Origin: Allobosea sp.
GTDB lineage: Bacteria; Pseudomonadota; Alphaproteobacteria; Rhizobiales; Beijerinckiaceae
Assembly: GCF_017308015.1 (NCBI RefSeq)
Contig: NZ_JAFKFW010000006.1
Coordinates: forward strand, 62,001-126,000
Direction: 5' to 3'
DNA: 64,000 nucleotides
The notes under the pieces were generated by a model. It saw nothing but the letters and a program-made list of their open reading frames with translations. It did not search any database and was not told where the DNA came from. A program made the position numbers and the translations under genes. This document shows positions 1-64,000 of the stretch, in pieces (the first letter of the stretch is position 1; every line of letters starts with the position of its first letter).

Positions 1-66
1 GCGAAGAGAGGACCGGGGAACAGACTTCACTGGGCGACCTTCAGACATCGACTCTTGGAGCGTCAT
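1..66 (-). CDS. Possible 5' end of a gene cut by the left edge
   Basis: An ATG at 66 opens a frame that reads leftward without a stop to the window edge (22 residues, beginning MTLQESMSEGRPVKS). A second in-frame ATG lies at 48. It would start 30 bases after the stop of the upstream oxidoreductase and on the same strand, so it could be the next gene of that operon. No family can be named from 22 residues. A transporter subunit would fit, because the binding protein of this operon has no permease in the window, but that is only context. The ribosome-binding site is weak. Confidence 0.3.
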   Translation of the reverse strand, partial: MTLQESMSEGRPVKSVPRSSLR

Positions 67-95
67 AAACCGCCTGCGAGTCAAGGATGTCGCAT

Positions 96-1106
96 TCAGG
101 CGCTGCACTTCGCATTCTTGAGGATGTCGTCGACCAGCCGCTGTGAAGCGAGAGCTTCCTCGCCGGTGACGACGGGGTCGCGGCCCTGCTCGATCGCGTC
201 GAGGAAATCGGCGATGACGGCGCGGTGGGCGTCATGCGGGAAATCCATGATGTTGGCGCCGCTGCCGGTAGAGCCCTCGGCTTCGACGATCTCCTCGCGC
301 CCGTCGAGGAAGGCGAGGCGCAGGCGCCCGCCGATCAGGGCGGCAAAACCCCTGGTGCCGGTGATCTCGATGCGCTCGGGATAGCCGGGATAGGCGGCCG
401 TGGTCGTCACCAGCGTGGCAGGAGCGCCATTGCCGGTCTCAAGCAGAGCCGAGACATAGTCCTCGGTCTCCATACGATGGAGGGCGGTGGTGCGAGCCTG
501 TGCGGCGACGACCTTGGAAACCCCGACCAGCGAGCGGAACAGGTCGAGTGAATGGATCGCCTGCGTGAGCAGCACACCACCGCCATCGCGGGCAAGCGTG
601 CCACGGCCGGGCTCGTCGTAGTAGCTCTGCGGACGCCACCAGGGAACGGAGAGGAAGGCGGCTTCGATCGTGCCGAGCTCGCCGGAATCGAGCGCGGCCT
701 TCAGGCGCAGGCTCGCTGGGCGAAAGCGATGCTGGAGCGTCACACCGAAGGTCTTAGCCGTCCGGCGGGCGGTATCGACGAGGCGCTGGCCGCGCTCGCT
801 GGTCAATTCCAACGGCTTCTCGACGAGAACATGTTTGCCGGCTTCAAGGCAAAGTGCGGAGACGTCGAGATGGCTCGAAGGCGGCGTCAGCACAATGCAG
901 GCGTCCACGGCGGGATCGGCCAGAACCGCGTCGAGGTCGGTCGTGGTCGGGAAGGGGAATTGCCCGGCATAGGCCTTGGCCCGTTCCGGTGTGCGGCTCA
1001 CGGCCCAGCGCGTATCGGCGCGATCGGCGAGGTCGAGCAGGCTTTTCGAATGCGGCAGGGAGGCGGGGCCGAGCCCGATCACGGCGATGCCGAGCTTGCG
1101 TGTCAT
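96..1106 (-). CDS. Gfo/Idh/MocA family oxidoreductase
   Basis: A 336-residue NAD(P)-dependent sugar or cyclitol dehydrogenase-like protein. It has an N-terminal Rossmann motif (AVIGLGPASLPHSKSL) and the family's EKP motif in GKHVLVEKPLEL, where the lysine normally takes part in catalysis. The C-terminal half is the usual alpha/beta substrate domain. I start it at ATG 1106 (MTRKLGIAVIGLG), which leaves 11 bases after the stop of the preceding gene; a longer reading to 1151 would overlap that gene. It is in the same operon as a second family member, a solute-binding protein and a ROK regulator. It therefore probably oxidises or epimerises the imported sugar derivative, but the substrate cannot be read from the sequence. 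Confidence 0.88.
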   Translation of the reverse strand: MTRKLGIAVIGLGPASLPHSKSLLDLADRADTRWAVSRTPERAKAYAGQFPFPTTTDLDAVLADPAVDACIVLTPPSSHLDVSALCLEAGKHVLVEKPLELTSERGQRLVDTARRTAKTFGVTLQHRFRPASLRLKAALDSGELGTIEAAFLSVPWWRPQSYYDEPGRGTLARDGGGVLLTQAIHSLDLFRSLVGVSKVVAAQARTTALHRMETEDYVSALLETGNGAPATLVTTTAAYPGYPERIEITGTRGFAALIGGRLRLAFLDGREEIVEAEGSTGSGANIMDFPHDAHRAVIADFLDAIEQGRDPVVTGEEALASQRLVDDILKNAKCSA

Positions 1107-1117
1107 GACGGATGTCC

Positions 1118-2140
1118 TCAAGCGCGAGCGGTGGGTTTTGCCGGCAGCCATGCGGCCTTGGTTTGCGCCTCCAGCGCGAGCCGGCAGACGGTGAAGGCGT
1201 GGCGCTGGCTCATCGCGGTTTCGCTGCGGGCAGCGATATCGGCGACGAGGTTGCGGAAATAGGTCAGCGGCTCGCTGGAGGCATCGATATGGCGGGTGCC
1301 GGCCTTGTCGATGAGGAAGACATGGTCGGTGCCGGGGCGGCCGGCGATGTCGACATATTTGCGCAGCTCGATCGTGCCCTCGGTGCCGAGGATGGTGAGG
1401 CGCCCGTCGCCCCAGGTCGGCAGGCCGTCGGCCGTGAACCAGTCGACGCGAATATAGCCGCCGGCCCTGTCACTGCGCAGCAGAATCTCGCCGAAATCCT
1501 CGAAATCGGGGAAATCCGGCCCGCCGAAATGGCCGACGCCCGAGGCGACGACATCCGCATCATTCGAACCGGTGAAATGCAGGAACTGGTCGATCTGGTG
1601 CGAGGCAATGTCGGTGAGGATGCCGCCATAACAGCGCTTGTCGAAGAACCAGTCCGGCCGGATCGCGCGGTTGAAACGGTGCGGGCCCATGCCGAGCGTC
1701 TGCACGACCCGGCCGATCGCGCCGTCGGCGATCAGCTTGCCGGCGATGAGCGTCGCCGGGACGATGAAGCGCTCGGAGAAGCAGATCGAGAAGATGCGCC
1801 CGGTCTGGGCTACCGCCCGCTCGACAGCGGTGAGCTGGTCGAAAGAGGTAACGCCGGGCTTGTCGACCATCACGTCCTTGCCGGCCCGCATGGCGCGGAT
1901 GGCGATGGCAGCGCGTTCCGCCGGAATGGCGGCGCAGACGATCAAATCGATCGTAGGATCGTCGATCAGCCGGTCGGCGGTGCTTTCCGGCAGATCGGGA
2001 AAGCGCTCGCGGAAGCCCGAGAGGACGCGCTCGTCGCTGGTCGTGGGATCGAAGCCGACGCAGGTCGCGCCGGCTTCGAGGAGACCACCGACCATATGGT
2101 AGATATGGCGGTGGTCGAGGCCGATGGCGGCGAACTTCAT
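1118..2140 (-). CDS. Gfo/Idh/MocA family oxidoreductase, second copy
   Basis: A 340-residue dehydrogenase-like protein with an N-terminal Rossmann fold (FAAIGLDHRHIYHMVGGL) and DKP in GKDVMVDKPGVT where many members have EKP. The lysine is kept. It differs clearly from the next gene in sequence, so the two are not a recent duplication and probably do separate steps, as in operons where paired MocA-type enzymes oxidise and then reduce a sugar intermediate. Two bases separate it from the binding-protein gene upstream, which implies translational coupling. Confidence 0.88.
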   Translation of the reverse strand: MKFAAIGLDHRHIYHMVGGLLEAGATCVGFDPTTSDERVLSGFRERFPDLPESTADRLIDDPTIDLIVCAAIPAERAAIAIRAMRAGKDVMVDKPGVTSFDQLTAVERAVAQTGRIFSICFSERFIVPATLIAGKLIADGAIGRVVQTLGMGPHRFNRAIRPDWFFDKRCYGGILTDIASHQIDQFLHFTGSNDADVVASGVGHFGGPDFPDFEDFGEILLRSDRAGGYIRVDWFTADGLPTWGDGRLTILGTEGTIELRKYVDIAGRPGTDHVFLIDKAGTRHIDASSEPLTYFRNLVADIAARSETAMSQRHAFTVCRLALEAQTKAAWLPAKPTARA

Positions 2141-2142
2141 CG

Positions 2143-3318
2143 CTATTGCGGCGCGCCGTGACCGACGCCGATTTCCTGGTCCCAGCGCCGGAAGGCGGCG
2201 ACGAGACGCTCGGGCGTCAGCGGCGGGCGGGTCGGCAGGCTGGTGATCAGCCCGTCATATTCCGGCCGGCCGTATTCGGCGAGGATGTCGCGGCTTTCCT
2301 GCGGCGCCATGGCGAGCGTCACGCCCTTGATCGCCGGTCCCGGATAGAAATAGCCCTTGTCGTAGGTCACGGCCTGGGCCTCGGGTTTGAGCATATAGGC
2401 CATGAGGGCGACCAGCGCCGGCAGCTTGTCGGCCGGGACGCCCTTGGGGATGCACATGAACTGGGTGTCGGGAATCCAGTGCGTGTTGGCGAGGACGAAG
2501 ACCTTGGCCTCCTTCGGCACGATGCCGAGGACGCGCGGGTTGATGTCCCAGCCGAGCGTCGAGACGATGACGTCACGGGTGCCTTCGCCGAGTTCCTTCA
2601 TCGTCGCGGCGGTGCCGCCCGGATAATAGTCGACACCGGTACCGAGCTCCTTGAGATAGGCCCAGCTCTTGTCCCAGCCCTTGATCGGGTCGGTCGGATC
2701 GGCATCGCCAAGGATGTAGGGCAGGCCCATGAGCCAGGTCCAGCCGGGACCGGAATTCACGGGGCGAGCATAGGTGAAGCGCTTCGGGTTCTGCTTGACA
2801 TAGGCGAGCAGCTCCTCGGCCGTCTTCGGTACGGTCTTGAGGCGCTCGGGCGCATATTCGAAGAGCGGGCCGGAGGGCGAATAGACCACCGCGACGCCCT
2901 CGTTCTGGCCGAAATTGCGCTGCATCATCAGCGCCTGCTCGTGATAGACCTCTTCCGGCTTCGGCAGGTCCTTGGCATGGGACTTCCACACATCGACCCA
3001 GAGCCCCTGCTGGATACCGTCCGACATGGCGCCGGGGCCGGTCAGCACGAGATCGATGTCGACGCGGTTGGCCTGCTGCTGGGCCTTGAGCTTCGCCGGC
3101 AGCTCCGGCGAGGGCGCGCGCGAGAAGTTCAGGCGCGAGATCAGCTTCGGATTGTCCTTGGCGAATTTCTCGATTGCCGCCTGCGTGAGCTGAAGATTGC
3201 CGGCGACATCGATGATGTTGAGCGCGACGGGCGCGCTCTGCGCCAGCGCTCCGCCGGCTTTGAGCGCAGCGAGGCCGGCTGCTCCGGCCATGACGGTGCG
3301 ACGTGTCGGATGGGTCAT
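2143..3318 (-). CDS. ABC transporter solute-binding protein with Tat signal
   Basis: A 391-residue periplasmic extracellular solute-binding protein. The N terminus carries a twin-arginine signal (TRRTVMAGAAG, then an Ala-rich stretch ending GALAQ). The mature part (LNIIDVAGNLQLTQAAIEKF onward) is of the family-1/8 type that binds sugars, polyols or polyamines. It is strikingly similar along its length to the product at 6583-7776, with shared segments such as NIIDV, DLVLTG, GWDINPR and LGIVPKEAK. No matching permease or ATPase is in the window. The 146-base gap upstream holds an inverted repeat GATGCC-6-GGCATC at 3349-3366 that may be a regulatory site. Confidence 0.88.
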   Translation of the reverse strand: MTHPTRRTVMAGAAGLAALKAGGALAQSAPVALNIIDVAGNLQLTQAAIEKFAKDNPKLISRLNFSRAPSPELPAKLKAQQQANRVDIDLVLTGPGAMSDGIQQGLWVDVWKSHAKDLPKPEEVYHEQALMMQRNFGQNEGVAVVYSPSGPLFEYAPERLKTVPKTAEELLAYVKQNPKRFTYARPVNSGPGWTWLMGLPYILGDADPTDPIKGWDKSWAYLKELGTGVDYYPGGTAATMKELGEGTRDVIVSTLGWDINPRVLGIVPKEAKVFVLANTHWIPDTQFMCIPKGVPADKLPALVALMAYMLKPEAQAVTYDKGYFYPGPAIKGVTLAMAPQESRDILAEYGRPEYDGLITSLPTRPPLTPERLVAAFRRWDQEIGVGHGAPQ

Positions 3319-3464
3319 GATCTCTCCCTGAGGTGTGCTCTCTTGTGCGATGCCGTCAGCGGCATCCGGAGCATTTCACTGGGATACTAGTGCACCACGT
3401 TAGGGCGTGCCAGCGCATTCCGCGGCATGGCAGGCATCGCGCGACGGCATGGGGATCTGGGGAA

Positions 3465-4649
3465 TCAAACCTGTCCGAGCAGCAGCGCTTCGGTCGCCCG
3501 GCTGAGCAAGGGCGCGGCAGCGCCGTGAATTTCATAGAGATGGCTGGCTGGCACGCCGGCGAGATCGGGCACGGCAAAGCCGTCCATCGTGCCTTCCGCG
3601 CGGAACAGCGTGTTGAACCGCGCCCAGAGTTGCGGATTGGCGGAAAAGGGCCCGCTTACCCATATGCGAGCGGGAAAAAGCATGCGGCAGGCGTTTGCGA
3701 GCGCGCGCGAGAGCAACCCGGCCGCCATCTCGACACCGGGCAGTGCCAGCAGGTCGAGGCCGGCGAGCTGTCGGGCAAGTCGTACTTCGTCCTGGTCGAG
3801 ATCGGGCCAATGCCGGCGCAGCGTGGGAAGCAGCGACCAGAGCGCGGCGCCGGTTTCTAGGCAGGCGGTGTTGCCGCAGCCGCAGCGTCGTCCGTCCAGC
3901 GCCGTGAGCCGCCAATGGCCGATCTCGCCGAAGGAGCCTGTCGGCGCGAAGGGCTCGCCATCGACCGCATAGGCGAGGCCGACGCCCCAGCCCCAGTGGA
4001 GCAGGATCGTGCCGCCCGCGAAATTCTCGGGCTCGCGAGCGGCGCGAGCGCGCAATTCGGCATCGAGATTGCGGCAGATCGTGACCGGGCCCGCCACGGG
4101 TTCGAGGACGGATGCGATGTCGAGCCCGCGCATGCGCGGCCAGCGCGAGGCCAGAAGCCATTGGCCCTGCTTCAGATCGATCAGGCCGGAGAGCGAGACG
4201 GCCGTTCCGGCATGACTCATCCCCGGCGGCATCGCGTCGAGGAGGTCGCGTGCGAGCTCCGCCATCACGGCGGCGATCGCGGCATTGTCGGCATCGCCCG
4301 AGATGGTGCGGCGGCGTTCAGCGACGAGATGGCCGTTGAGATCGACCAGCGCGCCGGAGAGAGACTGGCTGGAGACATAGATGACGGAGGCGCCGATGCG
4401 GCGGGTATGCGCGACGAGGATCGCCGGGGGCCGCCCGCGTCCGCTCGCCTCACCGACGGCCTCGATGACGAGACGGCGCGCGATGAGGTCACCGACGACG
4501 CGCGAGACGCTGGTCGAACGCAACTGCAGGATGCGGCCGATATCGGCGCGGGAATGAGCTTCGCCGTTGAGGATCAGCCGGTAAATCCGGGCGCAGTCCC
4601 GGTCATGGGCGAGCGCGAGGCGGGTTTCGTCGAGCGTCAGCAGGGACAA
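3465..4649 (-). CDS. ROK-family transcriptional regulator (NagC/Mlc/XylR type)
   Basis: A 394-residue protein with an N-terminal winged helix (about residues 15-70, LQLRSTSVSRVVGDLIARRL) and a C-terminal ROK sugar-binding domain. The ROK zinc motif is present as RRCGCGNTACLETG (about residues 245-258). Members repress sugar uptake and catabolic genes and are released by a sugar or sugar phosphate. It is transcribed away from the nagB-like gene and lies upstream of the binding-protein/oxidoreductase genes, so it is the likely local repressor of both arms. In-frame stops lie just upstream, no ATG is near, and the start appears to be TTG at 4649. The ribosome-binding site is poor, so the start is uncertain. 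Confidence 0.85.
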   Translation of the reverse strand: MSLLTLDETRLALAHDRDCARIYRLILNGEAHSRADIGRILQLRSTSVSRVVGDLIARRLVIEAVGEASGRGRPPAILVAHTRRIGASVIYVSSQSLSGALVDLNGHLVAERRRTISGDADNAAIAAVMAELARDLLDAMPPGMSHAGTAVSLSGLIDLKQGQWLLASRWPRMRGLDIASVLEPVAGPVTICRNLDAELRARAAREPENFAGGTILLHWGWGVGLAYAVDGEPFAPTGSFGEIGHWRLTALDGRRCGCGNTACLETGAALWSLLPTLRRHWPDLDQDEVRLARQLAGLDLLALPGVEMAAGLLSRALANACRMLFPARIWVSGPFSANPQLWARFNTLFRAEGTMDGFAVPDLAGVPASHLYEIHGAAAPLLSRATEALLLGQV

Positions 4650-4765
4650 GGCGGACTCTATTCGGAACGGTTGCGTTCAAAATTAATCATTGCGTTTCGA
4701 GCGAAGCTTCATAAGCTCGGGTCTAGAATATCGGAAAATTTCTGGCATAAAAGGTTCAAAATTCG
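4650..4765. promoter_or_regulatory. Divergent promoter region with candidate ROK operator
   Basis: This 116-base gap between the ROK regulator and the nagB-like gene is much richer in A and T than its surroundings. It holds an inverted repeat, CGAGC-12-GCTCG, at 4698-4719, and an AATTT...AAATT pair around 4737-4763. NagC/Mlc-type operators are AT-rich inverted repeats in such divergent gaps, so this is the natural place for operators and both promoters. No -35/-10 pair is clear enough to assign. Confidence 0.5.
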
Positions 4766-5512
4766 ATGATCGAGATGCATGTCGCCTCCGACAAGGACGA
4801 GCTCGGCCGGCAGGCGGCGGCGCTGGGCGCCCAGGCGATCCGCGACGAGCTTGCCCACCATGGTGCCGCGGCGATCATCGTGGCGACCGGCGCCAGCCAG
4901 TTCGAGATGCTGAACCATCTCGTCGCGGCCGAGGGCATCGACTGGTCGAAAGTCACCGCCTTCCATCTCGACGAGTATGTCGGCCTGCCCGAGAGCCATC
5001 CGGCGAGCTTCCGGCGCTATCTGCGCGAGCGTTTCATGGCGCCGCTGAAGAATGCTCCGACCTTCGTCCCGGTCGATGGCGAAGGCGACGCGGCTGCGGC
5101 GGTGAAGCGGCTCAACCGGCAGATCGCCGGCCAGCGCATCGCCGTCTGCTTCGCCGGAATCGGCGAGAACTGCCATCTCGCCTTCAACGATCCGCCGGCC
5201 GATTTCGACACCGAGGAGCCCTATCTCGTCGTGGACCTGGACGATGCCTGCCGCCAGCAGCAATTCGGCGAGGGCTGGTTCCCGAGCTTCGACGCAGTGC
5301 CGCGGCAGGCGATCTCGATGAGCGTCCGCCAGATCCTGAAGAGCGAGCTGATCGTCCTGTCGGTCTCCGACACGCGCAAGGCGGCGGCCGCGAAGGCGGC
5401 GCTGGAAGGGCCGGTCAGCAATCTCAGCCCTGCCTCGATCCTGCAGACGCACAAGCGGACCGTGCTGTTCATCGATCCGCCGGCCGCCTCGCAGCTGACC
5501 CGGAAGGGCTGA
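4766..5512 (+). CDS. NagB-like glucosamine-6-phosphate deaminase/isomerase family protein
   Basis: A 248-residue protein of the NagB/6-phosphogluconolactonase fold, near the usual 240-266 of Nag[18 protein letters not shown] (66-82) matches the NagB motif with the general-base aspartate (D69). The second motif is [13 protein letters not shown] (131-143), where E. coli NagB has GVGNDGHIAFNEP. The catalytic His is kept (H137), but the Asp is Asn (N135) and the Glu is Asp (D142). It may therefore act on another amino sugar phosphate or have weak activity. It is followed 2 bases later by nagA, so it probably acts on the deacetylated product. Confidence 0.82.
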
Positions 5513-5514
5513 CC

Positions 5515-6549
5515 ATGCACACGCCCGGCCTAATCGATCTCCAGGTGAACGGCTTTGCCGGGCTGGATTTCAACTCCGGCACCATGACCCCGGCCGACCT
5601 CGACCGGGCGCTGGAGGCGATGCTGGCGACGGGCGTCACCACCTGCCTGCCGACGATCATCACCGCGCATCCGTACGAGCTGGAAGAGCGTTTCCGTGCG
5701 CTCGACGCCGCGGTGAACGGCAGCCGGCTCGGGCCGCTGATGTGCCCGGGCTATCACCTCGAAGGCCCGTTCCTGAACCCGGCGGCCGGCTATTGCGGCT
5801 GCCATCCGCCGGAGGCGATGACGGCTGCCACACCGGACCTCATCGCGCATCTCGAAGGGCTGTTGTCGCGGCCGATCCTGATGGTGACGCTGGCGCCTGA
5901 GATCGAAGGCGGCATCGCACTCGCCGGAGCGCTGGCTCGCATGGGCAAGGTCGTCGCGATCGGCCATTCCGCCGCTGATTTCGACGTTGTCGCGGCTGCG
6001 GCCGATGTCGGCGTCACGCTCTCGACCCATCTCGGCAATGGTTTGCCGCAGGACTTGCCCAAGCTGTCGAATTCGCTCTTCGCACAGCTCGGCGAGGATC
6101 GGTTGATGGCCGGCTTCATCGCCGATGGTATCCATCTGCCTCCGAAGGCGCTGAAGAGCCTGATCCGGGCGAAGGGTGTCGAGCGCTCGATCCTCGTCAC
6201 CGACGCAGTGGTGGCAGCGGGCGCCGCGCCCGGTCGCTACAGCTTCGCGGGGATGCCGGTCGAGCTCTCCGCTGACGGCTCGGTGCATCAGGTGAATGGC
6301 GGGTCGCTGGCAGGCTCGGCGCTCAAACTCGACGACGCCATCCGTAACGTCGTCGCCTGGGGCATTGCGACGCCCGGGGAGGCGGTCGCGATGGCCTCTA
6401 CCCATGCGCTGGCCTGTATCGCCGATGCATTGGCCGAAGCCCGAATCACCTTGCCGGAGAGCGCGATCGACTGGTCGCCGGATCTCCGGGTTCGCAGCGT
6501 GCGCATCGGTGACGAGCGCCGTGATTTCGCTGCTGAAGCAGCGGCCTGA
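5515..6549 (+). CDS. nagA: N-acetylglucosamine-6-phosphate deacetylase
   Basis: A 344-residue amidohydrolase that removes the acetyl group from GlcNAc-6-phosphate. The N terminus reads GLIDLQVNGFAGLDF; HLEGPFLNP carries the metal-binding Glu; GHSAAD and THLGNG carry metal-binding His residues; DGIHL binds substrate; LVTDAV carries the catalytic Asp. It lacks the short N-terminal beta domain found in some longer relatives, hence the modest length. ATG 5515 follows the nagB-like stop by 2 bases. The reading frame is open much further upstream, but that part lies inside the nagB-like gene and is not coding. Confidence 0.92.
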   Translation: MHTPGLIDLQVNGFAGLDFNSGTMTPADLDRALEAMLATGVTTCLPTIITAHPYELEERFRALDAAVNGSRLGPLMCPGYHLEGPFLNPAAGYCGCHPPEAMTAATPDLIAHLEGLLSRPILMVTLAPEIEGGIALAGALARMGKVVAIGHSAADFDVVAAAADVGVTLSTHLGNGLPQDLPKLSNSLFAQLGEDRLMAGFIADGIHLPPKALKSLIRAKGVERSILVTDAVVAAGAAPGRYSFAGMPVELSADGSVHQVNGGSLAGSALKLDDAIRNVVAWGIATPGEAVAMASTHALACIADALAEARITLPESAIDWSPDLRVRSVRIGDERRDFAAEAAA

Positions 6550-6582
6550 AGAATGTCATCAACCAATGAAAAGGGGAGAAGC

Positions 6583-7776
6583 ATGAGTGAATTTTCGAAA
6601 GGCGTGGATCGCCGCACCGTTCTGGGCGGGCTGGGCGCGCTGACCCTAGGCGGGAGCGGTGCCTTCGCCGCCGTGCCGGCGCTGCCTTCCGCTCCGGTCG
6701 GCATCAACATCATCGATGTCGGTGGGGCGCTGGCCCTAATGCAGCAGGCCTTCGACGACTACCGTACCGCCAATCCGAAGCTTGTCTCGCGGATCACCTA
6801 TGTGAAGGCGCCGGCGCCGGAGCTGGCGAGCAAGATCAAGGCGCAGCAGGATGCCGGGCGCTCCGATCTCGACCTCGTGCTTACCGGCTCGGACGGTCTG
6901 GCGGCTGGCCTCGAGCAGAATCTCTGGCTCAAGATCTTCCCGGATTTTGCCGAGAAATTCCCGAATATCGAGCAGAATTACGAGCCGGCGGCGCTGAACC
7001 TGCACAAGGTTCAGGGCGCAGGTTTCGGCACGGTGGTGAACTACTATCCGTCCGGGCCGCTGCTCGAATACATGCCGGCGCGCGTCAAGCAGGTGCCGAC
7101 CACGGCCGAGGAACTGCTCGCCTGGGCCAAGGCCAATCCCAACAAGTTCATGTATGCGCGCCCGACCAATTCCGGTCCGGGCCGCACCTTCATGATGGGT
7201 CTGCCCTATATCCTCGGCGACAAGGACCCGCAGGACCCGGTCAATGGCTGGGACAAGACCTGGGCCTATCTGCAGGAGATCGGCGAGTACATCGAATATT
7301 ATCCGGCGGGCACAGGCGCGACGATGAAGGAATTCGGCGACGGTTCGCGCGACATCATCATCTCGACGACGGGCTGGGACATCAATCCGCGCGCGCTCGG
7401 CATCGTGCCGAAGGAAGCCAAGATCCAGACGCTGAAGGGCTTCCACTGGGTCTCGGACGCTTTCTTCATGTGCGTGCCGAAGGGCATCCCCAACGATCGT
7501 CTCGCCGTCGTCCTCGACATCATGGCGCACGTGCTGACGCCGAAGATGCAGGCCTATTCCTATGACGAGGGCTATCTCTATCCGGGCCCGGCGGTGAAGG
7601 ACGTGCCGCTCTCGCTGGCGCCGAAGCGCAGCCAGGAGGTGATCGCGGAGTTCGGCCGGCCGGAATATGCCGACCTGATCGCCAAGAACCCGATCGAACT
7701 GCCGCTGAAGCCCGACAAGATGGTCGTCGCCTTCCGCAAATGGGACGAACTGGTCGGCGCCAAGCGCAAGCGCTGA
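6583..7776 (+). CDS. ABC transporter solute-binding protein with Tat signal, paralogue of 2143-3318
   Basis: A 397-residue periplasmic binding protein. It starts at ATG 6583 after AAGGGGAGAAGC, a good ribosome-binding site; an ATG at 6553 is also in frame but poorly placed. The twin-arginine signal is DRRTVLGGLGALTLGG. The mature part is colinear with the product at 2143-3318: INIIDVGG, KIKAQQDAG, DLDLVLTG, NSGPG, GLPYILGD, GWDINPRALGIVPKEAK. It ends the nag arm, 33 bases after nagA. The two copies on either side of one ROK gene suggest two related ligands, or a duplication with diverging roles. No permease or ATPase of this type is in the window. Confidence 0.88.
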   Translation: MSEFSKGVDRRTVLGGLGALTLGGSGAFAAVPALPSAPVGINIIDVGGALALMQQAFDDYRTANPKLVSRITYVKAPAPELASKIKAQQDAGRSDLDLVLTGSDGLAAGLEQNLWLKIFPDFAEKFPNIEQNYEPAALNLHKVQGAGFGTVVNYYPSGPLLEYMPARVKQVPTTAEELLAWAKANPNKFMYARPTNSGPGRTFMMGLPYILGDKDPQDPVNGWDKTWAYLQEIGEYIEYYPAGTGATMKEFGDGSRDIIISTTGWDINPRALGIVPKEAKIQTLKGFHWVSDAFFMCVPKGIPNDRLAVVLDIMAHVLTPKMQAYSYDEGYLYPGPAVKDVPLSLAPKRSQEVIAEFGRPEYADLIAKNPIELPLKPDKMVVAFRKWDELVGAKRKR

Positions 7777-7817
7777 TTGATGCCATGTCTTCGCTCTGCC
7801 CCGCAGCGGAGCGAAGG

Positions 7818-7871
7818 AAAGGCCCGGAAGCCATCGACGGTGCCGCCACCGAAGATGGCTTCCGGGCCTTT
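7818..7871. terminator. Bidirectional intrinsic terminator, 18-bp perfect stem
   Basis: AAAGGCCCGGAAGCCATC at 7818-7835 is the exact reverse complement of 7854-7871, with an 18-base loop. T-rich flanks lie on both sides (TTTCTGTTT to the right). It sits between two converging genes, the binding protein ending at 7776 and the ABC ATPase ending at 7883, and so serves both. Confidence 0.85.
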
Positions 7872-7882
7872 CTGTTTCAGCT

Positions 7883-9544
7883 TCAGCCCGTGATCGCCTT
7901 GTCGTTCTCGGCACGGCGCCAGAAGAGCCTTACCCCGCCTTCTGCGGTGCTCTCCAATCCCGGGACGGCCGCGAGGAGCTTCTGGGTATAGGGGTGTCTC
8001 GGATTGTCGAAGATGTCGTCTCTGGGGCCTTCCTCGACGATGCGGCCATCCTGCATGACGATGACGCGGTCGGCGACCTGCTCGACCACGCCGAGATCGT
8101 GGCTGATGAACAGGCAGGAGAAGCCGTGCTTCTTCTGCAACTCGTCGAACAGCTCCAGGACCTGCGCGCGGACCGTCACGTCGAGCGCCGAGACCGGTTC
8201 GTCGGCGATGACGAAGCTCGGCCGGCGCACGATGGCGCGGGCGATCGCGATGCGCTGGCGCTGGCCGCCCGAAAGTTCGTGCGGATAGCGTTCGGCGAAG
8301 CCCTCGCCCAGGCCCACCTCGGTCAGAACCTCGGCAACGCGCGCCTTGCGATCGGCCGGGCTCATGTTGGGGACGAGCCTGAGCGGCTCGGCGACGAGCT
8401 GCTGGATCGTCATGCGCGGATCGAGCGAAGAGTAAGGGTCCTGGAAGACCATCTGGCAGTTCAGCCGATAGTCCCAGTAGGCGGCATCGCTTTTTTCGAT
8501 GGGCTTGCCGTTGAAGCGGATTTCGCCGCCGGCGGGCTTGACGAGGCCTGCGATCGACTGTCCGAGCGTGGTCTTGCCGGAGCCCGAGCCGCCGACAACA
8601 GCGACGACCTCGCCCGGCTGCACGTCGATGCTGATGCCGTGCAGCGCGCGCTTCGCCTGTTCCTTGCGGAAGAAGCCCTGCCGGCCGGGGTACTCGACGA
8701 TGAGATCGCGGACCGCGACGATCGGCGTCTTCACTTCCGGCAGGGCGCGCGCCGGCAGACGGTGGGGCATCGCCGAGAGCAGCTTGCGGGTATAGGGATG
8801 CTGCGGCCGGGCGAGAATGTCGTCGCTCAAGCCCTGCTCGACCACGTCGCCCTGGCACATCACGACGATGCGGCTGCAATAGCGCGCGACCATGCCGAGA
8901 TCATGCGAGATCAGCAGCACGGCGGTGTCGTTGGCCTGCGTCAGCTCGACCATCAGCTCCATGACGTCGCGCTGGACGACGGCGTCGAGCGCGGTGGTCG
9001 GCTCGTCGGCCAGCAGCAGCGCGGGCTTCAGCAGCATCACCGAAGCCAGCATGATGCGCTGGCGCATGCCGCCGGAGAACTGGTGCGGATAGGCGGTGAG
9101 GGCCCCTTCCGGATCGCGCAGGCCGACGCGCTTGAGCATGTCGAGGATCAGTGCCCGGCGCTGGCTCGCGTCGAGCTTGCGGTGCAGCGCCAGACCCTCG
9201 TCGAGCTGGCGCCCGATCAGCATCGAGGGGTTGAGCGAGGTCATCGGCTCCTGGAAGACCATGCCGACCCTGGAGCCGCGCATGGTGCGCAGCGCCTTTC
9301 CGTCCATGGCCATCACATCCTGGCCGTCGAAGCGGATGGTGCCGCCCTCGAGCCGTACCGCCGGCGGGATGAAGCCCATCACGGCACGGGCCGCAAGCGT
9401 CTTGCCCGAGCCGGACTCGCCGACGATGCCGACGATCTCGCCGGGGAAGACCTGGAAGGAGACGTCGTTGACCACGGTGCGGCCGGAGCCGCCGATCTTC
9501 AGGGTGAGGCCGGCGACATCAAGGAGCGGGGCAGTTTTGGTCAT
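7883..9544 (-). CDS. Dipeptide/oligopeptide ABC transporter ATP-binding protein, fused DppD-DppF type
   Basis: A 553-residue protein with two ABC ATPase domains in tandem. Walker A is GESGSGKT near residue 43 and GGSGSGKT near 325. The signature motifs are FSGGMRQRI and LSGGQRQRI, and the Walker B segments are LLADEPTTALD and VIADEPVSALD. Each half ends with the oligopeptide-type C-terminal extension. It energises the permease pair encoded just upstream. The start at ATG 9544 (MTKTAPLLDVAGL) overlaps the stop of the upstream permease by 4 bases. A much longer open frame continues upstream but is a shadow of the permease gene. Confidence 0.93.
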   Translation of the reverse strand: MTKTAPLLDVAGLTLKIGGSGRTVVNDVSFQVFPGEIVGIVGESGSGKTLAARAVMGFIPPAVRLEGGTIRFDGQDVMAMDGKALRTMRGSRVGMVFQEPMTSLNPSMLIGRQLDEGLALHRKLDASQRRALILDMLKRVGLRDPEGALTAYPHQFSGGMRQRIMLASVMLLKPALLLADEPTTALDAVVQRDVMELMVELTQANDTAVLLISHDLGMVARYCSRIVVMCQGDVVEQGLSDDILARPQHPYTRKLLSAMPHRLPARALPEVKTPIVAVRDLIVEYPGRQGFFRKEQAKRALHGISIDVQPGEVVAVVGGSGSGKTTLGQSIAGLVKPAGGEIRFNGKPIEKSDAAYWDYRLNCQMVFQDPYSSLDPRMTIQQLVAEPLRLVPNMSPADRKARVAEVLTEVGLGEGFAERYPHELSGGQRQRIAIARAIVRRPSFVIADEPVSALDVTVRAQVLELFDELQKKHGFSCLFISHDLGVVEQVADRVIVMQDGRIVEEGPRDDIFDNPRHPYTQKLLAAVPGLESTAEGGVRLFWRRAENDKAITG

Positions 9545-10413
9545 CGCGAGCCCCTCATCCGCGGGTCGAGCCGGTCGCGCACGGCGTCGCCGAGCAGGTT
9601 GATGCCGAGCAGGGTCAGCGAGATCGCGAGGCCCGGGAAGATGCCGAGCCAGACCGCCTGGCCGATATAGGGTCGCGAGCCCGCCAGCATGTTGCCCCAG
9701 GTCGGGGCCGGCGGCGGCACGCCGAGACCGAGGAAGGAGAGCGCGCTCTCCGCCAGCAGGACGTAGCCGAACATCGATGTCGCCAGCACGGTCAATGGCG
9801 CGATGCAGTTCGGCAGGATGTGGCGGGCCATGGTGAAGCCCTCGGAGTTGCCCATCACGCGCGAGGCCGCGATGAACTCGCGCTCGCGCAGCGAGAGCAC
9901 CGTGCCGCGCACGACGCGGGCGACCGAGGGCGTGTAGGCGATGCCGAGCGCGACGATGATGCCGTATTTGTTGGCGCCGACCACCGCAAGCAGGCCGAGC
10001 GCCAGCAGGATGCCGGGGAAGGCCAGCAGCGCGTCGTTGAAGGCCATGATGATGCGGTCGGTCCAGCCGCGCATATACCCGGAGAACAAGCCGATCGTGG
10101 TGCCCATGATCACGGCGAGCGTCACCGTCAGGATGCTGATCCAAACCGAGGTCGCCGCACCCGCCATCAGGCGCGAGAGCACGTCCCGGCCGAATTCGTC
10201 AGTGCCCAGCCAGTGCAGGGCGGAGGGTGCCGCCAGCTTCTCGCGGAAGGAGAGCTTCAGCGGGTCGTAAGGCGTCCAGAGAGCGCCGGTACCGGCCGTC
10301 AGGAGCAGGAGCGTAATCAGCGTGCCACCGACGATCGCATTGGGAGCGGGGAGCTTCATGCGGCGGGTCTTCTTCATGGTGCCGCCCGTGCTCATGGTGC
10401 TGTCGCTGCTCAT
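9541..10413 (-). CDS. Peptide ABC transporter permease, DppC type
   Basis: A 290-residue inner-membrane permease. After a basic N terminus (MKKTRRMKLP) it has one membrane segment, a periplasmic loop with the DppC-typical HWLGTDEFGRDVLSRL, and five further segments with a C-terminal EAA-type loop (ALSFLGLGVPPPAPTWGNML). ATG 10413 overlaps the TGA of the upstream permease (ATGA), which supports this start over in-frame ATGs at 10395 and further in. It pairs with the DppB-type permease. Confidence 0.9.
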   Translation of the reverse strand: MSSDSTMSTGGTMKKTRRMKLPAPNAIVGGTLITLLLLTAGTGALWTPYDPLKLSFREKLAAPSALHWLGTDEFGRDVLSRLMAGAATSVWISILTVTLAVIMGTTIGLFSGYMRGWTDRIIMAFNDALLAFPGILLALGLLAVVGANKYGIIVALGIAYTPSVARVVRGTVLSLREREFIAASRVMGNSEGFTMARHILPNCIAPLTVLATSMFGYVLLAESALSFLGLGVPPPAPTWGNMLAGSRPYIGQAVWLGIFPGLAISLTLLGINLLGDAVRDRLDPRMRGSR

Positions 10414-11354
10414 TGCGCCGTTACCCTTGGATCGAAGACCGGGTAGCAGAGGTCGATGACGAGGTTCACCAGCACATAGGTGAAGGCGACGAAGAGCATG
10501 CAGCCCTGGATGACCGGATAGTCGCGGGCGAAGATCGCATCGACCAGCAGGCGCCCCAGTCCCGGGATGGTGAAGACCGTTTCGACGACCGCGATGCCGC
10601 CGAGCAGGTTGCCGAGGACGAGGCCGATCAGGGTCCAGGTCGGGCCAAAGGCGTTCTTGAAGGCGTGGCGCCAGAGAACCGCACTCTCCGAAAGGCCCTT
10701 GGCGCGGGCGTGGGTGATGTAGTCGAGCCGCAGCACCTCCAGAGTCGAGGCCCGCGCCATGCGCAGGATCACGCCGATCTCGTGGAGGAACAGCGTCATG
10801 ATCGGCATGACGAGGTAGAGGATGCCGGCCCAGGGGTTCTCGGCGATCGAGACATAGCCGACGACCGGCAGCCATTCGAGCTTGAGCCCGAAGAACAGCA
10901 GGAGCAGGAGACCCAGCCAGAAGGTCGGGATCGAGAGCAACAGCGTCGCGGTCGCGACGAGGCCAAGATCGAGACTTGAATTCTGCTTCCAGGCGGCGAT
11001 GACGCCAGCCGGCACCGCGACGCAGCTCGCCAGCAGAACGGCGACGAGCACGATCTGGGCCGAGACCCAGAAGCGCTGCAGGATCAGCGGCAATACCGCC
11101 TGCTGCGACGAGATCGACTGGCCGAAATCGCCGCTCAGAACATTACCCATCCAGATGCCGAACTGCATTGGCAGCGACTGGTCGAGCCCGAGCCGCGCCC
11201 TGAGATCGGCAAGGCTCGCCGGCGTCGCAAGGTCCCCCAGCATCAACTGGGCCGGATCGCCCGGAATCAGCCGGATCAGCACGAAGACCGAAACCGCTAC
11301 GATGAGCAGCGTCGGCAGTGCCATCCCTATCCGTGTCAATGCAAAGCGGAACAT
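10410..11354 (-). CDS. Peptide ABC transporter permease, DppB type
   Basis: A 314-residue inner-membrane permease of the oligopeptide family. The N-terminal segment begins MFRFALTRIGMALPTLLIVAV, followed by RLIPGDPAQLMLGD, the conserved DppB loop. The EAA loop region includes YITHARAKGLSESAVLWRHAFKNA. I start at ATG 11354, which has GGGAGG about ten bases upstream; the frame opens 15 bases earlier. It forms the heterodimer with the next gene and is the first membrane gene of the transporter operon, after the binding-protein gene. Confidence 0.92.
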   Translation of the reverse strand: MFRFALTRIGMALPTLLIVAVSVFVLIRLIPGDPAQLMLGDLATPASLADLRARLGLDQSLPMQFGIWMGNVLSGDFGQSISSQQAVLPLILQRFWVSAQIVLVAVLLASCVAVPAGVIAAWKQNSSLDLGLVATATLLLSIPTFWLGLLLLLFFGLKLEWLPVVGYVSIAENPWAGILYLVMPIMTLFLHEIGVILRMARASTLEVLRLDYITHARAKGLSESAVLWRHAFKNAFGPTWTLIGLVLGNLLGGIAVVETVFTIPGLGRLLVDAIFARDYPVIQGCMLFVAFTYVLVNLVIDLCYPVFDPRVTAQ

Positions 11355-11414
11355 CGAAGGCCCTCCCAAGCCTCAGAGCCGACCCCGCCGGGAGGCAGGG
11401 CCGGCCTTATCGTC

Positions 11415-12956
11415 TCACTTCGAGACGCTGACCTCCCAGAGGCGCAACTGGGATGCCCAGGGCGTCACGCCGCTCACCTTCTTGGAATGGGCGATGATGT
11501 CGAGGTCGTTATGGGTGAAGATCGTGGGTACCTCGTCGATAAAGCGCTTGTGCAGGTCGTCGAAGATTTTCTGGCGCTCGGCCGTGTCGGTCACCACCAT
11601 CGACTTCTGGATCAGGGCGAGCGCCTCCGGCTCCTCCCAGATCTTGCGCGGCTGCTTGTCCTTCGGGCCGGCGATCTGCTCGAAGCCGAGCGCGGGGTCG
11701 AAGCGGCTCGAATAGGAGAAGGACTGCATCTGGTAATTGCCCTTGTTGTAGCGATCCAGCTGCGTCGCCCATTCCAGGACCTCGATCTCGGCATTGATGC
11801 CGGCCGCCTGCATCATCGCCTGGGCGATGACGGCGGTGTTGAAGCTCGGCACCGAGGAGCGCTTGTTGGCGAGAATCACGATCTTCTCGCCCTTGTAGCC
11901 GGCCTTCTGCAGCAGGGCCTTTGCCGCTGCGAGATCGTATTTGAAGCCCTGCTTTTCGACGTCGCCGTAGTATTTCGAGGTCGTGTAGACGGGCGAGTTG
12001 TTGGGCTTGCCGAGGCCATTCGAGACATTGGCGACGAGTTCGGGGAAGTCGATCGCCGCCGCGATGGCCTGGCGCAGGGCCTGGTTCTTCATCACGGGAT
12101 CGCGCGTCTGGATGATCAGGCTGTGCCGGACGGGGTTCGGCGCGATCGCGAGCGTCAGGTTCGCGGCCTTCTTGAGGTCGGGCACGTCCGATTCCGGCAT
12201 CAGCGCCATATCGAGCGAGCCGGCGAGGAGGCCGGCCTTCACCGTCGCCGCGTCGGGGATGACCATGAAGCGGGCTTCCTTCACCAGCGGGCGCTTCGAG
12301 CCGATATAGCCGTCGCGCTTGTCGCCCTTGGGCGAGGCATATTGGTCAAAGGCGAGAAGCTGGACCGACTGGGCGCGCTTCCACTCGCCGAGCATGAAGG
12401 GGCCGGTGCCGATCGGCTTGTCCCAGCTATCGTCGGCCTTGACCGAGTCCTTGTGGATCACGGCCGTGCCGCCGCAATCGGCGCGGGCGAGCGAGTCGAG
12501 GAAGAGGCCGTTCGGCTCGTTGATCTCCATCACGACGGTGTCGGCATCCGGGGTCGAGATCTTCTCGACCTTCAGGCCGTTACGCCCGTCGAAATCGGAG
12601 AGGCAGCGCCAGTCCGTCTTCGGGTCCATGTAGCGGTTCCAGCTCCACAGCACGTCGGCCGAGGTCATGGTCGCGCCGTTATGGAACTTCACGCCCTTGC
12701 GAAGGCGGAACGTGTAGGTCTTGCCGTCCGGCGAGATCTCGACTTTCTCCGCCAGCAGCGGGCCGACCGAGCCGTCCTCGGCATAGCCGACGAGACCTTC
12801 GACCATGTGCAGCACGACGGAATCGGTGTTGCCGTCGCGATTGACGCCCGGATTGGTCGAGCGGATGTCGGCATTGAGCACGGCCGTCAGCGTCTGGGCC
12901 TGCAGGGCGCCGGCCGAGAGGGCGAGCGCAGCGGCGGAGACAAGGAAGCGCTTCAT
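11415..12956 (-). CDS. Peptide ABC transporter substrate-binding protein (SBP_bac_5 type)
   Basis: A 513-residue periplasmic binding protein with a Sec signal peptide (MKRFLVSAAALALSAGALQAQ). The family signature region RLRKGVKFHNGATMTSADVLWS is near residues 85-106. It lies 60 bases upstream of the DppB-type gene in the same orientation, so it is the cognate receptor. It is closely similar to the product at 14892-16445, sharing KTDWRCLSDFDGR/KTDWRCLSEFDGR and QLDRYNKGNYQMQ/QLDRYSKGNYTMQ. Together with the two peptidases nearby this suggests import of short peptides or peptide-like compounds. Confidence 0.93.
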   Translation of the reverse strand: MKRFLVSAAALALSAGALQAQTLTAVLNADIRSTNPGVNRDGNTDSVVLHMVEGLVGYAEDGSVGPLLAEKVEISPDGKTYTFRLRKGVKFHNGATMTSADVLWSWNRYMDPKTDWRCLSDFDGRNGLKVEKISTPDADTVVMEINEPNGLFLDSLARADCGGTAVIHKDSVKADDSWDKPIGTGPFMLGEWKRAQSVQLLAFDQYASPKGDKRDGYIGSKRPLVKEARFMVIPDAATVKAGLLAGSLDMALMPESDVPDLKKAANLTLAIAPNPVRHSLIIQTRDPVMKNQALRQAIAAAIDFPELVANVSNGLGKPNNSPVYTTSKYYGDVEKQGFKYDLAAAKALLQKAGYKGEKIVILANKRSSVPSFNTAVIAQAMMQAAGINAEIEVLEWATQLDRYNKGNYQMQSFSYSSRFDPALGFEQIAGPKDKQPRKIWEEPEALALIQKSMVVTDTAERQKIFDDLHKRFIDEVPTIFTHNDLDIIAHSKKVSGVTPWASQLRLWEVSVSK

Positions 12957-12985
12957 GATGTTTCCTTTGTTGTTATTGCGATTGT

Positions 12986-13870
12986 TCAGCCGGCCTTTCG
13001 GCCGGTACGGATGCGGCGAAGCTCGCCGGCGAAGAAGTCTTCCACGACGGGCACGACCTTGACGCCGTCATGCGGCGTATTCGGCACGAGGTCGAAGCGG
13101 GCCTCGATGCCGTTTGCGGCGAAGTTGTCGCGCAGGCTCGCGAGACGTTCCGGCCGGTTGGTGCCGGCATGGTTGGCGTCAGGCATCCAGTTGCGGCCGC
13201 CCGGCTTGTGGGTGATCTCCCAGGTCTCGAGATCTGCCGCACCGACCACCATCTGCACTGCGACCTGCTTCATCGCGGGGATGTCGAGCGGCTGCCCGAA
13301 GAGCTCGGCGAAGTTACGGGTGCCGACCCACCAGTCGCGGCTGGGGTCGAGCAGGGTGACCGAACCCGGCGCACCGATCGAGACGCCCCAGAGCTTCCCG
13401 GGCTGCAGCATCAGGAACCGATGGGCGAAATGGCCGCCACCGGAATAGCCGAACAGGCCGAAGCGATCGAAGGCGATGCCATAACGCTCGGAAACCTCCG
13501 CGACGATGGCGAGCAGCACATGGTCATAACGGAGGTTGCCTTCGCGCATGTACTTGAAGCCGTCGCGATTGCCGTCGCCCAGTACGCCGATCGGGAAGAG
13601 CGGCGCCAGGATGATGCAGTTGTTCCAGCGCGCGAAGGACGAGAAGGCGTCGCGATAGCCGGTGAAGCCCCGGCCGGTGCCGTGCATCGCAACGATCAAT
13701 TCCGGCTTCTCGCCGCCCTGGCCCAGCGTCGACGGCACATAGAGGCAATAGGGGAAGCGCGGGTCGTGCTTCGAGGCATAGATCGAGGTCGGGCCGTATT
13801 CGTAGAGCGCCCTGGCGCGTGCGGCCGCCTCGGAGTCGGGCTTGGCGGTCTGTTCTGCCACGGCATTCAC
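12986..13870 (-). CDS. Alpha/beta hydrolase
   Basis: A 294-residue esterase/polyhydroxybutyrate-depolymerase-like alpha/beta hydrolase. ELIVAMHGTGRG provides the oxyanion segment, GLFGYSGGGHFAHRF carries the nucleophile Ser in GYSGGG, and NTPHDG near the C terminus is the likely catalytic His region. No signal peptide, so cytoplasmic. The start is GTG 13870 with GAGGAG seven bases upstream. It is the first gene of the transporter operon, 29 bases before the binding-protein gene, and so probably cleaves an ester or amide of an imported compound. The substrate is unknown. Confidence 0.83.
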   Translation of the reverse strand: MNAVAEQTAKPDSEAAARARALYEYGPTSIYASKHDPRFPYCLYVPSTLGQGGEKPELIVAMHGTGRGFTGYRDAFSSFARWNNCIILAPLFPIGVLGDGNRDGFKYMREGNLRYDHVLLAIVAEVSERYGIAFDRFGLFGYSGGGHFAHRFLMLQPGKLWGVSIGAPGSVTLLDPSRDWWVGTRNFAELFGQPLDIPAMKQVAVQMVVGAADLETWEITHKPGGRNWMPDANHAGTNRPERLASLRDNFAANGIEARFDLVPNTPHDGVKVVPVVEDFFAGELRRIRTGRKAG

Positions 13871-14040
13871 GGGCGTTCTCCTCTGGCGAAATTATTGGCG
13901 CCAATTATGTTGCATGGTATGGTTGGGTTCGCAACCACCTTCTTCCGCGCCGTGCGAATCCTGCTTGGGCATTGCTTCGGCGCATTTTCTTCACGCAAAC
14001 CGGTGTCCACTTCGCTCGAAAATGCTTTAGAGAGCCCGTC
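13871..14040. promoter_or_regulatory. Divergent regulatory gap with two palindromes and a dispersed repeat
   Basis: This 170-base gap lies between the hydrolase operon and a GntR regulator. ATTGGCGCCAAT at 13894-13905 is a perfect 12-bp palindrome inside a near-perfect 18-bp one (13891-13908), a size and symmetry typical of GntR operators. A second inverted repeat, GGTTG-6-CAACC, lies at 13921-13936. The rest is the dispersed palindrome listed separately at 13982-14025. No -35/-10 elements are clear. Confidence 0.5.
13982..14025. repeat. Dispersed GCATTTTC...GAAAATGC palindromic element, copy 1
   Basis: The terminal inverted repeats GCATTTTC and GAAAATGC enclose 28 bases containing CGCAAACCGGTGTCCACTTCG. 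A second copy is at 45827-45869. Elements of this general form are scattered between genes in many Rhizobiales. This copy ends 15 bases before the start codon of the GntR gene. Confidence 0.6.
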
Positions 14041-14703
14041 ATGACCGAGCGGAAACGCAAGAACACCAGCACGCGGCGCGCCATGCTCGCCAACGAGATC
14101 GCCCAGGCGATCCGCCTGCGCGCATTCAGGCCCGGCGAATGGCTGCGCCAGATCGACCTGGAGGAGCGCTTCGAGGCGACGCGGTTCGATGTGCGCAGCG
14201 CGCTCGACGAGCTCGCCGTGCGCAAGACCATCGAGCATGTCCCGAACCGGGGCTATCGGGTCGCCGAAGTCGATATGAAGACCTATGAAGAGATCCTGGC
14301 GACGCGCATCATTCTGGAAGGTGCGACGGCAGAGGGCGTCGTCGCCCGCATCGACGACGCCGCCATAGCGCGGCTGGACGCGCTCGCGGCGCAATTCTCC
14401 GTCGCGGTGACGACCGGCAGCCGGACCGAACAGAGCGAGATCAACCGCGCCTTCCATCAACTCATGTATTCTTTCTGCGGCAATGCCGTGCTGGAGGAGA
14501 TGATCTGGGGCCTGCGCGACCGCGGACGCGGCTCGCAGATCACGGTGTGGAGCTCGCATGAACTGCTGCAGAAGAGCGATCGCGAGCATCTCGAGATGAT
14601 CGCAGCCCTGAGAGCGCGCGATGCGGAGCGACTGGCAGCCCTGATCGCGATCCATATCATCAAGGGGGCGCCGGTCGGCCCGGCTCCGATCGAGCCAGGC
14701 TGA
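14041..14703 (+). CDS. GntR-family transcriptional regulator (FCD type)
   Basis: A 220-residue regulator. The N-terminal winged helix spans about residues 15-75 (LANEIAQAIRLRAFRPGEWL, then RFDVRSALDELAVRKTIEHV), and the C-terminal helical FCD ligand-binding domain starts near residue 85 (EILATRIILEGATAEGVVAR) and carries the metal-binding His residues (AFHQLMYSF, DREHLEMIAAL). It starts at ATG 14041 directly after the dispersed element. It is divergent from the hydrolase/peptide transporter operon, so it is the likely regulator of that operon. FCD regulators usually respond to organic acids. Confidence 0.9.
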   Translation: MTERKRKNTSTRRAMLANEIAQAIRLRAFRPGEWLRQIDLEERFEATRFDVRSALDELAVRKTIEHVPNRGYRVAEVDMKTYEEILATRIILEGATAEGVVARIDDAAIARLDALAAQFSVAVTTGSRTEQSEINRAFHQLMYSFCGNAVLEEMIWGLRDRGRGSQITVWSSHELLQKSDREHLEMIAALRARDAERLAALIAIHIIKGAPVGPAPIEPG

Positions 14704-14832
14704 GCGACCATCGTCATGTGGCGATGACGAGGTCGATCGGTCCGTGCCGGCGCCTTGCCGCCAAAGAGCAGGGGTGCCAGGGCAGAGGCCGAAACGCCGA
14801 CCTTTCCCGTTCCCTCGTCGTCCTGCTGTTTC

Positions 14833-14854
14833 GGCATGCCCGTTGGGGCATGCC
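14833..14854. terminator. Candidate terminator hairpin between converging genes
   Basis: GGCATGCCC at 14833-14841 pairs with GGGCATGCC at 14846-14854 around a 4-base loop, in the gap between the GntR stop (14703) and the binding-protein stop (14892). The flanking T-tract is weak, so it could instead be only a 3'-end stabiliser. The rest of this 188-base gap shows nothing else. Confidence 0.45.
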
Positions 14855-14891
14855 GTCCTGTCGGACGCCATGAGGCCGAAGTGACAGGTCG

Positions 14892-16445
14892 TTATTGGCC
14901 GACGCTGACTTCCCAGGCGCGGGGCAGCGAGCTCAACGTCGAGACATAGCCCTGGGTCTTGCTGCTGATCGCGCCGCCGACGATGCCGTTATAGAGCATC
15001 ACCATTGGAACTTCGGCGATGAAGCGCTTGTGTAACTCGTCGAAGATCTTCTGACGCTCGGCCTTGTCGTTCACGACCATGGACTTGTCGAGCAGGGCCT
15101 GCACCTCCGGGTTGTCCCAGAGCTTGCGCGGTTGCTTGTCCTTCGGGCCGGTCATCGACTCGTAGCTCAGCGCGGGGTCCATGCGGCCCGAATAGGGGAA
15201 GGCCTGCATCGTGTAGTTGCCCTTGCTGTAGCGGTCGAGCTGCGTCGCCCATTCCAGCACCTCGATCTCGATATTGAAGCCGACCGCCTTCAGCATCTGC
15301 TGGGCGACCACGGCGGCGTCGAAGCTTTCCGGGTAGCGCTTGTTGGCGAGCATTACGATCTTCTCGCCCTTGTAGCCCGCATCTGTCAGGAGCTTCTTGG
15401 CGGCGGCGGGATCGTATTTCCAGCCCTGCTTCTGGACCGGGCCGTAATAGGCGGAGAGCGCCGGCACGATCGAGTTGTTGGGCGAGCCGATGCCGTCGGT
15501 GACGGCGCCGACCAGTTCCCTGGAGTCGATCGCCGCGGCCATAGCCTGGCGCAGCTTGACGTTCTGCAGCAACGGGTCGCGTGTCTGGATGATCAGCCCG
15601 ACCAGACCCATGCTGGAGACGACCGAGGTCTTGACCTTGTCGTTTTTCTTGAGCTCGGCGATATCGGTGTTGGCGATATCCGGAACGATATCGATGTCGC
15701 CCTTCAGGAGAGCGGCCTTGGCGGTCGCATTGTCGGGAATGACGAGGAAGCGGACCTCGTCGACCAAAGGCTTCTTGGCGCCGGTCAGGCCGTCGATCTT
15801 GCCGGGCAGCGAGGCGTAGTCGGCGAAGCGCTCGAGCCGGATGTATTCGCCGCGCTTCCATTCCGCGAACTTAAACGGGCCGGTGCCGACGGGCTTGTCG
15901 AAGGACCCGTCGGCCTTGATCGAATCCTTGTGCAGGATGCCGGTCATGGCGCAGTCGGTGCGGGCGAGCCCGGCAAGGAAAAGCGCGCTCGGCTTGTCCA
16001 GATCGAAGACGACGGTCCTGTCGTCGGGCGCCGACACTTTCTCGACCTTGACCTGGCCGCGGCCGTCGAATTCCGAGAGGCAGCGCCAGTCGGTTTTCGG
16101 GTCCATATAACGGTTCCAGCTCCACAACACGTCGGCCGAGGTCAGCGGGGCGCCGTTATGGAACTTCACGCCCTGACGCAGCGTAAATCGATAGCTCTTT
16201 CCGTCCGGAGAGATATCGATCTTCTCGGCCAGCAGCGGCTTCGGCAGAGCGTCCTCGCCATAGGCGACAAGGCCCTCGACCATCTGCACGACGACACCGT
16301 CGGTATTGGCGTCGCGGTTCACGCCCGGATTGATCGAGCGGATGTCGGCACGCAACTGGATCTTGAGTGTGCTCGCATCCGCAGCCTGCACGAGGCCGCC
16401 GCAGAGCAGTGCGGCAGCGAGGGCGGTGGTGGTGGTTTGGCGCAT
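14892..16445 (-). CDS. Second peptide ABC transporter substrate-binding protein (SBP_bac_5 type)
   Basis: A 517-residue periplasmic binding protein with a Sec signal (TALAAALLCGGLVQAADAS). It has the family segment TLRQGVKFHNGAPLTSADVLWS and is colinear with, and clearly paralogous to, the product at 11415-12956. Its own operon continues with no permease, so it probably feeds the single DppBC-DF system in the window with a second ligand. It lies 43 bases downstream of the C45-type hydrolase gene in the same orientation, which links its ligand to that enzyme's substrate. Confidence 0.92.
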   Translation of the reverse strand: MRQTTTTALAAALLCGGLVQAADASTLKIQLRADIRSINPGVNRDANTDGVVVQMVEGLVAYGEDALPKPLLAEKIDISPDGKSYRFTLRQGVKFHNGAPLTSADVLWSWNRYMDPKTDWRCLSEFDGRGQVKVEKVSAPDDRTVVFDLDKPSALFLAGLARTDCAMTGILHKDSIKADGSFDKPVGTGPFKFAEWKRGEYIRLERFADYASLPGKIDGLTGAKKPLVDEVRFLVIPDNATAKAALLKGDIDIVPDIANTDIAELKKNDKVKTSVVSSMGLVGLIIQTRDPLLQNVKLRQAMAAAIDSRELVGAVTDGIGSPNNSIVPALSAYYGPVQKQGWKYDPAAAKKLLTDAGYKGEKIVMLANKRYPESFDAAVVAQQMLKAVGFNIEIEVLEWATQLDRYSKGNYTMQAFPYSGRMDPALSYESMTGPKDKQPRKLWDNPEVQALLDKSMVVNDKAERQKIFDELHKRFIAEVPMVMLYNGIVGGAISSKTQGYVSTLSSLPRAWEVSVGQ

Positions 16446-16488
16446 CCTGTTCCCCTGTTGTTTTCGGTTGTGACGCGGTTTGACCGGG

Positions 16489-17631
16489 CTATTCCGCCGC
16501 TTCGGCGAGCAGCACGGGATCCTCGGTCAGGCTGTAGCGAGTGAAGACGCGGTTCTGGGCCGGCAGCGGCGCGACCTCCATGATCCCCTTCGCCGGCTGC
16601 ATGATCACCATGGCGACGGTGGCCGAGAGATTGCCGGCCTCGTTCGGGCGGACCGGGCGGCAGACCGAGTGAGGCGCGAGGAAGTCGTCGAAGAAGGCCT
16701 GCTTCAGGTCATTGACGGTCAGCTTGCGGCCGGCTTCGTCGAGCAGCTTGCGGACGCGCCAGTCGCGATAGAAGCTCTCCGGCACGCGCGGGATGCCGGT
16801 GTCCCTGATCTTGGTCAGCGCGATCTGCCCGACCCAGTGGTTGGCGTGCACGATCATGCCGTCCTGCGGATAGAGCGGGAAAGCCTCGTCCGGGGCACAT
16901 TCGAAATCGATGCCGAAGCCCTTCACGGTCGAGAGCATCATGTTGTTCGAGCAGGCCTTGGGCGTCGTCGCCACGGCCTTGATCGCGAAGGCGAGATGCT
17001 CCTGCTCCAGCACTTTGCGCCGGATCAGGGCGAGCGGCACGCCAGCCTGCGTGAAGTCACGCTCGGATTCGAGATAATTGGCGGTGATCGAGATGCCGGC
17101 CGCGTTCATCCCGCAGCGGGCGAGGCCGCCGGCCTCGACGAAGGTCAGGAAGTCGGGACCGTCGGTACGGCGCACGCGCAGGACGATCGCCGTTTCCGCG
17201 CACTCGGCCTTCCAATCCCAGTTCTGGCCGTGGATCAGCTCGCCCGAGGCGCTGCGCTCCGGCAGAATGATCGCGCCGGTGCAGCCGTCGTCGAGTTCCT
17301 CCTGGGCCTCGATCGGCTTATTCTTGACGAGGCGGGCCTTGGCGATGACCTCGGTGCGGGCATTGACCATGACGATGTCCTCGAGCGTGACACCGGCGCC
17401 GTCGGCGATGCCGCGCATCTCCTCGATGTAATGCGCGCCGAAAGCCTCGATCTCCCGCGCGAACTCGGCGATCAGCGCCGATTTCGCCTTGGCGTCGTAA
17501 CCGATCTCGCCAAGCTGGCCGCCATAGAGCTCGATCGAGCGCTTGACCCGCTGCGGCACGGCTGCGCCGTGCTGGCGGCCCCGCTCATAAGGCGTGCCCG
17601 ACACATCGACGAAGGGGCAGGGCTGGACCAT
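16489..17631 (-). CDS. C45-type N-terminal-nucleophile hydrolase/acyltransferase
   Basis: A 380-residue protein of the acyl-coenzyme A:6-aminopenicillanic acid acyltransferase-like (peptidase C45) family. These proteins cut themselves to expose an N-terminal Cys, which then hydrolyses or transfers amide bonds. The site is visible as DDGCTG, with G116/C117 in this numbering; IHGQNWDW and GMNAAGISITANYL are further family segments. I start at ATG 17631 because GGAAAG lies nine bases upstream; an ATG at 17640 is also possible. Bacterial members include amidases that act on N-acyl amino compounds. The product is probably cytoplasmic, since no signal peptide is seen. Confidence 0.85.
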   Translation of the reverse strand: MVQPCPFVDVSGTPYERGRQHGAAVPQRVKRSIELYGGQLGEIGYDAKAKSALIAEFAREIEAFGAHYIEEMRGIADGAGVTLEDIVMVNARTEVIAKARLVKNKPIEAQEELDDGCTGAIILPERSASGELIHGQNWDWKAECAETAIVLRVRRTDGPDFLTFVEAGGLARCGMNAAGISITANYLESERDFTQAGVPLALIRRKVLEQEHLAFAIKAVATTPKACSNNMMLSTVKGFGIDFECAPDEAFPLYPQDGMIVHANHWVGQIALTKIRDTGIPRVPESFYRDWRVRKLLDEAGRKLTVNDLKQAFFDDFLAPHSVCRPVRPNEAGNLSATVAMVIMQPAKGIMEVAPLPAQNRVFTRYSLTEDPVLLAEAAE

Positions 17632-17713
17632 GGCGCACATCTTTCCGGTATGCTGACGAGAGATCGTGCTGTATTGTATTTCATCATCAACTAAAACAAT
17701 CAAGGGCCTTCCG

Positions 17714-18601
17714 ATGACGGCGCCGACCCGGCTGCAACAGGAGATTGCCGACCGCATCCTGCAGCTCGTGCGCGATGACGCGCTGGCGGCCGGAGCCTGG
17801 CTCAACGAGAACGCGACTGCTCGCCGGCTCGGCGTGTCGCGCACCCCGGTCAGGGCAGCGCTGGATCATCTCGCCGAGCAGGGCGTGGTGCGCCGGCATC
17901 TCAACAAGGGCATCGAGATCGTCAGCCTGCCGGCGGCGAGCGACAGCGCCCGGACGCCGGAGACGGTCGATCTCGCGATGGTCAGACTTGCGCACGAGCG
18001 CGAGAACGGTTTGCTCCCGGACGAGTTTTCCGAACTGGAGGTGATGCGTCGTTACGATCTCGGCCGACCGGAGGCGCAAAAGCTGCTCGCCCGGCTGGCC
18101 GATCTCGACATGGTCGAGCGCAAGCCGGGTTATGGCTGGCGCTTCCTGCATGAGCCGCGGGATCAGCGTCTGCGCGACGAGTGCTACCGTTTCCGCCTGC
18201 TGATCGAGCCGATGGCGATGCTCGAACCCGGCTTCAAGCTGGAGCCCGGCTGGATCGCCGAGATGCGGGCGCGGCATGTCGAGGCGCTGGCACGGCCGTG
18301 GCGGGAATCGTCGAGCATCGCCTTCTACGAGATGAATGCCGATTTCCACGAGGGCCTGGCAGCGGCCACGGGCAACCGCTTCTTCCATTCGGCAATGCGG
18401 CGCCAAAATCAGCTCCGGCGCCTGTCGAACTATGACTGGGACCAGGGCATGGAGCGCGTCCGCGTGAACTGCTCCGAGCATATGACCATGCTCGATCATC
18501 TGGAGACAGGCGAAAACGAGGTCGCCTCGGCGCTGATGCGCAGCCATCTGCTGCGCGCAAGCAAGCTCAGGCGAATGAGCAAGCTGGAGGAGGGGAAGTA
18601 G
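17714..18601 (+). CDS. GntR-family transcriptional regulator
   Basis: A 295-residue protein with an N-terminal GntR winged helix (about residues 8-72; NATARRLGVSRTPVRAALDH is the recognition region) and a C-terminal helical ligand domain of FCD type (FRLLIEPMAMLEPG, then NADFHEGLAAATGNRFF). It is longer than usual: about 70 residues between the two domains look like a second winged-helix-like segment (RRYDLGRPEAQKLLARLADL). It starts at ATG 17714. It is divergent from the C45/binding-protein operon across 82 bases and probably controls it and perhaps the peptidase genes downstream. Confidence 0.87.
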   Translation: MTAPTRLQQEIADRILQLVRDDALAAGAWLNENATARRLGVSRTPVRAALDHLAEQGVVRRHLNKGIEIVSLPAASDSARTPETVDLAMVRLAHERENGLLPDEFSELEVMRRYDLGRPEAQKLLARLADLDMVERKPGYGWRFLHEPRDQRLRDECYRFRLLIEPMAMLEPGFKLEPGWIAEMRARHVEALARPWRESSSIAFYEMNADFHEGLAAATGNRFFHSAMRRQNQLRRLSNYDWDQGMERVRVNCSEHMTMLDHLETGENEVASALMRSHLLRASKLRRMSKLEEGK

Positions 18602-18624
18602 GGCAGCGGCGTGTGGAGACCTGT

Positions 18625-18670
18625 GCCGTCATTCCGGGGCATTGCGCAGCAATGAGCCTGGAATGACGGC
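18625..18670. repeat. REP-like palindrome
   Basis: GCCGTCATTCC at 18625-18635 is the exact reverse complement of 18660-18670. Inside it CATTGC and GCAATG form a second small stem. It lies 24 bases after the GntR stop and could also end transcription. The surrounding 180-base gap to the next gene holds nothing else that I can identify. Confidence 0.65.
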
Positions 18671-18781
18671 GCTCTTTCTCTATCGCTGCTCTCGGATGGC
18701 AGCCCTGCCGTCACGGCGGTTGACCCGGCGACGATTTGGGCCAGCAATGGCTGCCATCCCGAATCCGACAGGTCGCGTGCC

Positions 18782-20032
18782 ATGACTATCCATCAGCCTC
18801 CGCAAGCCATCGATCCCGCCCAGCTCGACAAGCTGGCCGAGGTCGCGATCCGCGTCGGCCTGAACCTCCAGCCGGGGCAGGACCTGTTCCTGACGGCGCC
18901 GGTCGCGGCGCTGCCGCTGGTCCGGCTGATCGCCGCGCACGCCTACAAGGCGGGCGCAGGCATCGTCACGCCGATGCTGGCCGACGAGGAGGTGACGCTG
19001 GCGCGCTATCGCTTCGCGCCGGATGCGAGCTTCGACAAGGCCCCCGCCTGGCTCTACAAGGGGGTCGCCGAGGCCTTTTCCGCGAATACCGCGCGGCTTG
19101 CCATCGTCGGCGACAATCCGATGCTGCTGGCGAACGAGGATCCCGCCAAGGTCGGGCGCGCCAGCAAGGCCAATTCGCTGGCTTATCAGCCGGCGCTGGA
19201 GAAGATCGCCGGTTTCGACATCAACTGGAACATCCTGGCCTATCCGAGCGCGGCCTGGGCTCGCCAAGTGTTTCCTGACGATGCCGAGGAGGTTGCCGTC
19301 GGCAAACTGGCGGAGGCAATCTTCTCGGCCTCCCGGATCGATCAGGCCGATCCGGTCGCGGCCTGGGCAGCGCATAACGCGGCCTTGCGGGCGCGGCGCG
19401 ACTGGCTGAACGGCCAGCGCTTCGCCTCGCTGCATTTCACCGGGCCGGGAACCGATCTAACCGTCGGGCTGGCCGATGGCCATGACTGGCAGGGCGGTGC
19501 CTCGCCGGCCAAGAACGGTATCGTCTGTAATCCGAACATCCCGACCGAGGAGGTTTTCACGACCCCGCATGCGCGCCGGGTCGAGGGGCATGTGTCGAGT
19601 ACCAAGCCGCTCTCCTATCAGGGCTCACTGATCGACGAGATCCGCGTGCGTTTCGAGGGTGGGCGGATCGTCGAGGCCAAGGCGTCGCGCGGTGAGGCGG
19701 TGCTCAACAAGGTGCTCGATACCGACGAGGGCTCGCGCCGGCTTGGCGAGGTCGCGCTGGTGCCGAATTCCTCGCCGATCTCGAAGAGCGGCATCCTGTT
19801 CTACAACACGCTCTTCGACGAGAACGCGTCCTGCCATATCGCGCTCGGTCAATGCTATTCGAAATGCTTCGTCGACGGCGCGAACCTGACGCCGGAGCAG
19901 ATCGCGGCGCAGGGCGGCAACAAGAGCCTGATCCATATCGACTGGATGATCGGCTCCGGCGAAGTCGATATCGATGGCTTCCATGCGGACGGCAGCCGCA
20001 TGCCGGTGTTCCGCAAGGGCGAATGGGCCTGA
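18782..20032 (+). CDS. M29-family aminopeptidase
   Basis: A 416-residue metallo-aminopeptidase of the AmpS/PepS family, which removes N-terminal residues from short peptides. The family's two-metal ligands can be placed: TEEVFTTPH (Glu), LGEVALVP (Glu), CHIALGQCY (His and Tyr) and IHIDWMIGS (His and Asp). Length is typical of the family. No signal peptide, so cytoplasmic. It follows the GntR gene in the same direction. In this locus it would process peptides brought in by the DppBC-DF transporter. Confidence 0.92.
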   Translation: MTIHQPPQAIDPAQLDKLAEVAIRVGLNLQPGQDLFLTAPVAALPLVRLIAAHAYKAGAGIVTPMLADEEVTLARYRFAPDASFDKAPAWLYKGVAEAFSANTARLAIVGDNPMLLANEDPAKVGRASKANSLAYQPALEKIAGFDINWNILAYPSAAWARQVFPDDAEEVAVGKLAEAIFSASRIDQADPVAAWAAHNAALRARRDWLNGQRFASLHFTGPGTDLTVGLADGHDWQGGASPAKNGIVCNPNIPTEEVFTTPHARRVEGHVSSTKPLSYQGSLIDEIRVRFEGGRIVEAKASRGEAVLNKVLDTDEGSRRLGEVALVPNSSPISKSGILFYNTLFDENASCHIALGQCYSKCFVDGANLTPEQIAAQGGNKSLIHIDWMIGSGEVDIDGFHADGSRMPVFRKGEWA

Positions 20033-20047
20033 GCGGCCCGCACGGCT

Positions 20048-21085
20048 TCAGCCGGCGTTGGCTCTGAGCCAATCGCCCAGCGACGGGCGGTGATGCCCAT
20101 CACGCCCGGTCGTGGCAGGGGCGGCGACCAGCGCGTTGAGCACGGCTTCCTGCGTCGCCTCGGCGGCGGCGCGGAAGAGCGTGTCGATGCGGTTCTCGTT
20201 GAGTGCGCGCAGCGGCACGAGGTCGGCCGGCTGATCGTGGTCGATCGGATCGGCGGTAGTGAAGGCAACCGCAATGTCGCCGCTGCCATTGCCCCAGAAG
20301 GCGCCGAGCCGGGCTAGACCGGCACCGCCCCGCCGCGCGACACGGTGAAGCTGCCGTGATTCCAATGGCACGTCGGTCGCTATAACCAGAATGACCGAGC
20401 CGCGTTCGGCATGCGGCTTGGCTTCCGGCGGAACCGGACGGCGGCCATCGGGCAGCACGAGATCGCCGGCATTGCCGAAATTGGCCAGCGCCAGAACACC
20501 GAGCATGTGCCCGGCGTCGTCGAGCGCGAAGCGGCGCGAGGCCGTGCCGATGCCGCCCTTGAAGCCGAAGGCGCTCATGCCGGTGCCGGCGCCGACCGCG
20601 CCTTCCGCGACGGGGCCGGAGGCCGCGGCGTCGAGCGCGGCGAAGGCATGAGCCTCCGTCAGCGCGCGGGCGCGAATATCGGAGAGATAGCCGTCATTGC
20701 ATTCGAGCACAACAGGATTGACCGTGCCGGTCTGCCGGCCGATGTCGGGATTGGCGGCGAGCGCGCGCGTCACCAGTGCGTCGAATCCGGTGCCGACGCT
20801 CAGGGTATTGCCGAGCAGGAGCGGAGTCTCGATCTGGCCGAGCTCGGCGAGCTGCATCAGGCCAACGCTCTTGCCGAAGCCGTTGATGACGTCGACGGCA
20901 GCGCGGAGTTTCCGGCGAAACAGATTGCCGTCATGCGGCAGCAGCGCCGTGAAGCCGGTCCGCAGTTCGCCTTCGTTCAAGGTGAAATGGCCGAGCTTGA
21001 TGCCGGGCACGTCGGTGATCGCATTGAGCGGGCCGGGCTGCAGGATGCCGCAGGTGAGGCCGAAATCGCGAAGGCGCTGAGTCAT
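20048..21085 (-). CDS. P1-family (DmpA-type) aminopeptidase/amidase
   Basis: A 345-residue N-terminal-nucleophile hydrolase of the S58/DmpA family. DmpA cleaves L-aminopeptides and also D-alanine amides and esters, and it matures by cutting before a serine. The site is visible as GNGSGDIAVAF, with cleavage expected between G267 and S268. NGFGKSVGLMQL and VVLECNDGYLSD are other conserved segments. Cytoplasmic. It converges on the M29 gene with 15 bases between their stops and is followed 22 bases upstream by the cyclodeaminase-like gene in the same operon. Confidence 0.92.
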   Translation of the reverse strand: MTQRLRDFGLTCGILQPGPLNAITDVPGIKLGHFTLNEGELRTGFTALLPHDGNLFRRKLRAAVDVINGFGKSVGLMQLAELGQIETPLLLGNTLSVGTGFDALVTRALAANPDIGRQTGTVNPVVLECNDGYLSDIRARALTEAHAFAALDAAASGPVAEGAVGAGTGMSAFGFKGGIGTASRRFALDDAGHMLGVLALANFGNAGDLVLPDGRRPVPPEAKPHAERGSVILVIATDVPLESRQLHRVARRGGAGLARLGAFWGNGSGDIAVAFTTADPIDHDQPADLVPLRALNENRIDTLFRAAAEATQEAVLNALVAAPATTGRDGHHRPSLGDWLRANAG

Positions 21086-21107
21086 GGCTTAGTCCGATAC
21101 GGCGAGA

Positions 21108-22076
21108 TCAGCGCGGGAGGATGGTGCCGAGCCCCCGCGCCCGGGCCTTCCCGACGGCGAGATGGGCGAGCGCGAGATCGGCGAGCGCGACGCCGCGAAA
21201 GCAGAAGAGGGAACGGCCGGCCGGCGCGGTCGGATGCGGGGCGGCGGCGAGCTCCGAGAGGTCATGGCCGAAAACGACGGTCGTGACCGGATTGCCAGCG
21301 GCGTCGTAAGGCGCCTGTGATTGTTCCAGGCTGTCGGTCGCGAGGACGTCGAAGGCCGGCAACGCCTCCGGCAGCCAACTCCGGCCGGTGTCGACTGCCG
21401 CGGCGAAGGCGACGGGCTTGAGGCGGCGAGCATCAAGGAAGGGCGTCATGCCGGGGCCGCCCGGCACCATCGAGATCACGATATCGCTCTGCGCCAGCAG
21501 TGTATCGGCATCGTCGAGCACCTGTGCCGCGAGGCCGGTCGCGCGCGCGGCTTCCGCGAGGCGCTCGGCCGAGGCGCGGCTGCGGCTCATGGTCAGTGCC
21601 GTCGTGAGGCCCGGATAGAGCGCGCGGAAGGCGGCGAGATGGGCATGGGCCTGCAAGCCGCAGCCGACGAAGCCGATCGTGCGGGGCCGCGGCGGGGCAA
21701 GGCGGGATGCAGCGGCGGCGGTGATCGCGGCGGTACGGATCAGGGTGATCTCGTCGCCGTCGATGATCGCGCGCGGCATCCCTGTCGCATAGTCGTTCAT
21801 ACAGATCAGAGCGCTGACGGCAGGCAGGGTCGAGCCTGCGGCGACCGGGGCCATCGCGACCCATTTCACCGTGGCGATCTGACGCGCGGAGGAGGCAGCC
21901 GTCATCGCCTGGAATCCGTGGCCCGGTCCGAGCGTCAACGCCGTCTTCGGGATGCTCCGGTCCAGCCCTGCGGCGTAATCGCGAAAGCTCTGCAGGACGG
22001 CTTCGCGAGCTTCGCCGGGCGAGATCGCCAGCGCCCGGACGTCGTCGCGCGAAAGGTAAAGCAAACTATCGCTCAT
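21108..22076 (-). CDS. Ornithine cyclodeaminase/mu-crystallin family protein
   Basis: A 322-residue NAD(P)-binding protein. The Rossmann motif is IGFVGCGLQAHAHLAAFRAL, and an N-terminal AMTAASSARQIATVKWVAM segment matches the region that binds the substrate carboxylate. Members include ornithine cyclodeaminase, alanine dehydrogenase, and ketimine or pyrroline-2-carboxylate reductases. Which one this is cannot be told from the sequence. ATG 22076 has AAGGAG eight bases upstream. As first gene of an operon with the DmpA-type peptidase, it may process the released amino or imino acid. Confidence 0.87.
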   Translation of the reverse strand: MSDSLLYLSRDDVRALAISPGEAREAVLQSFRDYAAGLDRSIPKTALTLGPGHGFQAMTAASSARQIATVKWVAMAPVAAGSTLPAVSALICMNDYATGMPRAIIDGDEITLIRTAAITAAAASRLAPPRPRTIGFVGCGLQAHAHLAAFRALYPGLTTALTMSRSRASAERLAEAARATGLAAQVLDDADTLLAQSDIVISMVPGGPGMTPFLDARRLKPVAFAAAVDTGRSWLPEALPAFDVLATDSLEQSQAPYDAAGNPVTTVVFGHDLSELAAAPHPTAPAGRSLFCFRGVALADLALAHLAVGKARARGLGTILPR

Positions 22077-22376
22077 CAGGGATTCTCCTTGACGTCGGCG
22101 GCATCCGAAGCGGCCTGGAAGCCCGGATACAGACTGGTCGCAGCGGCGTCGAGGCGACCGTCGAACTGGCGCCATGGCCGGGCATCCCGGACAGCGCCTG
22201 GGCGCCTAGCCGAATTCGGAGATTGTCCGCCGCGGGAGGGCTTGGCACGACGTCCGCCGATCGCGTGCTGCCAAAACGAAACAGCCCTCCGGGGCTTCGC
22301 GTCTGCGAAGAGATCGTTGCTCTTATCTGCAGGCCCGTGGCAATTAAGCCACGCTACCTGCATGCTCCGCTACCGG
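22077..22376. other. Intergenic gap without a convincing gene
   Basis: This 300-base gap upstream of the cyclodeaminase-like gene must hold its promoter and the 3' end region of the L,D-transpeptidase gene. A short hairpin CGTGGC-AATTAA-GCCACG lies at 22336-22353. Short frames in the gap show no family resemblance or ribosome-binding site. Confidence 0.4.
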
Positions 22377-23789
22377 TCAGCGCTGCGTCGGCTGACTGGC
22401 ATAGGCCGCAGTCGACTGGTCGAGGCTGGAGGTCCTGAGGCCGCTGGCACGGCGAGGCGGAAGCGGGGCGCTGGTCGCGGTCGGTGCCGCCGGAACCGCC
22501 GACACGACCGGGACCGAGGCGGTGGTCATGCCCTGGTCAGCCGTGCCACCGAACACCGGCATGAAGCTCAGCGCGCGCTGCAAAAACGGCTTCTCCTCGG
22601 CGGGAACGACCGGGGTGGAGGAGGCGCTCGCGAGCACCGGGACCTGCTGGGCATTGCCCGGAGCGACCTTGGCGAGCTGCGTGGCGGCAGGCGCCGCCGG
22701 GCGTGGCGCCGCGGCGGGTTTGGCTTCCGCGGGCTTGACGACGGGCTCCTCGACGGGGGCCGCGGCGACCGCGGCGAGAACCGCGTCGTTGTCGGCGGAG
22801 GCGGCGCGCACGGTCGCCTTGGCCTTGCCGGTATTGTCGAGAACGACGACGCGCGGGCCGATGGCGAGCGCATCCTGGCGGCTGATGCCGACATCCCGCG
22901 ACGCCCAGGAGGCCGAGCGGTTCAGGGCATCGGCGCCGTTGGAGGCGAGCGCCCGCTTGAAGGAGGCATGCTGGTCGCCGTCGTCATAGATCAGCTTGAT
23001 CGCCGGCGTACCCTTGGCGACGAGCGCAGCAACCTGGACCTCGTCCTCACGGCGCTTCTCGGCGACGGCGGCCGGAGCCTGGCCACCGTTGAAGACATAG
23101 CGGCCCCCGGCGACGGACACGGCCGGCTCGTCCCTGGTGACCTCGAAATAGTCCGAGCCTTCCTTCAGATTCTTCCAGAAGGCGATGTTGGGGTCGAGCC
23201 GGTGCTTGGCCAGATTCTGCGCGGTCATCCGGAAGGGGTAGGCCTGCATCTGTACGGCGCGCTGGCCGGCGTTCTGAGCCTCGCGCACCAGGGCGTAGAT
23301 CTCGCCGATCTGGTCGTCCGTCATCGAATAGCAGCCGGCCGAGGAGCAGGCGCCGTGCACCATCAGATGCGCGCCGGTGCGGCCATAGGAGCGGTCATAG
23401 GCGTTGGGATAGCCCATGTTGAACGAGACGTAATAGGACGAGTTCGGGTTCATCTGCTGCGGCGCGATGGCATAGAAGCCCTCCGGCGCCATGCGATCGC
23501 CCTCGCGGATCTTCGGGCCTAGCTGGCCGGACCAGCGGCACATCGGGTAGGTCTTCAGCAGTGCGTATTGCCCGTCGGCCTTGCGCTTCCAGACTTCGAG
23601 CTCCGACTCCTTCTTGAAGGAGCGGATGATGATCGGCTGGTCCTTGCTCATGCCCTTCTCGGACATGAGCGCATAGGTCGCGCCCGGAATCGGGATGTTG
23701 TGCCGGGCGGAGCCGCGATAACGGTCCTCCTCGCAGGCAGCCAGCGTCAATGCAACAAAAGCCACGAGCGCGAGTTGCTTGATTGCCAC
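22377..23789 (-). CDS. L,D-transpeptidase family lipoprotein (YafK type)
   Basis: A 470-residue envelope protein. The N terminus is a lipoprotein signal with lipobox LAAC (Cys19), which supports GTG 23789 as start; the frame is open for another 60 bases. The catalytic domain (about 45-180) has the YkuD/YafK motif HLMVHGACSSAGCYS, with H145 and catalytic C153. Such enzymes form or trim 3-3 or lipoprotein crosslinks in peptidoglycan. The last 200 residues are rich in Ala and Pro and lack recognisable domains, so they are probably a flexible periplasmic tail. Confidence 0.87.
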   Translation of the reverse strand: MAIKQLALVAFVALTLAACEEDRYRGSARHNIPIPGATYALMSEKGMSKDQPIIIRSFKKESELEVWKRKADGQYALLKTYPMCRWSGQLGPKIREGDRMAPEGFYAIAPQQMNPNSSYYVSFNMGYPNAYDRSYGRTGAHLMVHGACSSAGCYSMTDDQIGEIYALVREAQNAGQRAVQMQAYPFRMTAQNLAKHRLDPNIAFWKNLKEGSDYFEVTRDEPAVSVAGGRYVFNGGQAPAAVAEKRREDEVQVAALVAKGTPAIKLIYDDGDQHASFKRALASNGADALNRSASWASRDVGISRQDALAIGPRVVVLDNTGKAKATVRAASADNDAVLAAVAAAPVEEPVVKPAEAKPAAAPRPAAPAATQLAKVAPGNAQQVPVLASASSTPVVPAEEKPFLQRALSFMPVFGGTADQGMTTASVPVVSAVPAAPTATSAPLPPRRASGLRTSSLDQSTAAYASQPTQR

Positions 23790-23889
23790 GTCGTCAATCC
23801 CATCGAACGGCAGGCCGGGGCGCGACCTGTGACTTCGCAAGACGGCCAAATTGTGCCCGTCGACTCGTTTTAGATGCGTTAGCCTTGAG

Positions 23890-23948
23890 GGTTCCTTACC
23901 ATAGGCTTCACGCGTCTGGCCACATGGTCAACGCAAGGTAAAGGAACC
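23890..23948. repeat. Inverted repeat between accA and the L,D-transpeptidase gene
   Basis: GGTTCCTTACC at 23890-23900 matches GGTAAAGGAACC at 23937-23948 except for one extra A. The arms are 36 bases apart. It lies after the accA stop on the minus strand and may end accA transcription, but it has no clear T-tract. Confidence 0.4.
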
Positions 23949-23987
23949 TTGCCTTCGCGTATGCGAGATATCCCGCTCCCGCATTGC

Positions 23988-24941
23988 TCAGAGATTGCGG
24001 CCGATCGCGAGGAATTTGTCGGAGCGCTTGTTGACGATGTCTTCGGCGCTTAGACCGGCGAGATCGCCCAGCGCGGCGGAGATGGCGTCGCCGGCGCGGT
24101 TGATCGAAGCCTGGCCGTCGCGATGGGCGCCGCCGGTCGGCTCCTGCACGATCCGGTCGATGATGCCGAATTTCAGCAGGTCCTGCGCCGTGATCTTCAT
24201 GCCGGTCGCGGCGTCCTGGGCACGCGCGGTGTCGCGCCAGAGGATCGAGGCCGCGCCTTCCGGCGAGATCACCGAATAGATCGCATGCTCCATCATCAGC
24301 ACGCGGCTGGCGGCGGCGATCGCGATCGCGCCACCCGAGCCGCCCTCGCCGATGACGAGTGCGACGCTGGGGCTGCGCAGGCCGAGCCAGGCTTCGGTCG
24401 AGCGGGCGATGGCCTCGGCCTGACCGCGTTCCTCCGCCTCGATTCCCGGATAGGCGCCGGCGGTGTCGACGAAGCTCAGTACCGGCAGGCCGAAACGGTC
24501 GGCGAGTTCGGTCAGACGTACGGCCTTGCGGTAGCCTTCGGGCTTGGGCATGCCGAAATTGTGCCGGATTCTGGTCTCGGTCGAGTCGCCCTTTTCCTGG
24601 CCGATGACGCAGACGGGTTCGCCGCGGAAGCGGCCGAAGCCGCCGACGATGGCCTCGTCCTCGCCGAAGGCGCGGTCGCCGGCGAGCGGGGTGAACTCGG
24701 TGATCAGCCCGGCGCAGTAATCCTTGAAATGCGGGCGCTGCGGATGGCGGGCCACCAGCGTCTTCTGCCAGGGCGTCAGCGCCGCATAGAGCTCTTTCAG
24801 CGCCTGGCTGGCGCGGGCGTCGAGCTTGCCGATCTCCTCGGACAGGGAGATGCCGTCGCCGCGCGCCTCGAGGGCCCGCAACTCGTCCGCCTTCGCCTCC
24901 AGCTCGGCGACCGGTTTCTCGAAATCCAGATAGCTACGCAT
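23988..24941 (-). CDS. accA: Acetyl-CoA carboxylase carboxyltransferase subunit alpha
   Basis: A 317-residue subunit of the carboxyltransferase that, with AccD, moves the carboxyl group from biotin to acetyl-CoA in the first step of fatty-acid synthesis. The N terminus MRSYLDFEKPVAELEAKADE is typical, and the crotonase-fold core is intact (VDTAGAYPGIEAEERGQAEA, GEGGSGGAIAIA, YSVISPEGAASILW). Length matches the family. I start at ATG 24941; the frame is open further upstream but those residues do not belong to AccA. Monocistronic in this window. Confidence 0.96.
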   Translation of the reverse strand: MRSYLDFEKPVAELEAKADELRALEARGDGISLSEEIGKLDARASQALKELYAALTPWQKTLVARHPQRPHFKDYCAGLITEFTPLAGDRAFGEDEAIVGGFGRFRGEPVCVIGQEKGDSTETRIRHNFGMPKPEGYRKAVRLTELADRFGLPVLSFVDTAGAYPGIEAEERGQAEAIARSTEAWLGLRSPSVALVIGEGGSGGAIAIAAASRVLMMEHAIYSVISPEGAASILWRDTARAQDAATGMKITAQDLLKFGIIDRIVQEPTGGAHRDGQASINRAGDAISAALGDLAGLSAEDIVNKRSDKFLAIGRNL

Positions 24942-25044
24942 CGTGATCCAGTTCAAATTCCGCGCCAGGAGCGGGCGGAGCGGCGGTTTACAGCGAAACC
25001 GGGCTTGAAAAGCGCCGGACCTTGTCCGCGCCCCGGTGAAATTG

Positions 25045-25812
25045 TCAACCCGTCCGTGGCTTCGCAGTCGGGTTTGCCGCACGCGGTGTCGGCGTCGGTT
25101 GCGGCAGCAGGACGGGTCTCAGCGCGAAGCTGCGTCGTGTCGCGCGCAAGGGCGCGCGCCGGTAGAACTGCTTGGTCGCGTCGATGATATGGACGCCGGC
25201 GAAGGGCAGTGACAGGCCCGCGCCGATCTGCTCCCAGGCGAGGGCCGAGCGCATCAGCAATCGCCTTTGCAAGGGCGGGACGTAGAGCGCCTCGGTCCAG
25301 TGCTCGGGCGAGAATTCGGCGCCGCGCATCAGCGCCGAGAGCTGGCGACGGCTGAAGGGGCGGCCCTGGCCAAAGGGCGTGCCGTCCATCCGGGCCCAGA
25401 GTCCGCGCCGGTTCGGCACGACGAGGATCATCCGCCCTCCGGGATTGAGCACGCGCGAAACCTCTTCCAAGAGGTCGTCCGGGCTTTCGGTCTCCTCCAG
25501 CGCGTGGACGAGCACGACCCGGTCGATCGAGGCGGTCGGCAAGGGCAGGAGCGTCGGCTCGACCAGGGCGGAGGCGGAGAGGCCGGGCGAAGGCCAGTTC
25601 ACCACGCCCTGCGCCGCCGGCATGAAGGCGATGGTCCGCTCGGCCTGCATGCCGAGCACGGAGAGGTAAGGCGTCGCATAGCCCAGGCCCAGCAGGCGCT
25701 GGCGCGCGCAATCAGGCCAGAAACGCAGCATAGTCCGGCCGATGAAGCGCCGGGCCACATGGCCGAGCGGGCTCGCATAGAAGGCACGCAGATCGACGAC
25801 GTCCAGAGGCAT
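25045..25812 (-). CDS. Class I SAM-dependent methyltransferase
   Basis: A 255-residue protein with late methyltransferase motifs: IDRVVLVHALEETESPDDLL (post-motif II region) and EVSRVLNPGGRMILVVPNRRGLW (motif III region), as in Methyltransf_11 proteins. The early glycine-rich SAM motif is degenerate (LGLGYATPYLSVL). It starts at ATG 25812 (MPLDVVDLRAF); ATG 25824 is an alternative. It is divergent from the glyoxalase II-like gene, an arrangement common in Rhizobiales. The target is unknown. Confidence 0.85.
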   Translation of the reverse strand: MPLDVVDLRAFYASPLGHVARRFIGRTMLRFWPDCARQRLLGLGYATPYLSVLGMQAERTIAFMPAAQGVVNWPSPGLSASALVEPTLLPLPTASIDRVVLVHALEETESPDDLLEEVSRVLNPGGRMILVVPNRRGLWARMDGTPFGQGRPFSRRQLSALMRGAEFSPEHWTEALYVPPLQRRLLMRSALAWEQIGAGLSLPFAGVHIIDATKQFYRRAPLRATRRSFALRPVLLPQPTPTPRAANPTAKPRTG

Positions 25813-25952
25813 GGCGCCTGACATGGAACGCGCGGCGCCCGAGCGCAAGGGCCGCCCTTTGGCGATGCCGGGTTGATCGATGGCCGGGCATGGCTCATGC
25901 AGGGCGTATGACCGCTCGCCGTTCCGGTGGGCCGACCCTGCCGGAGGAAGCC

Positions 25953-26717
25953 ATGCCGCTCGACCTTCACGTCTTCCGCACGCTCAACGACAATGCGGGC
26001 GCGCTGCTCCACGACCCCGCCAGCGGGGCCTGCGCGGCGATCGACGTGCCCGATGCCGGGGAGATGCTCGCCGCCGCCAGGGCCAGGGGCTGGACGATCA
26101 GCGACATCTTCATCACCCATGCCCATCACGATCATACCCAGGGCGTCGCCGAGGTGAAGCAGGCGACGGGCGCCCATGTCATCGGCCCGGCCGACGCGCG
26201 GACGAGCGCGCCGCTCGACCGGGTTGTGGGTGAAGGCGACACCATCAGCTTCGGCGGCGAGAGCTTCGAGACATGGCATACGCCCGGCCATTCCGACGGG
26301 CATCTCAGCTTCGTCGGGCGTGGCGCCAAGCTCGCACTGGTGGGCGATGTCGTCTTCGTGATGGGCTGCGGGCGCGTCCAACCCGGCCAGATGGACAGGA
26401 TGTGGGCCTCGCTCTCGCGCCTGATGGCGCTACCCGGCGACACGCGTCTCCTTGGCGGCCATGACTACACCTTGTCCAACGCTCGCTTCGCCCGCTCGGT
26501 CGATTCCGCGAACGAGGCGCTCAAGGCGCGCTTCGCCGAGGCCGAGAAGGCCAAGGCCGAGGGCCGTTTCTGGGCGCTGACCACCGTGGCCGAGGAGCAA
26601 GCGTCCAATCCGTTCTTCCGCGCGGCCGAGCCGGCGCTGGCGAAGGCGGTGGGGCTTGCCGGTGCCGCACCGGGCGAGGTCTTCGCGGCTCTACGCGAAG
26701 CCAAGAACCGGTTCTGA
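25953..26717 (+). CDS. gloB: Hydroxyacylglutathione hydrolase (glyoxalase II)
   Basis: A 254-residue metallo-beta-lactamase-fold hydrolase that cleaves S-D-lactoylglutathione. The metal motif THAHHDH is at residues 55-61; HTPGHSDGH and LVGDVVFVMGCGR carry further metal ligands, and GGHDYTLSNARFA is the C-terminal glyoxalase II segment with the ligand His. ATG 25953 has GGAGGAAG upstream. It is followed 2 bases later by the cupin gene, which suggests a small operon with the GNAT gene after that. Confidence 0.93.
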   Translation: MPLDLHVFRTLNDNAGALLHDPASGACAAIDVPDAGEMLAAARARGWTISDIFITHAHHDHTQGVAEVKQATGAHVIGPADARTSAPLDRVVGEGDTISFGGESFETWHTPGHSDGHLSFVGRGAKLALVGDVVFVMGCGRVQPGQMDRMWASLSRLMALPGDTRLLGGHDYTLSNARFARSVDSANEALKARFAEAEKAKAEGRFWALTTVAEEQASNPFFRAAEPALAKAVGLAGAAPGEVFAALREAKNRF

Positions 26718-26719
26718 CC

Positions 26720-27181
26720 ATGGCGATGCGGCTGGACGGGCTGACCGCGGCGGAGGTCATCCGCCTGCTCGACCTCAAGCCCCATCCCGAAGGCGGCCAT
26801 TATCGGGAGACCTTTCGCGATCCGGCCGGGCCCGAGGGGCGGGGCTTCTCGACCGCGATCTATTATCTGCTCGACGCCGGCGAGACTTCGGAGTGGCATC
26901 GCGTCGACGCCGCCGAGATCTGGCACCATTATGCTGGCGCGCCGCTGGTCATCACCGTCTCGCCCAACGGGCACGACGCCTCCGCCCATCATCTCGGCAC
27001 CGAGCTCGCCGCCGGGCAGCGGCCGCAATTCGTGGTGCCGGCCGGCTGGTGGCAGAGCGCGACCTCGCTCGGCGCCTGGACGCTGGTCGGCTGCACGGTC
27101 GCGCCGGGTTTCGAATTCAAAGGTTTCGAGATGGCGCCGCCGGGCTGGCGACCGACACCGCGCAAGCCATCCGGGGGATAG
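26720..27181 (+). CDS. Cupin-domain protein of the DUF985 family
   Basis: A 153-residue single-domain cupin. The family segments LKPHPEGGHYRETFRDP near the N terminus, AIYYLLDAGETSEWHRVDAAE (cupin motif 1, with metal or ligand His) and WWQSATSLGAWTLVGCTVAPGF (motif 2) are clear. DUF985 proteins are widespread; some have been linked to sugar or nucleotide-sugar binding, but no reaction is established. It starts 2 bases after gloB and ends at 27181, two bases before the GNAT start, so the three genes are probably co-translated. Confidence 0.9.
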   Translation: MAMRLDGLTAAEVIRLLDLKPHPEGGHYRETFRDPAGPEGRGFSTAIYYLLDAGETSEWHRVDAAEIWHHYAGAPLVITVSPNGHDASAHHLGTELAAGQRPQFVVPAGWWQSATSLGAWTLVGCTVAPGFEFKGFEMAPPGWRPTPRKPSGG

Positions 27182-27182
27182 G

Positions 27183-27941
27183 ATGCCGACGAAAACGGAA
27201 GATAGCGAACTCGTGCTCGGCTGCGAGCGGCGCATCATCAATGCCTGGCCGGCGCTGTCGACGCTGATCGTCGGCGACTGGGTGCTGCGCTTCGCCAACG
27301 GCTATTCGGGGCGGGGCAATTCGGCGACGCCACTCAGCTATGGCGCGGAGCTCGACGCCAGGATGCTCGACCTGATCGAGGAGCTCTACCGCGCCGACGG
27401 GCTCACTCCCGCGATCCGCCTGACGCCGCTGGTGGCCGACGCGGCGCGCGCGGCGGTTCTGGAGCGGGGTTACCGGGTCAAGGACAGGTCTTTCGGCCAG
27501 ATCGCGCCGCTTGCCGGCCTGCCGCCTTCCGAGGAGCCGGAACTGCAGATCGAGGCGCGGCCGAGCCAGGAATGGACGGCCGGTGTCGCCGCTCTCCAGA
27601 GCGGCAACAAGACCCATGCCGGCAATCTCGGGGCGATCATCGAGAAGGTCCGGCTGCCGGCGGCCTTCGCGAGTTGGCTGGTCGAGGGCGAGGCGGTCGC
27701 CTTCGGCATGAGTGTGGCCGAGCGCGGCATGGCCGAGATCGGCCTGATCTGCGTCCATCCCGGACATCGCGGCCATGGCTACGGCCGGAAGATCGTAAGA
27801 GGGCTGATGGGCTGGGCTGCGGCGATGGATTGCCAGAGCGCCTATCTGCAGGTCGAGCAGAGCAATGCGGTGGCGATCAACCTCTATGGCAGCCTCGGCT
27901 TCCGCGAGCTCTATCAATACGAGACGCGCATCCTGGATTAG
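27183..27941 (+). CDS. GNAT-family N-acetyltransferase
   Basis: A 252-residue protein. The C-terminal half is a GNAT domain: GMSVAERGMAEIGLICVHPG (beta4), RGHGYGRKIVRGLMGWA (acetyl-CoA pyrophosphate loop of the Q/RxxGxG/A type) and SAYLQVEQSNAVAINLYGSL. The N-terminal half (IINAWPALSTLIVGDWVLRF, GYSGRGNSA) matches a common family of bacterial GNATs in which this region resembles a degenerate second GNAT fold. Third gene of the gloB operon. The substrate is unknown. Confidence 0.88.
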   Translation: MPTKTEDSELVLGCERRIINAWPALSTLIVGDWVLRFANGYSGRGNSATPLSYGAELDARMLDLIEELYRADGLTPAIRLTPLVADAARAAVLERGYRVKDRSFGQIAPLAGLPPSEEPELQIEARPSQEWTAGVAALQSGNKTHAGNLGAIIEKVRLPAAFASWLVEGEAVAFGMSVAERGMAEIGLICVHPGHRGHGYGRKIVRGLMGWAAAMDCQSAYLQVEQSNAVAINLYGSLGFRELYQYETRILD

Positions 27942-27945
27942 GGCG

Positions 27946-28035
27946 TCATTCTCGGGCTTGACCCGAGAATCTCAGGCCGGAGGAGGTGCTGGAGCCTCCG
28001 TGTCACGAGATGCCCGGGTCAAGCCCGGGCATGAC
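27946..28035. repeat. Composite REP-like element with three hairpins
   Basis: ATTCTCGGG-cttga-CCCGAGAAT at 27948-27970 and ATGCCCGGG-tcaag-CCCGGGCAT at 28010-28032 flank a central CGGAGG...CCTCCG stem. The outer ends GTCAT (27946-27950) and ATGAC (28031-28035) also pair. It separates two converging genes and probably acts as a terminator as well as being a dispersed repeat. Confidence 0.75.
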
Positions 28036-28044
28036 GAGGGTCGG

Positions 28045-28521
28045 TTACTGCGTCAGCAGCGCGGTGCCGTAAAGGCCGATGGCGAAGAGCGTGTGGCTGA
28101 CGAAATTGAGCAGCCGAATCTGGTTTGCGTTCGGTTTCTTCGAGGCGGCGACGCCCATGCCCATGCCCGGCTGCAGGATGAACCAGCCGCAACCGATCGT
28201 CGCCCAGCCGACGATGAGCGCCGGCAGGAAGGTCGGATTGCGGACCCAGCCGGCGTCGGCGATCGCCAGCACGATTCCGGCGAAGGCGATGCCGACGAGA
28301 TAATGGCAGATCCAGCCGATCGCGAGCTCGCCGGCGACAGGTTCTGACTTCGCGATATCGTCATGCCAGACGCGCCCGCGCGGCAGATGGGCGAACCAGC
28401 GGCCGGGCATTGCCCAGTTCGGCTTGGGGAATCCGAAGAGGCGCAGGAACTGAGCCCAGATATCAGTGAGCGCGGTCGCTCCGACGCCGATGACGATCAT
28501 CCGCAAGATCAGATCCGCCAC
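28045..28521 (-). CDS. DUF2938-family membrane protein
   Basis: A 158-residue protein with four or so membrane segments: ADLILRMIVIGVGATALTDIW, GWICHYLVGIAFAGIVLAIAD, FLPALIVGWATIGCGWFILQPG and LNFVSHTLFAIGLYGTALL. The conserved DUF2938 elements are the N-terminal helix, the WFAHLPRGRVWHDDI loop and the QPGMGMGVAASKKPN loop. Function is unknown. I choose GTG 28521, which has GGGAGA six bases upstream and places the first membrane helix at the N terminus; an ATG at 28587 is in frame but has no site. Confidence 0.82.
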   Translation of the reverse strand: MADLILRMIVIGVGATALTDIWAQFLRLFGFPKPNWAMPGRWFAHLPRGRVWHDDIAKSEPVAGELAIGWICHYLVGIAFAGIVLAIADAGWVRNPTFLPALIVGWATIGCGWFILQPGMGMGVAASKKPNANQIRLLNFVSHTLFAIGLYGTALLTQ

Positions 28522-28707
28522 GTTCCATCTCCCGGCTGCATCGATGCGGTTCGCCCCTGTTGGAGCGGCGTTCGCGACGATGGTCAACCCGCCGCAATGA
28601 TCCGGTTACGCGCGGGCGGGCTGCATGAGGCGCATCGACCCGCGGGGGAACCGCGGCCGGTTCCGGGGGGTTGGCTCCGCTGATCCATGTCGAACAGGGG
28701 GAATACC

Positions 28708-29802
28708 ATGGCCACGGCAACCGCCGAGACGTCACGCAGCGCGGTCAAGGCTGCGACAGGGCCGCATGGCGCCGCCGAGCTGCCCTCCGTCGTGGTGACC
28801 AGCTACAATCTGGAAGTTCGCGACGAAGATGGTTTCGTCGGCGACAAGGCGAGCCGGGGCGCCTTCATCGAGCATCTCGATGCGCTGCGCGGCCATCTGA
28901 AGCGCAACGGCAACGATCCCCTGAAGGGCAAGACGGCTGAAATCGGTAAGAAGGAACTCGACGCGCTGCTGCAGGACGGCGATGCTCGGGAGGCCGTGCT
29001 CGTGCTCAGCGCCATCGAGGGCTTCGCACAATCTCTCGCCTTCGTCATCCGTCGCTTCACAAGGCTGAAGAGCTGGGCCGAGATCGAGCGCATCGTGGTC
29101 GGTGGCGGCTTTCGCGAGAGCCGCGTCGGCGAACTCGCGATCGCGCGTGCCGCGATCATTCTACGGGCCGACGGGCGCGATCTCGATCTTGTCCCGGTGA
29201 GCCATCATCCGGACGAGGCCGGGTTGGTCGGCAGCGCTCATCTCGCGCCAAAATGGATCTTCGAGGCTTATGACAGCCTCGTCGCCGTCGATATCGGCGG
29301 TTCGAACATCCGTGCCGGCATCGTCGAGCTTCGGCAGAAGAAGGCGCCCGACCTCAGCAAGGCACGGGTCTGGAAATCCGAACTCTGGCGCCATGCCGAT
29401 GAGGAGCCGAGCCGCGACGAGGCGATCAAGCGGCTGGGCAAGATGCTGCGCGAGCAGATCGGGGACGCCGGGAAGGCCGGCTTGCGTGTCGCCCCCTTTA
29501 TCGGTGTCGGCTGTCCGGGGTTGATCGAACCCGACGGCACCATCGATCGTGGCGCGCAGAACCTGCCCGGCAACTGGGAAAGCAGCCGCTTCAACCTCGT
29601 CAACAGCATCCGTGCGCTCGTGCCGGAGATCGGCGAGCACGAGACCGAGGTCGTGATGCACAACGATGCCGTGATCCAGGGGCTCAGCGAGATGCCGGCG
29701 ATGCAGGATGTCGAGAACTGGGCGGTGCTGACGATCGGCACCGGCCTCGGCAATGCGAGCTATCACAACCGTGCCAGGGCGAAGAGCAAGGGGCGCGATT
29801 GA
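28708..29802 (+). CDS. ROK-family protein with permuted motif order
   Basis: A 364-residue protein related to ROK sugar kinases, but with motifs in an unusual order. Residues 78-177 look like a ROK C-terminal lobe (DALLQDGDAREAVLVLSAIE, IERIVVGGGFRES, DEAGLVGSA). Only then come phosphate-1 (VAVDIGGSNIRAGIVE, 192-207), GVGCPGLIEPDG (267-277), the catalytic-type HND (318-320) and GTGLGN (344-349). The chain ends 15 residues later, about 100 residues short of a normal ROK end, and the zinc motif CxCGxxGCxE is absent. This order is what a circular permutation of the fold would give. ATG 28708 has GGGGGA upstream. Kinase activity and substrate cannot be judged. Confidence 0.82.
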   Translation: MATATAETSRSAVKAATGPHGAAELPSVVVTSYNLEVRDEDGFVGDKASRGAFIEHLDALRGHLKRNGNDPLKGKTAEIGKKELDALLQDGDAREAVLVLSAIEGFAQSLAFVIRRFTRLKSWAEIERIVVGGGFRESRVGELAIARAAIILRADGRDLDLVPVSHHPDEAGLVGSAHLAPKWIFEAYDSLVAVDIGGSNIRAGIVELRQKKAPDLSKARVWKSELWRHADEEPSRDEAIKRLGKMLREQIGDAGKAGLRVAPFIGVGCPGLIEPDGTIDRGAQNLPGNWESSRFNLVNSIRALVPEIGEHETEVVMHNDAVIQGLSEMPAMQDVENWAVLTIGTGLGNASYHNRARAKSKGRD

Positions 29803-30015
29803 ACTGCATATGGTCGAAAACGGCGCATCCGCCATCTTCAGGTCGTGTTTTGCGGGGATGAGGCGACGGGGCCTGCCTCCCCGCCCCGTTCCGACCCAAG
29901 AATCCGGGAGCCCTTCGTGCCGGTCGAATTCCGCTCTTCATCTTGCCTTGTGCGCATCGCTGTGCGGAGGGTCGAGCCGGAGCCGAATCATCACAACGGG
30001 CAGGGCCGGATCGCC

Positions 30016-32637
30016 ATGGCAGCGCGCAGGACGCGAGCGTCGTTTTCGAGCCTGCTGGGCGTCCTGACGATCGGCCTGATACTCGTCGCCATGGCCTTCG
30101 CGGTGGCGGGATCGGCCCAGGCCCAGGCGGCAGCGGAGCCAGGCAGCCTCCGCGCAAGGTTGGACAGCGTCCGCGCCGATCTCGCACAGATCGAGACGAC
30201 GATGGCCTCGCCCAATCCCAGCGATGCCGAATTGCAACGGCAGCGTCTGCGCCTGCAGCCCTCGCTCGACCAGTTGCGTCTGATCATCGACGAGCAGGCG
30301 CCGAAGGTCGAACAGGCCAAGCTCCGGCTCGACCAGCTCGGCGCCAAGCCGGAGGCCGGCGCGCCGGCGGAGAGCGCCGAGATCGTCCGCGACCGCGAGG
30401 CGCGCGCCAAGTCATTTGCGGAGGCCGACGAGACGCTGAAGCTCGCCAAGGCCTCGCTGCTCCAGGCCGAGCAATTGCAGAGCAGCATCGGCGACAAGCG
30501 CCGGGAGATCTTCGCCAAGGAGCTGTTCGCGGCCGGCCCGTCCGTGGCGAATCCGGAGGTCTGGAGCAATGCGATCGCGACAGCGCCGGAAGACCTGCGC
30601 GCGTCCGGTTACATCTTCGGCGGCTGGCTCGAAGGCGTGAGCGAGGCCTTTTCCGGCACGCGCGGCACGGTGGTCGCGCTCGCCCTGATGGGTGCACTCC
30701 TGCTCTATCTGGCGCGAGCGCGCTATCTGCCGCGCTTCAAGGCGCGCTTCAGCAACACGCAGGATACCGGCAACCTGCACTGCCTCTATATTGCGCTCGC
30801 CCATATCGTCGCCGGCGCCGCGCCCCCGGTGCTCGCAAGCTGGCTGATTTACAAGGCCCTGAACACGACCGGGCTCCTGCCGCCGCGCATCCAGCCGGTG
30901 ATCTGGGCGATCGTAGCCGGCCTCGCCTTCTTCGCCTTCGTGCAGGCTCTTGCCGATGCGCTGTTCGCGCCGTCGAGCCCGCAGCGGCGCCTGGTCAAGG
31001 TGATGGACCCGACGGCCCGCAGCGTCGTCTGGATCGCGAGTTCGCTCGCCGCGGTCATGTCGATCGGCAAGGTCTTCGAAGCCTGGCTGCAGGCGATCGC
31101 CGCAGGCCTCGCGATCTCGATCATCGTCAAGGCGTTCTTCGCCATCCTGTTCGCGCTTGCGCTGATCGCCGGGCTTTACCAGATCCGCGACGACGAGGAG
31201 GTCGAGCAGGAGGCGTGCCTCGGCCCCTATGTCCCGGTCGACGGCGCCAGCCTTGGACCGGTGCGCATCTTCGGCTGGGTCGTCGGTTTCGGCATCATCG
31301 CAGCGGCTCTGAGCGGCTATGTCATCTTTGCCGCATTCCTGGCCGAGCAGACGCTCTGGATCGGGATCGTCGCCTGCCTTTTCCTGCTGGCCTTCCAGTT
31401 CATCGATCTCGGTATTCCCCGCCTCTTCGGCGGCAAGGGCCGCTTCGCGCTCACGCTGAAGGCGGGCATGGGATTGCGCGCCGCCACGCTCGACAAGATC
31501 TCGGTCATCGGTGTCGGCGTGCTGAAGCTCCTGTTGATCGCGGTGACGGTCCTGCTCGTCCTCGCGCCCTGGGGGCTGGAATCGAGCGATTTCCTCGTTT
31601 CGCTCAGGGCCGCCTTCTTCGGCTTCCAGGTCGGCGGGGTTACCGTCTCGCTCTCGACCATCGTCGTCGGCGCGATCGTCTTCGCGATGGGCATCGGCGC
31701 AACGCGGGCGATGCAGCGCTGGCTCGAGAACCAGTTCCTGCCGACAACGACGCTCGATCCTGGCCTGCGCAATTCGATCACCACCGCCGCCGGCTATGTC
31801 GGCTATATCGCAGCGGCGGCGATCACGGTCACGGCCGTGGGCCTCAGCCTGGAGCGCCTGACACTCGTCGCCTCGGCTCTTTCCGTCGGTATCGGTTTCG
31901 GCCTGCAATCGGTGGTGTCGAACTTCGTTTCGGGCCTGATCCTGCTCTGGGAGCGACCGATCCGGGTGGGCGATCAAGTTCTGGTCGGCGACATCGAAGG
32001 CATCGTCAAGCGCATCAATGTCCGCTCGACGGAGATAGCGACCTTCGACCGGGCGACCGTGATCGTACCGAATTCGAATCTGATCTCAGGCGTGGTGCGC
32101 AACCGTGTCCGCAACGACCGGACCGGGCGCGTGCTGATCGCGCTCACGGTGCCGCGATCGCTCGATGCCGGCCAGGTCCGGGCGATGCTGTCCGAAGTCG
32201 CCTCGAACCATGGCGATGTCATGCAGAAGCCGCCGCCGGCGGTGATGTTCAAGAAGCTCGGCACCACGACGATGGATTTCGAGCTCGTCTGCGTCGTCAG
32301 CGATGTCGAGATCACCGGACGCGTCAACAGCGACCTCAATTTTGCGATCCACAAGCGCCTCGCCGAAATGGAGCCCGCCGCGGCCGTGCCCCAGTTGGTG
32401 GTGCGCGGGCTGGAAGGTGTCGAGCATTCACTCGGCAGTATCGCCGTGGCGGTTGGAGAGCGCGGGGGTGCACGCAGCCGCGTGAAGCGCGAACCGGCAA
32501 AGCCGGCGGCAGCCTCCCTGGAGCGCCATTCGCGCAAGACGGTCGCGGCGGAGGAGCCGGAAGAGGGGGAAGCGGAAACGAACAAGCCCGCTCCCGCCCC
32601 GGCGCCCGAGCCGGCCAAGGATGACAGCAAGGAATGA
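30016..32637 (+). CDS. Large mechanosensitive channel of the MscS family (DUF3772 type)
   Basis: An 873-residue membrane protein. It has a signal peptide (LLGVLTIGLILVAMAFAVAG ending SAQAQ), then a periplasmic coiled-coil domain (about 40-200: SLRARLDSVRADLAQIETT, VEQAKLRLDQL) as in DUF3772 MscK/YbdG-like proteins, then about ten membrane segments. The MscS core is near 620-790, with the pore helix region LSVGIGFGLQSVVSNFVSGL and the beta domain ERPIRVGDQVLVGDIEGIV. The C-terminal 80 residues are charged and Pro-rich. It releases solutes on osmotic downshock. The start at ATG 30016 gives the signal peptide; the frame is open upstream without other support. Confidence 0.92.
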   Translation: MAARRTRASFSSLLGVLTIGLILVAMAFAVAGSAQAQAAAEPGSLRARLDSVRADLAQIETTMASPNPSDAELQRQRLRLQPSLDQLRLIIDEQAPKVEQAKLRLDQLGAKPEAGAPAESAEIVRDREARAKSFAEADETLKLAKASLLQAEQLQSSIGDKRREIFAKELFAAGPSVANPEVWSNAIATAPEDLRASGYIFGGWLEGVSEAFSGTRGTVVALALMGALLLYLARARYLPRFKARFSNTQDTGNLHCLYIALAHIVAGAAPPVLASWLIYKALNTTGLLPPRIQPVIWAIVAGLAFFAFVQALADALFAPSSPQRRLVKVMDPTARSVVWIASSLAAVMSIGKVFEAWLQAIAAGLAISIIVKAFFAILFALALIAGLYQIRDDEEVEQEACLGPYVPVDGASLGPVRIFGWVVGFGIIAAALSGYVIFAAFLAEQTLWIGIVACLFLLAFQFIDLGIPRLFGGKGRFALTLKAGMGLRAATLDKISVIGVGVLKLLLIAVTVLLVLAPWGLESSDFLVSLRAAFFGFQVGGVTVSLSTIVVGAIVFAMGIGATRAMQRWLENQFLPTTTLDPGLRNSITTAAGYVGYIAAAAITVTAVGLSLERLTLVASALSVGIGFGLQSVVSNFVSGLILLWERPIRVGDQVLVGDIEGIVKRINVRSTEIATFDRATVIVPNSNLISGVVRNRVRNDRTGRVLIALTVPRSLDAGQVRAMLSEVASNHGDVMQKPPPAVMFKKLGTTTMDFELVCVVSDVEITGRVNSDLNFAIHKRLAEMEPAAAVPQLVVRGLEGVEHSLGSIAVAVGERGGARSRVKREPAKPAAASLERHSRKTVAAEEPEEGEAETNKPAPAPAPEPAKDDSKE

Positions 32638-32641
32638 TCGG

Positions 32642-33166
32642 ATGCCCAGCCTTTTCCGCCGCGGCGCGGCCTCGCGCACGATGACCTGTCCGGCCGCGCT
32701 TGCCGGCGCGCTCGCTCTGCTGGGTATCGCCGGTTGTGCCGAGCCGCAGCGCCAGGGCCAGCCCGCCTTCTATCGCGATCTCGGCTCGGCTTCGGCGCAG
32801 GTCGATACGGAGCAGGCCCGGGCGATGATCTCGGCTTACCGGCTCAATGCGGGGCTTGGCGCTCTCGTGCTCGATCCCGCGCTGGTCGAGGCGGCCCGGC
32901 GCGAAGCTGCGGCCATGGCCGGCTCGGACAAGCCGGCACAGGCCGACGCGGTCAAGGCGCGCCTCGCGCGTGATGGCCAGCCGGGGGCAGAAGCCAATCT
33001 CTCTGCCGGGTATCGCCGCCTTGCCGAAGCCTTCTCTGGCTGGCGGGACTCGCCGCAGCACGATCGTGTCATGAAGGATGCGAAGGCCAAGCGGATGGGC
33101 ATCGCCACGGCCTATGCGCCCGGTTCGAAATATCAGGTTTACTGGGCCCTGATCGTCGCCCCGTAG
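32642..33166 (+). CDS. CAP-domain (SCP/PR1-like) lipoprotein
   Basis: A 174-residue protein with a lipoprotein signal (ALAGALALLGIAGC). The mature part is a compact CAP domain: ISAYRLNAGLGALVLDPALVEAARREAAAMA and the C-terminal GWRDSPQHDRVMKDAKAKRMGIA. CAP proteins are extracytoplasmic; bacterial ones have no single agreed function. It starts 4 bases after the mechanosensitive channel gene, so the two are probably co-transcribed. Confidence 0.87.
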   Translation: MPSLFRRGAASRTMTCPAALAGALALLGIAGCAEPQRQGQPAFYRDLGSASAQVDTEQARAMISAYRLNAGLGALVLDPALVEAARREAAAMAGSDKPAQADAVKARLARDGQPGAEANLSAGYRRLAEAFSGWRDSPQHDRVMKDAKAKRMGIATAYAPGSKYQVYWALIVAP

Positions 33167-33327
33167 CTGTTGGCTGCTTCTGTGGCGCCGGGTCGGGCGT
33201 GAGCGGGCCCCGGTTGGTCGCGGGAGCGTCCGACCCGCGCATCACGTGCAGCACTCCCGCCAATCGCTGTCAGGTACAAGGCCCGCGGCCCCTTACGGGA
33301 TGCCGCGAGCCCGGCTAGCTTGCCCGC

Positions 33328-34554
33328 ATGCCCGCGCGATCCCGGAAGCCGATCTCCCTCCCTGTCGAACAGGCCCGCCGCCTCTGGCTCCATGCCCAGC
33401 GTCTCGACCAGCGTGACCCGTTCGGGGCTGGTCCGGACGCGGCGCGCGCCGCGATCGAGCATCTCGGTTATGTCCAGATCGACACGATCAACGTGATCGA
33501 GCGCTGTCATCACCACATCCTCTATGCCCGGATTCCGGCCTATCGCCGGGCCGATCTCGCGTATCTGCAATCGGTCGGGAAGAGCGTTTTCGAGTACTGG
33601 ACGCATGCGCTGGCCTACGTGCCGACCCGTGACATCCGTTATTTCCTGCCGGCGATGAAGGCACATCGCGAGGAGCCGAAACGCTGGTCGGCGGTCGGTG
33701 CCCGCGAGGAGACGCGCAAGCTCCTGCGCCGCATCCGCAAGGACGGGGCGCTGTCGATCCGCGATATCGAGGAGGAGCTGATCGAAAAGGCGCATCTCTG
33801 GGCCAGCAAGAAGCCCTCCAAGGGGCTGCTGGAGCGCGCCTTCTACGATGGCGAGCTGGCGATTTCGGCGCGGGCCGGCATGGTCAAGACCTACGAATTG
33901 TTCGATCGGCATTTCCAGTGGGCGAAGAAGCCGACGCCGGCGAGCGAACGACAGATCACCGCTTACCTCCTCGACCGGGCGCTAAGGGCGCAGGGGCTGG
34001 TCAGCCTCGATTCGATCTGCCATCTCGACGCGCCTTCCAAGAAGGCGGTTGCCGAACTGATCGCGGCCCGCGTCAGGCGTCGGGAGCTTGTTCCCGTCGC
34101 GGTGGAGGGCGCCGGCAAGACGCAACACTGGGCCGACCCGGCTGCGCTGGAGTCGCTCCCCGCGCCGGACGAGACGCTGATCCATGTCCTCTCGCCCTTT
34201 GATCCGCTGATGATCCAGCGCAAGCGGGCGAAGCTCCTCCTCGACTATACCCATGTCTTCGAGGCCTATCTGCCGAAGGAGAAGCGGGTCTACGGTTATT
34301 TCGGCCTGCCGGTGCTGGCGGGCGAGCGCGTCGTTGCCGTGCTCGACCTGAAGACCGACCGGGCCGCCGGAAAACTCCTGATGCAGCAATGGACCTGGCT
34401 CGATGGCTGCGAAGAGCCCTCGCTGAAGGTGGCGATCGAGGAGGAATTGCAGCGCTTCGAGCGTTTCCAGCTCGCGCTCGAAGAGGGACAGGCCGCGGCG
34501 TTCGCCCCGCAGCAGCCGATCACGCTCCCAGAAGGTCGATCAGCGGCGGAATGA
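33328..34554 (+). CDS. Winged helix DNA-binding protein of the YcaQ/AlkX family (HTH_42)
   Basis: A 408-residue protein of the family that includes the E. coli interstrand-crosslink glycosylase YcaQ and Streptomyces AlkZ. Conserved segments are LPVEQARRLWLHAQRL, ARAAIEHLGYVQIDTINVIERCHHHILYARI (the QxD-type catalytic motif Q-I-D is present), FEYWTHALAYVP and LLSPFDPLMIQRKR-like VLSPFDPLMIQRKRAKLL. The family unhooks DNA crosslinks and bulky adducts. Its last 35 bases overlap the end of the convergent mutT gene. Confidence 0.9.
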   Translation: MPARSRKPISLPVEQARRLWLHAQRLDQRDPFGAGPDAARAAIEHLGYVQIDTINVIERCHHHILYARIPAYRRADLAYLQSVGKSVFEYWTHALAYVPTRDIRYFLPAMKAHREEPKRWSAVGAREETRKLLRRIRKDGALSIRDIEEELIEKAHLWASKKPSKGLLERAFYDGELAISARAGMVKTYELFDRHFQWAKKPTPASERQITAYLLDRALRAQGLVSLDSICHLDAPSKKAVAELIAARVRRRELVPVAVEGAGKTQHWADPAALESLPAPDETLIHVLSPFDPLMIQRKRAKLLLDYTHVFEAYLPKEKRVYGYFGLPVLAGERVVAVLDLKTDRAAGKLLMQQWTWLDGCEEPSLKVAIEEELQRFERFQLALEEGQAAAFAPQQPITLPEGRSAAE

Positions 34555-34924
34555 GCGGCTCGTCGGCCGGCGGCATGGCGAGATCGCGCAGTTTGCCGGG
34601 GCGGACCCATTTCAGCGCCTGACCTTCGCGGGACATGGCGGTGCCTTCCCAGCGTCGGCAGATATAGAGCGGCATCAGCAGGTGAAATTCGGGATAGGCG
34701 TAGCTCGCGAAGGTCAGCGGCGCGAGGCAATTCTCCTTCACCCCGATGCCGAGTTCCTCGGAAAGCTCGCGGATCAGAGCGGGTTCCGGCCGCTCGCCGG
34801 CTTCAAGCTTGCCGCCGGGGAATTCCCACAACCCCGCAAGCGCCTTGCCTTCCGGACGCTGCGTGACGAGGACGCGGTTGTCGGCATCGATCAGGGCGCA
34901 GGCGACGACGAGGAGCAGCTTCAC
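34520..34924 (-). CDS. mutT: MutT-like (d)NTP pyrophosphohydrolase
   Basis: A 134-residue Nudix hydrolase. The full Nudix box is GGKLEAGERPEPALIRELSEELGI, given here from residue 38 to about 61 with REL..EELG intact. It probably cleans 8-oxo-dGTP from the nucleotide pool. The start codon is GTG 34924 and the ribosome-binding site is weak. It is 8 bases downstream of the small lipoprotein gene. Confidence 0.93.
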   Translation of the reverse strand: MKLLLVVACALIDADNRVLVTQRPEGKALAGLWEFPGGKLEAGERPEPALIRELSEELGIGVKENCLAPLTFASYAYPEFHLLMPLYICRRWEGTAMSREGQALKWVRPGKLRDLAMPPADEPLIPPLIDLLGA

Positions 34925-34932
34925 AGGGGAAC

Positions 34933-35448
34933 TCAGTTGCCGGAGAGGATGACCTGGACGGGCTCGGTTTCCTTGCCCGTCAGCGTGACGCTGTCATAGA
35001 CCGAGCCGCCCTCGCGGGTGAAGGCCGTCTCTTCGCCCCAGATCACCTGCGTGGTCAGAAAATAGCTGCCCGGTGCCACCTTGTCGAAGGCGAAGCGGCC
35101 ATTGGCCTCGGCCTTGGTCGTGCGGATGTATTCGGCATAGGCGGGGTCGACCTCGTCCTCGCGCGGATAGGCGCTGTGGGGCACGTATTTGGCCTTGCCG
35201 TAGAAATTGGCGAAGCGCTCGCGGGCGAAGGCCGTGGCGGGGACGAGGCGCACGACCTGGCCGGCGGCGTTCACGACGACGCCGCTCGGCTTGGTGCGGA
35301 AGGCATGGCCGACGATGATTCCGGTACCGGTCTTCTTGATGAAGGCGGCCTCCTCGGAGGAGAAGGCGACGGTCGCCGGCTTGCGGTCGACGCAGCCCGT
35401 GATGATGACGCCGGCCAGCAGCGTCGCCGCGACAATCCCGATCTTCAT
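34933..35448 (-). CDS. Predicted lipoprotein with carboxypeptidase-regulatory-like fold
   Basis: A 171-residue protein. The signal [19 protein letters not shown] ends in a lipobox with Cys19. The C-terminal half (ANGRFAFDKVAPGSYFLTTQVIWGEE) resembles the beta-sandwich carboxypeptidase regulatory-like domains that occur in envelope proteins. No enzymatic motif is seen. ATG 35448 overlaps the TGA of the EamA gene by 4 bases, and mutT follows after 8 bases. I do not recognise a specific function. Confidence 0.8.
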   Translation of the reverse strand: MKIGIVAATLLAGVIITGCVDRKPATVAFSSEEAAFIKKTGTGIIVGHAFRTKPSGVVVNAAGQVVRLVPATAFARERFANFYGKAKYVPHSAYPREDEVDPAYAEYIRTTKAEANGRFAFDKVAPGSYFLTTQVIWGEETAFTREGGSVYDSVTLTGKETEPVQVILSGN

Positions 35449-36374
35449 GCAGCCCCCGCCCGACGCGGCGCCATCGTCACCAGGAAGACGCCGGTCAGGA
35501 TGATGCAGCCGGCGGCGATTTGCCGCAACTCCAGCGTTTCGCCGAGGACGAGCATGCCCATGACCGCAGCGACGGTCGGCACGAGATAGCCGGTCATCGC
35601 CGCTCGCGTCGGGCCGGCAGCGCGGATCAGGCGCATGAACACCGTCATCGGGATGGCCGTGCAGACGACCCCGAGCGCGAGCATGGCCGCCCAATGATTG
35701 CCGAGGGGGAGAAAGGCAGCCGGCCCCGCGAAGAGCAGCGCCAGAAGCGAGGCGCTGAGGCCGGAGACGACCTGCTGGCCGAGCGCGAGACGCATTGGAT
35801 CGCCGGCCGGAGCCGGCACCGCCCGGACATAGATGTTGCCCGCCGCGTAGCTCAGCATGCTCGCGACCATCGCCAGGACGCTGAGGCTCGTGGCTCCGCC
35901 TTCGAAGAGGCGCGGTCCGATCAGCAGGGCGACGCCGGCAAGCCCGATCAGGATACCGCCGAGGCGCCGCCCGCTCAGGCGCTCCTCCGCGAAGATCAGG
36001 TGGGCGACGATGGCGGTGACCAGCGGGCCGGCCGCCTGGATCATCGCTGCCGGGCCACTGGCGAGCTGGATCAGGGCGTAGGCCGTCAGGATATTCGGAA
36101 TCCAGCCATTGGTGGCGCCGAGGACCAGCCAGTGACAAATCTCGTGGCGCCGCGGCAGCGGGCTCTGGCCGAGCCAGCGCAGCCAGAGCGCGAGCGAGAC
36201 CGCGCCGAGCAGGCCGCGCCCCGCCGCGATGGCGAAGGGCGAGACCTGTCCGCTCATCAGTTTGATGAACAGGAAGCTCGACCCCCAGAAAACCGAGGTG
36301 ACGAGCAGATGGACGACGATGAAGCCGCGGCTCGGCTCCAGCGAGGCCTGAGCCTCAGGAGCGGTAGTCGCCAT
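35445..36374 (-). CDS. EamA/DMT-family transporter
   Basis: A 309-residue inner-membrane protein with ten membrane segments and two EamA repeats. [20 protein letters not shown] opens the first repeat, and the second begins near [20 protein letters not shown]. The family exports amino acids, nucleosides or other metabolites; substrates are not predictable. I use ATG 36374 (MATTAPEAQ); ATG 36386 is also possible with AAGG upstream. Either start overlaps the end of argJ by about 20-30 bases, which suggests co-transcription with it. Confidence 0.9.
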
Positions 36375-37605
36375 TGATCTCGACATAGGCCTTGGTCAGG
36401 TCGCAGGTCCAGACCGTGGCCTTGCCGCGTCCCAACCCGAGATCGGCGGTGATGACGATATTGTCGCCCTTCATGTAGTCGGAGACCGCGACCTCGTCAT
36501 AGGACGGGGCGCGCGCGCCCTGCTTCGCCACGACGATATCGCCGAAGCCGATATCGAGCCTGTCGCGGTCGGCCGGTTCGCCGGCCTTGCCGACAGCCAT
36601 GACGACGCGGCCCCAATTGGCGTCCTCGCCGGCGATCGCGGTCTTGACCAGCGGAGAATTGGCGATGGAGAGCGCAACGCGCTTGGCCGAGCGGGCGGAA
36701 GCCGCGCCGGTGACACGGACCTCGACGAACTTGCGGGCGCCTTCGCCGTCCTTGCAGACGAGATGGGAGAGCTCCAGCAGGATCGAGTTCAGCGCGCGCT
36801 TGAAGCCGGAGAGTCTGTTGTCGTTGATCTCGGTGATGGCGGGGACGCCGCGCGCCGCGGCTTTGCCCGTCGCGAAGAGCATCAGCGTGTCCGAGGTCGA
36901 GCTGTCGCTATCGACAGTGACCGCGTTGAACGAGCCTTTCACGCCCTTGGAGAGCAGGACCTGCAGCACGGGAGCGGCGATCGGCGCGTCGGTGAAGACG
37001 AAGGAGAGCATCGTCGCCATGTCCGGCGCGATCATGCCGGCGCCCTTGGCGATGCCGGCGATGACGACCTCCTGGCCGTCGATCTTGGCCTTGCGGGTCA
37101 GGGCCTTCGGGAAGGTGTCGGTGGTCATGATCGCGCGGGCGGCGTCGATCCAGGGACCGTCGGCAGCGCGCTTGGCGCATTCGTCGAGCACGCCCTTGAA
37201 CTTGGTGGCGTCGAGCGGCTCGCCGATCACGCCGGTCGAGGCGATGAAAACCTCTTGCGGCTCGCAGCCGGCGGCCTTGGCGGCAATCTGGGCAGTGAGC
37301 TTGACCGCGTCACGGCCCTTCAGGCCGGTGAAGGCATTGGCGTTGCCGGAATTGACGACGACGGCGCGGGCCGAACCCTGCTTCAGATTTTCGCGGCACC
37401 AGTCAACCGGCGCAGAGGGGCATTTCGAGCGGGTGAAGACGCCGGCGACCTGCGTGCCTTCGTCGAGCAGCGCGAACCAGACGTCCTGGCGGCCCTTGTA
37501 GCGGATGCCGGCCTCGGCGGTGGCGAAGCGCACGCCCGGGATCGGAGGAACCTTGGGCTGGCGCTTTGGCGCGAGCGGGGAAACGGGGACATCCTTGCCG
37601 GCCAT
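36355..37605 (-). CDS. argJ: Bifunctional ornithine acetyltransferase/N-acetylglutamate synthase
   Basis: A 416-residue arginine-biosynthesis enzyme that moves the acetyl group from N-acetylornithine to glutamate. It cleaves itself before a Thr: the site is visible as [16 protein letters not shown] (ATML, Thr as new N terminus). [10 protein letters not shown] and DSSTSDT are further conserved segments. ATG 37605 has AGGAGG upstream. It precedes the EamA transporter and follows the PPIase gene across a strong terminator, an order common in Rhizobiales. Confidence 0.96.
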
Positions 37606-37715
37606 CGGACTTCCTCCTGCGGAGCGCTGCTGGAAAACCGGCGAATCGTCCTCGTCGCCGGGCAGCGCATCTCGTTCAAAAGCCCTCTGCCGCAGGCCGA
37701 TGACGAAAACAAGAA

Positions 37716-37736
37716 GGGCGGCCGCAAGGGCCGCCC
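37716..37736 (-). terminator. Intrinsic terminator of the PPIase gene
   Basis: GGGCGGCC at 37716-37723 pairs with GGCCGCCC at 37729-37736 around a 5-base loop. Read on the minus strand it lies about 30 bases after the PPIase stop and is followed by TTCTTGTTTT. Confidence 0.8.
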
Positions 37737-37766
37737 TCCAAAATCGCGCGAGACGGAGCGAAACGC

Positions 37767-38615
37767 TCAGTTCTTCTTCGGCTCGGCCGGCTTGGCGGCA
37801 TCCGGGGCCGGGCTTGCCGGCTTGTCGAGACGCTCGACCTTAGCCTTCTCGCGCATGGCGAGGACGAGGTCCTGCTGGGCCTTGCGCTCGAGATACTGGT
37901 CGATCTGCGGCTTCACCGCGGCGAAATCCGGCAGCGGCTTGGAACGCTTGTCCTCGAGCTTGATGACGTGCCAGCCGAACTGGCTCTTCACTGGCTCGGA
38001 AACCTCGCCCTTCTTCAGCTTGAACGCGGCTTCGGCGAATTCCGGCACCATGCGGTCCTTGGTGAACCACCCGAGATCGCCGCCTTCCTTGCCCGAACCC
38101 GGGTCCTTGGAGAGTTCGGCCGCAACCTTGGCGAAATCCTCGCCCTTCTTCAGCCGCTCGACGGCCGCCTTGGCCTGCGCCTCGTCCTCGACGAGGATGT
38201 GGCGGGCATGGGCCTCTTCCTCGGGCGCCATCGCCTTGGTGGTGTCATCGAAGAGCTTCTTGGCGGCTTCCGGGGTGACGGCCTTCTTGCCCTCGCGCGT
38301 CAGGTATTCGTCGAGGAGCACCTTCTCGCGGTAATAGGCGAGGCGGGCGGCGAAATCGGGGGTGTCGCCGATCTTGGCCTCGGCCGCGGCCTTGGCGCCA
38401 AGCTTGAGGTCGACGAGATAGTTGATGACCTCGTCGCGCTTGCGCTCCTCGGGGAGCTGGGCGAGGCGCTCGCCGAGATCCTCGGTCGCGAGCTGGATGT
38501 CCTTCTCGGTGATGGCGATGCCGTCGACCTTGGCGACGACCTTGTCTGCCTGGGCGAAGGCCGGGCCCGCCAGCAGCGCGAAGCCGAGGACGGCGATGAA
38601 ACGGGCTGAGCTCAT
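37767..38615 (-). CDS. Periplasmic parvulin-type peptidyl-prolyl isomerase (PrsA/SurA-like)
   Basis: A 282-residue chaperone-like isomerase. The signal peptide is [17 protein letters not shown]. An N-terminal SurA-like helical domain spans about 25-130, and the parvulin domain about 135-235 ([61 protein letters not shown]). The tail is charged and Pro-rich. It helps outer-membrane proteins fold. It starts at ATG 38615 with AAAGG ten bases upstream, divergent from secA, so two export genes share this gap. Confidence 0.92.
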
Positions 38616-38975
38616 GAATGACGGCCTTTCGTCGGAAACCGAGGCGGTTTGGCGGCTGCACTGCCCGATGAACGCGGCAAAGGCAAGGCGGTTCAGGCGA
38701 TTGCGCCGGCCGATCACGCAGCTTTGCACCGGTCCCGATGCCGCAGCGTCGCATGATCTCAAGCACCGGCTCTTGGAAGCTGCCCGGAAAAACCCCACAT
38801 CCGGAGCCGAATTCACTTGCCGTTTCACTGCCTGTTGGTCGAAACGCACGCTGGACCCTGCCCGCGCACGCGTCTAAACACGCGGTCGCATTTCGAGAAT
38901 ACCCGAGTTCCCGGCTCGCGCGCGACGATGCTACGCGCCGGCAGGAAGCTCAAAGCATCACCTGAAAGGCCCAAC
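38616..38975. promoter_or_regulatory. Divergent gap between PPIase and secA
   Basis: This 360-base gap must carry both promoters and the secA leader. The region 38880-38975 is the more AT-varied part and ends in GAAAGGCCCAAC, the secA ribosome-binding site. Several open frames cross it, but none has coding features of its own. I see no riboswitch or SecM-like leader gene. Confidence 0.4.
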
Positions 38976-41750
<2,775 letters not shown>

Positions 41751-41775
41751 AGGCGCCGATCTTCTGACCGCTTCC

Positions 41776-41800
41776 GATACCCGGCCTCGTGCCGGGTATC
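41776..41800 (+). terminator. Intrinsic terminator of secA
   Basis: GATACCCGGC at 41776-41785 pairs with GCCGGGTATC at 41791-41800 around CTCGT, followed by GTCGTTT. It is 26 bases after the secA stop. Confidence 0.85.
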
Positions 41801-41942
41801 GTCGTTTCAGGGGCCCTGCGACCGGTGAGCGGCTGGCGGGCGGTGATCCTGCGCCGGATCGACGCACTGATTGTTAGGATCATGTTTACGCCTCGGTAAC
41901 ACTCTCCTTTCCAAGTTTGCCGCGATGGAAGGAGATGAGACC

Positions 41943-42458
41943 ATGTTCAAAACGATGCTTTCGGCCGCCTGCATCACCATTTCGGGTAGCTTCGGCGTAC
42001 ACGCAGCGAGCCCAAAATCACTGGGTCAGTTCGGCGACTGGAACGCAGCTACTTACGCAAAGGGTGATCTGTCTCGTTGCTTCATTATGAGCAAACCTTC
42101 GTCTGAAGAGCCGTCGAATTTGCGTCATGGCGAGGTTTTCTTCTTCGTGCAGACCGGTGACAAGGCATCGGATACGGAATCGAGCTTCCAGACCGGTTAC
42201 GACTTCGCCCGCAACTCGGTCGTCACCGTCACGATCGGTGACGACCGTTTCCGCATGCTGACCGAGGGCAGCAATGCCTGGCTCGAGCGGCTGGAACGCG
42301 AGCCGGCGCTGCTCGCGGCGATGCGAGCGGGGAGCAGCATGACACTCGAAGCGCGCTCGTTGCGGGGCAACGTTACCAGCTATACGTTCTCACTCACGGG
42401 CGTGACCGCGGCCTCGCGCATGCTGGCGCGTTGCGACACGGGCGCGACACAGAGCTGA
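41943..42458 (+). CDS. Secreted protein of the invasion-associated locus B (IalB) type
   Basis: A 171-residue protein with a signal peptide (MLSAACITISGSFGVHAAS). The mature part fits the IalB family: LGQFGDWNAATYAKGDLSRCF near the N terminus, a Cys in that segment and another near the C terminus (LARCDTG) that probably pair, and beta-strand-rich sequence between. IalB was named in Bartonella, but the family is common in non-pathogenic Rhizobiales and its role there is unclear. ATG 41943 has AAGGAG eight bases upstream; an open frame from 41871 would spoil the signal peptide. Confidence 0.82.
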   Translation: MFKTMLSAACITISGSFGVHAASPKSLGQFGDWNAATYAKGDLSRCFIMSKPSSEEPSNLRHGEVFFFVQTGDKASDTESSFQTGYDFARNSVVTVTIGDDRFRMLTEGSNAWLERLEREPALLAAMRAGSSMTLEARSLRGNVTSYTFSLTGVTAASRMLARCDTGATQS

Positions 42459-42588
42459 CGCGCGTTTCGGAGTGGGGAGCCGCTGCGGGCGGCTCGCTCC
42501 GCGATACCTCCGCTTGCATCCGGCCGTCGCAACCGCCAGTTTGAGAGCGGTATGAGGATGACGGCGTGTCGGCGCCGCGGGGGGCGAG

Positions 42589-43572
42589 ATGGACTTGTCG
42601 GGCTTCAACATCGCCGTGATCGTGATCGTGGCGCTGGTCATCTTGACGATCGCGCGCGGCGTCCGCACCGTTCCGCAGGGCTTCAACTACACGGTCGAGC
42701 GCTTTGGTCGCTATTCGCGGACGCTGAGCGCCGGCCTCGGGCTGATCGTGCCCTATATCGACCGCGTTGGCCACAAGGTGAATGTCATGGAGCAGGTGCT
42801 CGACATTCCCTCGCAGGAGGCGATCACCAAGGACAATGCCGGCGTGCGCATCGACGCCGCAGCCTTTTTCCAGGTGCTCGACGCGGCCAAGGCCTGCTAC
42901 GAGGTGTCTTCGCTCAACGATGCGCTGATGGTCCTGACGATGACCAATATCCGCACCGTCGTCGGCTCGATGGATCTCGACCAGCTCCTGTCGCATCGCG
43001 ACGAGATCAATGAGCGGCTGCTGCGGGTGATGGATGCGGCGGCCTCGCCCTGGGGCGTCAAGGTCACGCGCATCGAGATCCGGGACATCCTGCCGCCGGC
43101 TGATATCGCCGGCGCGATGAACCGGCAGATGAAGGCCGAGCGCGAGAAGCGCGCAGCGATCCTTGAAGCCGAAGGCCTGCGTCAAGCCGAGATCCTCAAG
43201 GCCGAGGGGCAGAAGCAATCCCAAATCCTTGCCGCCGAGGGGCGCAAGGAATCGGCGCTGCGCGACGCGGAGGCCCGCGAAAGGCTCGCGCAAGCCGAGG
43301 CGACCGCAACGGCCATGGTTTCGGAGGCGATCAGCCGCGGCGATATCCAGGCCGCCAATTTCCTGATCGCCGAGCGCTATACCGACGCGCTGAAAGCAAT
43401 CGCTTCGAGCCATAACAGCAAGGTCGTGATCGTGCCGATCGAGGCAGCCTCGCTCGCCGGTACGGTCGGCGGCATCGCGCAACTCACCAAGGCGGTGTTC
43501 GGCGAGGATGCGACGGCGCAGCGCCGGGGCGGGGCTGGCTCGGTTCCGTCTTCGGGCCGCCCCGGCACCTGA
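42589..43572 (+). CDS. SPFH/band-7 membrane protein (paraslipin, QmcA type)
   Basis: A 327-residue protein with one N-terminal membrane anchor (FNIAVIVIVALVILTIARGV) and a stomatin/band-7 domain (about 25-190: VPQGFNYTVERFGRYSRTL, MEQVLDIPSQEAITKDNA, DILPPADIAGAMNRQMKAER), followed by a coiled coil rich in Glu, Ala and Arg. These proteins form membrane microdomain assemblies and work with NfeD partners. The NfeD gene follows after 12 bases, the classical pairing. Confidence 0.94.
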   Translation: MDLSGFNIAVIVIVALVILTIARGVRTVPQGFNYTVERFGRYSRTLSAGLGLIVPYIDRVGHKVNVMEQVLDIPSQEAITKDNAGVRIDAAAFFQVLDAAKACYEVSSLNDALMVLTMTNIRTVVGSMDLDQLLSHRDEINERLLRVMDAAASPWGVKVTRIEIRDILPPADIAGAMNRQMKAEREKRAAILEAEGLRQAEILKAEGQKQSQILAAEGRKESALRDAEARERLAQAEATATAMVSEAISRGDIQAANFLIAERYTDALKAIASSHNSKVVIVPIEAASLAGTVGGIAQLTKAVFGEDATAQRRGGAGSVPSSGRPGT

Positions 43573-43584
43573 TCGGAGGCGGGA

Positions 43585-44031
43585 GTGTTCGACTGGTTTA
43601 CGAATTTGGGTGGCTGGAGCTGGGCCATTCTCGGGCTCGTCCTGATCGGTGGCGAGATGCTGGCACCGGGCGTCTTCCTGATCTGGCTCGGCCTTGCCGC
43701 GCTGCTCACCGGGGCCGTGGTCGGCCTCTTCGACATCGGCTGGCAGGCGGCGATGCTGGTCTTCGCCTTGCTTGCCGGAGCCTGTGTGCTCGCCGGGCGC
43801 CTGCTGACGCGCCGCAGGGGCGAGGAGCCGGACGCCGCGACAGGGCTGAACGATCGAGGCCGCCAGCTCATCGGCCGGGTTTTCCGGCTGGAGGCGACGA
43901 TGATGGGCGGCGAGGGGCGCGTGCGCGTTGGTGATTCGTCCTGGCGGGTCGTCGGTCCGGAGCTGCTGGCCGGTACAGAGATCAAGGTGGTGCGGGTCGA
44001 GGGCTCGACGCTGGTCGTCGAGAAGGCCTGA
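43585..44031 (+). CDS. NfeD-family membrane protein
   Basis: A 148-residue protein with two or three N-terminal membrane helices (WAILGLVLIGGEMLAPGVFL, AALLTGAVVGLFDIGWQAAM, VFALLAGACVLAG) and a C-terminal OB-fold domain (LIGRVFRLEATMMGGEGRV through TLVVEKA). This is the short NfeD1b type without the serine protease domain. It starts at GTG 43585 with GGAGG five bases upstream. Partner of the upstream paraslipin. Confidence 0.92.
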   Translation: MFDWFTNLGGWSWAILGLVLIGGEMLAPGVFLIWLGLAALLTGAVVGLFDIGWQAAMLVFALLAGACVLAGRLLTRRRGEEPDAATGLNDRGRQLIGRVFRLEATMMGGEGRVRVGDSSWRVVGPELLAGTEIKVVRVEGSTLVVEKA

Positions 44032-44150
44032 AAGCCAGCCATGAGATTTTTGCATCGGCCGCGACGATTTTAGCGACAGCGTTGCGTCCGAGGCGTTGGC
44101 CTGCCGCGCTGCGGGGACTATAGCAACCGCTCCTCCACGAGCGCAGCGTC

Positions 44151-45410
44151 ATGACCAGCCCCAGCGAACGCCTTTCCCTTCCGAAGGACCGCATCAAGGT
44201 TCTGCTGCTGGAAGGTATCAACGATTCCGCCGTCGAACTGCTGCAGCAGGCCGGTTACAGCAACCTCGAACGGCTGCCGAAGGCGCTCGACCGCGAGGCG
44301 CTGCTGAAGGCAATCCAGGGGATGCATGTGCTCGGCATCCGTTCACGCACCCAGCTCACGCCGGAGATCTTTGCACGGGCCGACCGGCTCTTCGCCGTCG
44401 GTTGTTTCTCGGTGGGAACCAACCAGGTGGATCTCGACGCGGCGCGACTGCGCGGCGTGCCGGTATTCAACGCGCCCTTCTCGAACACGCGCAGCGTAGC
44501 CGAACTGACCATCGGTGAGATCGTCATGCTGCTCCGGCGCATCCCGGACCGCTCGCGCGACGCGCATCAGGGTGGCTGGGACAAGTCGGCCAACGGCTCC
44601 TTCGAAGTGCGCGGTAAGACGCTCGGCATCGTCGGCTACGGCAATATCGGCAGCCAGCTCTCGACATTGGCCGAAGCGATGGGCATGCGCGTGATCTATT
44701 ACGATCACACCGACCGCCTGCGGCATGGCAATACCGAGCCGACGGTCAGCCTCGACGTGCTGCTCGGCGCGGCCGATGTGATCTCGCTGCATGTGCCGGA
44801 GACGGCGCAGACGGCCGGCATGATCGGAGCGGCGCAGATCGCGGCGATGAAGAAGGGCGCCTATCTCATCAACAATTCGCGCGGCACCGTCGTCGATCTC
44901 GACGCAGTGGCAGCCGCATTGAAGAGCGGCCATCTCGCAGGCGCAGCCGTCGACGTCTTCCCGGTCGAGCCGGCCTCCAATGCCGAACGCTTCGTCACGC
45001 CGTTGCAGGGCCTCTCCAACGTGATCCTGACGCCGCATATCGGTGGGTCGACCGAAGAGGCGCAGGAGCGCATCGGGGCGGAAGTCGCGCGCAAGCTCGT
45101 CGATTATTCCGATGTCGGCTCGACCGTGGGTGCGGTCAATTTCCCGCAGGTGCAGTTGCCGGCGCGTGCCATCGGCACGCGCTTCATCCATGTCCAGCGC
45201 AACGTGCCGGGCATGCTGCGGCGTTTGAACGACGTCTTTGCCAGCCGGCAGGTCAACATCGCCGCGCAAAACTACCAGACCGATGGCGAGGTCGGCTATG
45301 TCGTGATGGAGGCGGACGGAGTCTCCAGCGCCGAGGCGCGCGACATCCTCAAGGATATCCGCGCGCTCGACGGCACGATCCGGGCCCGTTTGCTCTACCA
45401 GCGCGACTGA
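44151..45410 (+). CDS. serA: D-3-phosphoglycerate dehydrogenase (ACT-domain type)
   Basis: A 419-residue NAD-dependent enzyme of serine biosynthesis, E. coli-like in size (410). Segments: VLGIRSRTQLTPEIFARADR; the NAD site TLGIVGYGNIGSQLSTLAEA; catalytic region NNSRGTVVDLDAV; and EPASNAERFVTPLQGLSNVILTPHIGG with catalytic His. The C-terminal ACT domain (FIHVQRNVPGMLRRLNDVFA) suggests inhibition by L-serine. A second, longer type of SerA also exists in many Rhizobiales, so this may be one of two. Confidence 0.93.
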   Translation: MTSPSERLSLPKDRIKVLLLEGINDSAVELLQQAGYSNLERLPKALDREALLKAIQGMHVLGIRSRTQLTPEIFARADRLFAVGCFSVGTNQVDLDAARLRGVPVFNAPFSNTRSVAELTIGEIVMLLRRIPDRSRDAHQGGWDKSANGSFEVRGKTLGIVGYGNIGSQLSTLAEAMGMRVIYYDHTDRLRHGNTEPTVSLDVLLGAADVISLHVPETAQTAGMIGAAQIAAMKKGAYLINNSRGTVVDLDAVAAALKSGHLAGAAVDVFPVEPASNAERFVTPLQGLSNVILTPHIGGSTEEAQERIGAEVARKLVDYSDVGSTVGAVNFPQVQLPARAIGTRFIHVQRNVPGMLRRLNDVFASRQVNIAAQNYQTDGEVGYVVMEADGVSSAEARDILKDIRALDGTIRARLLYQRD

Positions 45411-45413
45411 GCC

Positions 45414-45599
45414 TCAGGCCTTCTTGGCCTTGGCGCCGGGCTTGATCGGCGTCTGGGTCGCGACGGGATCGCTTGCGGGGAAAGTATCCTTCAGTGCACT
45501 GTTGAGTTCGGCGTCCTTGCCTTGCTCGCGCGCGGCCTTGCGCTGTTCCTTCTGTTCCTTGCGCAGGCTTTCCCTGGCGGGATTGGCTGTGGCGGTCAT
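45414..45599 (-). CDS. Small conserved protein with DTFPASDP motif
   Basis: A 61-residue, highly charged protein: MTATANPARESLRKEQKEQR, then ALKDTFPASDPVATQTP and a lysine-rich end. The DTFPASDP motif recurs in small uncharacterised proteins of many proteobacteria. ATG 45599 has GGAGG eight bases upstream, which favours it over an ATG six codons earlier. It converges on serA with only 3 bases between stops. Function unknown. Confidence 0.75.
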   Translation of the reverse strand: MTATANPARESLRKEQKEQRKAAREQGKDAELNSALKDTFPASDPVATQTPIKPGAKAKKA

Positions 45600-45826
45600 G
45601 ATGGATTCCTCCGGCATTGGCTGGCTCCTCTGAACAACGCGGCAGGGCGAAGCCCGTTCCGCCAGAACGCCAGCGCAGGCGCGCCATGACGAAGCCGGCC
45701 GCCCTCTGGATCGAAAGGCGCAGCCTTCCCATCTGGTGAAGCTACGTCGTCCCGCCGGGTTGCTCCGGCGCTGGAGAAACCCGGCAGTTATTCGAACTTC
45801 GGATTGCTCTAGGTCTTTGTTTTATC

Positions 45827-45869
45827 GCATTTTTTCAAGCGAATCGGTTTCCGCTTCGCCTGAAAATGC
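45827..45869. repeat. Dispersed GCATTTTTTC...GAAAATGC palindromic element, copy 2
   Basis: It has the same terminal arms and central ...CGGTTTCCGCTTCG... as copy 1 at 13982-14025. It ends 20 bases before the start of the monooxygenase gene. The bases just before both start codons also match (GCCCGTCATG). Confidence 0.6.
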
Positions 45870-45889
45870 TTCAACCAGCAGGGCCCGTC

Positions 45890-46882
45890 ATGGTCGCGAT
45901 CTCCGTCCTCGATCTCGTTCCCGTCGTCGAAGGGGAGGGGCCGCGCGAGGCGCTGCTGAAATCCACCGACCTGATCCGCCATGCCGAGCGGCTCGGCTAC
46001 ACTCGCTACTGGGTGGCCGAGCATCACAACATGGTCGGCATCGCCAGCGCGGCGACCTCGGTGGTCATCGGTCAGCTGGCGGCGGCGACCAGCACGATCC
46101 GGGTCGGTGCCGGCGGCATCATGCTGCCGAACCACGCCCCGCTCGTCATCGCGGAGCAGTTCGGCACGCTGGAAGCGCTCTTCCCGGGAAGGATCGATCT
46201 CGGCCTCGGCCGCGCGCCGGGCACCGACCAGCTCACGCTCCGGGCGTTGCGCCGCAGCCCGATGTCATCGGACAGCTTCCCCCAGGATGTGCTCGAATTG
46301 CAGGCGCTGTTCGCGCCGGCCGGGCCGAACCAGGCGATTCGCGCCGTGCCGGGCGAGGGGCTGAATGTGCCGCTCTGGATTCTCGGTTCGAGCCTGTTCG
46401 GCGCGCAGCTCGCAGCCGAGCTCGGACTGCCCTACAGCTTCGCTTCGCATTTTGCGCCGGATGCGCTTATGCAGGCGCTCGCCGTTTATCGCGAGCGCTT
46501 CAAGCCGTCCGAGCAGCTCGCGGCACCCCGTGCGATGCCGGGCATCAATGTCGTGGCGGCCGAGACGGACGAGGAGGCGCGCCATCTCGCGACCTCGCTG
46601 CAGCAGCGTTTCGTCGGCATGGTCCGCGGCGCACGGGGCAAGCTGCAGCCGCCGATCGACGATATCGAGCAATACTGGTCGCCGGCCGAGAAGGCGCATG
46701 TCTCGGGAATGCTGCGCTATGCCTTCATCGGCTCGCCGGAAACGCTGAAACGGACGCTCGGAGCCTTCTTGCGGGAGACACAGGCGGACGAGATCATGAT
46801 CACGGCGCCGATCTTCGACCACGAGAAGCGCAAGCGGTCCTATGAACTCGTCGCCGGAATCGCGGCTGACCTGAAAGGGTAG
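45890..46882 (+). CDS. Luciferase-like (LLM class) flavin-dependent monooxygenase, MsnO8 type
   Basis: A 330-residue single-domain luciferase-fold oxidoreductase. Characteristic segments are [60 protein letters not shown] and [15 protein letters not shown]. It should use FMNH2 from a partner reductase; the substrate is unknown. I use ATG 45890; ATG 45866 is in frame but lies inside the dispersed repeat. Confidence 0.9.
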
Positions 46883-46973
46883 GGAAACTGCTTAGGAACC
46901 GCATGCGCCCGACCGAGCGGAAGATTTGTTGATACTCGGCTGATGCTGTCGAAAGGCATTTGCGTCAAATTAT

Positions 46974-46992
46974 GCAAATGAGAATCATTCTT
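46974..46992. promoter_or_regulatory. Fur/Irr-type operator-like palindrome
   Basis: The 19 bases GCAAATGAGAATCATTCTT agree with the classical Fur box (GATAATGATAATCATTATC) at 14 positions by eye, and the core TNAGAATNATTCTNA is symmetric. It lies 48 bases before the start of the Fur-family gene, so autoregulation or control by a related iron regulator is likely. Confidence 0.7.
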
Positions 46993-47039
46993 ATACCGCT
47001 CCTTTTTGCAATTGGCGGTCGGCATTGCTATGGCAAGGC

Positions 47040-47495
47040 ATGACCGAAACCGACCGGCGCATTGCCGTTTTCGAGAGCCAGTTGAAGGGAGCCGGGCTGC
47101 GCATGACGCAGCAGCGACGGCTGATCCTGCGCGTGCTGGCCGAAGCCGACGACCATCCCGATGCGAAGGGTATCTTCACCCGCGCCTTCGCACATGATCC
47201 GACGCTGTCGCTGTCGACCGTCTACCGAACGATGAAGGTGCTGGAATCGCAGGGTGCGATCGAGCGTCATGCCTTCGAGGACGGGATTTCACGCTACGAG
47301 CATGCCGATCAGGAACATCACGACCACCTGATCGACATCGATTCGGGCGAAGTGATCGAGTTCTCCTCGGATGCGATCGAGGAATTGCAGCGACGGATCG
47401 CAGCGGAACTCGGCTATGAGCTCGTCCGCCATCGCCTGGAGCTCTACGGTCGCAAAAAGCAGCCGGCGCGTCGGGGCGGTCGCAAGGCGTCCTGA
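47040..47495 (+). CDS. Fur-family metal-responsive regulator (Fur/Mur type)
   Basis: A 151-residue repressor with an N-terminal winged helix (GLRMTQQRRLILRVLAEADDHP through TVYRTMKVLESQGAIERHAF) and a C-terminal metal-binding dimer domain (ADQEHHDHLIDIDSGEVIEF). The CxxC structural zinc pair of E. coli Fur is absent, as in the Rhizobiales Mur/Fur group, which often senses manganese. I start at ATG 47040. A Fur-box-like palindrome sits 48 bases upstream, supporting autoregulation. Confidence 0.93.
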   Translation: MTETDRRIAVFESQLKGAGLRMTQQRRLILRVLAEADDHPDAKGIFTRAFAHDPTLSLSTVYRTMKVLESQGAIERHAFEDGISRYEHADQEHHDHLIDIDSGEVIEFSSDAIEELQRRIAAELGYELVRHRLELYGRKKQPARRGGRKAS

Positions 47496-47504
47496 CTGTC
47501 CGGC

Positions 47505-47777
47505 TCAGCCATCGACGACATCGTTATATTCAGGGTGTTTCGCGAGCCAACCCCTGAGAAACTCGCAGCGCACCACGGCCTTGCGCCTGCTCGCCCGGAG
47601 CAGCTCGAAGACGCCCTTCGCCAGTTTTGAGCCGACGCCCTGCCCGGCGAATTGCGCGGGTACCTCGGTATGCACCAGCACCAGGCGCTCGCCCTCGCGG
47701 CGATAAGCGACGAGCGCGGTGCCGCCGTCGAGCGTGAGTTCGAAGCGATTCTGTTCGGGTTTCTCGACGACGTCCAT
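47505..47777 (-). CDS. Small GNAT-family acetyltransferase (YjdJ type)
   Basis: A 90-residue minimal acetyltransferase. RFELTLDGGTALVAYRREGE, LVLVHTEVPAQFAGQGVGSKLAKGVFELLR (with the acetyl-CoA loop QGVGSKL) and the C-terminal FLRGWLAKHPEYNDVV are characteristic of the small YjdJ-like proteins. ATG 47777 has AAGGAG eight bases upstream. The stop is 9 bases from that of the convergent Fur-family gene. Confidence 0.9.
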   Translation of the reverse strand: MDVVEKPEQNRFELTLDGGTALVAYRREGERLVLVHTEVPAQFAGQGVGSKLAKGVFELLRASRRKAVVRCEFLRGWLAKHPEYNDVVDG

Positions 47778-47809
47778 GGCGCAGGCTCCTTCAGGTCGCC
47801 CTTTTTCAG

Positions 47810-49423
47810 TTACCCCTGCGCTTCGGCGCGCCAGGGGTAGGTCCAGGTTTCGGTCAGCGTCTTGCCGCCGCTCCGCAGGAAAGCGCGCATCTCGGCGAGC
47901 TGGCCGGGCTCGACCACGACATCGATGAAGGCGCGGAAGCCGTCCGTCTTGCGGTTCGGGACGATGAAGGCGCGGTCGATCCGGCCATAGGCGATCGAGG
48001 GCACGATCTCGACCTTGTCCGGCTGCTTCAGGTGGTAGTCGAGATCGCCGCCGGCGAAATCGATGATGAAGCGGCGCGAGCCCTCGGTGACCGGCTCGCC
48101 CGAGCCCAGCGCCTTGGGCTTGGCCTGGTAGGTGTTGACCACGCGCCCGCCCGGATGCAGGTCGCCGGAATCGAGCATCGCGATCAACTTGTAACCGAAG
48201 GAGAATTCCTTGCCCGGCTCAAGCGGCGTCTTCGGGGCCCAGAGCGCGACGATGTTGTCGTTGGTCTCATCGGTCGTCGGCATCTCGATCAGCTCGACGA
48301 CGCCCTCTCCCCAATCGCCCTGCGGCTCGATCCAGTAGGAGGGCCGCAGTTCATAGGCGAGGTCGAGATCCTGGTAGTGCTCGAAGGTGCGATCGCGCTG
48401 CATCAGGCCGAAGCCGCGAATGTTGCGCTCGACGAATGAGGAGACGGCCTGCTGCCGCGGATTGCGCAGCGGGCGCCAGATCCATTCGCCACTGCCCGAA
48501 TGGATCATCAGCCCGTCCGAATCGTGCAATTCGCTGCGGAAATCGTCGAAGAAGCGACGATCGTTCTCGCCGGTGAAGAACATCGAGGTCAGCGGCGCGA
48601 GGCCGAGCTTCTCGATCGGCGCGCGCGGATAGAGTGTCGCCGCGACCTCCATGACAGTGTCGAGATCGGGATAGATGGTGAAGCGGTAGGCGCCGGTCAC
48701 GGCAGGGGAATCGAGCAGGGTGTGGATGACGATGCGTTCGGCGCCGGACGCGGGCGCCTCGACCCAGAACTCGCGGAAGACCGGAAACTCCTCGGCGGCC
48801 GTGCCGGCGCCGATCGAAAGGCCGCGGGCCGAGAGGCCGTAACGCTGGCCGCGGCCGAGCACGCGGAAATAGCTTGCGCCGATGAAGGAGATCAGCTCGT
48901 CGAAGACGCGCGGATCATTCAGCGGATAATGCAGCCGGAAGCCGGCGAAGCCGAGATTGACCGGCAGCGGCTTGTCGAACTTGACCTTGCCGTAGTCGAA
49001 CAGGTTCGCTGCGTAGGGCACCGGCATCGGCACGCCGTCGCGCACGACATTCACCGTGACCGGGCGGGTGAAGAGGAAGCCCGGATGGAACATCTGCATG
49101 CGGAAGGGCGAGCCGTTCTGCTGCAGCAATGCCCGGTCGGGGCGGAACCGGATGTCGCGCCAGGAATCGTAGTCGAGCTTGGCCAGCGCTTCCGGCAGGG
49201 GCGCGATCGGCTCATAGGGAACGGCCGCGATCTCGCGGGCGCGGCGGCGCACGTCCTCAAAGCCGAAGCGGGGCTGAGGCGCGGCGTTCTGAGGGGGCGG
49301 TGGCGGCTGCGGACCCTGCGGCTGAGGCTGGGGCTGCTGGGCCAGGAGGGCGGAAGGCGCCACCGAGAGGCAGAGCGCGGCTGAGAGTCCGCCCAGGACG
49401 CGGCGGCGGTCTGTCGTGGTCAT
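47810..49423 (-). CDS. Periplasmic glucan biosynthesis protein, MdoG/MdoD type
   Basis: A 537-residue periplasmic protein needed for the backbone structure of osmoregulated periplasmic glucans. The signal contains DRRRVLGGLSAAL, a Tat-type motif as in MdoD. A Pro/Gln-rich linker follows, then the MdoG domain (FGFEDVRRRAREIAAVPYEP, LNFGFAG-type VNLGFAGFRLHYPLNDP, YFRVLGRGQRYGLSARGL). Catalytic details vary in this family. It stands alone here, without the glucosyltransferase gene. Confidence 0.93.
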   Translation of the reverse strand: MTTTDRRRVLGGLSAALCLSVAPSALLAQQPQPQPQGPQPPPPPQNAAPQPRFGFEDVRRRAREIAAVPYEPIAPLPEALAKLDYDSWRDIRFRPDRALLQQNGSPFRMQMFHPGFLFTRPVTVNVVRDGVPMPVPYAANLFDYGKVKFDKPLPVNLGFAGFRLHYPLNDPRVFDELISFIGASYFRVLGRGQRYGLSARGLSIGAGTAAEEFPVFREFWVEAPASGAERIVIHTLLDSPAVTGAYRFTIYPDLDTVMEVAATLYPRAPIEKLGLAPLTSMFFTGENDRRFFDDFRSELHDSDGLMIHSGSGEWIWRPLRNPRQQAVSSFVERNIRGFGLMQRDRTFEHYQDLDLAYELRPSYWIEPQGDWGEGVVELIEMPTTDETNDNIVALWAPKTPLEPGKEFSFGYKLIAMLDSGDLHPGGRVVNTYQAKPKALGSGEPVTEGSRRFIIDFAGGDLDYHLKQPDKVEIVPSIAYGRIDRAFIVPNRKTDGFRAFIDVVVEPGQLAEMRAFLRSGGKTLTETWTYPWRAEAQG

Positions 49424-49707
49424 GCGTGGTCCGTCTTCCCCGTCGCCTCGGCTTTGCGAAATAGGCGGCGCCGAGACTTAAGGCCATGAAATGGGGCTGG
49501 TCTAGGGCATGCGTATGGCATCCCGCCTTGACAGGAGATGAAGATGCCGCGACCTTCGCGGTCGGCCGGATGCGGCCAGCCGCTCGCGCCGCTCAAAGGC
49601 AAGGTGAATGCATCCCTGAAGTCCCTGTCCTGATCCCGATTCGACTCGTGGACGGATATCGGCAAGGCGAGCCCCGATCCCAGCCGTCCGCAGCGAAAAG
49701 GATCTCG

Positions 49708-50259
49708 ATGATGCGTAGCTTTCGCGATGCGAAGCTGATGGCGAGGAGCCTGCGCGAGGCCATGGCCGCGAAGCAGGTTCCGCTTTCACACTCCGAAACC
49801 CTGGAAATCGTCGCGCGCCAGTTCGGCTGCGACGACTGGAACGTGCTGGCGGCAAAGATCGGTGAGACTGCGCCCGATAAGCCGGCAGAGGCGGTGCTGC
49901 TCCAGATGGGGATTCCGATCCTGCGGATTTTCGACGAGGCGAAGGCGAAGGAATTCTATCTCGACTTTCTTGGCTTCACGCTGGATTGGGATCACCGCTT
50001 CGGGCCGAACATGCCACTTTACATGCAGGTGTCGCGCTCCGGCTTGCAGCTCCACCTCTCCGAGCATCACGGCGATGCCAGCCCTGGCTCGACCGTCTTC
50101 GTCTGGATGGAAGGTGTGGATTTCTTTCATGGGGAGCTGATCGGCAAGCGTTATGCGTATTCCAGGCCGGGCATCGAGGAGGACGGGCCCGGCGGCCGGA
50201 CTCTCGAAGTGCCCGACCCGTTCGGCAACAGAATCCGCTTCTGCGAGAAACGCGACTAA
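49708..50259 (+). CDS. Glyoxalase_8-type protein with C-terminal VOC domain
   Basis: A 183-residue protein. The N-terminal 55 residues (RSFRDAKLMARSLREAMAAK, LSHSETLEIVARQFGCDDWN) form the helical domain found in glyoxalase-superfamily proteins such as Glyoxalase_8. The rest is a VOC domain of the bleomycin-resistance type (LRIFDEAKAKEFYLDFLGF to VPDPFGNRIRFCE). It may sequester or modify a small molecule, but no ligand is known. AAGGA lies just upstream of two adjacent ATGs at 49708 and 49711. The frame is open from 49486, but that stretch has no domain resemblance. Confidence 0.82.
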   Translation: MMRSFRDAKLMARSLREAMAAKQVPLSHSETLEIVARQFGCDDWNVLAAKIGETAPDKPAEAVLLQMGIPILRIFDEAKAKEFYLDFLGFTLDWDHRFGPNMPLYMQVSRSGLQLHLSEHHGDASPGSTVFVWMEGVDFFHGELIGKRYAYSRPGIEEDGPGGRTLEVPDPFGNRIRFCEKRD

Positions 50260-50829
50260 ATCCTAGCCGGCGCATGATCTTTCGCCGCTGACCCGTTCAC
50301 GGTCGGGCGTGGATCGGCCTTGCAAAAAAATGCGGCTCCGGGTGCACAAAACACTTGTGATCCGGATTCGTCATCCGTATATCGCGTTCACCCAATTCGC
50401 ACGTGCCTGTGGCCGCGTGCTGGTCGGTGGGCATCCGGACAAGAGGCCGGACAGCCGCCAGGGGTTGGAGGACGGATGGAGGGGATGGACATCCCTCGAA
50501 TCACGCCTCCCAGTCTCCGCAAGGAGATTGTTCCCCGACAACGACCGGCAGCCGGAGGCGAAACCGGCGAACCCCGCATCTCCACGGGGGACGCAGCTTA
50601 AAGCAACGACGGAGCGGGCTTTTTTGGTCTCGCCGGCTTTCCACAGGCCGGCACCGAAGAGGCTTGTCCTTCATTGCCGGCCGTGCGGGGGCTTCCCCAA
50701 TCGAACGGTGTTTCGGGTCCGGACGGTTCGTCCGCTGTCGCAAGCGTCTCCACAGCGCCTCGCGAATGCGACGACTCTTCCGGCGATGCATCGCACCGAC
50801 GCCGCTTGCGTCGTAGGGGAGTCGCGCCG
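50260..50829 (+). promoter_or_regulatory. Long structured leader of the ornithine decarboxylase gene
   Basis: This 570-base gap has several inverted repeats: GGGAT-GGAC-ATCCC near 50482, CCCCG...CGGGG near 50573, and GCCGGC...GCCGGC near 50632. A T6 run lies at about 50620. Alphaproteobacterial ornithine decarboxylase genes often carry a conserved RNA leader (the speF motif), and this is its expected place, but I cannot confirm the consensus by eye. A frame open from GTG 50309 ends at 50833, so its TGA overlaps the decarboxylase ATG. Confidence 0.5.
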
Positions 50830-51975
50830 ATGACCGAGCGCATCCGTGAGTTTCTTCGTGCCCGCCGTGAAGACGGGCCCTGCGTCGTCATCGACACCGA
50901 TGTCGTGCGCGAGAACTATCATGCCTTCGCCCGCGCTTTGCCGGACACCCGCGTCTTCTACGCGGTGAAGGCGAACCCGGCGACGGAGGTGCTTGCCCTG
51001 CTGGCCAAGCTCGGCTCCTGCTTCGACTGCGCTTCAGTCGTCGAGATCGAGCTCGCGCTCGCGGCCGGCGCGACGGCGGACCGTATCTCCTTCGGCAACA
51101 CCATCAAGAAGGAGCGCGACGTCGTGCGTGCGATGGAGCTCGGCGTGCGCCTGTTCGCCGTCGACTGCACGGCCGAGGTCGAGAAGGTCGCCCGCTCGGC
51201 GGACAAGACCGGCACGAAGGACGCGCGCATTTTCTGCCGCATCCTGTGCGACGGTGCCGGCGCCGACTGGCCGCTTTCGCGCAAGTTCGGCTGCGTGCCC
51301 GAAATGGCCGCGGACGTGCTCGAGCACGGCCATCGCCTGGGCCTGCTGGCCTATGGCATCTCGTTCCATGTCGGCTCGCAGCAGGCGAACGTGAACGCTT
51401 GGGATTCGGCCCTGGCCTCGGCCTCGGCGATCTTCAAGGAATGCGCCACCCGCGGCATCTGCCTGTCGATGGTCAACCTCGGCGGTGGTTTCCCGGCGCG
51501 CTACCTGAAGCCGATTCCGGGCGTCCCGTCCTATGGCGACGCGATCTTCCGGGCGCTGTCGAAGCATTTTGGCAACCAGCTCCCCGAGACGATCATCGAG
51601 CCGGGCCGCGGCATGGTCGGCGAGGCCGGCCTGATCGAGGCCGAGGTCGTGCTGATCTCGAAGAAGGCCGAAACGGACGAGGTCCGCTGGGTCTATCTCG
51701 ATATCGGCAAGTTCAACGGTCTCGCCGAGACCATGGACGAGGCGATCCGCTACCCCATCCGCACGACGCGCGATGGCGATGTGACCGTCCCGTCCGTGCT
51801 CGCCGGCCCGACCTGCGACTCGGTCGACGTCATGTACGAGAAGACCCCGTACATGTTGCCCCTCTCGCTGGAGATCGGCGACAAGGTGCTGATCGAGGGC
51901 ACCGGCGCCTATACGACGACCTATTCGGCCGTCGCCTTCAACGGCTTCCCGCCGCTGAAGCAGTACGTCATCTGA
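50830..51975 (+). CDS. Ornithine/lysine decarboxylase (fold-type III, PLP-dependent)
   Basis: A 381-residue eukaryote-like ornithine decarboxylase that makes putrescine. The PLP lysine is in VFYAVKANPATEVL (K47); YGISFHVGSQ binds the cofactor ring; NLGGGFPARY binds the phosphate; EPGRGMVGEAG and PTCDSVDVM carry active-site residues including the Cys. It is short (typical 370-420). Its partner, homospermidine synthase, is two genes downstream. It starts at ATG 50830 directly after the long leader. Confidence 0.94.
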   Translation: MTERIREFLRARREDGPCVVIDTDVVRENYHAFARALPDTRVFYAVKANPATEVLALLAKLGSCFDCASVVEIELALAAGATADRISFGNTIKKERDVVRAMELGVRLFAVDCTAEVEKVARSADKTGTKDARIFCRILCDGAGADWPLSRKFGCVPEMAADVLEHGHRLGLLAYGISFHVGSQQANVNAWDSALASASAIFKECATRGICLSMVNLGGGFPARYLKPIPGVPSYGDAIFRALSKHFGNQLPETIIEPGRGMVGEAGLIEAEVVLISKKAETDEVRWVYLDIGKFNGLAETMDEAIRYPIRTTRDGDVTVPSVLAGPTCDSVDVMYEKTPYMLPLSLEIGDKVLIEGTGAYTTTYSAVAFNGFPPLKQYVI

Positions 51976-51978
51976 CGC

Positions 51979-51998
51979 GGAGGGCCGGCAGGCCCTCC
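51979..51998 (+). terminator. Hairpin just after the decarboxylase stop
   Basis: GGAGGGCC at 51979-51986 pairs with GGCCCTCC at 51991-51998 around GGCA, then CTGTTC. It starts 4 bases after the stop codon. With the same-direction genes after it, it may act as a partial terminator or as an RNA-stabilising 3' structure. Confidence 0.6.
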
Positions 51999-52202
51999 CT
52001 GTTCAATCGGGTCCGGCGAAGCGCCCTGTCGCATGGCAGGCTGTCCGACGTCCGTCGGGTGGAGCGTTCGTGCCTCCAGAATGGAGGTATGGACGTGGCT
52101 CCCGCCGGACCCCCTTCCACACAACCCAATCTGCTTGTGGCCGCGTTCGCGCGGCGCCGGGAAGGTCTGCGTGAGCGCAGGCGCTCCGGCAGGAGGTGCG
52201 TC

Positions 52203-52739
52203 ATGATCACGATCCGCGACGAGATCGCCCACGACATTCCCGGCCGCGAGGCGCTGCTCGACCGTTGCCTCGGCGAGCGCCGCACCGCCAAGTCGAGCGA
52301 GCGCCTGCGCGAGGGCCGCCTGCCGGCCAAGGGTCTGGCGCTCACCGCCGAGCGCGATGGCGAACTGCTGGCGACCGTCCGCCTCTGGCATGTCGAAGCC
52401 AATGGCGTCCCGGCGCTGCTGCTCGGTCCGCTCGCGGTCAAGCCCGAACTGCAGGGCGCGGGGCTTGGCAAGGCGATGATGCGCGAGGCGCTCTGGCGCG
52501 CGGCCTGCCGCGGGCATGGCGCCGTGATTCTGGTTGGTGATGCGCCCTACTATGCCCGGTTCGGCTTCGATCCGGCGCTGACGCGCGATCTCGCCATGCC
52601 CGGCCCGGTCGAGCGCGAGCGCTTTCTCGCGATCGAATTGCGCGAGGGTGCGCTCGACGGGGCAAGTGGTGTGCTCGCTGCCGCAGGCGCAGTCCTCCCC
52701 GTGGGCTTCGAAGTGGACGAGGTGGCGCAGGCCGCCTGA
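52203..52739 (+). CDS. GNAT-family N-acetyltransferase in the polyamine operon
   Basis: A 178-residue acetyltransferase. LLLGPLAVKPELQGAGLGKAMMREAL carries the acetyl-CoA loop QGAGLGKA, and HGAVILVGDAPYYARFGFDPALT is the YhbS-like C-terminal segment. ATG 52203 has AGGAGG six bases upstream; the frame opens far earlier but overlaps the decarboxylase gene. Its place between ornithine decarboxylase and homospermidine synthase makes a polyamine substrate possible, but YhbS-like GNATs have varied targets. Confidence 0.87.
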   Translation: MITIRDEIAHDIPGREALLDRCLGERRTAKSSERLREGRLPAKGLALTAERDGELLATVRLWHVEANGVPALLLGPLAVKPELQGAGLGKAMMREALWRAACRGHGAVILVGDAPYYARFGFDPALTRDLAMPGPVERERFLAIELREGALDGASGVLAAAGAVLPVGFEVDEVAQAA

Positions 52740-52889
52740 CGCTTCAGAACCATCGTCATCGCGCCGTCATCGCCGGACACTTTCCATGCGCACACCCGCA
52801 TGGGAGGCGTCCCAGGCGATTGACGGCGCGATTTCGCGCTCATACGACCCTTTCGACTTTTTACCCCCGGAACCCAGGAGTTACAGAGA

Positions 52890-54326
52890 ATGACGAATTG
52901 GCCCGTCTACGGCGAGATCACCGGCCCGATCGTGATGATCGGCTTCGGCTCGATCGGCCGCGGTACGCTGCCGCTGCTCGAACGGCACTTCAAGTTCGAC
53001 AAGAGCCGCTTCGTCGTCATTGCTCCCGATGATTCCAACCGTCACCTGCTCGACGAGCGCGGCATCCGCTTCATCCAGGAAGCGTTGACGCCCGCCAACT
53101 ACAAGGAAATCCTGGAGCCGCTGCTGACCGCCGGCGGCGGCCAGGGCTTCTGCGTGAATCTGTCCTGCGATACCGGCTCGCGCGATCTGATGGAGTTCGC
53201 CTCCAGCCTTGGCGCGCTCTATATCGACACGGTCAACGAACCCTGGCTCGGCTTCTATTTCGACGAGAGCAAGGGTCCCGCGGAACGCTCGAACTATGCG
53301 CTGCGCGAGATGACGCTAGCGGCCAAGCGGGCGCGCCCGGCCGGCACGCCGACGGCGGTCTCCTGCTGCGGCGCCAATCCCGGCATGGTCTCCTCGCTGG
53401 TGAAGCGGGCGCTGACGAACCTCGCTGCCGATATGCGTCTCAACGCGACGCAGCCGCAGACTCGCGAGGAATGGGCGGCCCTGATGCAGCGCGTCGGCGT
53501 CAAGGGCATCCACATCGCCGAGCGCGACACGCAACGCTCGAAGAACCCCAAGCCGCCGGGCGTCTTCGTCAACACCTGGTCGGTCGAGGGTTTCATCGCC
53601 GAAGCCGTGCAGCCGGCTGAACTGGGCTGGGGTACGCACGAGAAGTGGATGCCGGCGAATGCCCATGGCCACCAGACCGGCTCGCAGGCGGCGATTTATC
53701 TGATGCAGGCGGGCGCCGAGACCAAGGTCCGGAGCTGGTGCCCGACGCCGGGCGCGCAGTACGGCTTCCTGGTCACGCATAACGAGTCGATCTCCATTGC
53801 GGATTACTTCACCGTGCGCGACGAGACCGGAAAGGCCGTCTACCGGCCGACCTGCCATTACGCCTACCATCCTGCGAACGATGCCGTGCTCTCGTTGCAC
53901 GAGATGTTCGGCAATGCGGGCCAGCCGCAGGAAGAGCACCATATCCTGGAGGAGAAGGAGGTCGTCGACGGCATCGACGAACTCGGCGTTCTGCTCTACG
54001 GCCATGACAAGGGTGCGTACTGGTTCGGCTCGCAGCTCTCGACCGAGGAGGCACGTTCGCTCGCACCCTATCAGACTGCGACCGGCCTGCAGGTGACTTC
54101 TTCCGTGCTCGCCGGGATGGTCTGGGCGCTGGAGAACCCGCGGGCGGGGATCGTCGAGGTCGAGGAGCTCGATTTCGATCGCTGCCTCGAGATCCAGCGG
54201 CCTTATCTGGGGCCGGTGAAGGGCTACTATACCGACTGGACGCCGCTCGACGGCCGCCCGGGGCTGTTCCCGGAGGATATCGATACCAGTGATCCCTGGC
54301 AGTTCCGGAACATCCTGGTCCGGTGA
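52890..54326 (+). CDS. hss: Homospermidine synthase
   Basis: A 478-residue NAD-dependent enzyme that joins two putrescine units (or putrescine and spermidine) into homospermidine. The N-terminal Rossmann motif is VMIGFGSIGRGTLPLL; VSCCGANPGMVSSLVKRAL and EPWLGFYFDESKGP are further family segments. Length matches bacterial homospermidine synthases (about 470-480). AGGAG lies twelve bases before ATG 52890. With the decarboxylase upstream it forms the two-step path from ornithine to homospermidine. Confidence 0.95.
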   Translation: MTNWPVYGEITGPIVMIGFGSIGRGTLPLLERHFKFDKSRFVVIAPDDSNRHLLDERGIRFIQEALTPANYKEILEPLLTAGGGQGFCVNLSCDTGSRDLMEFASSLGALYIDTVNEPWLGFYFDESKGPAERSNYALREMTLAAKRARPAGTPTAVSCCGANPGMVSSLVKRALTNLAADMRLNATQPQTREEWAALMQRVGVKGIHIAERDTQRSKNPKPPGVFVNTWSVEGFIAEAVQPAELGWGTHEKWMPANAHGHQTGSQAAIYLMQAGAETKVRSWCPTPGAQYGFLVTHNESISIADYFTVRDETGKAVYRPTCHYAYHPANDAVLSLHEMFGNAGQPQEEHHILEEKEVVDGIDELGVLLYGHDKGAYWFGSQLSTEEARSLAPYQTATGLQVTSSVLAGMVWALENPRAGIVEVEELDFDRCLEIQRPYLGPVKGYYTDWTPLDGRPGLFPEDIDTSDPWQFRNILVR

Positions 54327-54407
54327 AGCACGCTTTTTGAAGGGTGTCTTCCCGTGCACGCTGCGGCATGTGAATGCCGCTGCGCAGACACGGGACCGTT
54401 TTCCGCT

Positions 54408-54437
54408 AAGGGCGCCTTCTCATGCAGGGGCGCCCTT
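54408..54437. terminator. Terminator hairpin between hss and the MFS gene
   Basis: AAGGGCGCC at 54408-54416 pairs with GGCGCCCTT at 54429-54437, followed by TTCGCTTG. A further small stem GCGGCAT-GTGA-ATGCCGC lies at 54363-54380. The two genes converge here, so the hairpin may serve both. Confidence 0.65.
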
Positions 54438-54520
54438 TCGCTTGAAAGGCGCCTTCTCGTCGCGCGGCCCCGCATCTGCGCAGCATCGCTGCCGGGCCGC
54501 AGCATGTGCGGGATGACACC

Positions 54521-55918
54521 CTAGTATTTACGGGTGGTCTTCACGCCCGCCAGCAGCGCCGCCCCCGCCAGGAAGAAGACGATCAGCACGGCGAGGCCCG
54601 CGCGCTGGCTGGCGAAGACGCTCGTCGCCAGCGCGACCAGCGTCGGCCCCAGGAAGGATGTTACCTTTCCCGATAAGGCGAACAGCCCGAAGAATTCGCC
54701 GATACGTCCCGCGGGCGCCAGTCGTGCCATCAGGCTGCGCGAAGCCGCCTGCATCGGCCCTGCCACCAGACCGATCAGCAGGCCAAGGCCCAGGTAGATC
54801 CGCTCTGGCAGCGAAGCGAAAAGGCCGTCACCGGGGGTGGGCGGGGCAGCCGGAATCACGAACAGGATATGGTCGGCGCTCAGCGAGAGGATGCCGAGGC
54901 AGGCGAAGAGCAGGCAGGCGATCGCGCCGAGCACGACAGGTTTGCCGCCAATGGCATCGTCGAGCTTGCCGCCGGCCCAGGCGCCCAGCGTGCCGGTAAC
55001 CGTGAGCAGGATGCCGAAGATGCCGAGCTCGATGGTCTGCCAGCCGAAGACGCCGGCCGCATAGATGCCGCCGAAAGCGAAGAGCGCGACCAGCGCATCT
55101 TGGTAGATCATGTTGGCGAGCAGGAAGCGGCCAAGCGCGGGTAGCCTCGGCAATTCTGCCAGCGTGTCCTTCAGCCGTCCGACGCCACCCCTGGCCGCTT
55201 CCGCGAGGCTCAGGCCCGTCCTGCCGGAATCCGGGGTGAGCAGGAACATCGGTGTCACGAAAACGATGAACCAGAGTGCAGTCAGCGGACCGGAAAAGCG
55301 GTCTCCCTCACCCGCAGCGGCGTCGAGACCGAGGATCGGTGCAATGCCGGCGAGCGTCTTGCCGGTTCGCGGATCGGCTGCCAGCAGCCCCAGCGTGATC
55401 GCGAGTGCGAGAAGCCCCCCGAGATAGCCAATGGCCCAGCCGGTGCCCGAGAGCCACCCGAGCCGCTCCGGCGGCACCAGCCGCGTCATCATCGCATTGT
55501 TGAAGGTGGTGGCGAATTCGGCGCCAACAGTCGCGATGACGAAGCCGGCGAGCGCGATCGGTACCGCCGTAGCCGAGCCCGGCACGGCGAACCAGAGCAT
55601 GGCGGAGCCGATGACCAAGAGCGCGCCGAAGGCAGCGATCCAGGGCTTGCGCGGCCCGGTCCGGTCCGCGATGCCGCCGAGCAGAGGGGAGAGCAGGGCG
55701 ATGCACAGGCCGGCAAAGCCTGTCGCATAGCCCCAGAGCGCCTGGCCTTCGGCTGCGTCCTTCGCCAGTGCCGAGGCGAAGAAGGGCGCAAAGACGAAGG
55801 TGGTGATCAGCGTGAAGAAGGGCTGGGTCGACCAGTCGAAAAACAGCCAGGCGGTGACCGCGCGGCGGGGCGGCCAGACGGCAGGTGGCGCTTCGGCAGG
55901 CGGCGTCGCGGGGATCAC
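54521..55918 (-). CDS. MFS transporter, UMF1 (Vacuolar effluxer Atg22-like) type
   Basis: A 465-residue inner-membrane protein with about twelve membrane segments. The N-terminal FDWSTQPFFTLITTFVFAPFF is characteristic of the Atg22/UMF1 branch of the major facilitator family, and GGIADRTGPRKPWIA is the MFS loop 2-3 motif. The branch is linked to amino-acid efflux in yeast; bacterial substrates are unknown. The start is GTG 55918, which overlaps the TGA of the LON-domain gene by 4 bases; a longer frame upstream lies inside that gene. Confidence 0.9.
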   Translation of the reverse strand: MIPATPPAEAPPAVWPPRRAVTAWLFFDWSTQPFFTLITTFVFAPFFASALAKDAAEGQALWGYATGFAGLCIALLSPLLGGIADRTGPRKPWIAAFGALLVIGSAMLWFAVPGSATAVPIALAGFVIATVGAEFATTFNNAMMTRLVPPERLGWLSGTGWAIGYLGGLLALAITLGLLAADPRTGKTLAGIAPILGLDAAAGEGDRFSGPLTALWFIVFVTPMFLLTPDSGRTGLSLAEAARGGVGRLKDTLAELPRLPALGRFLLANMIYQDALVALFAFGGIYAAGVFGWQTIELGIFGILLTVTGTLGAWAGGKLDDAIGGKPVVLGAIACLLFACLGILSLSADHILFVIPAAPPTPGDGLFASLPERIYLGLGLLIGLVAGPMQAASRSLMARLAPAGRIGEFFGLFALSGKVTSFLGPTLVALATSVFASQRAGLAVLIVFFLAGAALLAGVKTTRKY

Positions 55919-56586
55919 TGCAGTGTCGTATCCGGGTCGCCGCCGCCGCGGGCGAGTTCGATCTCCGTGATCGCGACCAGCACTTCTGCTCGATCCTTCA
56001 GCGTCTGTGCTTCCAGCAGCGCCTGCTTCTCGCGCGGCCCGAACGGGCACATCATCGAGAGCGCATTGACCAGTGCCTCGTTCGGCGCCTCGTTGACGCC
56101 CTTCCAGTCGATCTTGAGGTCGTTGGCCTTGGCGAAGTCGCGGAGCGCCTTGAGCAGGCCCTTGCGGTCCACCTCTTCCTCGCCGGTGCGGGCGACGAAA
56201 TCGGCTGCGAAGCTGTCATAGCCAACGCGACCCTGGCGATAGGGCGTCGTCACCGTCAATTCATCGAGCAGGCGGAAGCGGCTGATGCCGGTGAGCGTGA
56301 TGATGTAGCGGCCGTCGCCGGTCTCGGCGAATTGCGTGATGCGGCCGAGGCAGCCGACCTTGAGCAGCGGCGGAATCTCGGGCTGCCGGCCGGTTTCAGG
56401 CTCGGGCTGGATGATGCCGATGACGCGTTCGCCCTTCAGCGCATCGTCGATCATCGCGAGATAGCGCGGCTCGAAGATATTGAGCGGCATCTGGCCGCGC
56501 GGCAGGAGCAGGGCGCCGCCCAAGGGAAAGAGCGGGATCGCCTCCGGGCAATCCCTGGCTCCCTCGTAGACGGCATTCATGCCCAT
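55915..56586 (-). CDS. LON-substrate-binding-domain protein
   Basis: A 223-residue protein made of the N-terminal domain of Lon protease only (IPLFPLGGALLLPRGQMPLN, FEPRYLAMIDDAL, GCLGRITQFAETGDGRYIITLTGISRFRLL). It has no ATPase or protease part, as is usual for these stand-alone proteins in Rhizobiales, where they follow a thioredoxin-like gene as here. It is 22 bases downstream of that gene. ATG 56586 or 56580 could start it; AAGG lies just upstream of the first. Confidence 0.92.
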   Translation of the reverse strand: MGMNAVYEGARDCPEAIPLFPLGGALLLPRGQMPLNIFEPRYLAMIDDALKGERVIGIIQPEPETGRQPEIPPLLKVGCLGRITQFAETGDGRYIITLTGISRFRLLDELTVTTPYRQGRVGYDSFAADFVARTGEEEVDRKGLLKALRDFAKANDLKIDWKGVNEAPNEALVNALSMMCPFGPREKQALLEAQTLKDRAEVLVAITEIELARGGGDPDTTLQ

Positions 56587-56608
56587 GCGCGCCTTGTCCT
56601 TGTGCCGG

Positions 56609-57508
56609 TCAGGAGAACAGCAGGGTCGAAAGCTTGCGGCGCCCGGCCACGCTCGCCTCGTCCATCGGGCCCCAGGCTTCGAAGAACTGGAGGAGCTGCC
56701 TGCGCGCGCCATCGTCGTTCCATTGCCTATCGGCCTTGATGATGGCGACGAGATGATCGACCGCTTCATCGCGCCTGTCTCGAGCGTTGAGCGCCAGCGC
56801 CAGATCGAAACGGGCCTGATGATCCTTGGGGTTGGCGGCGACCTTGGCTTCGAGTTCGGCCGTATCGCCGAGTGAGGCAGCCTGCTCTGCGAGCTCTATT
56901 GCGGCGCGGACAGCTGTGATCGCCGGGTCGTTGGCCTTGTCCTGCGGCGCCATGCCGAGAATGCCCTTGGCGCCCTCGATGTCGCCGCTGTCGAGATGCA
57001 ACCGCGCAAGACCTGCGATGGCGGCAAGATTGTCGGGCTCGATCTCGAGCGCGGCCGCATAGAGCTCACTCGCGCCGGCGGGGTCGCCGGCGGCGATGGC
57101 GGCTACCGCGGCTTCGATCAGTTCACCGGTTTCGCCCGGGCCCATCGGTCCGACGAGGCGTTCGATGAAGGCCTTGATCTGGCCCTCGGGCTGGGCCCCC
57201 ATGAAGCCGTCGATCGGCTGGCCCTGCTTGAAGGCGATCACGGCGGGAATCGACTGGATACCGAGCTGGCCGGGGATCTGCGGGTGCTCGTCGATGTTCA
57301 TCTTGACGAGCTTGACCTTGCCGCCGGCGGCCTTGACCACTTTCTCGATGACGGGGGTGAGCTGCTTGCAGGGGCCGCACCAGGGCGCCCAGAAATCGAT
57401 CAGCACAGGCTGATTCATCGATTCGGCGATGACGTCCTGGCGGAAGCCCTGGGTCGTGGTGTCCTTGATCAGGCCGTTCGCTTCGGCCGCCTCGCCATTG
57501 ACCAGCAT
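56609..57508 (-). CDS. Thioredoxin-domain co-chaperone (CnoX/YbbN type)
   Basis: A 299-residue protein with an N-terminal thioredoxin domain (LIDFWAPWCGPCKQL, active Cys44 and Cys47; IQSIPAVIAFKQG) and a C-terminal TPR-like helical region (residues 130-299; ELYAAALEIEPDNLAAIAGL). This is the CnoX/YbbN layout; those proteins hold oxidatively damaged clients for GroEL and DnaK. The WCGPC pair suggests redox activity is kept (E. coli CnoX has lost it). First gene of a small operon with the LON-domain and MFS genes. Confidence 0.93.
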   Translation of the reverse strand: MLVNGEAAEANGLIKDTTTQGFRQDVIAESMNQPVLIDFWAPWCGPCKQLTPVIEKVVKAAGGKVKLVKMNIDEHPQIPGQLGIQSIPAVIAFKQGQPIDGFMGAQPEGQIKAFIERLVGPMGPGETGELIEAAVAAIAAGDPAGASELYAAALEIEPDNLAAIAGLARLHLDSGDIEGAKGILGMAPQDKANDPAITAVRAAIELAEQAASLGDTAELEAKVAANPKDHQARFDLALALNARDRRDEAVDHLVAIIKADRQWNDDGARRQLLQFFEAWGPMDEASVAGRRKLSTLLFS

Positions 57509-57587
57509 GGCCTATCCTTCGTGAAATATCCTGGAGGCGCAGGCCGGCCTTACGGCTGTCCGCGCAGTTGCCCATAGATGGGGTGCT

Positions 57588-58112
57588 TCAACCGTTCTGT
57601 CCATCGGGCGGGACGGGCAAATCGACGATCAGGGGATCATGCCCCGTGCTTCGGAAGAAGGCGACAAGATCGTCGCGGCTGATCCGCAGCGTTGCCGTGT
57701 TGATCAGGGGGTGGAAGTTGACGTCCTCGCCGGTCATCAGATTGGCGTCGAGCACCATGGTGACGTCGCGGACGCGGTCGTTGATCACGGCGAAAGCCGT
57801 GACGGAGCCCGGCGTGACGCCGAGCTTCTCGTGGAGCAGCTCGGCCGAGCCGAACGAGAGCCGGCCGCTGGCGCCGATCCGCTCATGCAGGCGCTTGAGA
57901 TCGATTCGGGCGTGTGCTTCGGCCGAAACCAGGAAAATCCGTCCTTTCTTGTCCTTGAGGAACAGGTTCTTGGTGTGATGCCCTACCATGTCGTCGCGAT
58001 GCGGCGCCGTCTCGGCGACGGTGAACACCGCCGGATGGTCGGTGCGGTGGAAGGCGATGCCCTTCTCGGTGAGATAGGCACAGAGCTGGTCGGGCGTGAC
58101 GGGCGCGGTCAT
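57588..58112 (-). CDS. YbaK/ProX-type aminoacyl-tRNA deacylase
   Basis: A 174-residue free-standing editing domain that hydrolyses mischarged Ala-, Cys- or Pro-tRNA. Segments: IAFHRTDHPAVFTVAETAPH, HHTKNLFLKDKKGRIFLVSA with the catalytic Lys, and FGSAELLHEKLGVTPGSVTAFAVIND. ProX-type proteins of this length prefer Ala-tRNA(Pro). It starts at ATG 58112; the open frame upstream has no homology. It lies 80 bases from the thioredoxin-like gene on the same strand. Confidence 0.92.
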   Translation of the reverse strand: MTAPVTPDQLCAYLTEKGIAFHRTDHPAVFTVAETAPHRDDMVGHHTKNLFLKDKKGRIFLVSAEAHARIDLKRLHERIGASGRLSFGSAELLHEKLGVTPGSVTAFAVINDRVRDVTMVLDANLMTGEDVNFHPLINTATLRISRDDLVAFFRSTGHDPLIVDLPVPPDGQNG

Positions 58113-58351
58113 GGCGAGGCGATCGGCAGGGGCGGTCGGAGTTTGGGCAACAATAAAAAAAGCACGGGCCTGAACGGCAGGAACAGGCCTGGCGATGCCT
58201 AGCCGGGGAGAGGGTCTGCAGCAAGATGGGCGGGGCGATTCCGGGCTTTTGTGAAAGGCGGCAAAAAAACTTTCGCTGGGGTGCTTGCGCTTCGCGGCGC
58301 TTTGGGGCAATAACCCGGCCGCGCCGCCAACACGGCGCGACTGTCTCGGAT

Positions 58352-58426
58352 GCGGGTGTAGCTCAGGGGTAGAGCACAACCTTGCCAAGGTTGGGGTCGA
58401 GGGTTCGAATCCCTTCGCCCGCTCCA
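58352..58426 (+). tRNA. tRNA-Gly(GCC)
   Basis: A full cloverleaf can be drawn. The acceptor stem is GCGGGTG/CGCCCGC with one G-T pair, D arm AGCTCAGGGGTAGAGC, and the anticodon stem CAACC/GGTTG closes loop TTGCCAA with anticodon GCC. The T arm is GAGGGTTCGAATCCCTT with GTTCGAAT. The discriminator is T and CCA is encoded at 58424-58426. It is on the opposite strand to its neighbours and marks the left edge of the accessory-looking segment. Confidence 0.97.
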
Positions 58427-58601
58427 GACAATCTCAAGACTTGAGAAGCATGCAAGCGTCGGTTCGCCCGGCGCTTTTTGCTTTTTGGGCCTACGAGGCT
58501 CAGAGCGATTTCGGATGGGCTCCGAAAACCCGGGGTTACATCTCGGTTGCAAGTACGGCTCGAAGTCGTACAGGGCCTCTCAGGCACGCTCCCGCTAACC
58601 C

Positions 58602-59501
58602 TCACTGTTTGAAGCAATTCTCTCGGTGCCACCGCAGGAAATGCGGATGCGGGCGGTGATGGGCTCGCAGTGGCGGTAGTGCTCGACCTGTTTTGTTGAT
58701 GAAGCTGCGTATCCCATCCGCGTCATTCGCATGCCGGGAGACCAGGATGTCGAGATCGTCGGACAGGCTGATCAAACCACGATCGAACATCCAGTGAGCG
58801 GTGCCTGACAGGGCGATGCCGTTGTTGACGATGTCAGGGCCCTTCGCCTCGACCGGACGAATGTGAGCCGCAGCGACCTCGGCACGGCCACCGCCATTGA
58901 TCAGTTTGAGACCCGTGATTGCGCAGCGCTCGTCGTAAGCGCGCAGCACGACGCGGCGGAAGACACGGTCGCGGACAATCCGGGAAGCAAGGATTGTAGC
59001 CCGTTCGCGATCTTGCTCAAACACAAACGGAGCCTGCTCCTCTGCGAAGCCACCCAATGCCGCACTGTCGTCCAGGCGCGGCAACAGCGGAGCAGGGTCT
59101 TCCAGGCCAAGGCTAGTGATTCGATTGAAGTCTGCTGGCGAGAGCGGACGCACTGCCGCCTGGGCGCGACCTGAGATACGCCCCTCCTCATTCAGGACGC
59201 CGCGCTCGATCACCCCCTGAGCATCGGCGAAGGGCACAGGATTGGCGAAATCGAGATAGCTGCTCGGTTCGATGATGGCGAGGTACATACCCGGCGTGGC
59301 CGGATCGGGAATCACCTGCTGGACCTTGGCCACGGCAAAGTAGCCGCGCGTCCCGGTGACCTTTCGCGGCTCATAGTAGATGATCCAGTCGCCAATGCAG
59401 GCTTGCACGCGGCCGAGATATTGACGCGGGAACTGATACCGCTCAGCCGGGCTGTCGTCATAGATCGAATCCTGACGGTGGATGAAGACGCCGAAAGCCA
59501 T
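58602..59501 (-). CDS. HNH_2-type endonuclease
   Basis: A 299-residue protein. The C-terminal nuclease domain (about 195-280) has the HNH_2 layout: YDERCAITGLKLING, EVAAAHIRPVEAKGPDIVNN and GIALSGTAHWMFDRGLISL. The N-terminal 130 residues (YLGRVQACIGDWIIYYEPRK, AVAKVQQVIPDP) form a beta-rich region that could recognise DNA. Proteins of this shape occur in restriction-like settings, but no methylase is next to it. ATG 59501 has only GAGCGGG upstream. It is the first gene after tRNA-Gly. Confidence 0.83.
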   Translation of the reverse strand: MAFGVFIHRQDSIYDDSPAERYQFPRQYLGRVQACIGDWIIYYEPRKVTGTRGYFAVAKVQQVIPDPATPGMYLAIIEPSSYLDFANPVPFADAQGVIERGVLNEEGRISGRAQAAVRPLSPADFNRITSLGLEDPAPLLPRLDDSAALGGFAEEQAPFVFEQDRERATILASRIVRDRVFRRVVLRAYDERCAITGLKLINGGGRAEVAAAHIRPVEAKGPDIVNNGIALSGTAHWMFDRGLISLSDDLDILVSRHANDADGIRSFINKTGRALPPLRAHHRPHPHFLRWHRENCFKQ

Positions 59502-59771
59502 GCCCGCTCAGATCTCGTCGATGTGAGGAACTGAGCAAGGTCGACCGTCCAGGTCAATCCTTCGGCAGTGCGCCGTAATCCGACGTTGGCCATTTTCCGA
59601 AACCTAACATTCCAAGCTCAATGAGTGCGGCGAAGTTGACCCGTTTTCGCGGCATGCTTGCAGCCACGACGGATGAGTTCAGTTCATGGTGGCGCTTTCG
59701 AATTCGATGGCTACATACAAACTAGCACCGAATGACGGCGTGATGGATCGTCGAAATCCTTATGCAACCTG
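59502..59771. other. Gap between HNH and protease genes
   Basis: This 270-base gap holds the HNH promoter region and the 3' side of the first protease gene. A 93-codon minus-strand frame (59312-59593) begins in it but runs mostly inside the HNH gene. I see no terminator with a clear T-tract. Confidence 0.35.
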
Positions 59772-60740
59772 CTATGGCAGCGTTTTCCATACGTCGAAGT
59801 TCGCCGGGCCGACGATTGATCTGATCCAGTCGGCATGGCTGGAAACGCGCGTGTAATAATCGCTCTGGCCGTCAGCGCCGCAAGCCCGGGGGCCGCCCCC
59901 GACAATCCCGGCAAGCGCCATGATATCGCCTTCGACCTGCCCAGCAAAACCACCGCTATCGTTACCGCAGATCGCGCTGTCGGAAGTTTTCTGGCGCAGG
60001 CAGATCGCATCGAAGGTCCCGTCGCAAGTATTGCGATCCTGTCGGATCATCGTTGCCATTTGAAGGGACACCCGGGGTGCTGCACCATCGGAAGTTCCGC
60101 CCCAGCCGGTTGCGATCAACTCCGATCCGATCGGCATCCGGAGAAGCTCCTCTTTGGCGTCGGCGGGAAGAGCGACGATCGGCCGGTTGCCGCCTCGGCT
60201 CCACGCCCAACTCGGTGCCCCATCCTCGATCTGGACGATCGCTATGTCATGGGGGCCGGATGTGTAGCTTCCATCCCCCTGGCCTTTCCAGCCCCGATGG
60301 CACTCGAAACCCGTGACGCGCAGCTCGCGATAGTCCACGTCACTCTGACCTGTCGCGTCCAGTTTCCGATTGCGGCTGATCACGACGCGAAGTTCGTCGG
60401 GTTTTTGGATGATTGCCCGCTTGGCGCCGTCAACCCAGCCCAGACAATGCGCGGCCGTGAGAAGGCGCCGGCTCGACAGGAAAACCGCTCCGCAGAAATG
60501 GCGTTTGGCTGCAAGATTGTTGCCGACATAAGCCAAGGAAGCCTGTGCCGGCAATTGCCCAGCCGGAACTTCGGTGGCGTTAGGCATCATCTTCGGCTGG
60601 AATGCGAGAGCCTGTCCGCTTCGGCCTGAGACCTTCAATTCGCCGCAAATCAGATCCTGGCTCCATACGGGGCTGATGGACATGCAGCGGAGGCCGACGA
60701 CGATGCTTGCGATGACTGCTCGATGAAGCTTGGAGAGCAT
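59772..60740 (-). CDS. Secreted trypsin-like serine protease 1
   Basis: A 322-residue S1-family protease with a signal peptide (AVIASIVVGLRCMSISPVWS). The triad is complete: LLTAAHCL (H98), GPHDIAIVQI (D165) and CGNDSGGFAG (S262). Several Cys near these sites probably form disulfides. It has no trypsin-type propeptide cut site that I can place. Divergent from protease 2 across 76 bases. Secretion points to a role outside the cytoplasm. Confidence 0.88.
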   Translation of the reverse strand: MLSKLHRAVIASIVVGLRCMSISPVWSQDLICGELKVSGRSGQALAFQPKMMPNATEVPAGQLPAQASLAYVGNNLAAKRHFCGAVFLSSRRLLTAAHCLGWVDGAKRAIIQKPDELRVVISRNRKLDATGQSDVDYRELRVTGFECHRGWKGQGDGSYTSGPHDIAIVQIEDGAPSWAWSRGGNRPIVALPADAKEELLRMPIGSELIATGWGGTSDGAAPRVSLQMATMIRQDRNTCDGTFDAICLRQKTSDSAICGNDSGGFAGQVEGDIMALAGIVGGGPRACGADGQSDYYTRVSSHADWIRSIVGPANFDVWKTLP

Positions 60741-60816
60741 CGTGCAAGTACCTTGCTATCATGATGAAACACGAAGACAATTACTCTTGATGCTCAGGCG
60801 TTCCAAGGAGCAATTC

Positions 60817-62514
60817 ATGCATTCCTTTACGAAGCTGCGCGTATCTCTGGTCGGCATGTTCTGGCTGAGCTCGCTTGCGCTGGGCTTCAGTCAGGACATC
60901 CGCGGGGTCGTCACACGCAATATCGCCGGCGATATCGCGATACGGCGTCAGGACGGAACCGCGACGGCCTTGCCGGGCCTGGATCCTCGCGCGAAATACG
61001 TGCTTGAGGAATTGGCCGGCCGGCCGATACAGTTGCCGAGCCTATCGGTGCAGAATCCTGCCGCCATGGAGACCTGGTTCGGCCAGGCGCGGCTCCCTGC
61101 CCCCGCTCCGCCGAGCCTGCCCATCCCGTCGAGCCTCGCGCCAGCGCAGCGAGCCAAGGCCGAAAGTTTGCGCAAGGAGTTCCTGGCGATCGGCAGCTCG
61201 GCCAACAACCAGGTCAACAAACATTTCTCCAACCTGACGAAGATCGCCATCGCCACCGGGGGGGAGGCCACGAGCAATCAGCTGAAGCTGGCTATGGATA
61301 CTTTCAAAGCGAGCGTGGACAGCACCGCCGAGGCCGGACAGCAGAGCGCCCAAGAGATTTGTCAAAGAGAAATCGAGCAGGGCAAAACCAACGAGATGAT
61401 CGGCTATCTCATGGGCTTGGTGCGGGAAAATACCGGCGAACGCGATCAAAAATCCGATATGAGCACGCGCGTGCGTGTCAGTGGACGCGCGCTGTATGGC
61501 AAGAATGACGGCTACCCGCTTTGTGTCTACGAGAGAATCGTCAAGCTCGCCGATTCAGCGGTGTCGCTCAAGCGCGGCGGCAGGCGATTCTGTTCGGGCT
61601 TTCTCGTCACCAAGGATCTGGTCATGACGGCCGCCCATTGTCTGACGCGGACCGAGGGTGGCAGCCCTGACGGGCCGAAATCCTATCTGGACGCTGCGGA
61701 GCTGGCTGGCGTGAAGGTGCAGATCAACGGCTTCGCCCGGCCGGGTCCGCGCATGCGGGAAGTCGCGATCGCCGAAGTCATTCTTCCGGCGAGCCCGGAT
61801 GCGACGGCGCAGCAGCGCATCGGCGACATGAACTTCGCCAGCGATCTGCTCGATGTCGCGCTGTTGCGGCTTGCCCCCAATGACGCCGAGATCAGGCCGG
61901 CACGGTTATGCAATGAAGCAGCTGCGGAAGAAATGGGTGAGCCGTATGTTCTCTTCGGCCATCCGGGCGGAGGGCGGGGCCAGATTCTCGACAACGCGCG
62001 AGGAATACTACCCTACCGCGTCTCCAGCGCGGTCAAGCGCGAGGTGCTCTGCAAGCTCGCGGCGCCGATCTGGAACGCTGCCAGCCAGGTGTCGCAGCCG
62101 GCCGCGCAATCCGAGGTGATGAGGATCGCAGGGCGGATCATGAAGGCCATCATGGACACCTATGTCGATAATGGCGCCGGGTCGTTCACATTGCGCCATC
62201 GCGGCTATTCCCCAAGCGGCATGCCGGCCTTCATCCTCGATCCCGATGCTGAGAGCGGTGCTTCCGGCGGCATGGTCGTGCACCGGCGTCAGCTTTGTGT
62301 CGCCGGTATATTCTCGGCTGGCGTCGATTCGAAGCAGGTGAGTCACGCCAACTGGTTCGTGCACGAAATTGCGGTGCCGACCAGCGAGATCCTTTCGCAG
62401 CTTAAAGCCCTGAAGGCGGCCGGCGGCGCGGTGGGCAAGGCTTATGATGATATCGAAGAGGCTCGGGCGCGATTGGAGGAAGATAACAAAAAGGATATTT
62501 GCGAAAATGATTGA
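60817..62514 (+). CDS. Secreted trypsin-like serine protease 2 with long N-terminal region
   Basis: A 565-residue protein with a signal peptide (LVGMFWLSSLALGFSQ). Residues 28-225 are a region without recognisable domain: a Pro-rich stretch near 93-106 and long helices (RAKAESLRKEFLAIG, STAEAGQQSAQEICQREIEQ). The protease domain follows, with LVMTAAHCL (H274), ASDLLDVALLRL (D346) and ESGASGGMVVH (S483); the Ser motif GASGG departs from GDSGG, as in some V8-like proteases. ATG 60817 has AAGGAG six bases upstream. Confidence 0.86.
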   Translation: MHSFTKLRVSLVGMFWLSSLALGFSQDIRGVVTRNIAGDIAIRRQDGTATALPGLDPRAKYVLEELAGRPIQLPSLSVQNPAAMETWFGQARLPAPAPPSLPIPSSLAPAQRAKAESLRKEFLAIGSSANNQVNKHFSNLTKIAIATGGEATSNQLKLAMDTFKASVDSTAEAGQQSAQEICQREIEQGKTNEMIGYLMGLVRENTGERDQKSDMSTRVRVSGRALYGKNDGYPLCVYERIVKLADSAVSLKRGGRRFCSGFLVTKDLVMTAAHCLTRTEGGSPDGPKSYLDAAELAGVKVQINGFARPGPRMREVAIAEVILPASPDATAQQRIGDMNFASDLLDVALLRLAPNDAEIRPARLCNEAAAEEMGEPYVLFGHPGGGRGQILDNARGILPYRVSSAVKREVLCKLAAPIWNAASQVSQPAAQSEVMRIAGRIMKAIMDTYVDNGAGSFTLRHRGYSPSGMPAFILDPDAESGASGGMVVHRRQLCVAGIFSAGVDSKQVSHANWFVHEIAVPTSEILSQLKALKAAGGAVGKAYDDIEEARARLEEDNKKDICEND

Positions 62515-62526
62515 TGATATTAATGT

Positions 62527-63531
62527 TTATTGGTTTTCTGGAAGTTTTTCCCAATATTGAATCAAGAAACTGAATTTAACGCCATGGGTAGATAGCCAGG
62601 ACATTACAGAATTTCGTGAAATAATTGTATAAATACCGCCGCCGCCGCAATGTTGATCGGAATAGGGCTGTGCGAAGGGCGCTGCCCGCGATGTCACGCC
62701 GACCAACACTAAGGCAGGGTCGTGAGAGACCTCACGGGTCACGTTTGTTATCTTTGGTTCCGACATCCACACCTGAGCGATCACCGGCCCGCCGCTATCT
62801 CCGCCACAGCTGTCGCTGGGGCGACTCGACCCTGCGTCGGCGGCCAGCACGAACTCCTCGAAGGGCGCGCAATAGCGCCACCATATCCGCTCCGCGCAGT
62901 CGCGTGTCACGACCGGGACTTCCGCCTTCATTCGTCGACCGATCTCTCCCGTTTCGGTATAGCCATAGCCGACTGCGACCAACCCAGCTCCGACCCGCGT
63001 TTCGGTCGTCAGATTCGACCAGGGCAGCGTCCCTTCCTCAGTCCGCGTTAGCTTTGTATCGCCGCGCGGCGGCAGGACTTTCGATGTTCTGAGCAGCGCA
63101 AGGTCCTTGCCGAAAGCGCCGCCGCCACTGCACCAGCGCTGATCGAAGAGAATGGGTACGCCGATGATGCCGACCTCTACCGCAGAAGCTTGCTTGCGCT
63201 GGCGCAGATCGGGCGAATTACTGAGCACGTAAGTGCTGGGATCGCCGCAGCCGCAATGTCCGGCTGTCAGCACATGCTGGCTGTCGAGCTGCGTCCCGGT
63301 GCATAGTTTCGTTTCGCCTCCGCTCGTTTTGTAGCGTATCGCGTAGACGCTCTCGAGCTTCACCTCGGGAAAGGCATGGGTCATTCGAGTGCGGGCCGTG
63401 CCCGTGCGCGAATTGAACAGATCCGAAACCTGCTTGCCTGTCGCGCGGTCGAAACCTTGCGCATGCGCCGCAGCCGCAGCCAGCAGTGCGGCGGCAAGGA
63501 ACGACAGGAAGATGCCGCACCATCGCATCAT
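62527..63531 (-). CDS. Secreted trypsin-like serine protease 3
   Basis: A 334-residue S1-family protease with a signal peptide (GIFLSFLAAALLAAAAAHAQ). The triad is LTAGHCG (H92), KDLALLR (D143) and CGGDSGGPV (S246), the canonical trypsin Ser motif. ATG 63531 overlaps the TGA of the upstream gene (ATGA), so both are translated from one message. Its 3' end and the gap to protease 2 are unusually AT-rich for this window. Only 12 bases separate it from the convergent protease 2. Confidence 0.9.
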   Translation of the reverse strand: MMRWCGIFLSFLAAALLAAAAAHAQGFDRATGKQVSDLFNSRTGTARTRMTHAFPEVKLESVYAIRYKTSGGETKLCTGTQLDSQHVLTAGHCGCGDPSTYVLSNSPDLRQRKQASAVEVGIIGVPILFDQRWCSGGGAFGKDLALLRTSKVLPPRGDTKLTRTEEGTLPWSNLTTETRVGAGLVAVGYGYTETGEIGRRMKAEVPVVTRDCAERIWWRYCAPFEEFVLAADAGSSRPSDSCGGDSGGPVIAQVWMSEPKITNVTREVSHDPALVLVGVTSRAAPFAQPYSDQHCGGGGIYTIISRNSVMSWLSTHGVKFSFLIQYWEKLPENQ

Positions 63532-64000
63532 CGGCTCTCGTTCTGCCAACGCTCAAGGCATTTATCCGATGCCGTGCCGTTGTCGATGCAGGAATTGACG
63601 AAAGTCTCCATCGCATGGTTGGCAAGCGCGCTGCGGCCGGAGGCGCTACGCGACGGCTCGACAGTCGCATCGCGTTGAGCTTCAGGCGCGAGCGCGCGCT
63701 GCCGTGCCAGCATGAACGCGGTCTGCGCTGCGATCAGGTCGCCCTGCGCCTTGATCTTGTCGGATTGCGCGACCAGCAACTTGCTCTCCTGGCTGGCCTG
63801 AATAATCCGCAAGGTGATGATCTGGCCGGGGATATCGACAACGGCCCGCGCGAAATCGAGCGGGATCTGCGACAAGCCGAGCAGCTCGGATTTTTTATCG
63901 ACGCTCACATCGGTCAGGACGCCATCGTCGAACTTGAGCTGTGTCGTGCGTGTCGCGAAGGCCGCCCGCTCGACGCCGATCGACACGACCGGCGCGAGAT
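63528..64000 (-). CDS. C-terminal part of a gene cut by the right edge, upstream of protease 3
   Basis: The frame is open from the window edge (reading LAPVVSIGVERAAFATRTTQ) to a stop at 63528. At least 156 residues are seen. The part QIITLRIIQASQESKLLVAQ with SDKIKAQGDLIAAQTAFM is a predicted amphipathic helix. The end (NSCIDNGTASDKCLERW) has two Cys spaced as in small secreted domains. No family is recognised. The 4-base overlap with protease 3 suggests that the two products work together. Confidence 0.72.
   Translation of the reverse strand, partial: LAPVVSIGVERAAFATRTTQLKFDDGVLTDVSVDKKSELLGLSQIPLDFARAVVDIPGQIITLRIIQASQESKLLVAQSDKIKAQGDLIAAQTAFMLARQRALAPEAQRDATVEPSRSASGRSALANHAMETFVNSCIDNGTASDKCLERWQNESR

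What the first reader, a model, noticed from the sequence alone, without database searches (positions are those of the whole stretch)
28708..29802. ROK-family protein whose motif order implies a circular permutation
In ordinary ROK kinases the order is DIGGT (phosphate-1), GxGxPG, ND, GTGxG, zinc Cys motif, a C-lobe helix with xGD.xA, then IVxGGGxS and DDAGLxGAA. Here the C-lobe set comes first (residues 78-177: LLQDGDAREA, IVVGGGFRES, DEAGLVGSA) and phosphate-1 (DIGGSN) only at 195-200; the chain ends 15 residues after GTGLGN. All ROK blocks except the zinc segment are present once, in rotated order, in one frame. I know of no described circularly permuted ROK protein.
Basis: partly seen in the sequence, partly recalled or inferred. 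Interest (0 to 1): 0.78.

Follow-up and report, generated by a model that had tools for sequence, protein, structure and literature searches.

The report
Rearranged sugar-kinase-like protein, conserved stress gene
A protein shared by many soil and root-nodule bacteria looks like a sugar kinase whose two halves are joined in swapped order, a natural rearrangement that I could not find described, and its gene may be switched on by the bacteria's general stress response.

Summary
Window 28708-29802 (+) encodes a 364-aa protein of a Bosea-like bacterium. Residues 191-349 match the first half of ordinary ROK proteins (model positions 5-139 of 303) and residues 81-182 the last third (207-301): the order is swapped. 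Rotating the family alignment turns two separate matches into one end-to-end match; of 33 cut points, those at 181-193 score best (132.5 at 184, 93.8 in native order). All 133 unique members scanned are swapped, none ordinary. Members cover most of the query in 80 kept genome loci and 204 plasmid records; five sampled genomes lie outside the class. No close ordinary-order relative appeared in 150 genomes. The new ends fall near the substrate loop. The zinc motif (0 of 133) and mostly ExGH (1 of 133) are gone, a conserved HGxxxLP...FxGD block stands there instead, and phosphate-binding and catalytic motifs are invariant. Best reading: a working circularly permuted ROK-fold phosphotransferase with an altered substrate site. 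A stress-type (EcfG-like) promoter motif precedes 44 of 45 Bosea-like copies. Substrate and activity are untested.

The parts
28647..28672 (+). Sigma-EcfG-like promoter motif GGAAC-N18-GTT
   Evidence: GGAAC-N16-18-GTT within 150 bases upstream in 44 of 45 Bosea-like members (window not counted) against 1.9% of 900 control stretches. Inferred, no transcript mapped.
28708..29802 (+). Circularly permuted ROK-fold protein, 364 aa
28708..28764 (+). Variable N-terminal tail (new N-terminus), residues 1-19
   Evidence: 12-37 residues before H20 over 133 unique members; pLDDT below 50 for residues 1-16
28765..28845 (+). Family-specific block HGxxxLP...FxGD (residues 20-46) at the place of the ROK substrate/zinc segment
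   Evidence: H20 132, L25 133, P26 131, F43, G45 and D46 132 of 133; no zinc motif in 133
28948..29253 (+). ROK C-lobe equivalent (residues 81-182), with GGG 132-134 and DxxGLxG 169-175
   Evidence: ROK HMM 207-301 of 303; profile-profile E 1.5e-7
29239..29277 (+). Join of the old C- and N-termini (about residues 178-190, HLAPKWIFEAYDS)
   Evidence: Rotation scan optimum at cuts 181-193
29278..29754 (+). ROK N-lobe equivalent (residues 191-349) with DIGGSN, GCPG, QNLPGNW, HND, GTGLGN
   Evidence: Pfam PF00480 positions 2-141; ROK HMM 5-139; motif residues invariant or nearly so in 133
29755..29799 (+). Variable, often basic C-terminal tail (new C-terminus)
   Evidence: 0-38 residues after residue 355; at least 4 Lys or Arg in the last 15 residues in 105 of 133
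28045..28587 (-). Divergent neighbour, DUF2938 protein (context)
   Evidence: PF11158 E 2.6e-57 in the window; a similar divergent ORF clusters in 25 of the 29 Bosea-type loci L041-L069

Best explanation
It is a natural circular permutant of the ROK (ASKHA-fold) sugar kinases. The old C-terminus is fused to the old N-terminus by a short linker, and the chain has been opened after GTGxG, inside the substrate/zinc region. The two lobes should still close around a nucleotide or polyphosphate, so it should transfer phosphate to a small-molecule acceptor, with Asp320 as base. The sugar-recognition residues (ExGH) and the zinc knot are replaced by a family-specific HGxxxLP...FxGD block, so the acceptor is probably not plain glucose bound in the classical way. 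In alphaproteobacteria the gene is probably transcribed by the general stress sigma factor EcfG, perhaps in a compatible-solute or trehalose setting. Shown by sequence: permutation, conservation, invariant catalytic motifs, promoter-like motif. Inferred: fold closure, catalysis, substrate, regulation.
For: Swapped order by HMM in the window and in all 133 unique members (85 of 86 by a stricter cut). The rotated family profile aligns ROK 5-301 end to end, and the rotation scan peaks at 181-193. A search with a rotated model finds the family as two abutting pieces in swapped order in 7 of the 7 genomes with strong matches among 150. One group on the tree, support 100/100. Catalytic and phosphate motifs invariant over 133 sequences: D195, G197, G198, C269-P270-G271, H318-N319-D320, G344-N349. 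The full model's nine best Foldseek hits are two-domain hexokinases over 396-441 columns, as expected if the match runs from the C-lobe of one domain into the N-lobe of the next (reading inferred). EcfG-like motif upstream in 44 of 45 Bosea-like and 15 of 37 other members; the motif GGAAC-N16-CGTT is in print for R. etli (PMC3892343, passage). Divergent otsB in 4 of the 7 plasmid regions that I chose to open.
Against: No solved structure; the full model is medium quality (pLDDT 80.4, pTM 0.68), and the isolated N-half gives no Foldseek hit at E <= 0.001. Pfam alone does not reach the N-half, and rotating the window protein did not lengthen its Pfam or NCBIfam matches. No activity or substrate data exist here. 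The strict motif GGAAC-CGTT is in only 18 of 45 Bosea-like upstreams; 49 of 50 Bradyrhizobium upstreams lack the GGAAC form and show only a G[CA]AAC variant that I defined after looking; 22 of 37 others lack it. The strict pattern is only modestly above its reversed control in the own genome (74 against 52). Related upstreams are not independent. Neighbours differ between genera.
Confidence: 0.72

Rival explanations
1. The C-terminal half is a ROK N-lobe, but the N-terminal half is an unrelated domain that only resembles the C-lobe (a fusion, not a permutation).
For: Pfam does not report ROK for the N-half at E <= 1, only FGGY_C at E 0.14; no significant Foldseek match of the isolated half.
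Against: Profile-profile E 1.5e-7 to the ROK segment 199-301 that the other half lacks, and one continuous alignment when rotated. 82 of 86 N-halves below 1e-4 against 0 of 516 controls. The weak FGGY_C match is itself to an ASKHA-fold C-terminal domain (fold assignment recalled).
Confidence: 0.04
2. Assembly or frame artefact, or a local gene rearrangement in this genome.
For: None found. One relative (G029) holds only fragments and one of two copies in G034 is split.
Against: Matched in 34 of 61 genomes, the window's own included, colinear over most of the query in the 80 kept loci of 536 confirmed stretches in named genomes, and in 204 of 72,556 plasmid records that hold at least 80% of it in one place.
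Confidence: 0.005
3. The permuted protein is not an enzyme but a sugar- or nucleotide-sensing regulator or pseudokinase.
For: The ROK family includes transcription repressors (passages of PMC12696579). ExGH and zinc motifs lost. Basic C-terminal tails in 105 of 133.
Against: No helix-turn-helix domain reported by Pfam in 13 members; the only regulator-type match is BTAD in one member at E 0.038. The catalytic Asp and phosphate motifs are invariant in 133 sequences, which is unusual for a pseudokinase.
Confidence: 0.2
4. A polyphosphate- or ATP-dependent glucose kinase with ordinary substrate, merely permuted.
For: Best partial matches of the N-lobe part are polyphosphate-glucose phosphotransferase (NF045942, E 1.5e-5) and the glucomannokinase 1woq (E 0.0012).
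Against: Those matches cover only the N-lobe; the glucose-binding ExGH and zinc residues are missing in nearly all members.
Confidence: 0.2

Closest known systems
ROK family kinases (Pfam PF00480; TIGR00744 glucokinases and PF00480 best matches used as the ordinary set)
   Same: DIGG(S/T)N, GxGxPG, ND, GTGxG, GGG and DxxGLxG blocks; alignable over ROK 5-301 after rotation
   Different: Order swapped in 133 of 133; zinc pattern C.C[GS]...C in 0 of 133 against 47 of 48 ROKs; E.GH in 1 of 133 against 46 of 48, and the looser E.[GA]H in 8 of 133 against 47 of 48; own HGxxxLP..FxGD block; long stem of 4.42 changes per column
Polyphosphate/ATP-glucomannokinase (PDB 1woq) and polyphosphate glucokinase NF045942
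   Same: Best partial match of residues 190-351 in the PDB and of the C-terminal half in NCBIfam
   Different: Only the N-lobe matches; ordinary order in those proteins
Two-domain hexokinases I and II (PDB 1dgk, 5hex)
   Same: Top Foldseek hits of the full model over about 400 columns, consistent with a C-lobe followed by an N-lobe
   Different: They are tandem duplications of ordinary-order domains, not permuted (recalled); TM only about 0.3
Other naturally permuted enzyme classes (circularly permuted type 2 ATP-grasp, name seen in a passage of PMC7701253; cpGTPases, recalled)
   Same: Same kind of evolutionary event
   Different: Unrelated folds (recalled)

Membership tests
ROK family (PF00480) | Score over the Pfam gathering cut-off | tested here: met
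   34 against 22.9 bits, residues 192-354 only; PF00480 matched at E <= 1 by 13 of 13 scanned members, best 1.1e-9
ROK family (PF00480) | Phosphate-1, catalytic ND, phosphate-2 motifs | tested here: met
   D195, G197, G198, N319, D320, G344, T345, G346, G348 in 133 of 133 unique members
ROK family (PF00480) | C-lobe with GGG adenosine block and DxxGLxG | tested here: met
   HMM and profile matches; G132-G134, D169 and G175 in 133, L173 in 132 of 133
ROK family (PF00480) | Linear order N-lobe then C-lobe | tested here: not met
   Swapped in 133 of 133 unique members, ordinary order in 0; 131 pass my first cut-off and the other two miss it only because their C-lobe match begins at model position 177 or 179
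ROK family (PF00480) | Sugar-binding ExGH motif | tested here: not met
   E.GH anywhere in the chain in 1 of 133 against 46 of 48 ordinary ROKs; E.[GA]H in 8 of 133 against 47 of 48
ROK family (PF00480) | Zinc motif CxCGxxGC | tested here: not met
   C.CG..[GSA]C in 0 of 133 against 43 of 48; C.C[GS]...C in 0 of 133 against 47 of 48
ROK family (PF00480) | Sugar kinase or sugar-responsive repressor activity | not testable with these tools
   No assay
General stress (EcfG) regulon gene | GGAAC-N16-CGTT-type promoter upstream | tested here: inconclusive
   Loose motif 44 of 45 Bosea-like, 1 of 50 Bradyrhizobium, 15 of 37 others; strict CGTT 18 of 45, 0 of 50, 12 of 37
General stress (EcfG) regulon gene | Expression dependent on EcfG or PhyR | not testable with these tools
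   Gene not found in the text searched (passages); supplements not readable

The most novel reading that the evidence does not exclude
The first natural circular permutant of the ROK/hexokinase branch of the ASKHA fold: opening the chain at the substrate loop let a new module (HGxxxLP...FxGD) replace the zinc and sugar-binding segment, making a stress-induced phosphotransferase with a new acceptor, kept across rhizobia and also found outside the Alphaproteobacteria.
Probability: 0.55. Interest if true: 0.75.

Novelty: new variant of a known kind. Interest (0 to 1): 0.62.

Why it matters
Natural circular permutation of a two-lobed hinge kinase is unexpected, because closing of the lobes runs through the chain crossings between them (recalled, general knowledge of the fold). 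A conserved, single-origin example shows that the fold tolerates new termini beside the active site and gives a defined system for testing how that changes substrate choice. Where annotated, these genes mostly bear the plain label 'ROK family protein' (22 of the 30 plasmid rows listed; one is called glucokinase, seven carry no annotation there), which hides the swapped order and the missing sugar-binding residues. A possible general-stress gene in root-nodule bacteria (R. etli, S. meliloti, Bradyrhizobium) is easy to test genetically.

Tried and rejected
Pfam and NCBIfam on the in-silico rotated window protein gave no longer match than the native one: single-sequence scans are too weak for the C-lobe half, so I used a profile of 48 ordinary ROKs. 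That set comes from the best matches of two family searches and is narrow; 11 of the 59 loci considered gave no usable chain by my motif filter and were dropped.

PHROGs: no match. Foldseek of the isolated N-half: no hit at E <= 0.001; ASKHA kinases such as MurK, glucokinase and pantothenate kinase are among the first 50, but so are unrelated proteins. I do not count it as support. The Foldseek tables give no alignment ranges, so the reading of the two-domain-hexokinase hits is inference.

Rejected: frame or assembly artefact; simple fusion; reading the gene as a normal glucokinase.

Searches for a described permuted ROK protein: (listings; one search listed 20 of 33), with passages seen in PMC1079889, PMC12696579, PMC6200981 and PMC7701253. 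None of these passages describes one; PMC1079889 says only that kinases of one fold group may be related by circular permutation. PMC1976428 was seen in the listing only. For regulation: (listings; led nowhere) and passages in PMC11387232, PMC6180224, PMC3616915 (no term found), PMC3892343, PMC8857273. The gene itself was not found in them. Most subscription journals and preprints were not searchable.

Dropped rows: the 133-sequence set came from 156 loci considered, 152 of which gave a stop-free protein, plus the window, with identical ones merged. In one search the minus-strand loci were read on the wrong strand; redid this.

Full report
What is there. The ORF at 28708-29802 (+) codes for 364 aa. 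The ATG follows GGGGGAA, and a G-rich run before the start is seen in many of the 30 first loci. The best named relative is a Bosea genome (92% identity), so the window is taken as Bosea-like; the assembly itself is unnamed.

Swapped order. Pfam ROK covers only residues 192-354, on profile positions 2-141 of 294 (E 2.9e-8). NCBIfam's N-acetylmannosamine kinase model weakly matches 104-180 to its own C-terminus, 212-286 of 288 (E 0.018). I built an HMM from 48 ordinary ROK proteins (303 positions). It places 191-349 on positions 5-139 and 81-182 on 207-301, so the first half of the protein carries the last third of ROK. In 133 of 133 unique members both halves match in swapped order and none is in ordinary order; an earlier count of 85 of 86 missed one because its match began just under my cut-off. 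N-halves alone match at i-E below 1e-4 in 82 of 86; of 516 shuffled or reversed N-halves, 7 fall below 0.01 and the best is 0.0011.

Rotation test. In native order the family profile (86 members) gives two separate profile-profile matches to ROK: 191-348 to 5-138 (E 3.9e-11) and 77-182 to 203-301 (E 6e-7). Rotated, it gives one match over 294 columns, ROK 5-301 (E 9.2e-16). Over 33 cut points on the 133-sequence alignment, the score is 93.8 for native order, 101-117 for cuts at 121-169, 129-133 for cuts at 181-193 (132.5 at 184), and 96.6 or less from 205 on. These E-values are for one comparison, not a database.

Conservation and spread. In a sample from the class, 17 of 385 genomes match, one of them only weakly and over the N-lobe. 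In a sample from the phylum, 42 of 398 match: 22 strongly (E 1e-109 or so, or better) and 20 weakly over the N-lobe only, as ordinary ROKs would; five of the 22 lie outside the class. With a rotated model, 27 of 150 genomes match: 7 hold the permuted gene as two abutting pieces in swapped order, and the other 20 give weak matches (best E 1.3e-7), read as ordinary ROKs. No close ordinary-order sister was seen there. A tree of 18 rotated members and 48 ROKs makes the permuted set one group (100/100, stem 4.42 changes per column, midpoint root); the long stem leaves its exact origin open.

Anatomy. Over 133 unique members (from 156 loci considered, 152 usable, plus the window), 68 columns are at least 98% conserved. 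They include residues of the DIGGxNxR, CPG, QNLPG-W, HND, GTGLGNA, GGG and D-x5-G blocks. The ROK zinc pattern C.C[GS]...C is in 0 of 133 against 47 of 48 ordinary ROKs, E.GH in 1 of 133 against 46 of 48, and E.[GA]H in 8 of 133 against 47 of 48. At their place stands H20-G-x-x-x-L25-P26 ... F43-x-G45-D46. The ends vary (12-37 residues before H20, 0-38 after residue 355) and have pLDDT below 50 in the model (residues 1-16 and 359-364). The old termini are joined by about a dozen residues (HLAPKWIFEAYDS).

Structure. The full model from 13 sequences has pLDDT 80.4 and pTM 0.68. Its nine best PDB hits are human hexokinases I and II, which have two tandem domains, over 396-441 columns with TM about 0.3. 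That is what a C-lobe followed by an N-lobe would give, but alignment ranges are not shown, so this is inference. A ROK repressor (5f7q) is at rank 16, E 9.2e-4. The N-half alone (45 sequences, pLDDT 76.9) finds nothing at E <= 0.001.

Regulation and neighbours. A GGAAC-N16-18-GTT motif, close to the sigma EcfG motif GGAAC-N16-CGTT in print for R. etli (PMC3892343, passage), lies within 150 bases upstream in 44 of 45 Bosea-like members (1.9% of 900 control stretches), 15 of 37 others (1.8% of 740) and 1 of 50 Bradyrhizobium loci. In Bradyrhizobium a G[GCA]AAC pattern, chosen after inspection, is in 49 of 50 (1.6% of 1000). The strict CGTT form is in 18 of 45, 12 of 37 and 0 of 50. An earlier count with a longer stretch and slightly different spacing gave 61 of 134, controls 2.4%. 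In the window it is 28647-28672. Related upstreams are not independent, and the strict pattern is only modestly above its reversed control in the own genome, 74 against 52. Neighbours: a divergent DUF2938 gene in Bosea; divergent otsB in R. etli CFN42, R. acidisoli, a Shinella and a Roseateles record flagged as of unverified organism; an osmoprotectant-type M42 peptidase in two S. meliloti strains; a ferritin-like gene on a Bradyrhizobium plasmid. I chose these seven regions from the listings.

Mechanism. Shown: permuted order, deep conservation, intact phosphate and catalytic motifs, altered substrate segment. Inferred: lobes close as in ROK kinases, Asp320 activates an acceptor hydroxyl, and the acceptor differs from the usual sugars because ExGH and zinc are gone. 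A link to stress and trehalose or compatible-solute metabolism is suggested by promoter motif and neighbours only. Roles of the ROK motifs are recalled knowledge of the family.

Known or new. It is homologous to the ROK family but fails three of its defining features (order, ExGH, zinc), so I call it a permuted variant derived from ROK rather than an ordinary member. I found no description of a permuted ROK in searches; the library lacks most subscription papers.

Noticed in passing
window 28647-28672 and upstreams of family loci: EcfG-type stress promoter motif; in the window it also holds the near-palindrome GGAACCGCGGCCGGTTCC.
   Followed up: partly
L225, L227, L228, L229: Trehalose-phosphatase otsB sits divergently beside the permuted gene in 4 of 7 plasmid regions looked at; in R. 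etli and R. acidisoli both lie near repABC.
   Followed up: partly
L034 (G024) and L035 (G012): Second, diverged copies (about 69-70% identity to the window protein) in genomes that also hold the main copy: paralogues with the same order.
   Followed up: no
G000:C4:65603-66361, i.e. about window 3603-4361, - strand: An ordinary-order ROK match (51.4 bits, profile 11-258) in a 403-codon frame, perhaps a ROK regulator.
   Followed up: no
G000:C23:83687-85752: Four exact GGAAC-N16-CGTT sites within 2.1 kb, perhaps the general-stress control locus.
   Followed up: no
L224 (NC_003078.1, S. meliloti 1021 pSymB): The held copy of this record carries one annotated feature in all, though the family member is intact; in strain ml28 it is annotated ROK family protein.
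   Followed up: partly
L071-L120 upstreams: 35 of 50 Bradyrhizobium copies share a CAACCAA-GGTTCC-type element before the gene instead of GGAAC, and 48 of these 50 loci hold divergent ORFs that look like ribosomal proteins L21 and L27 (names by eye).
   Followed up: partly
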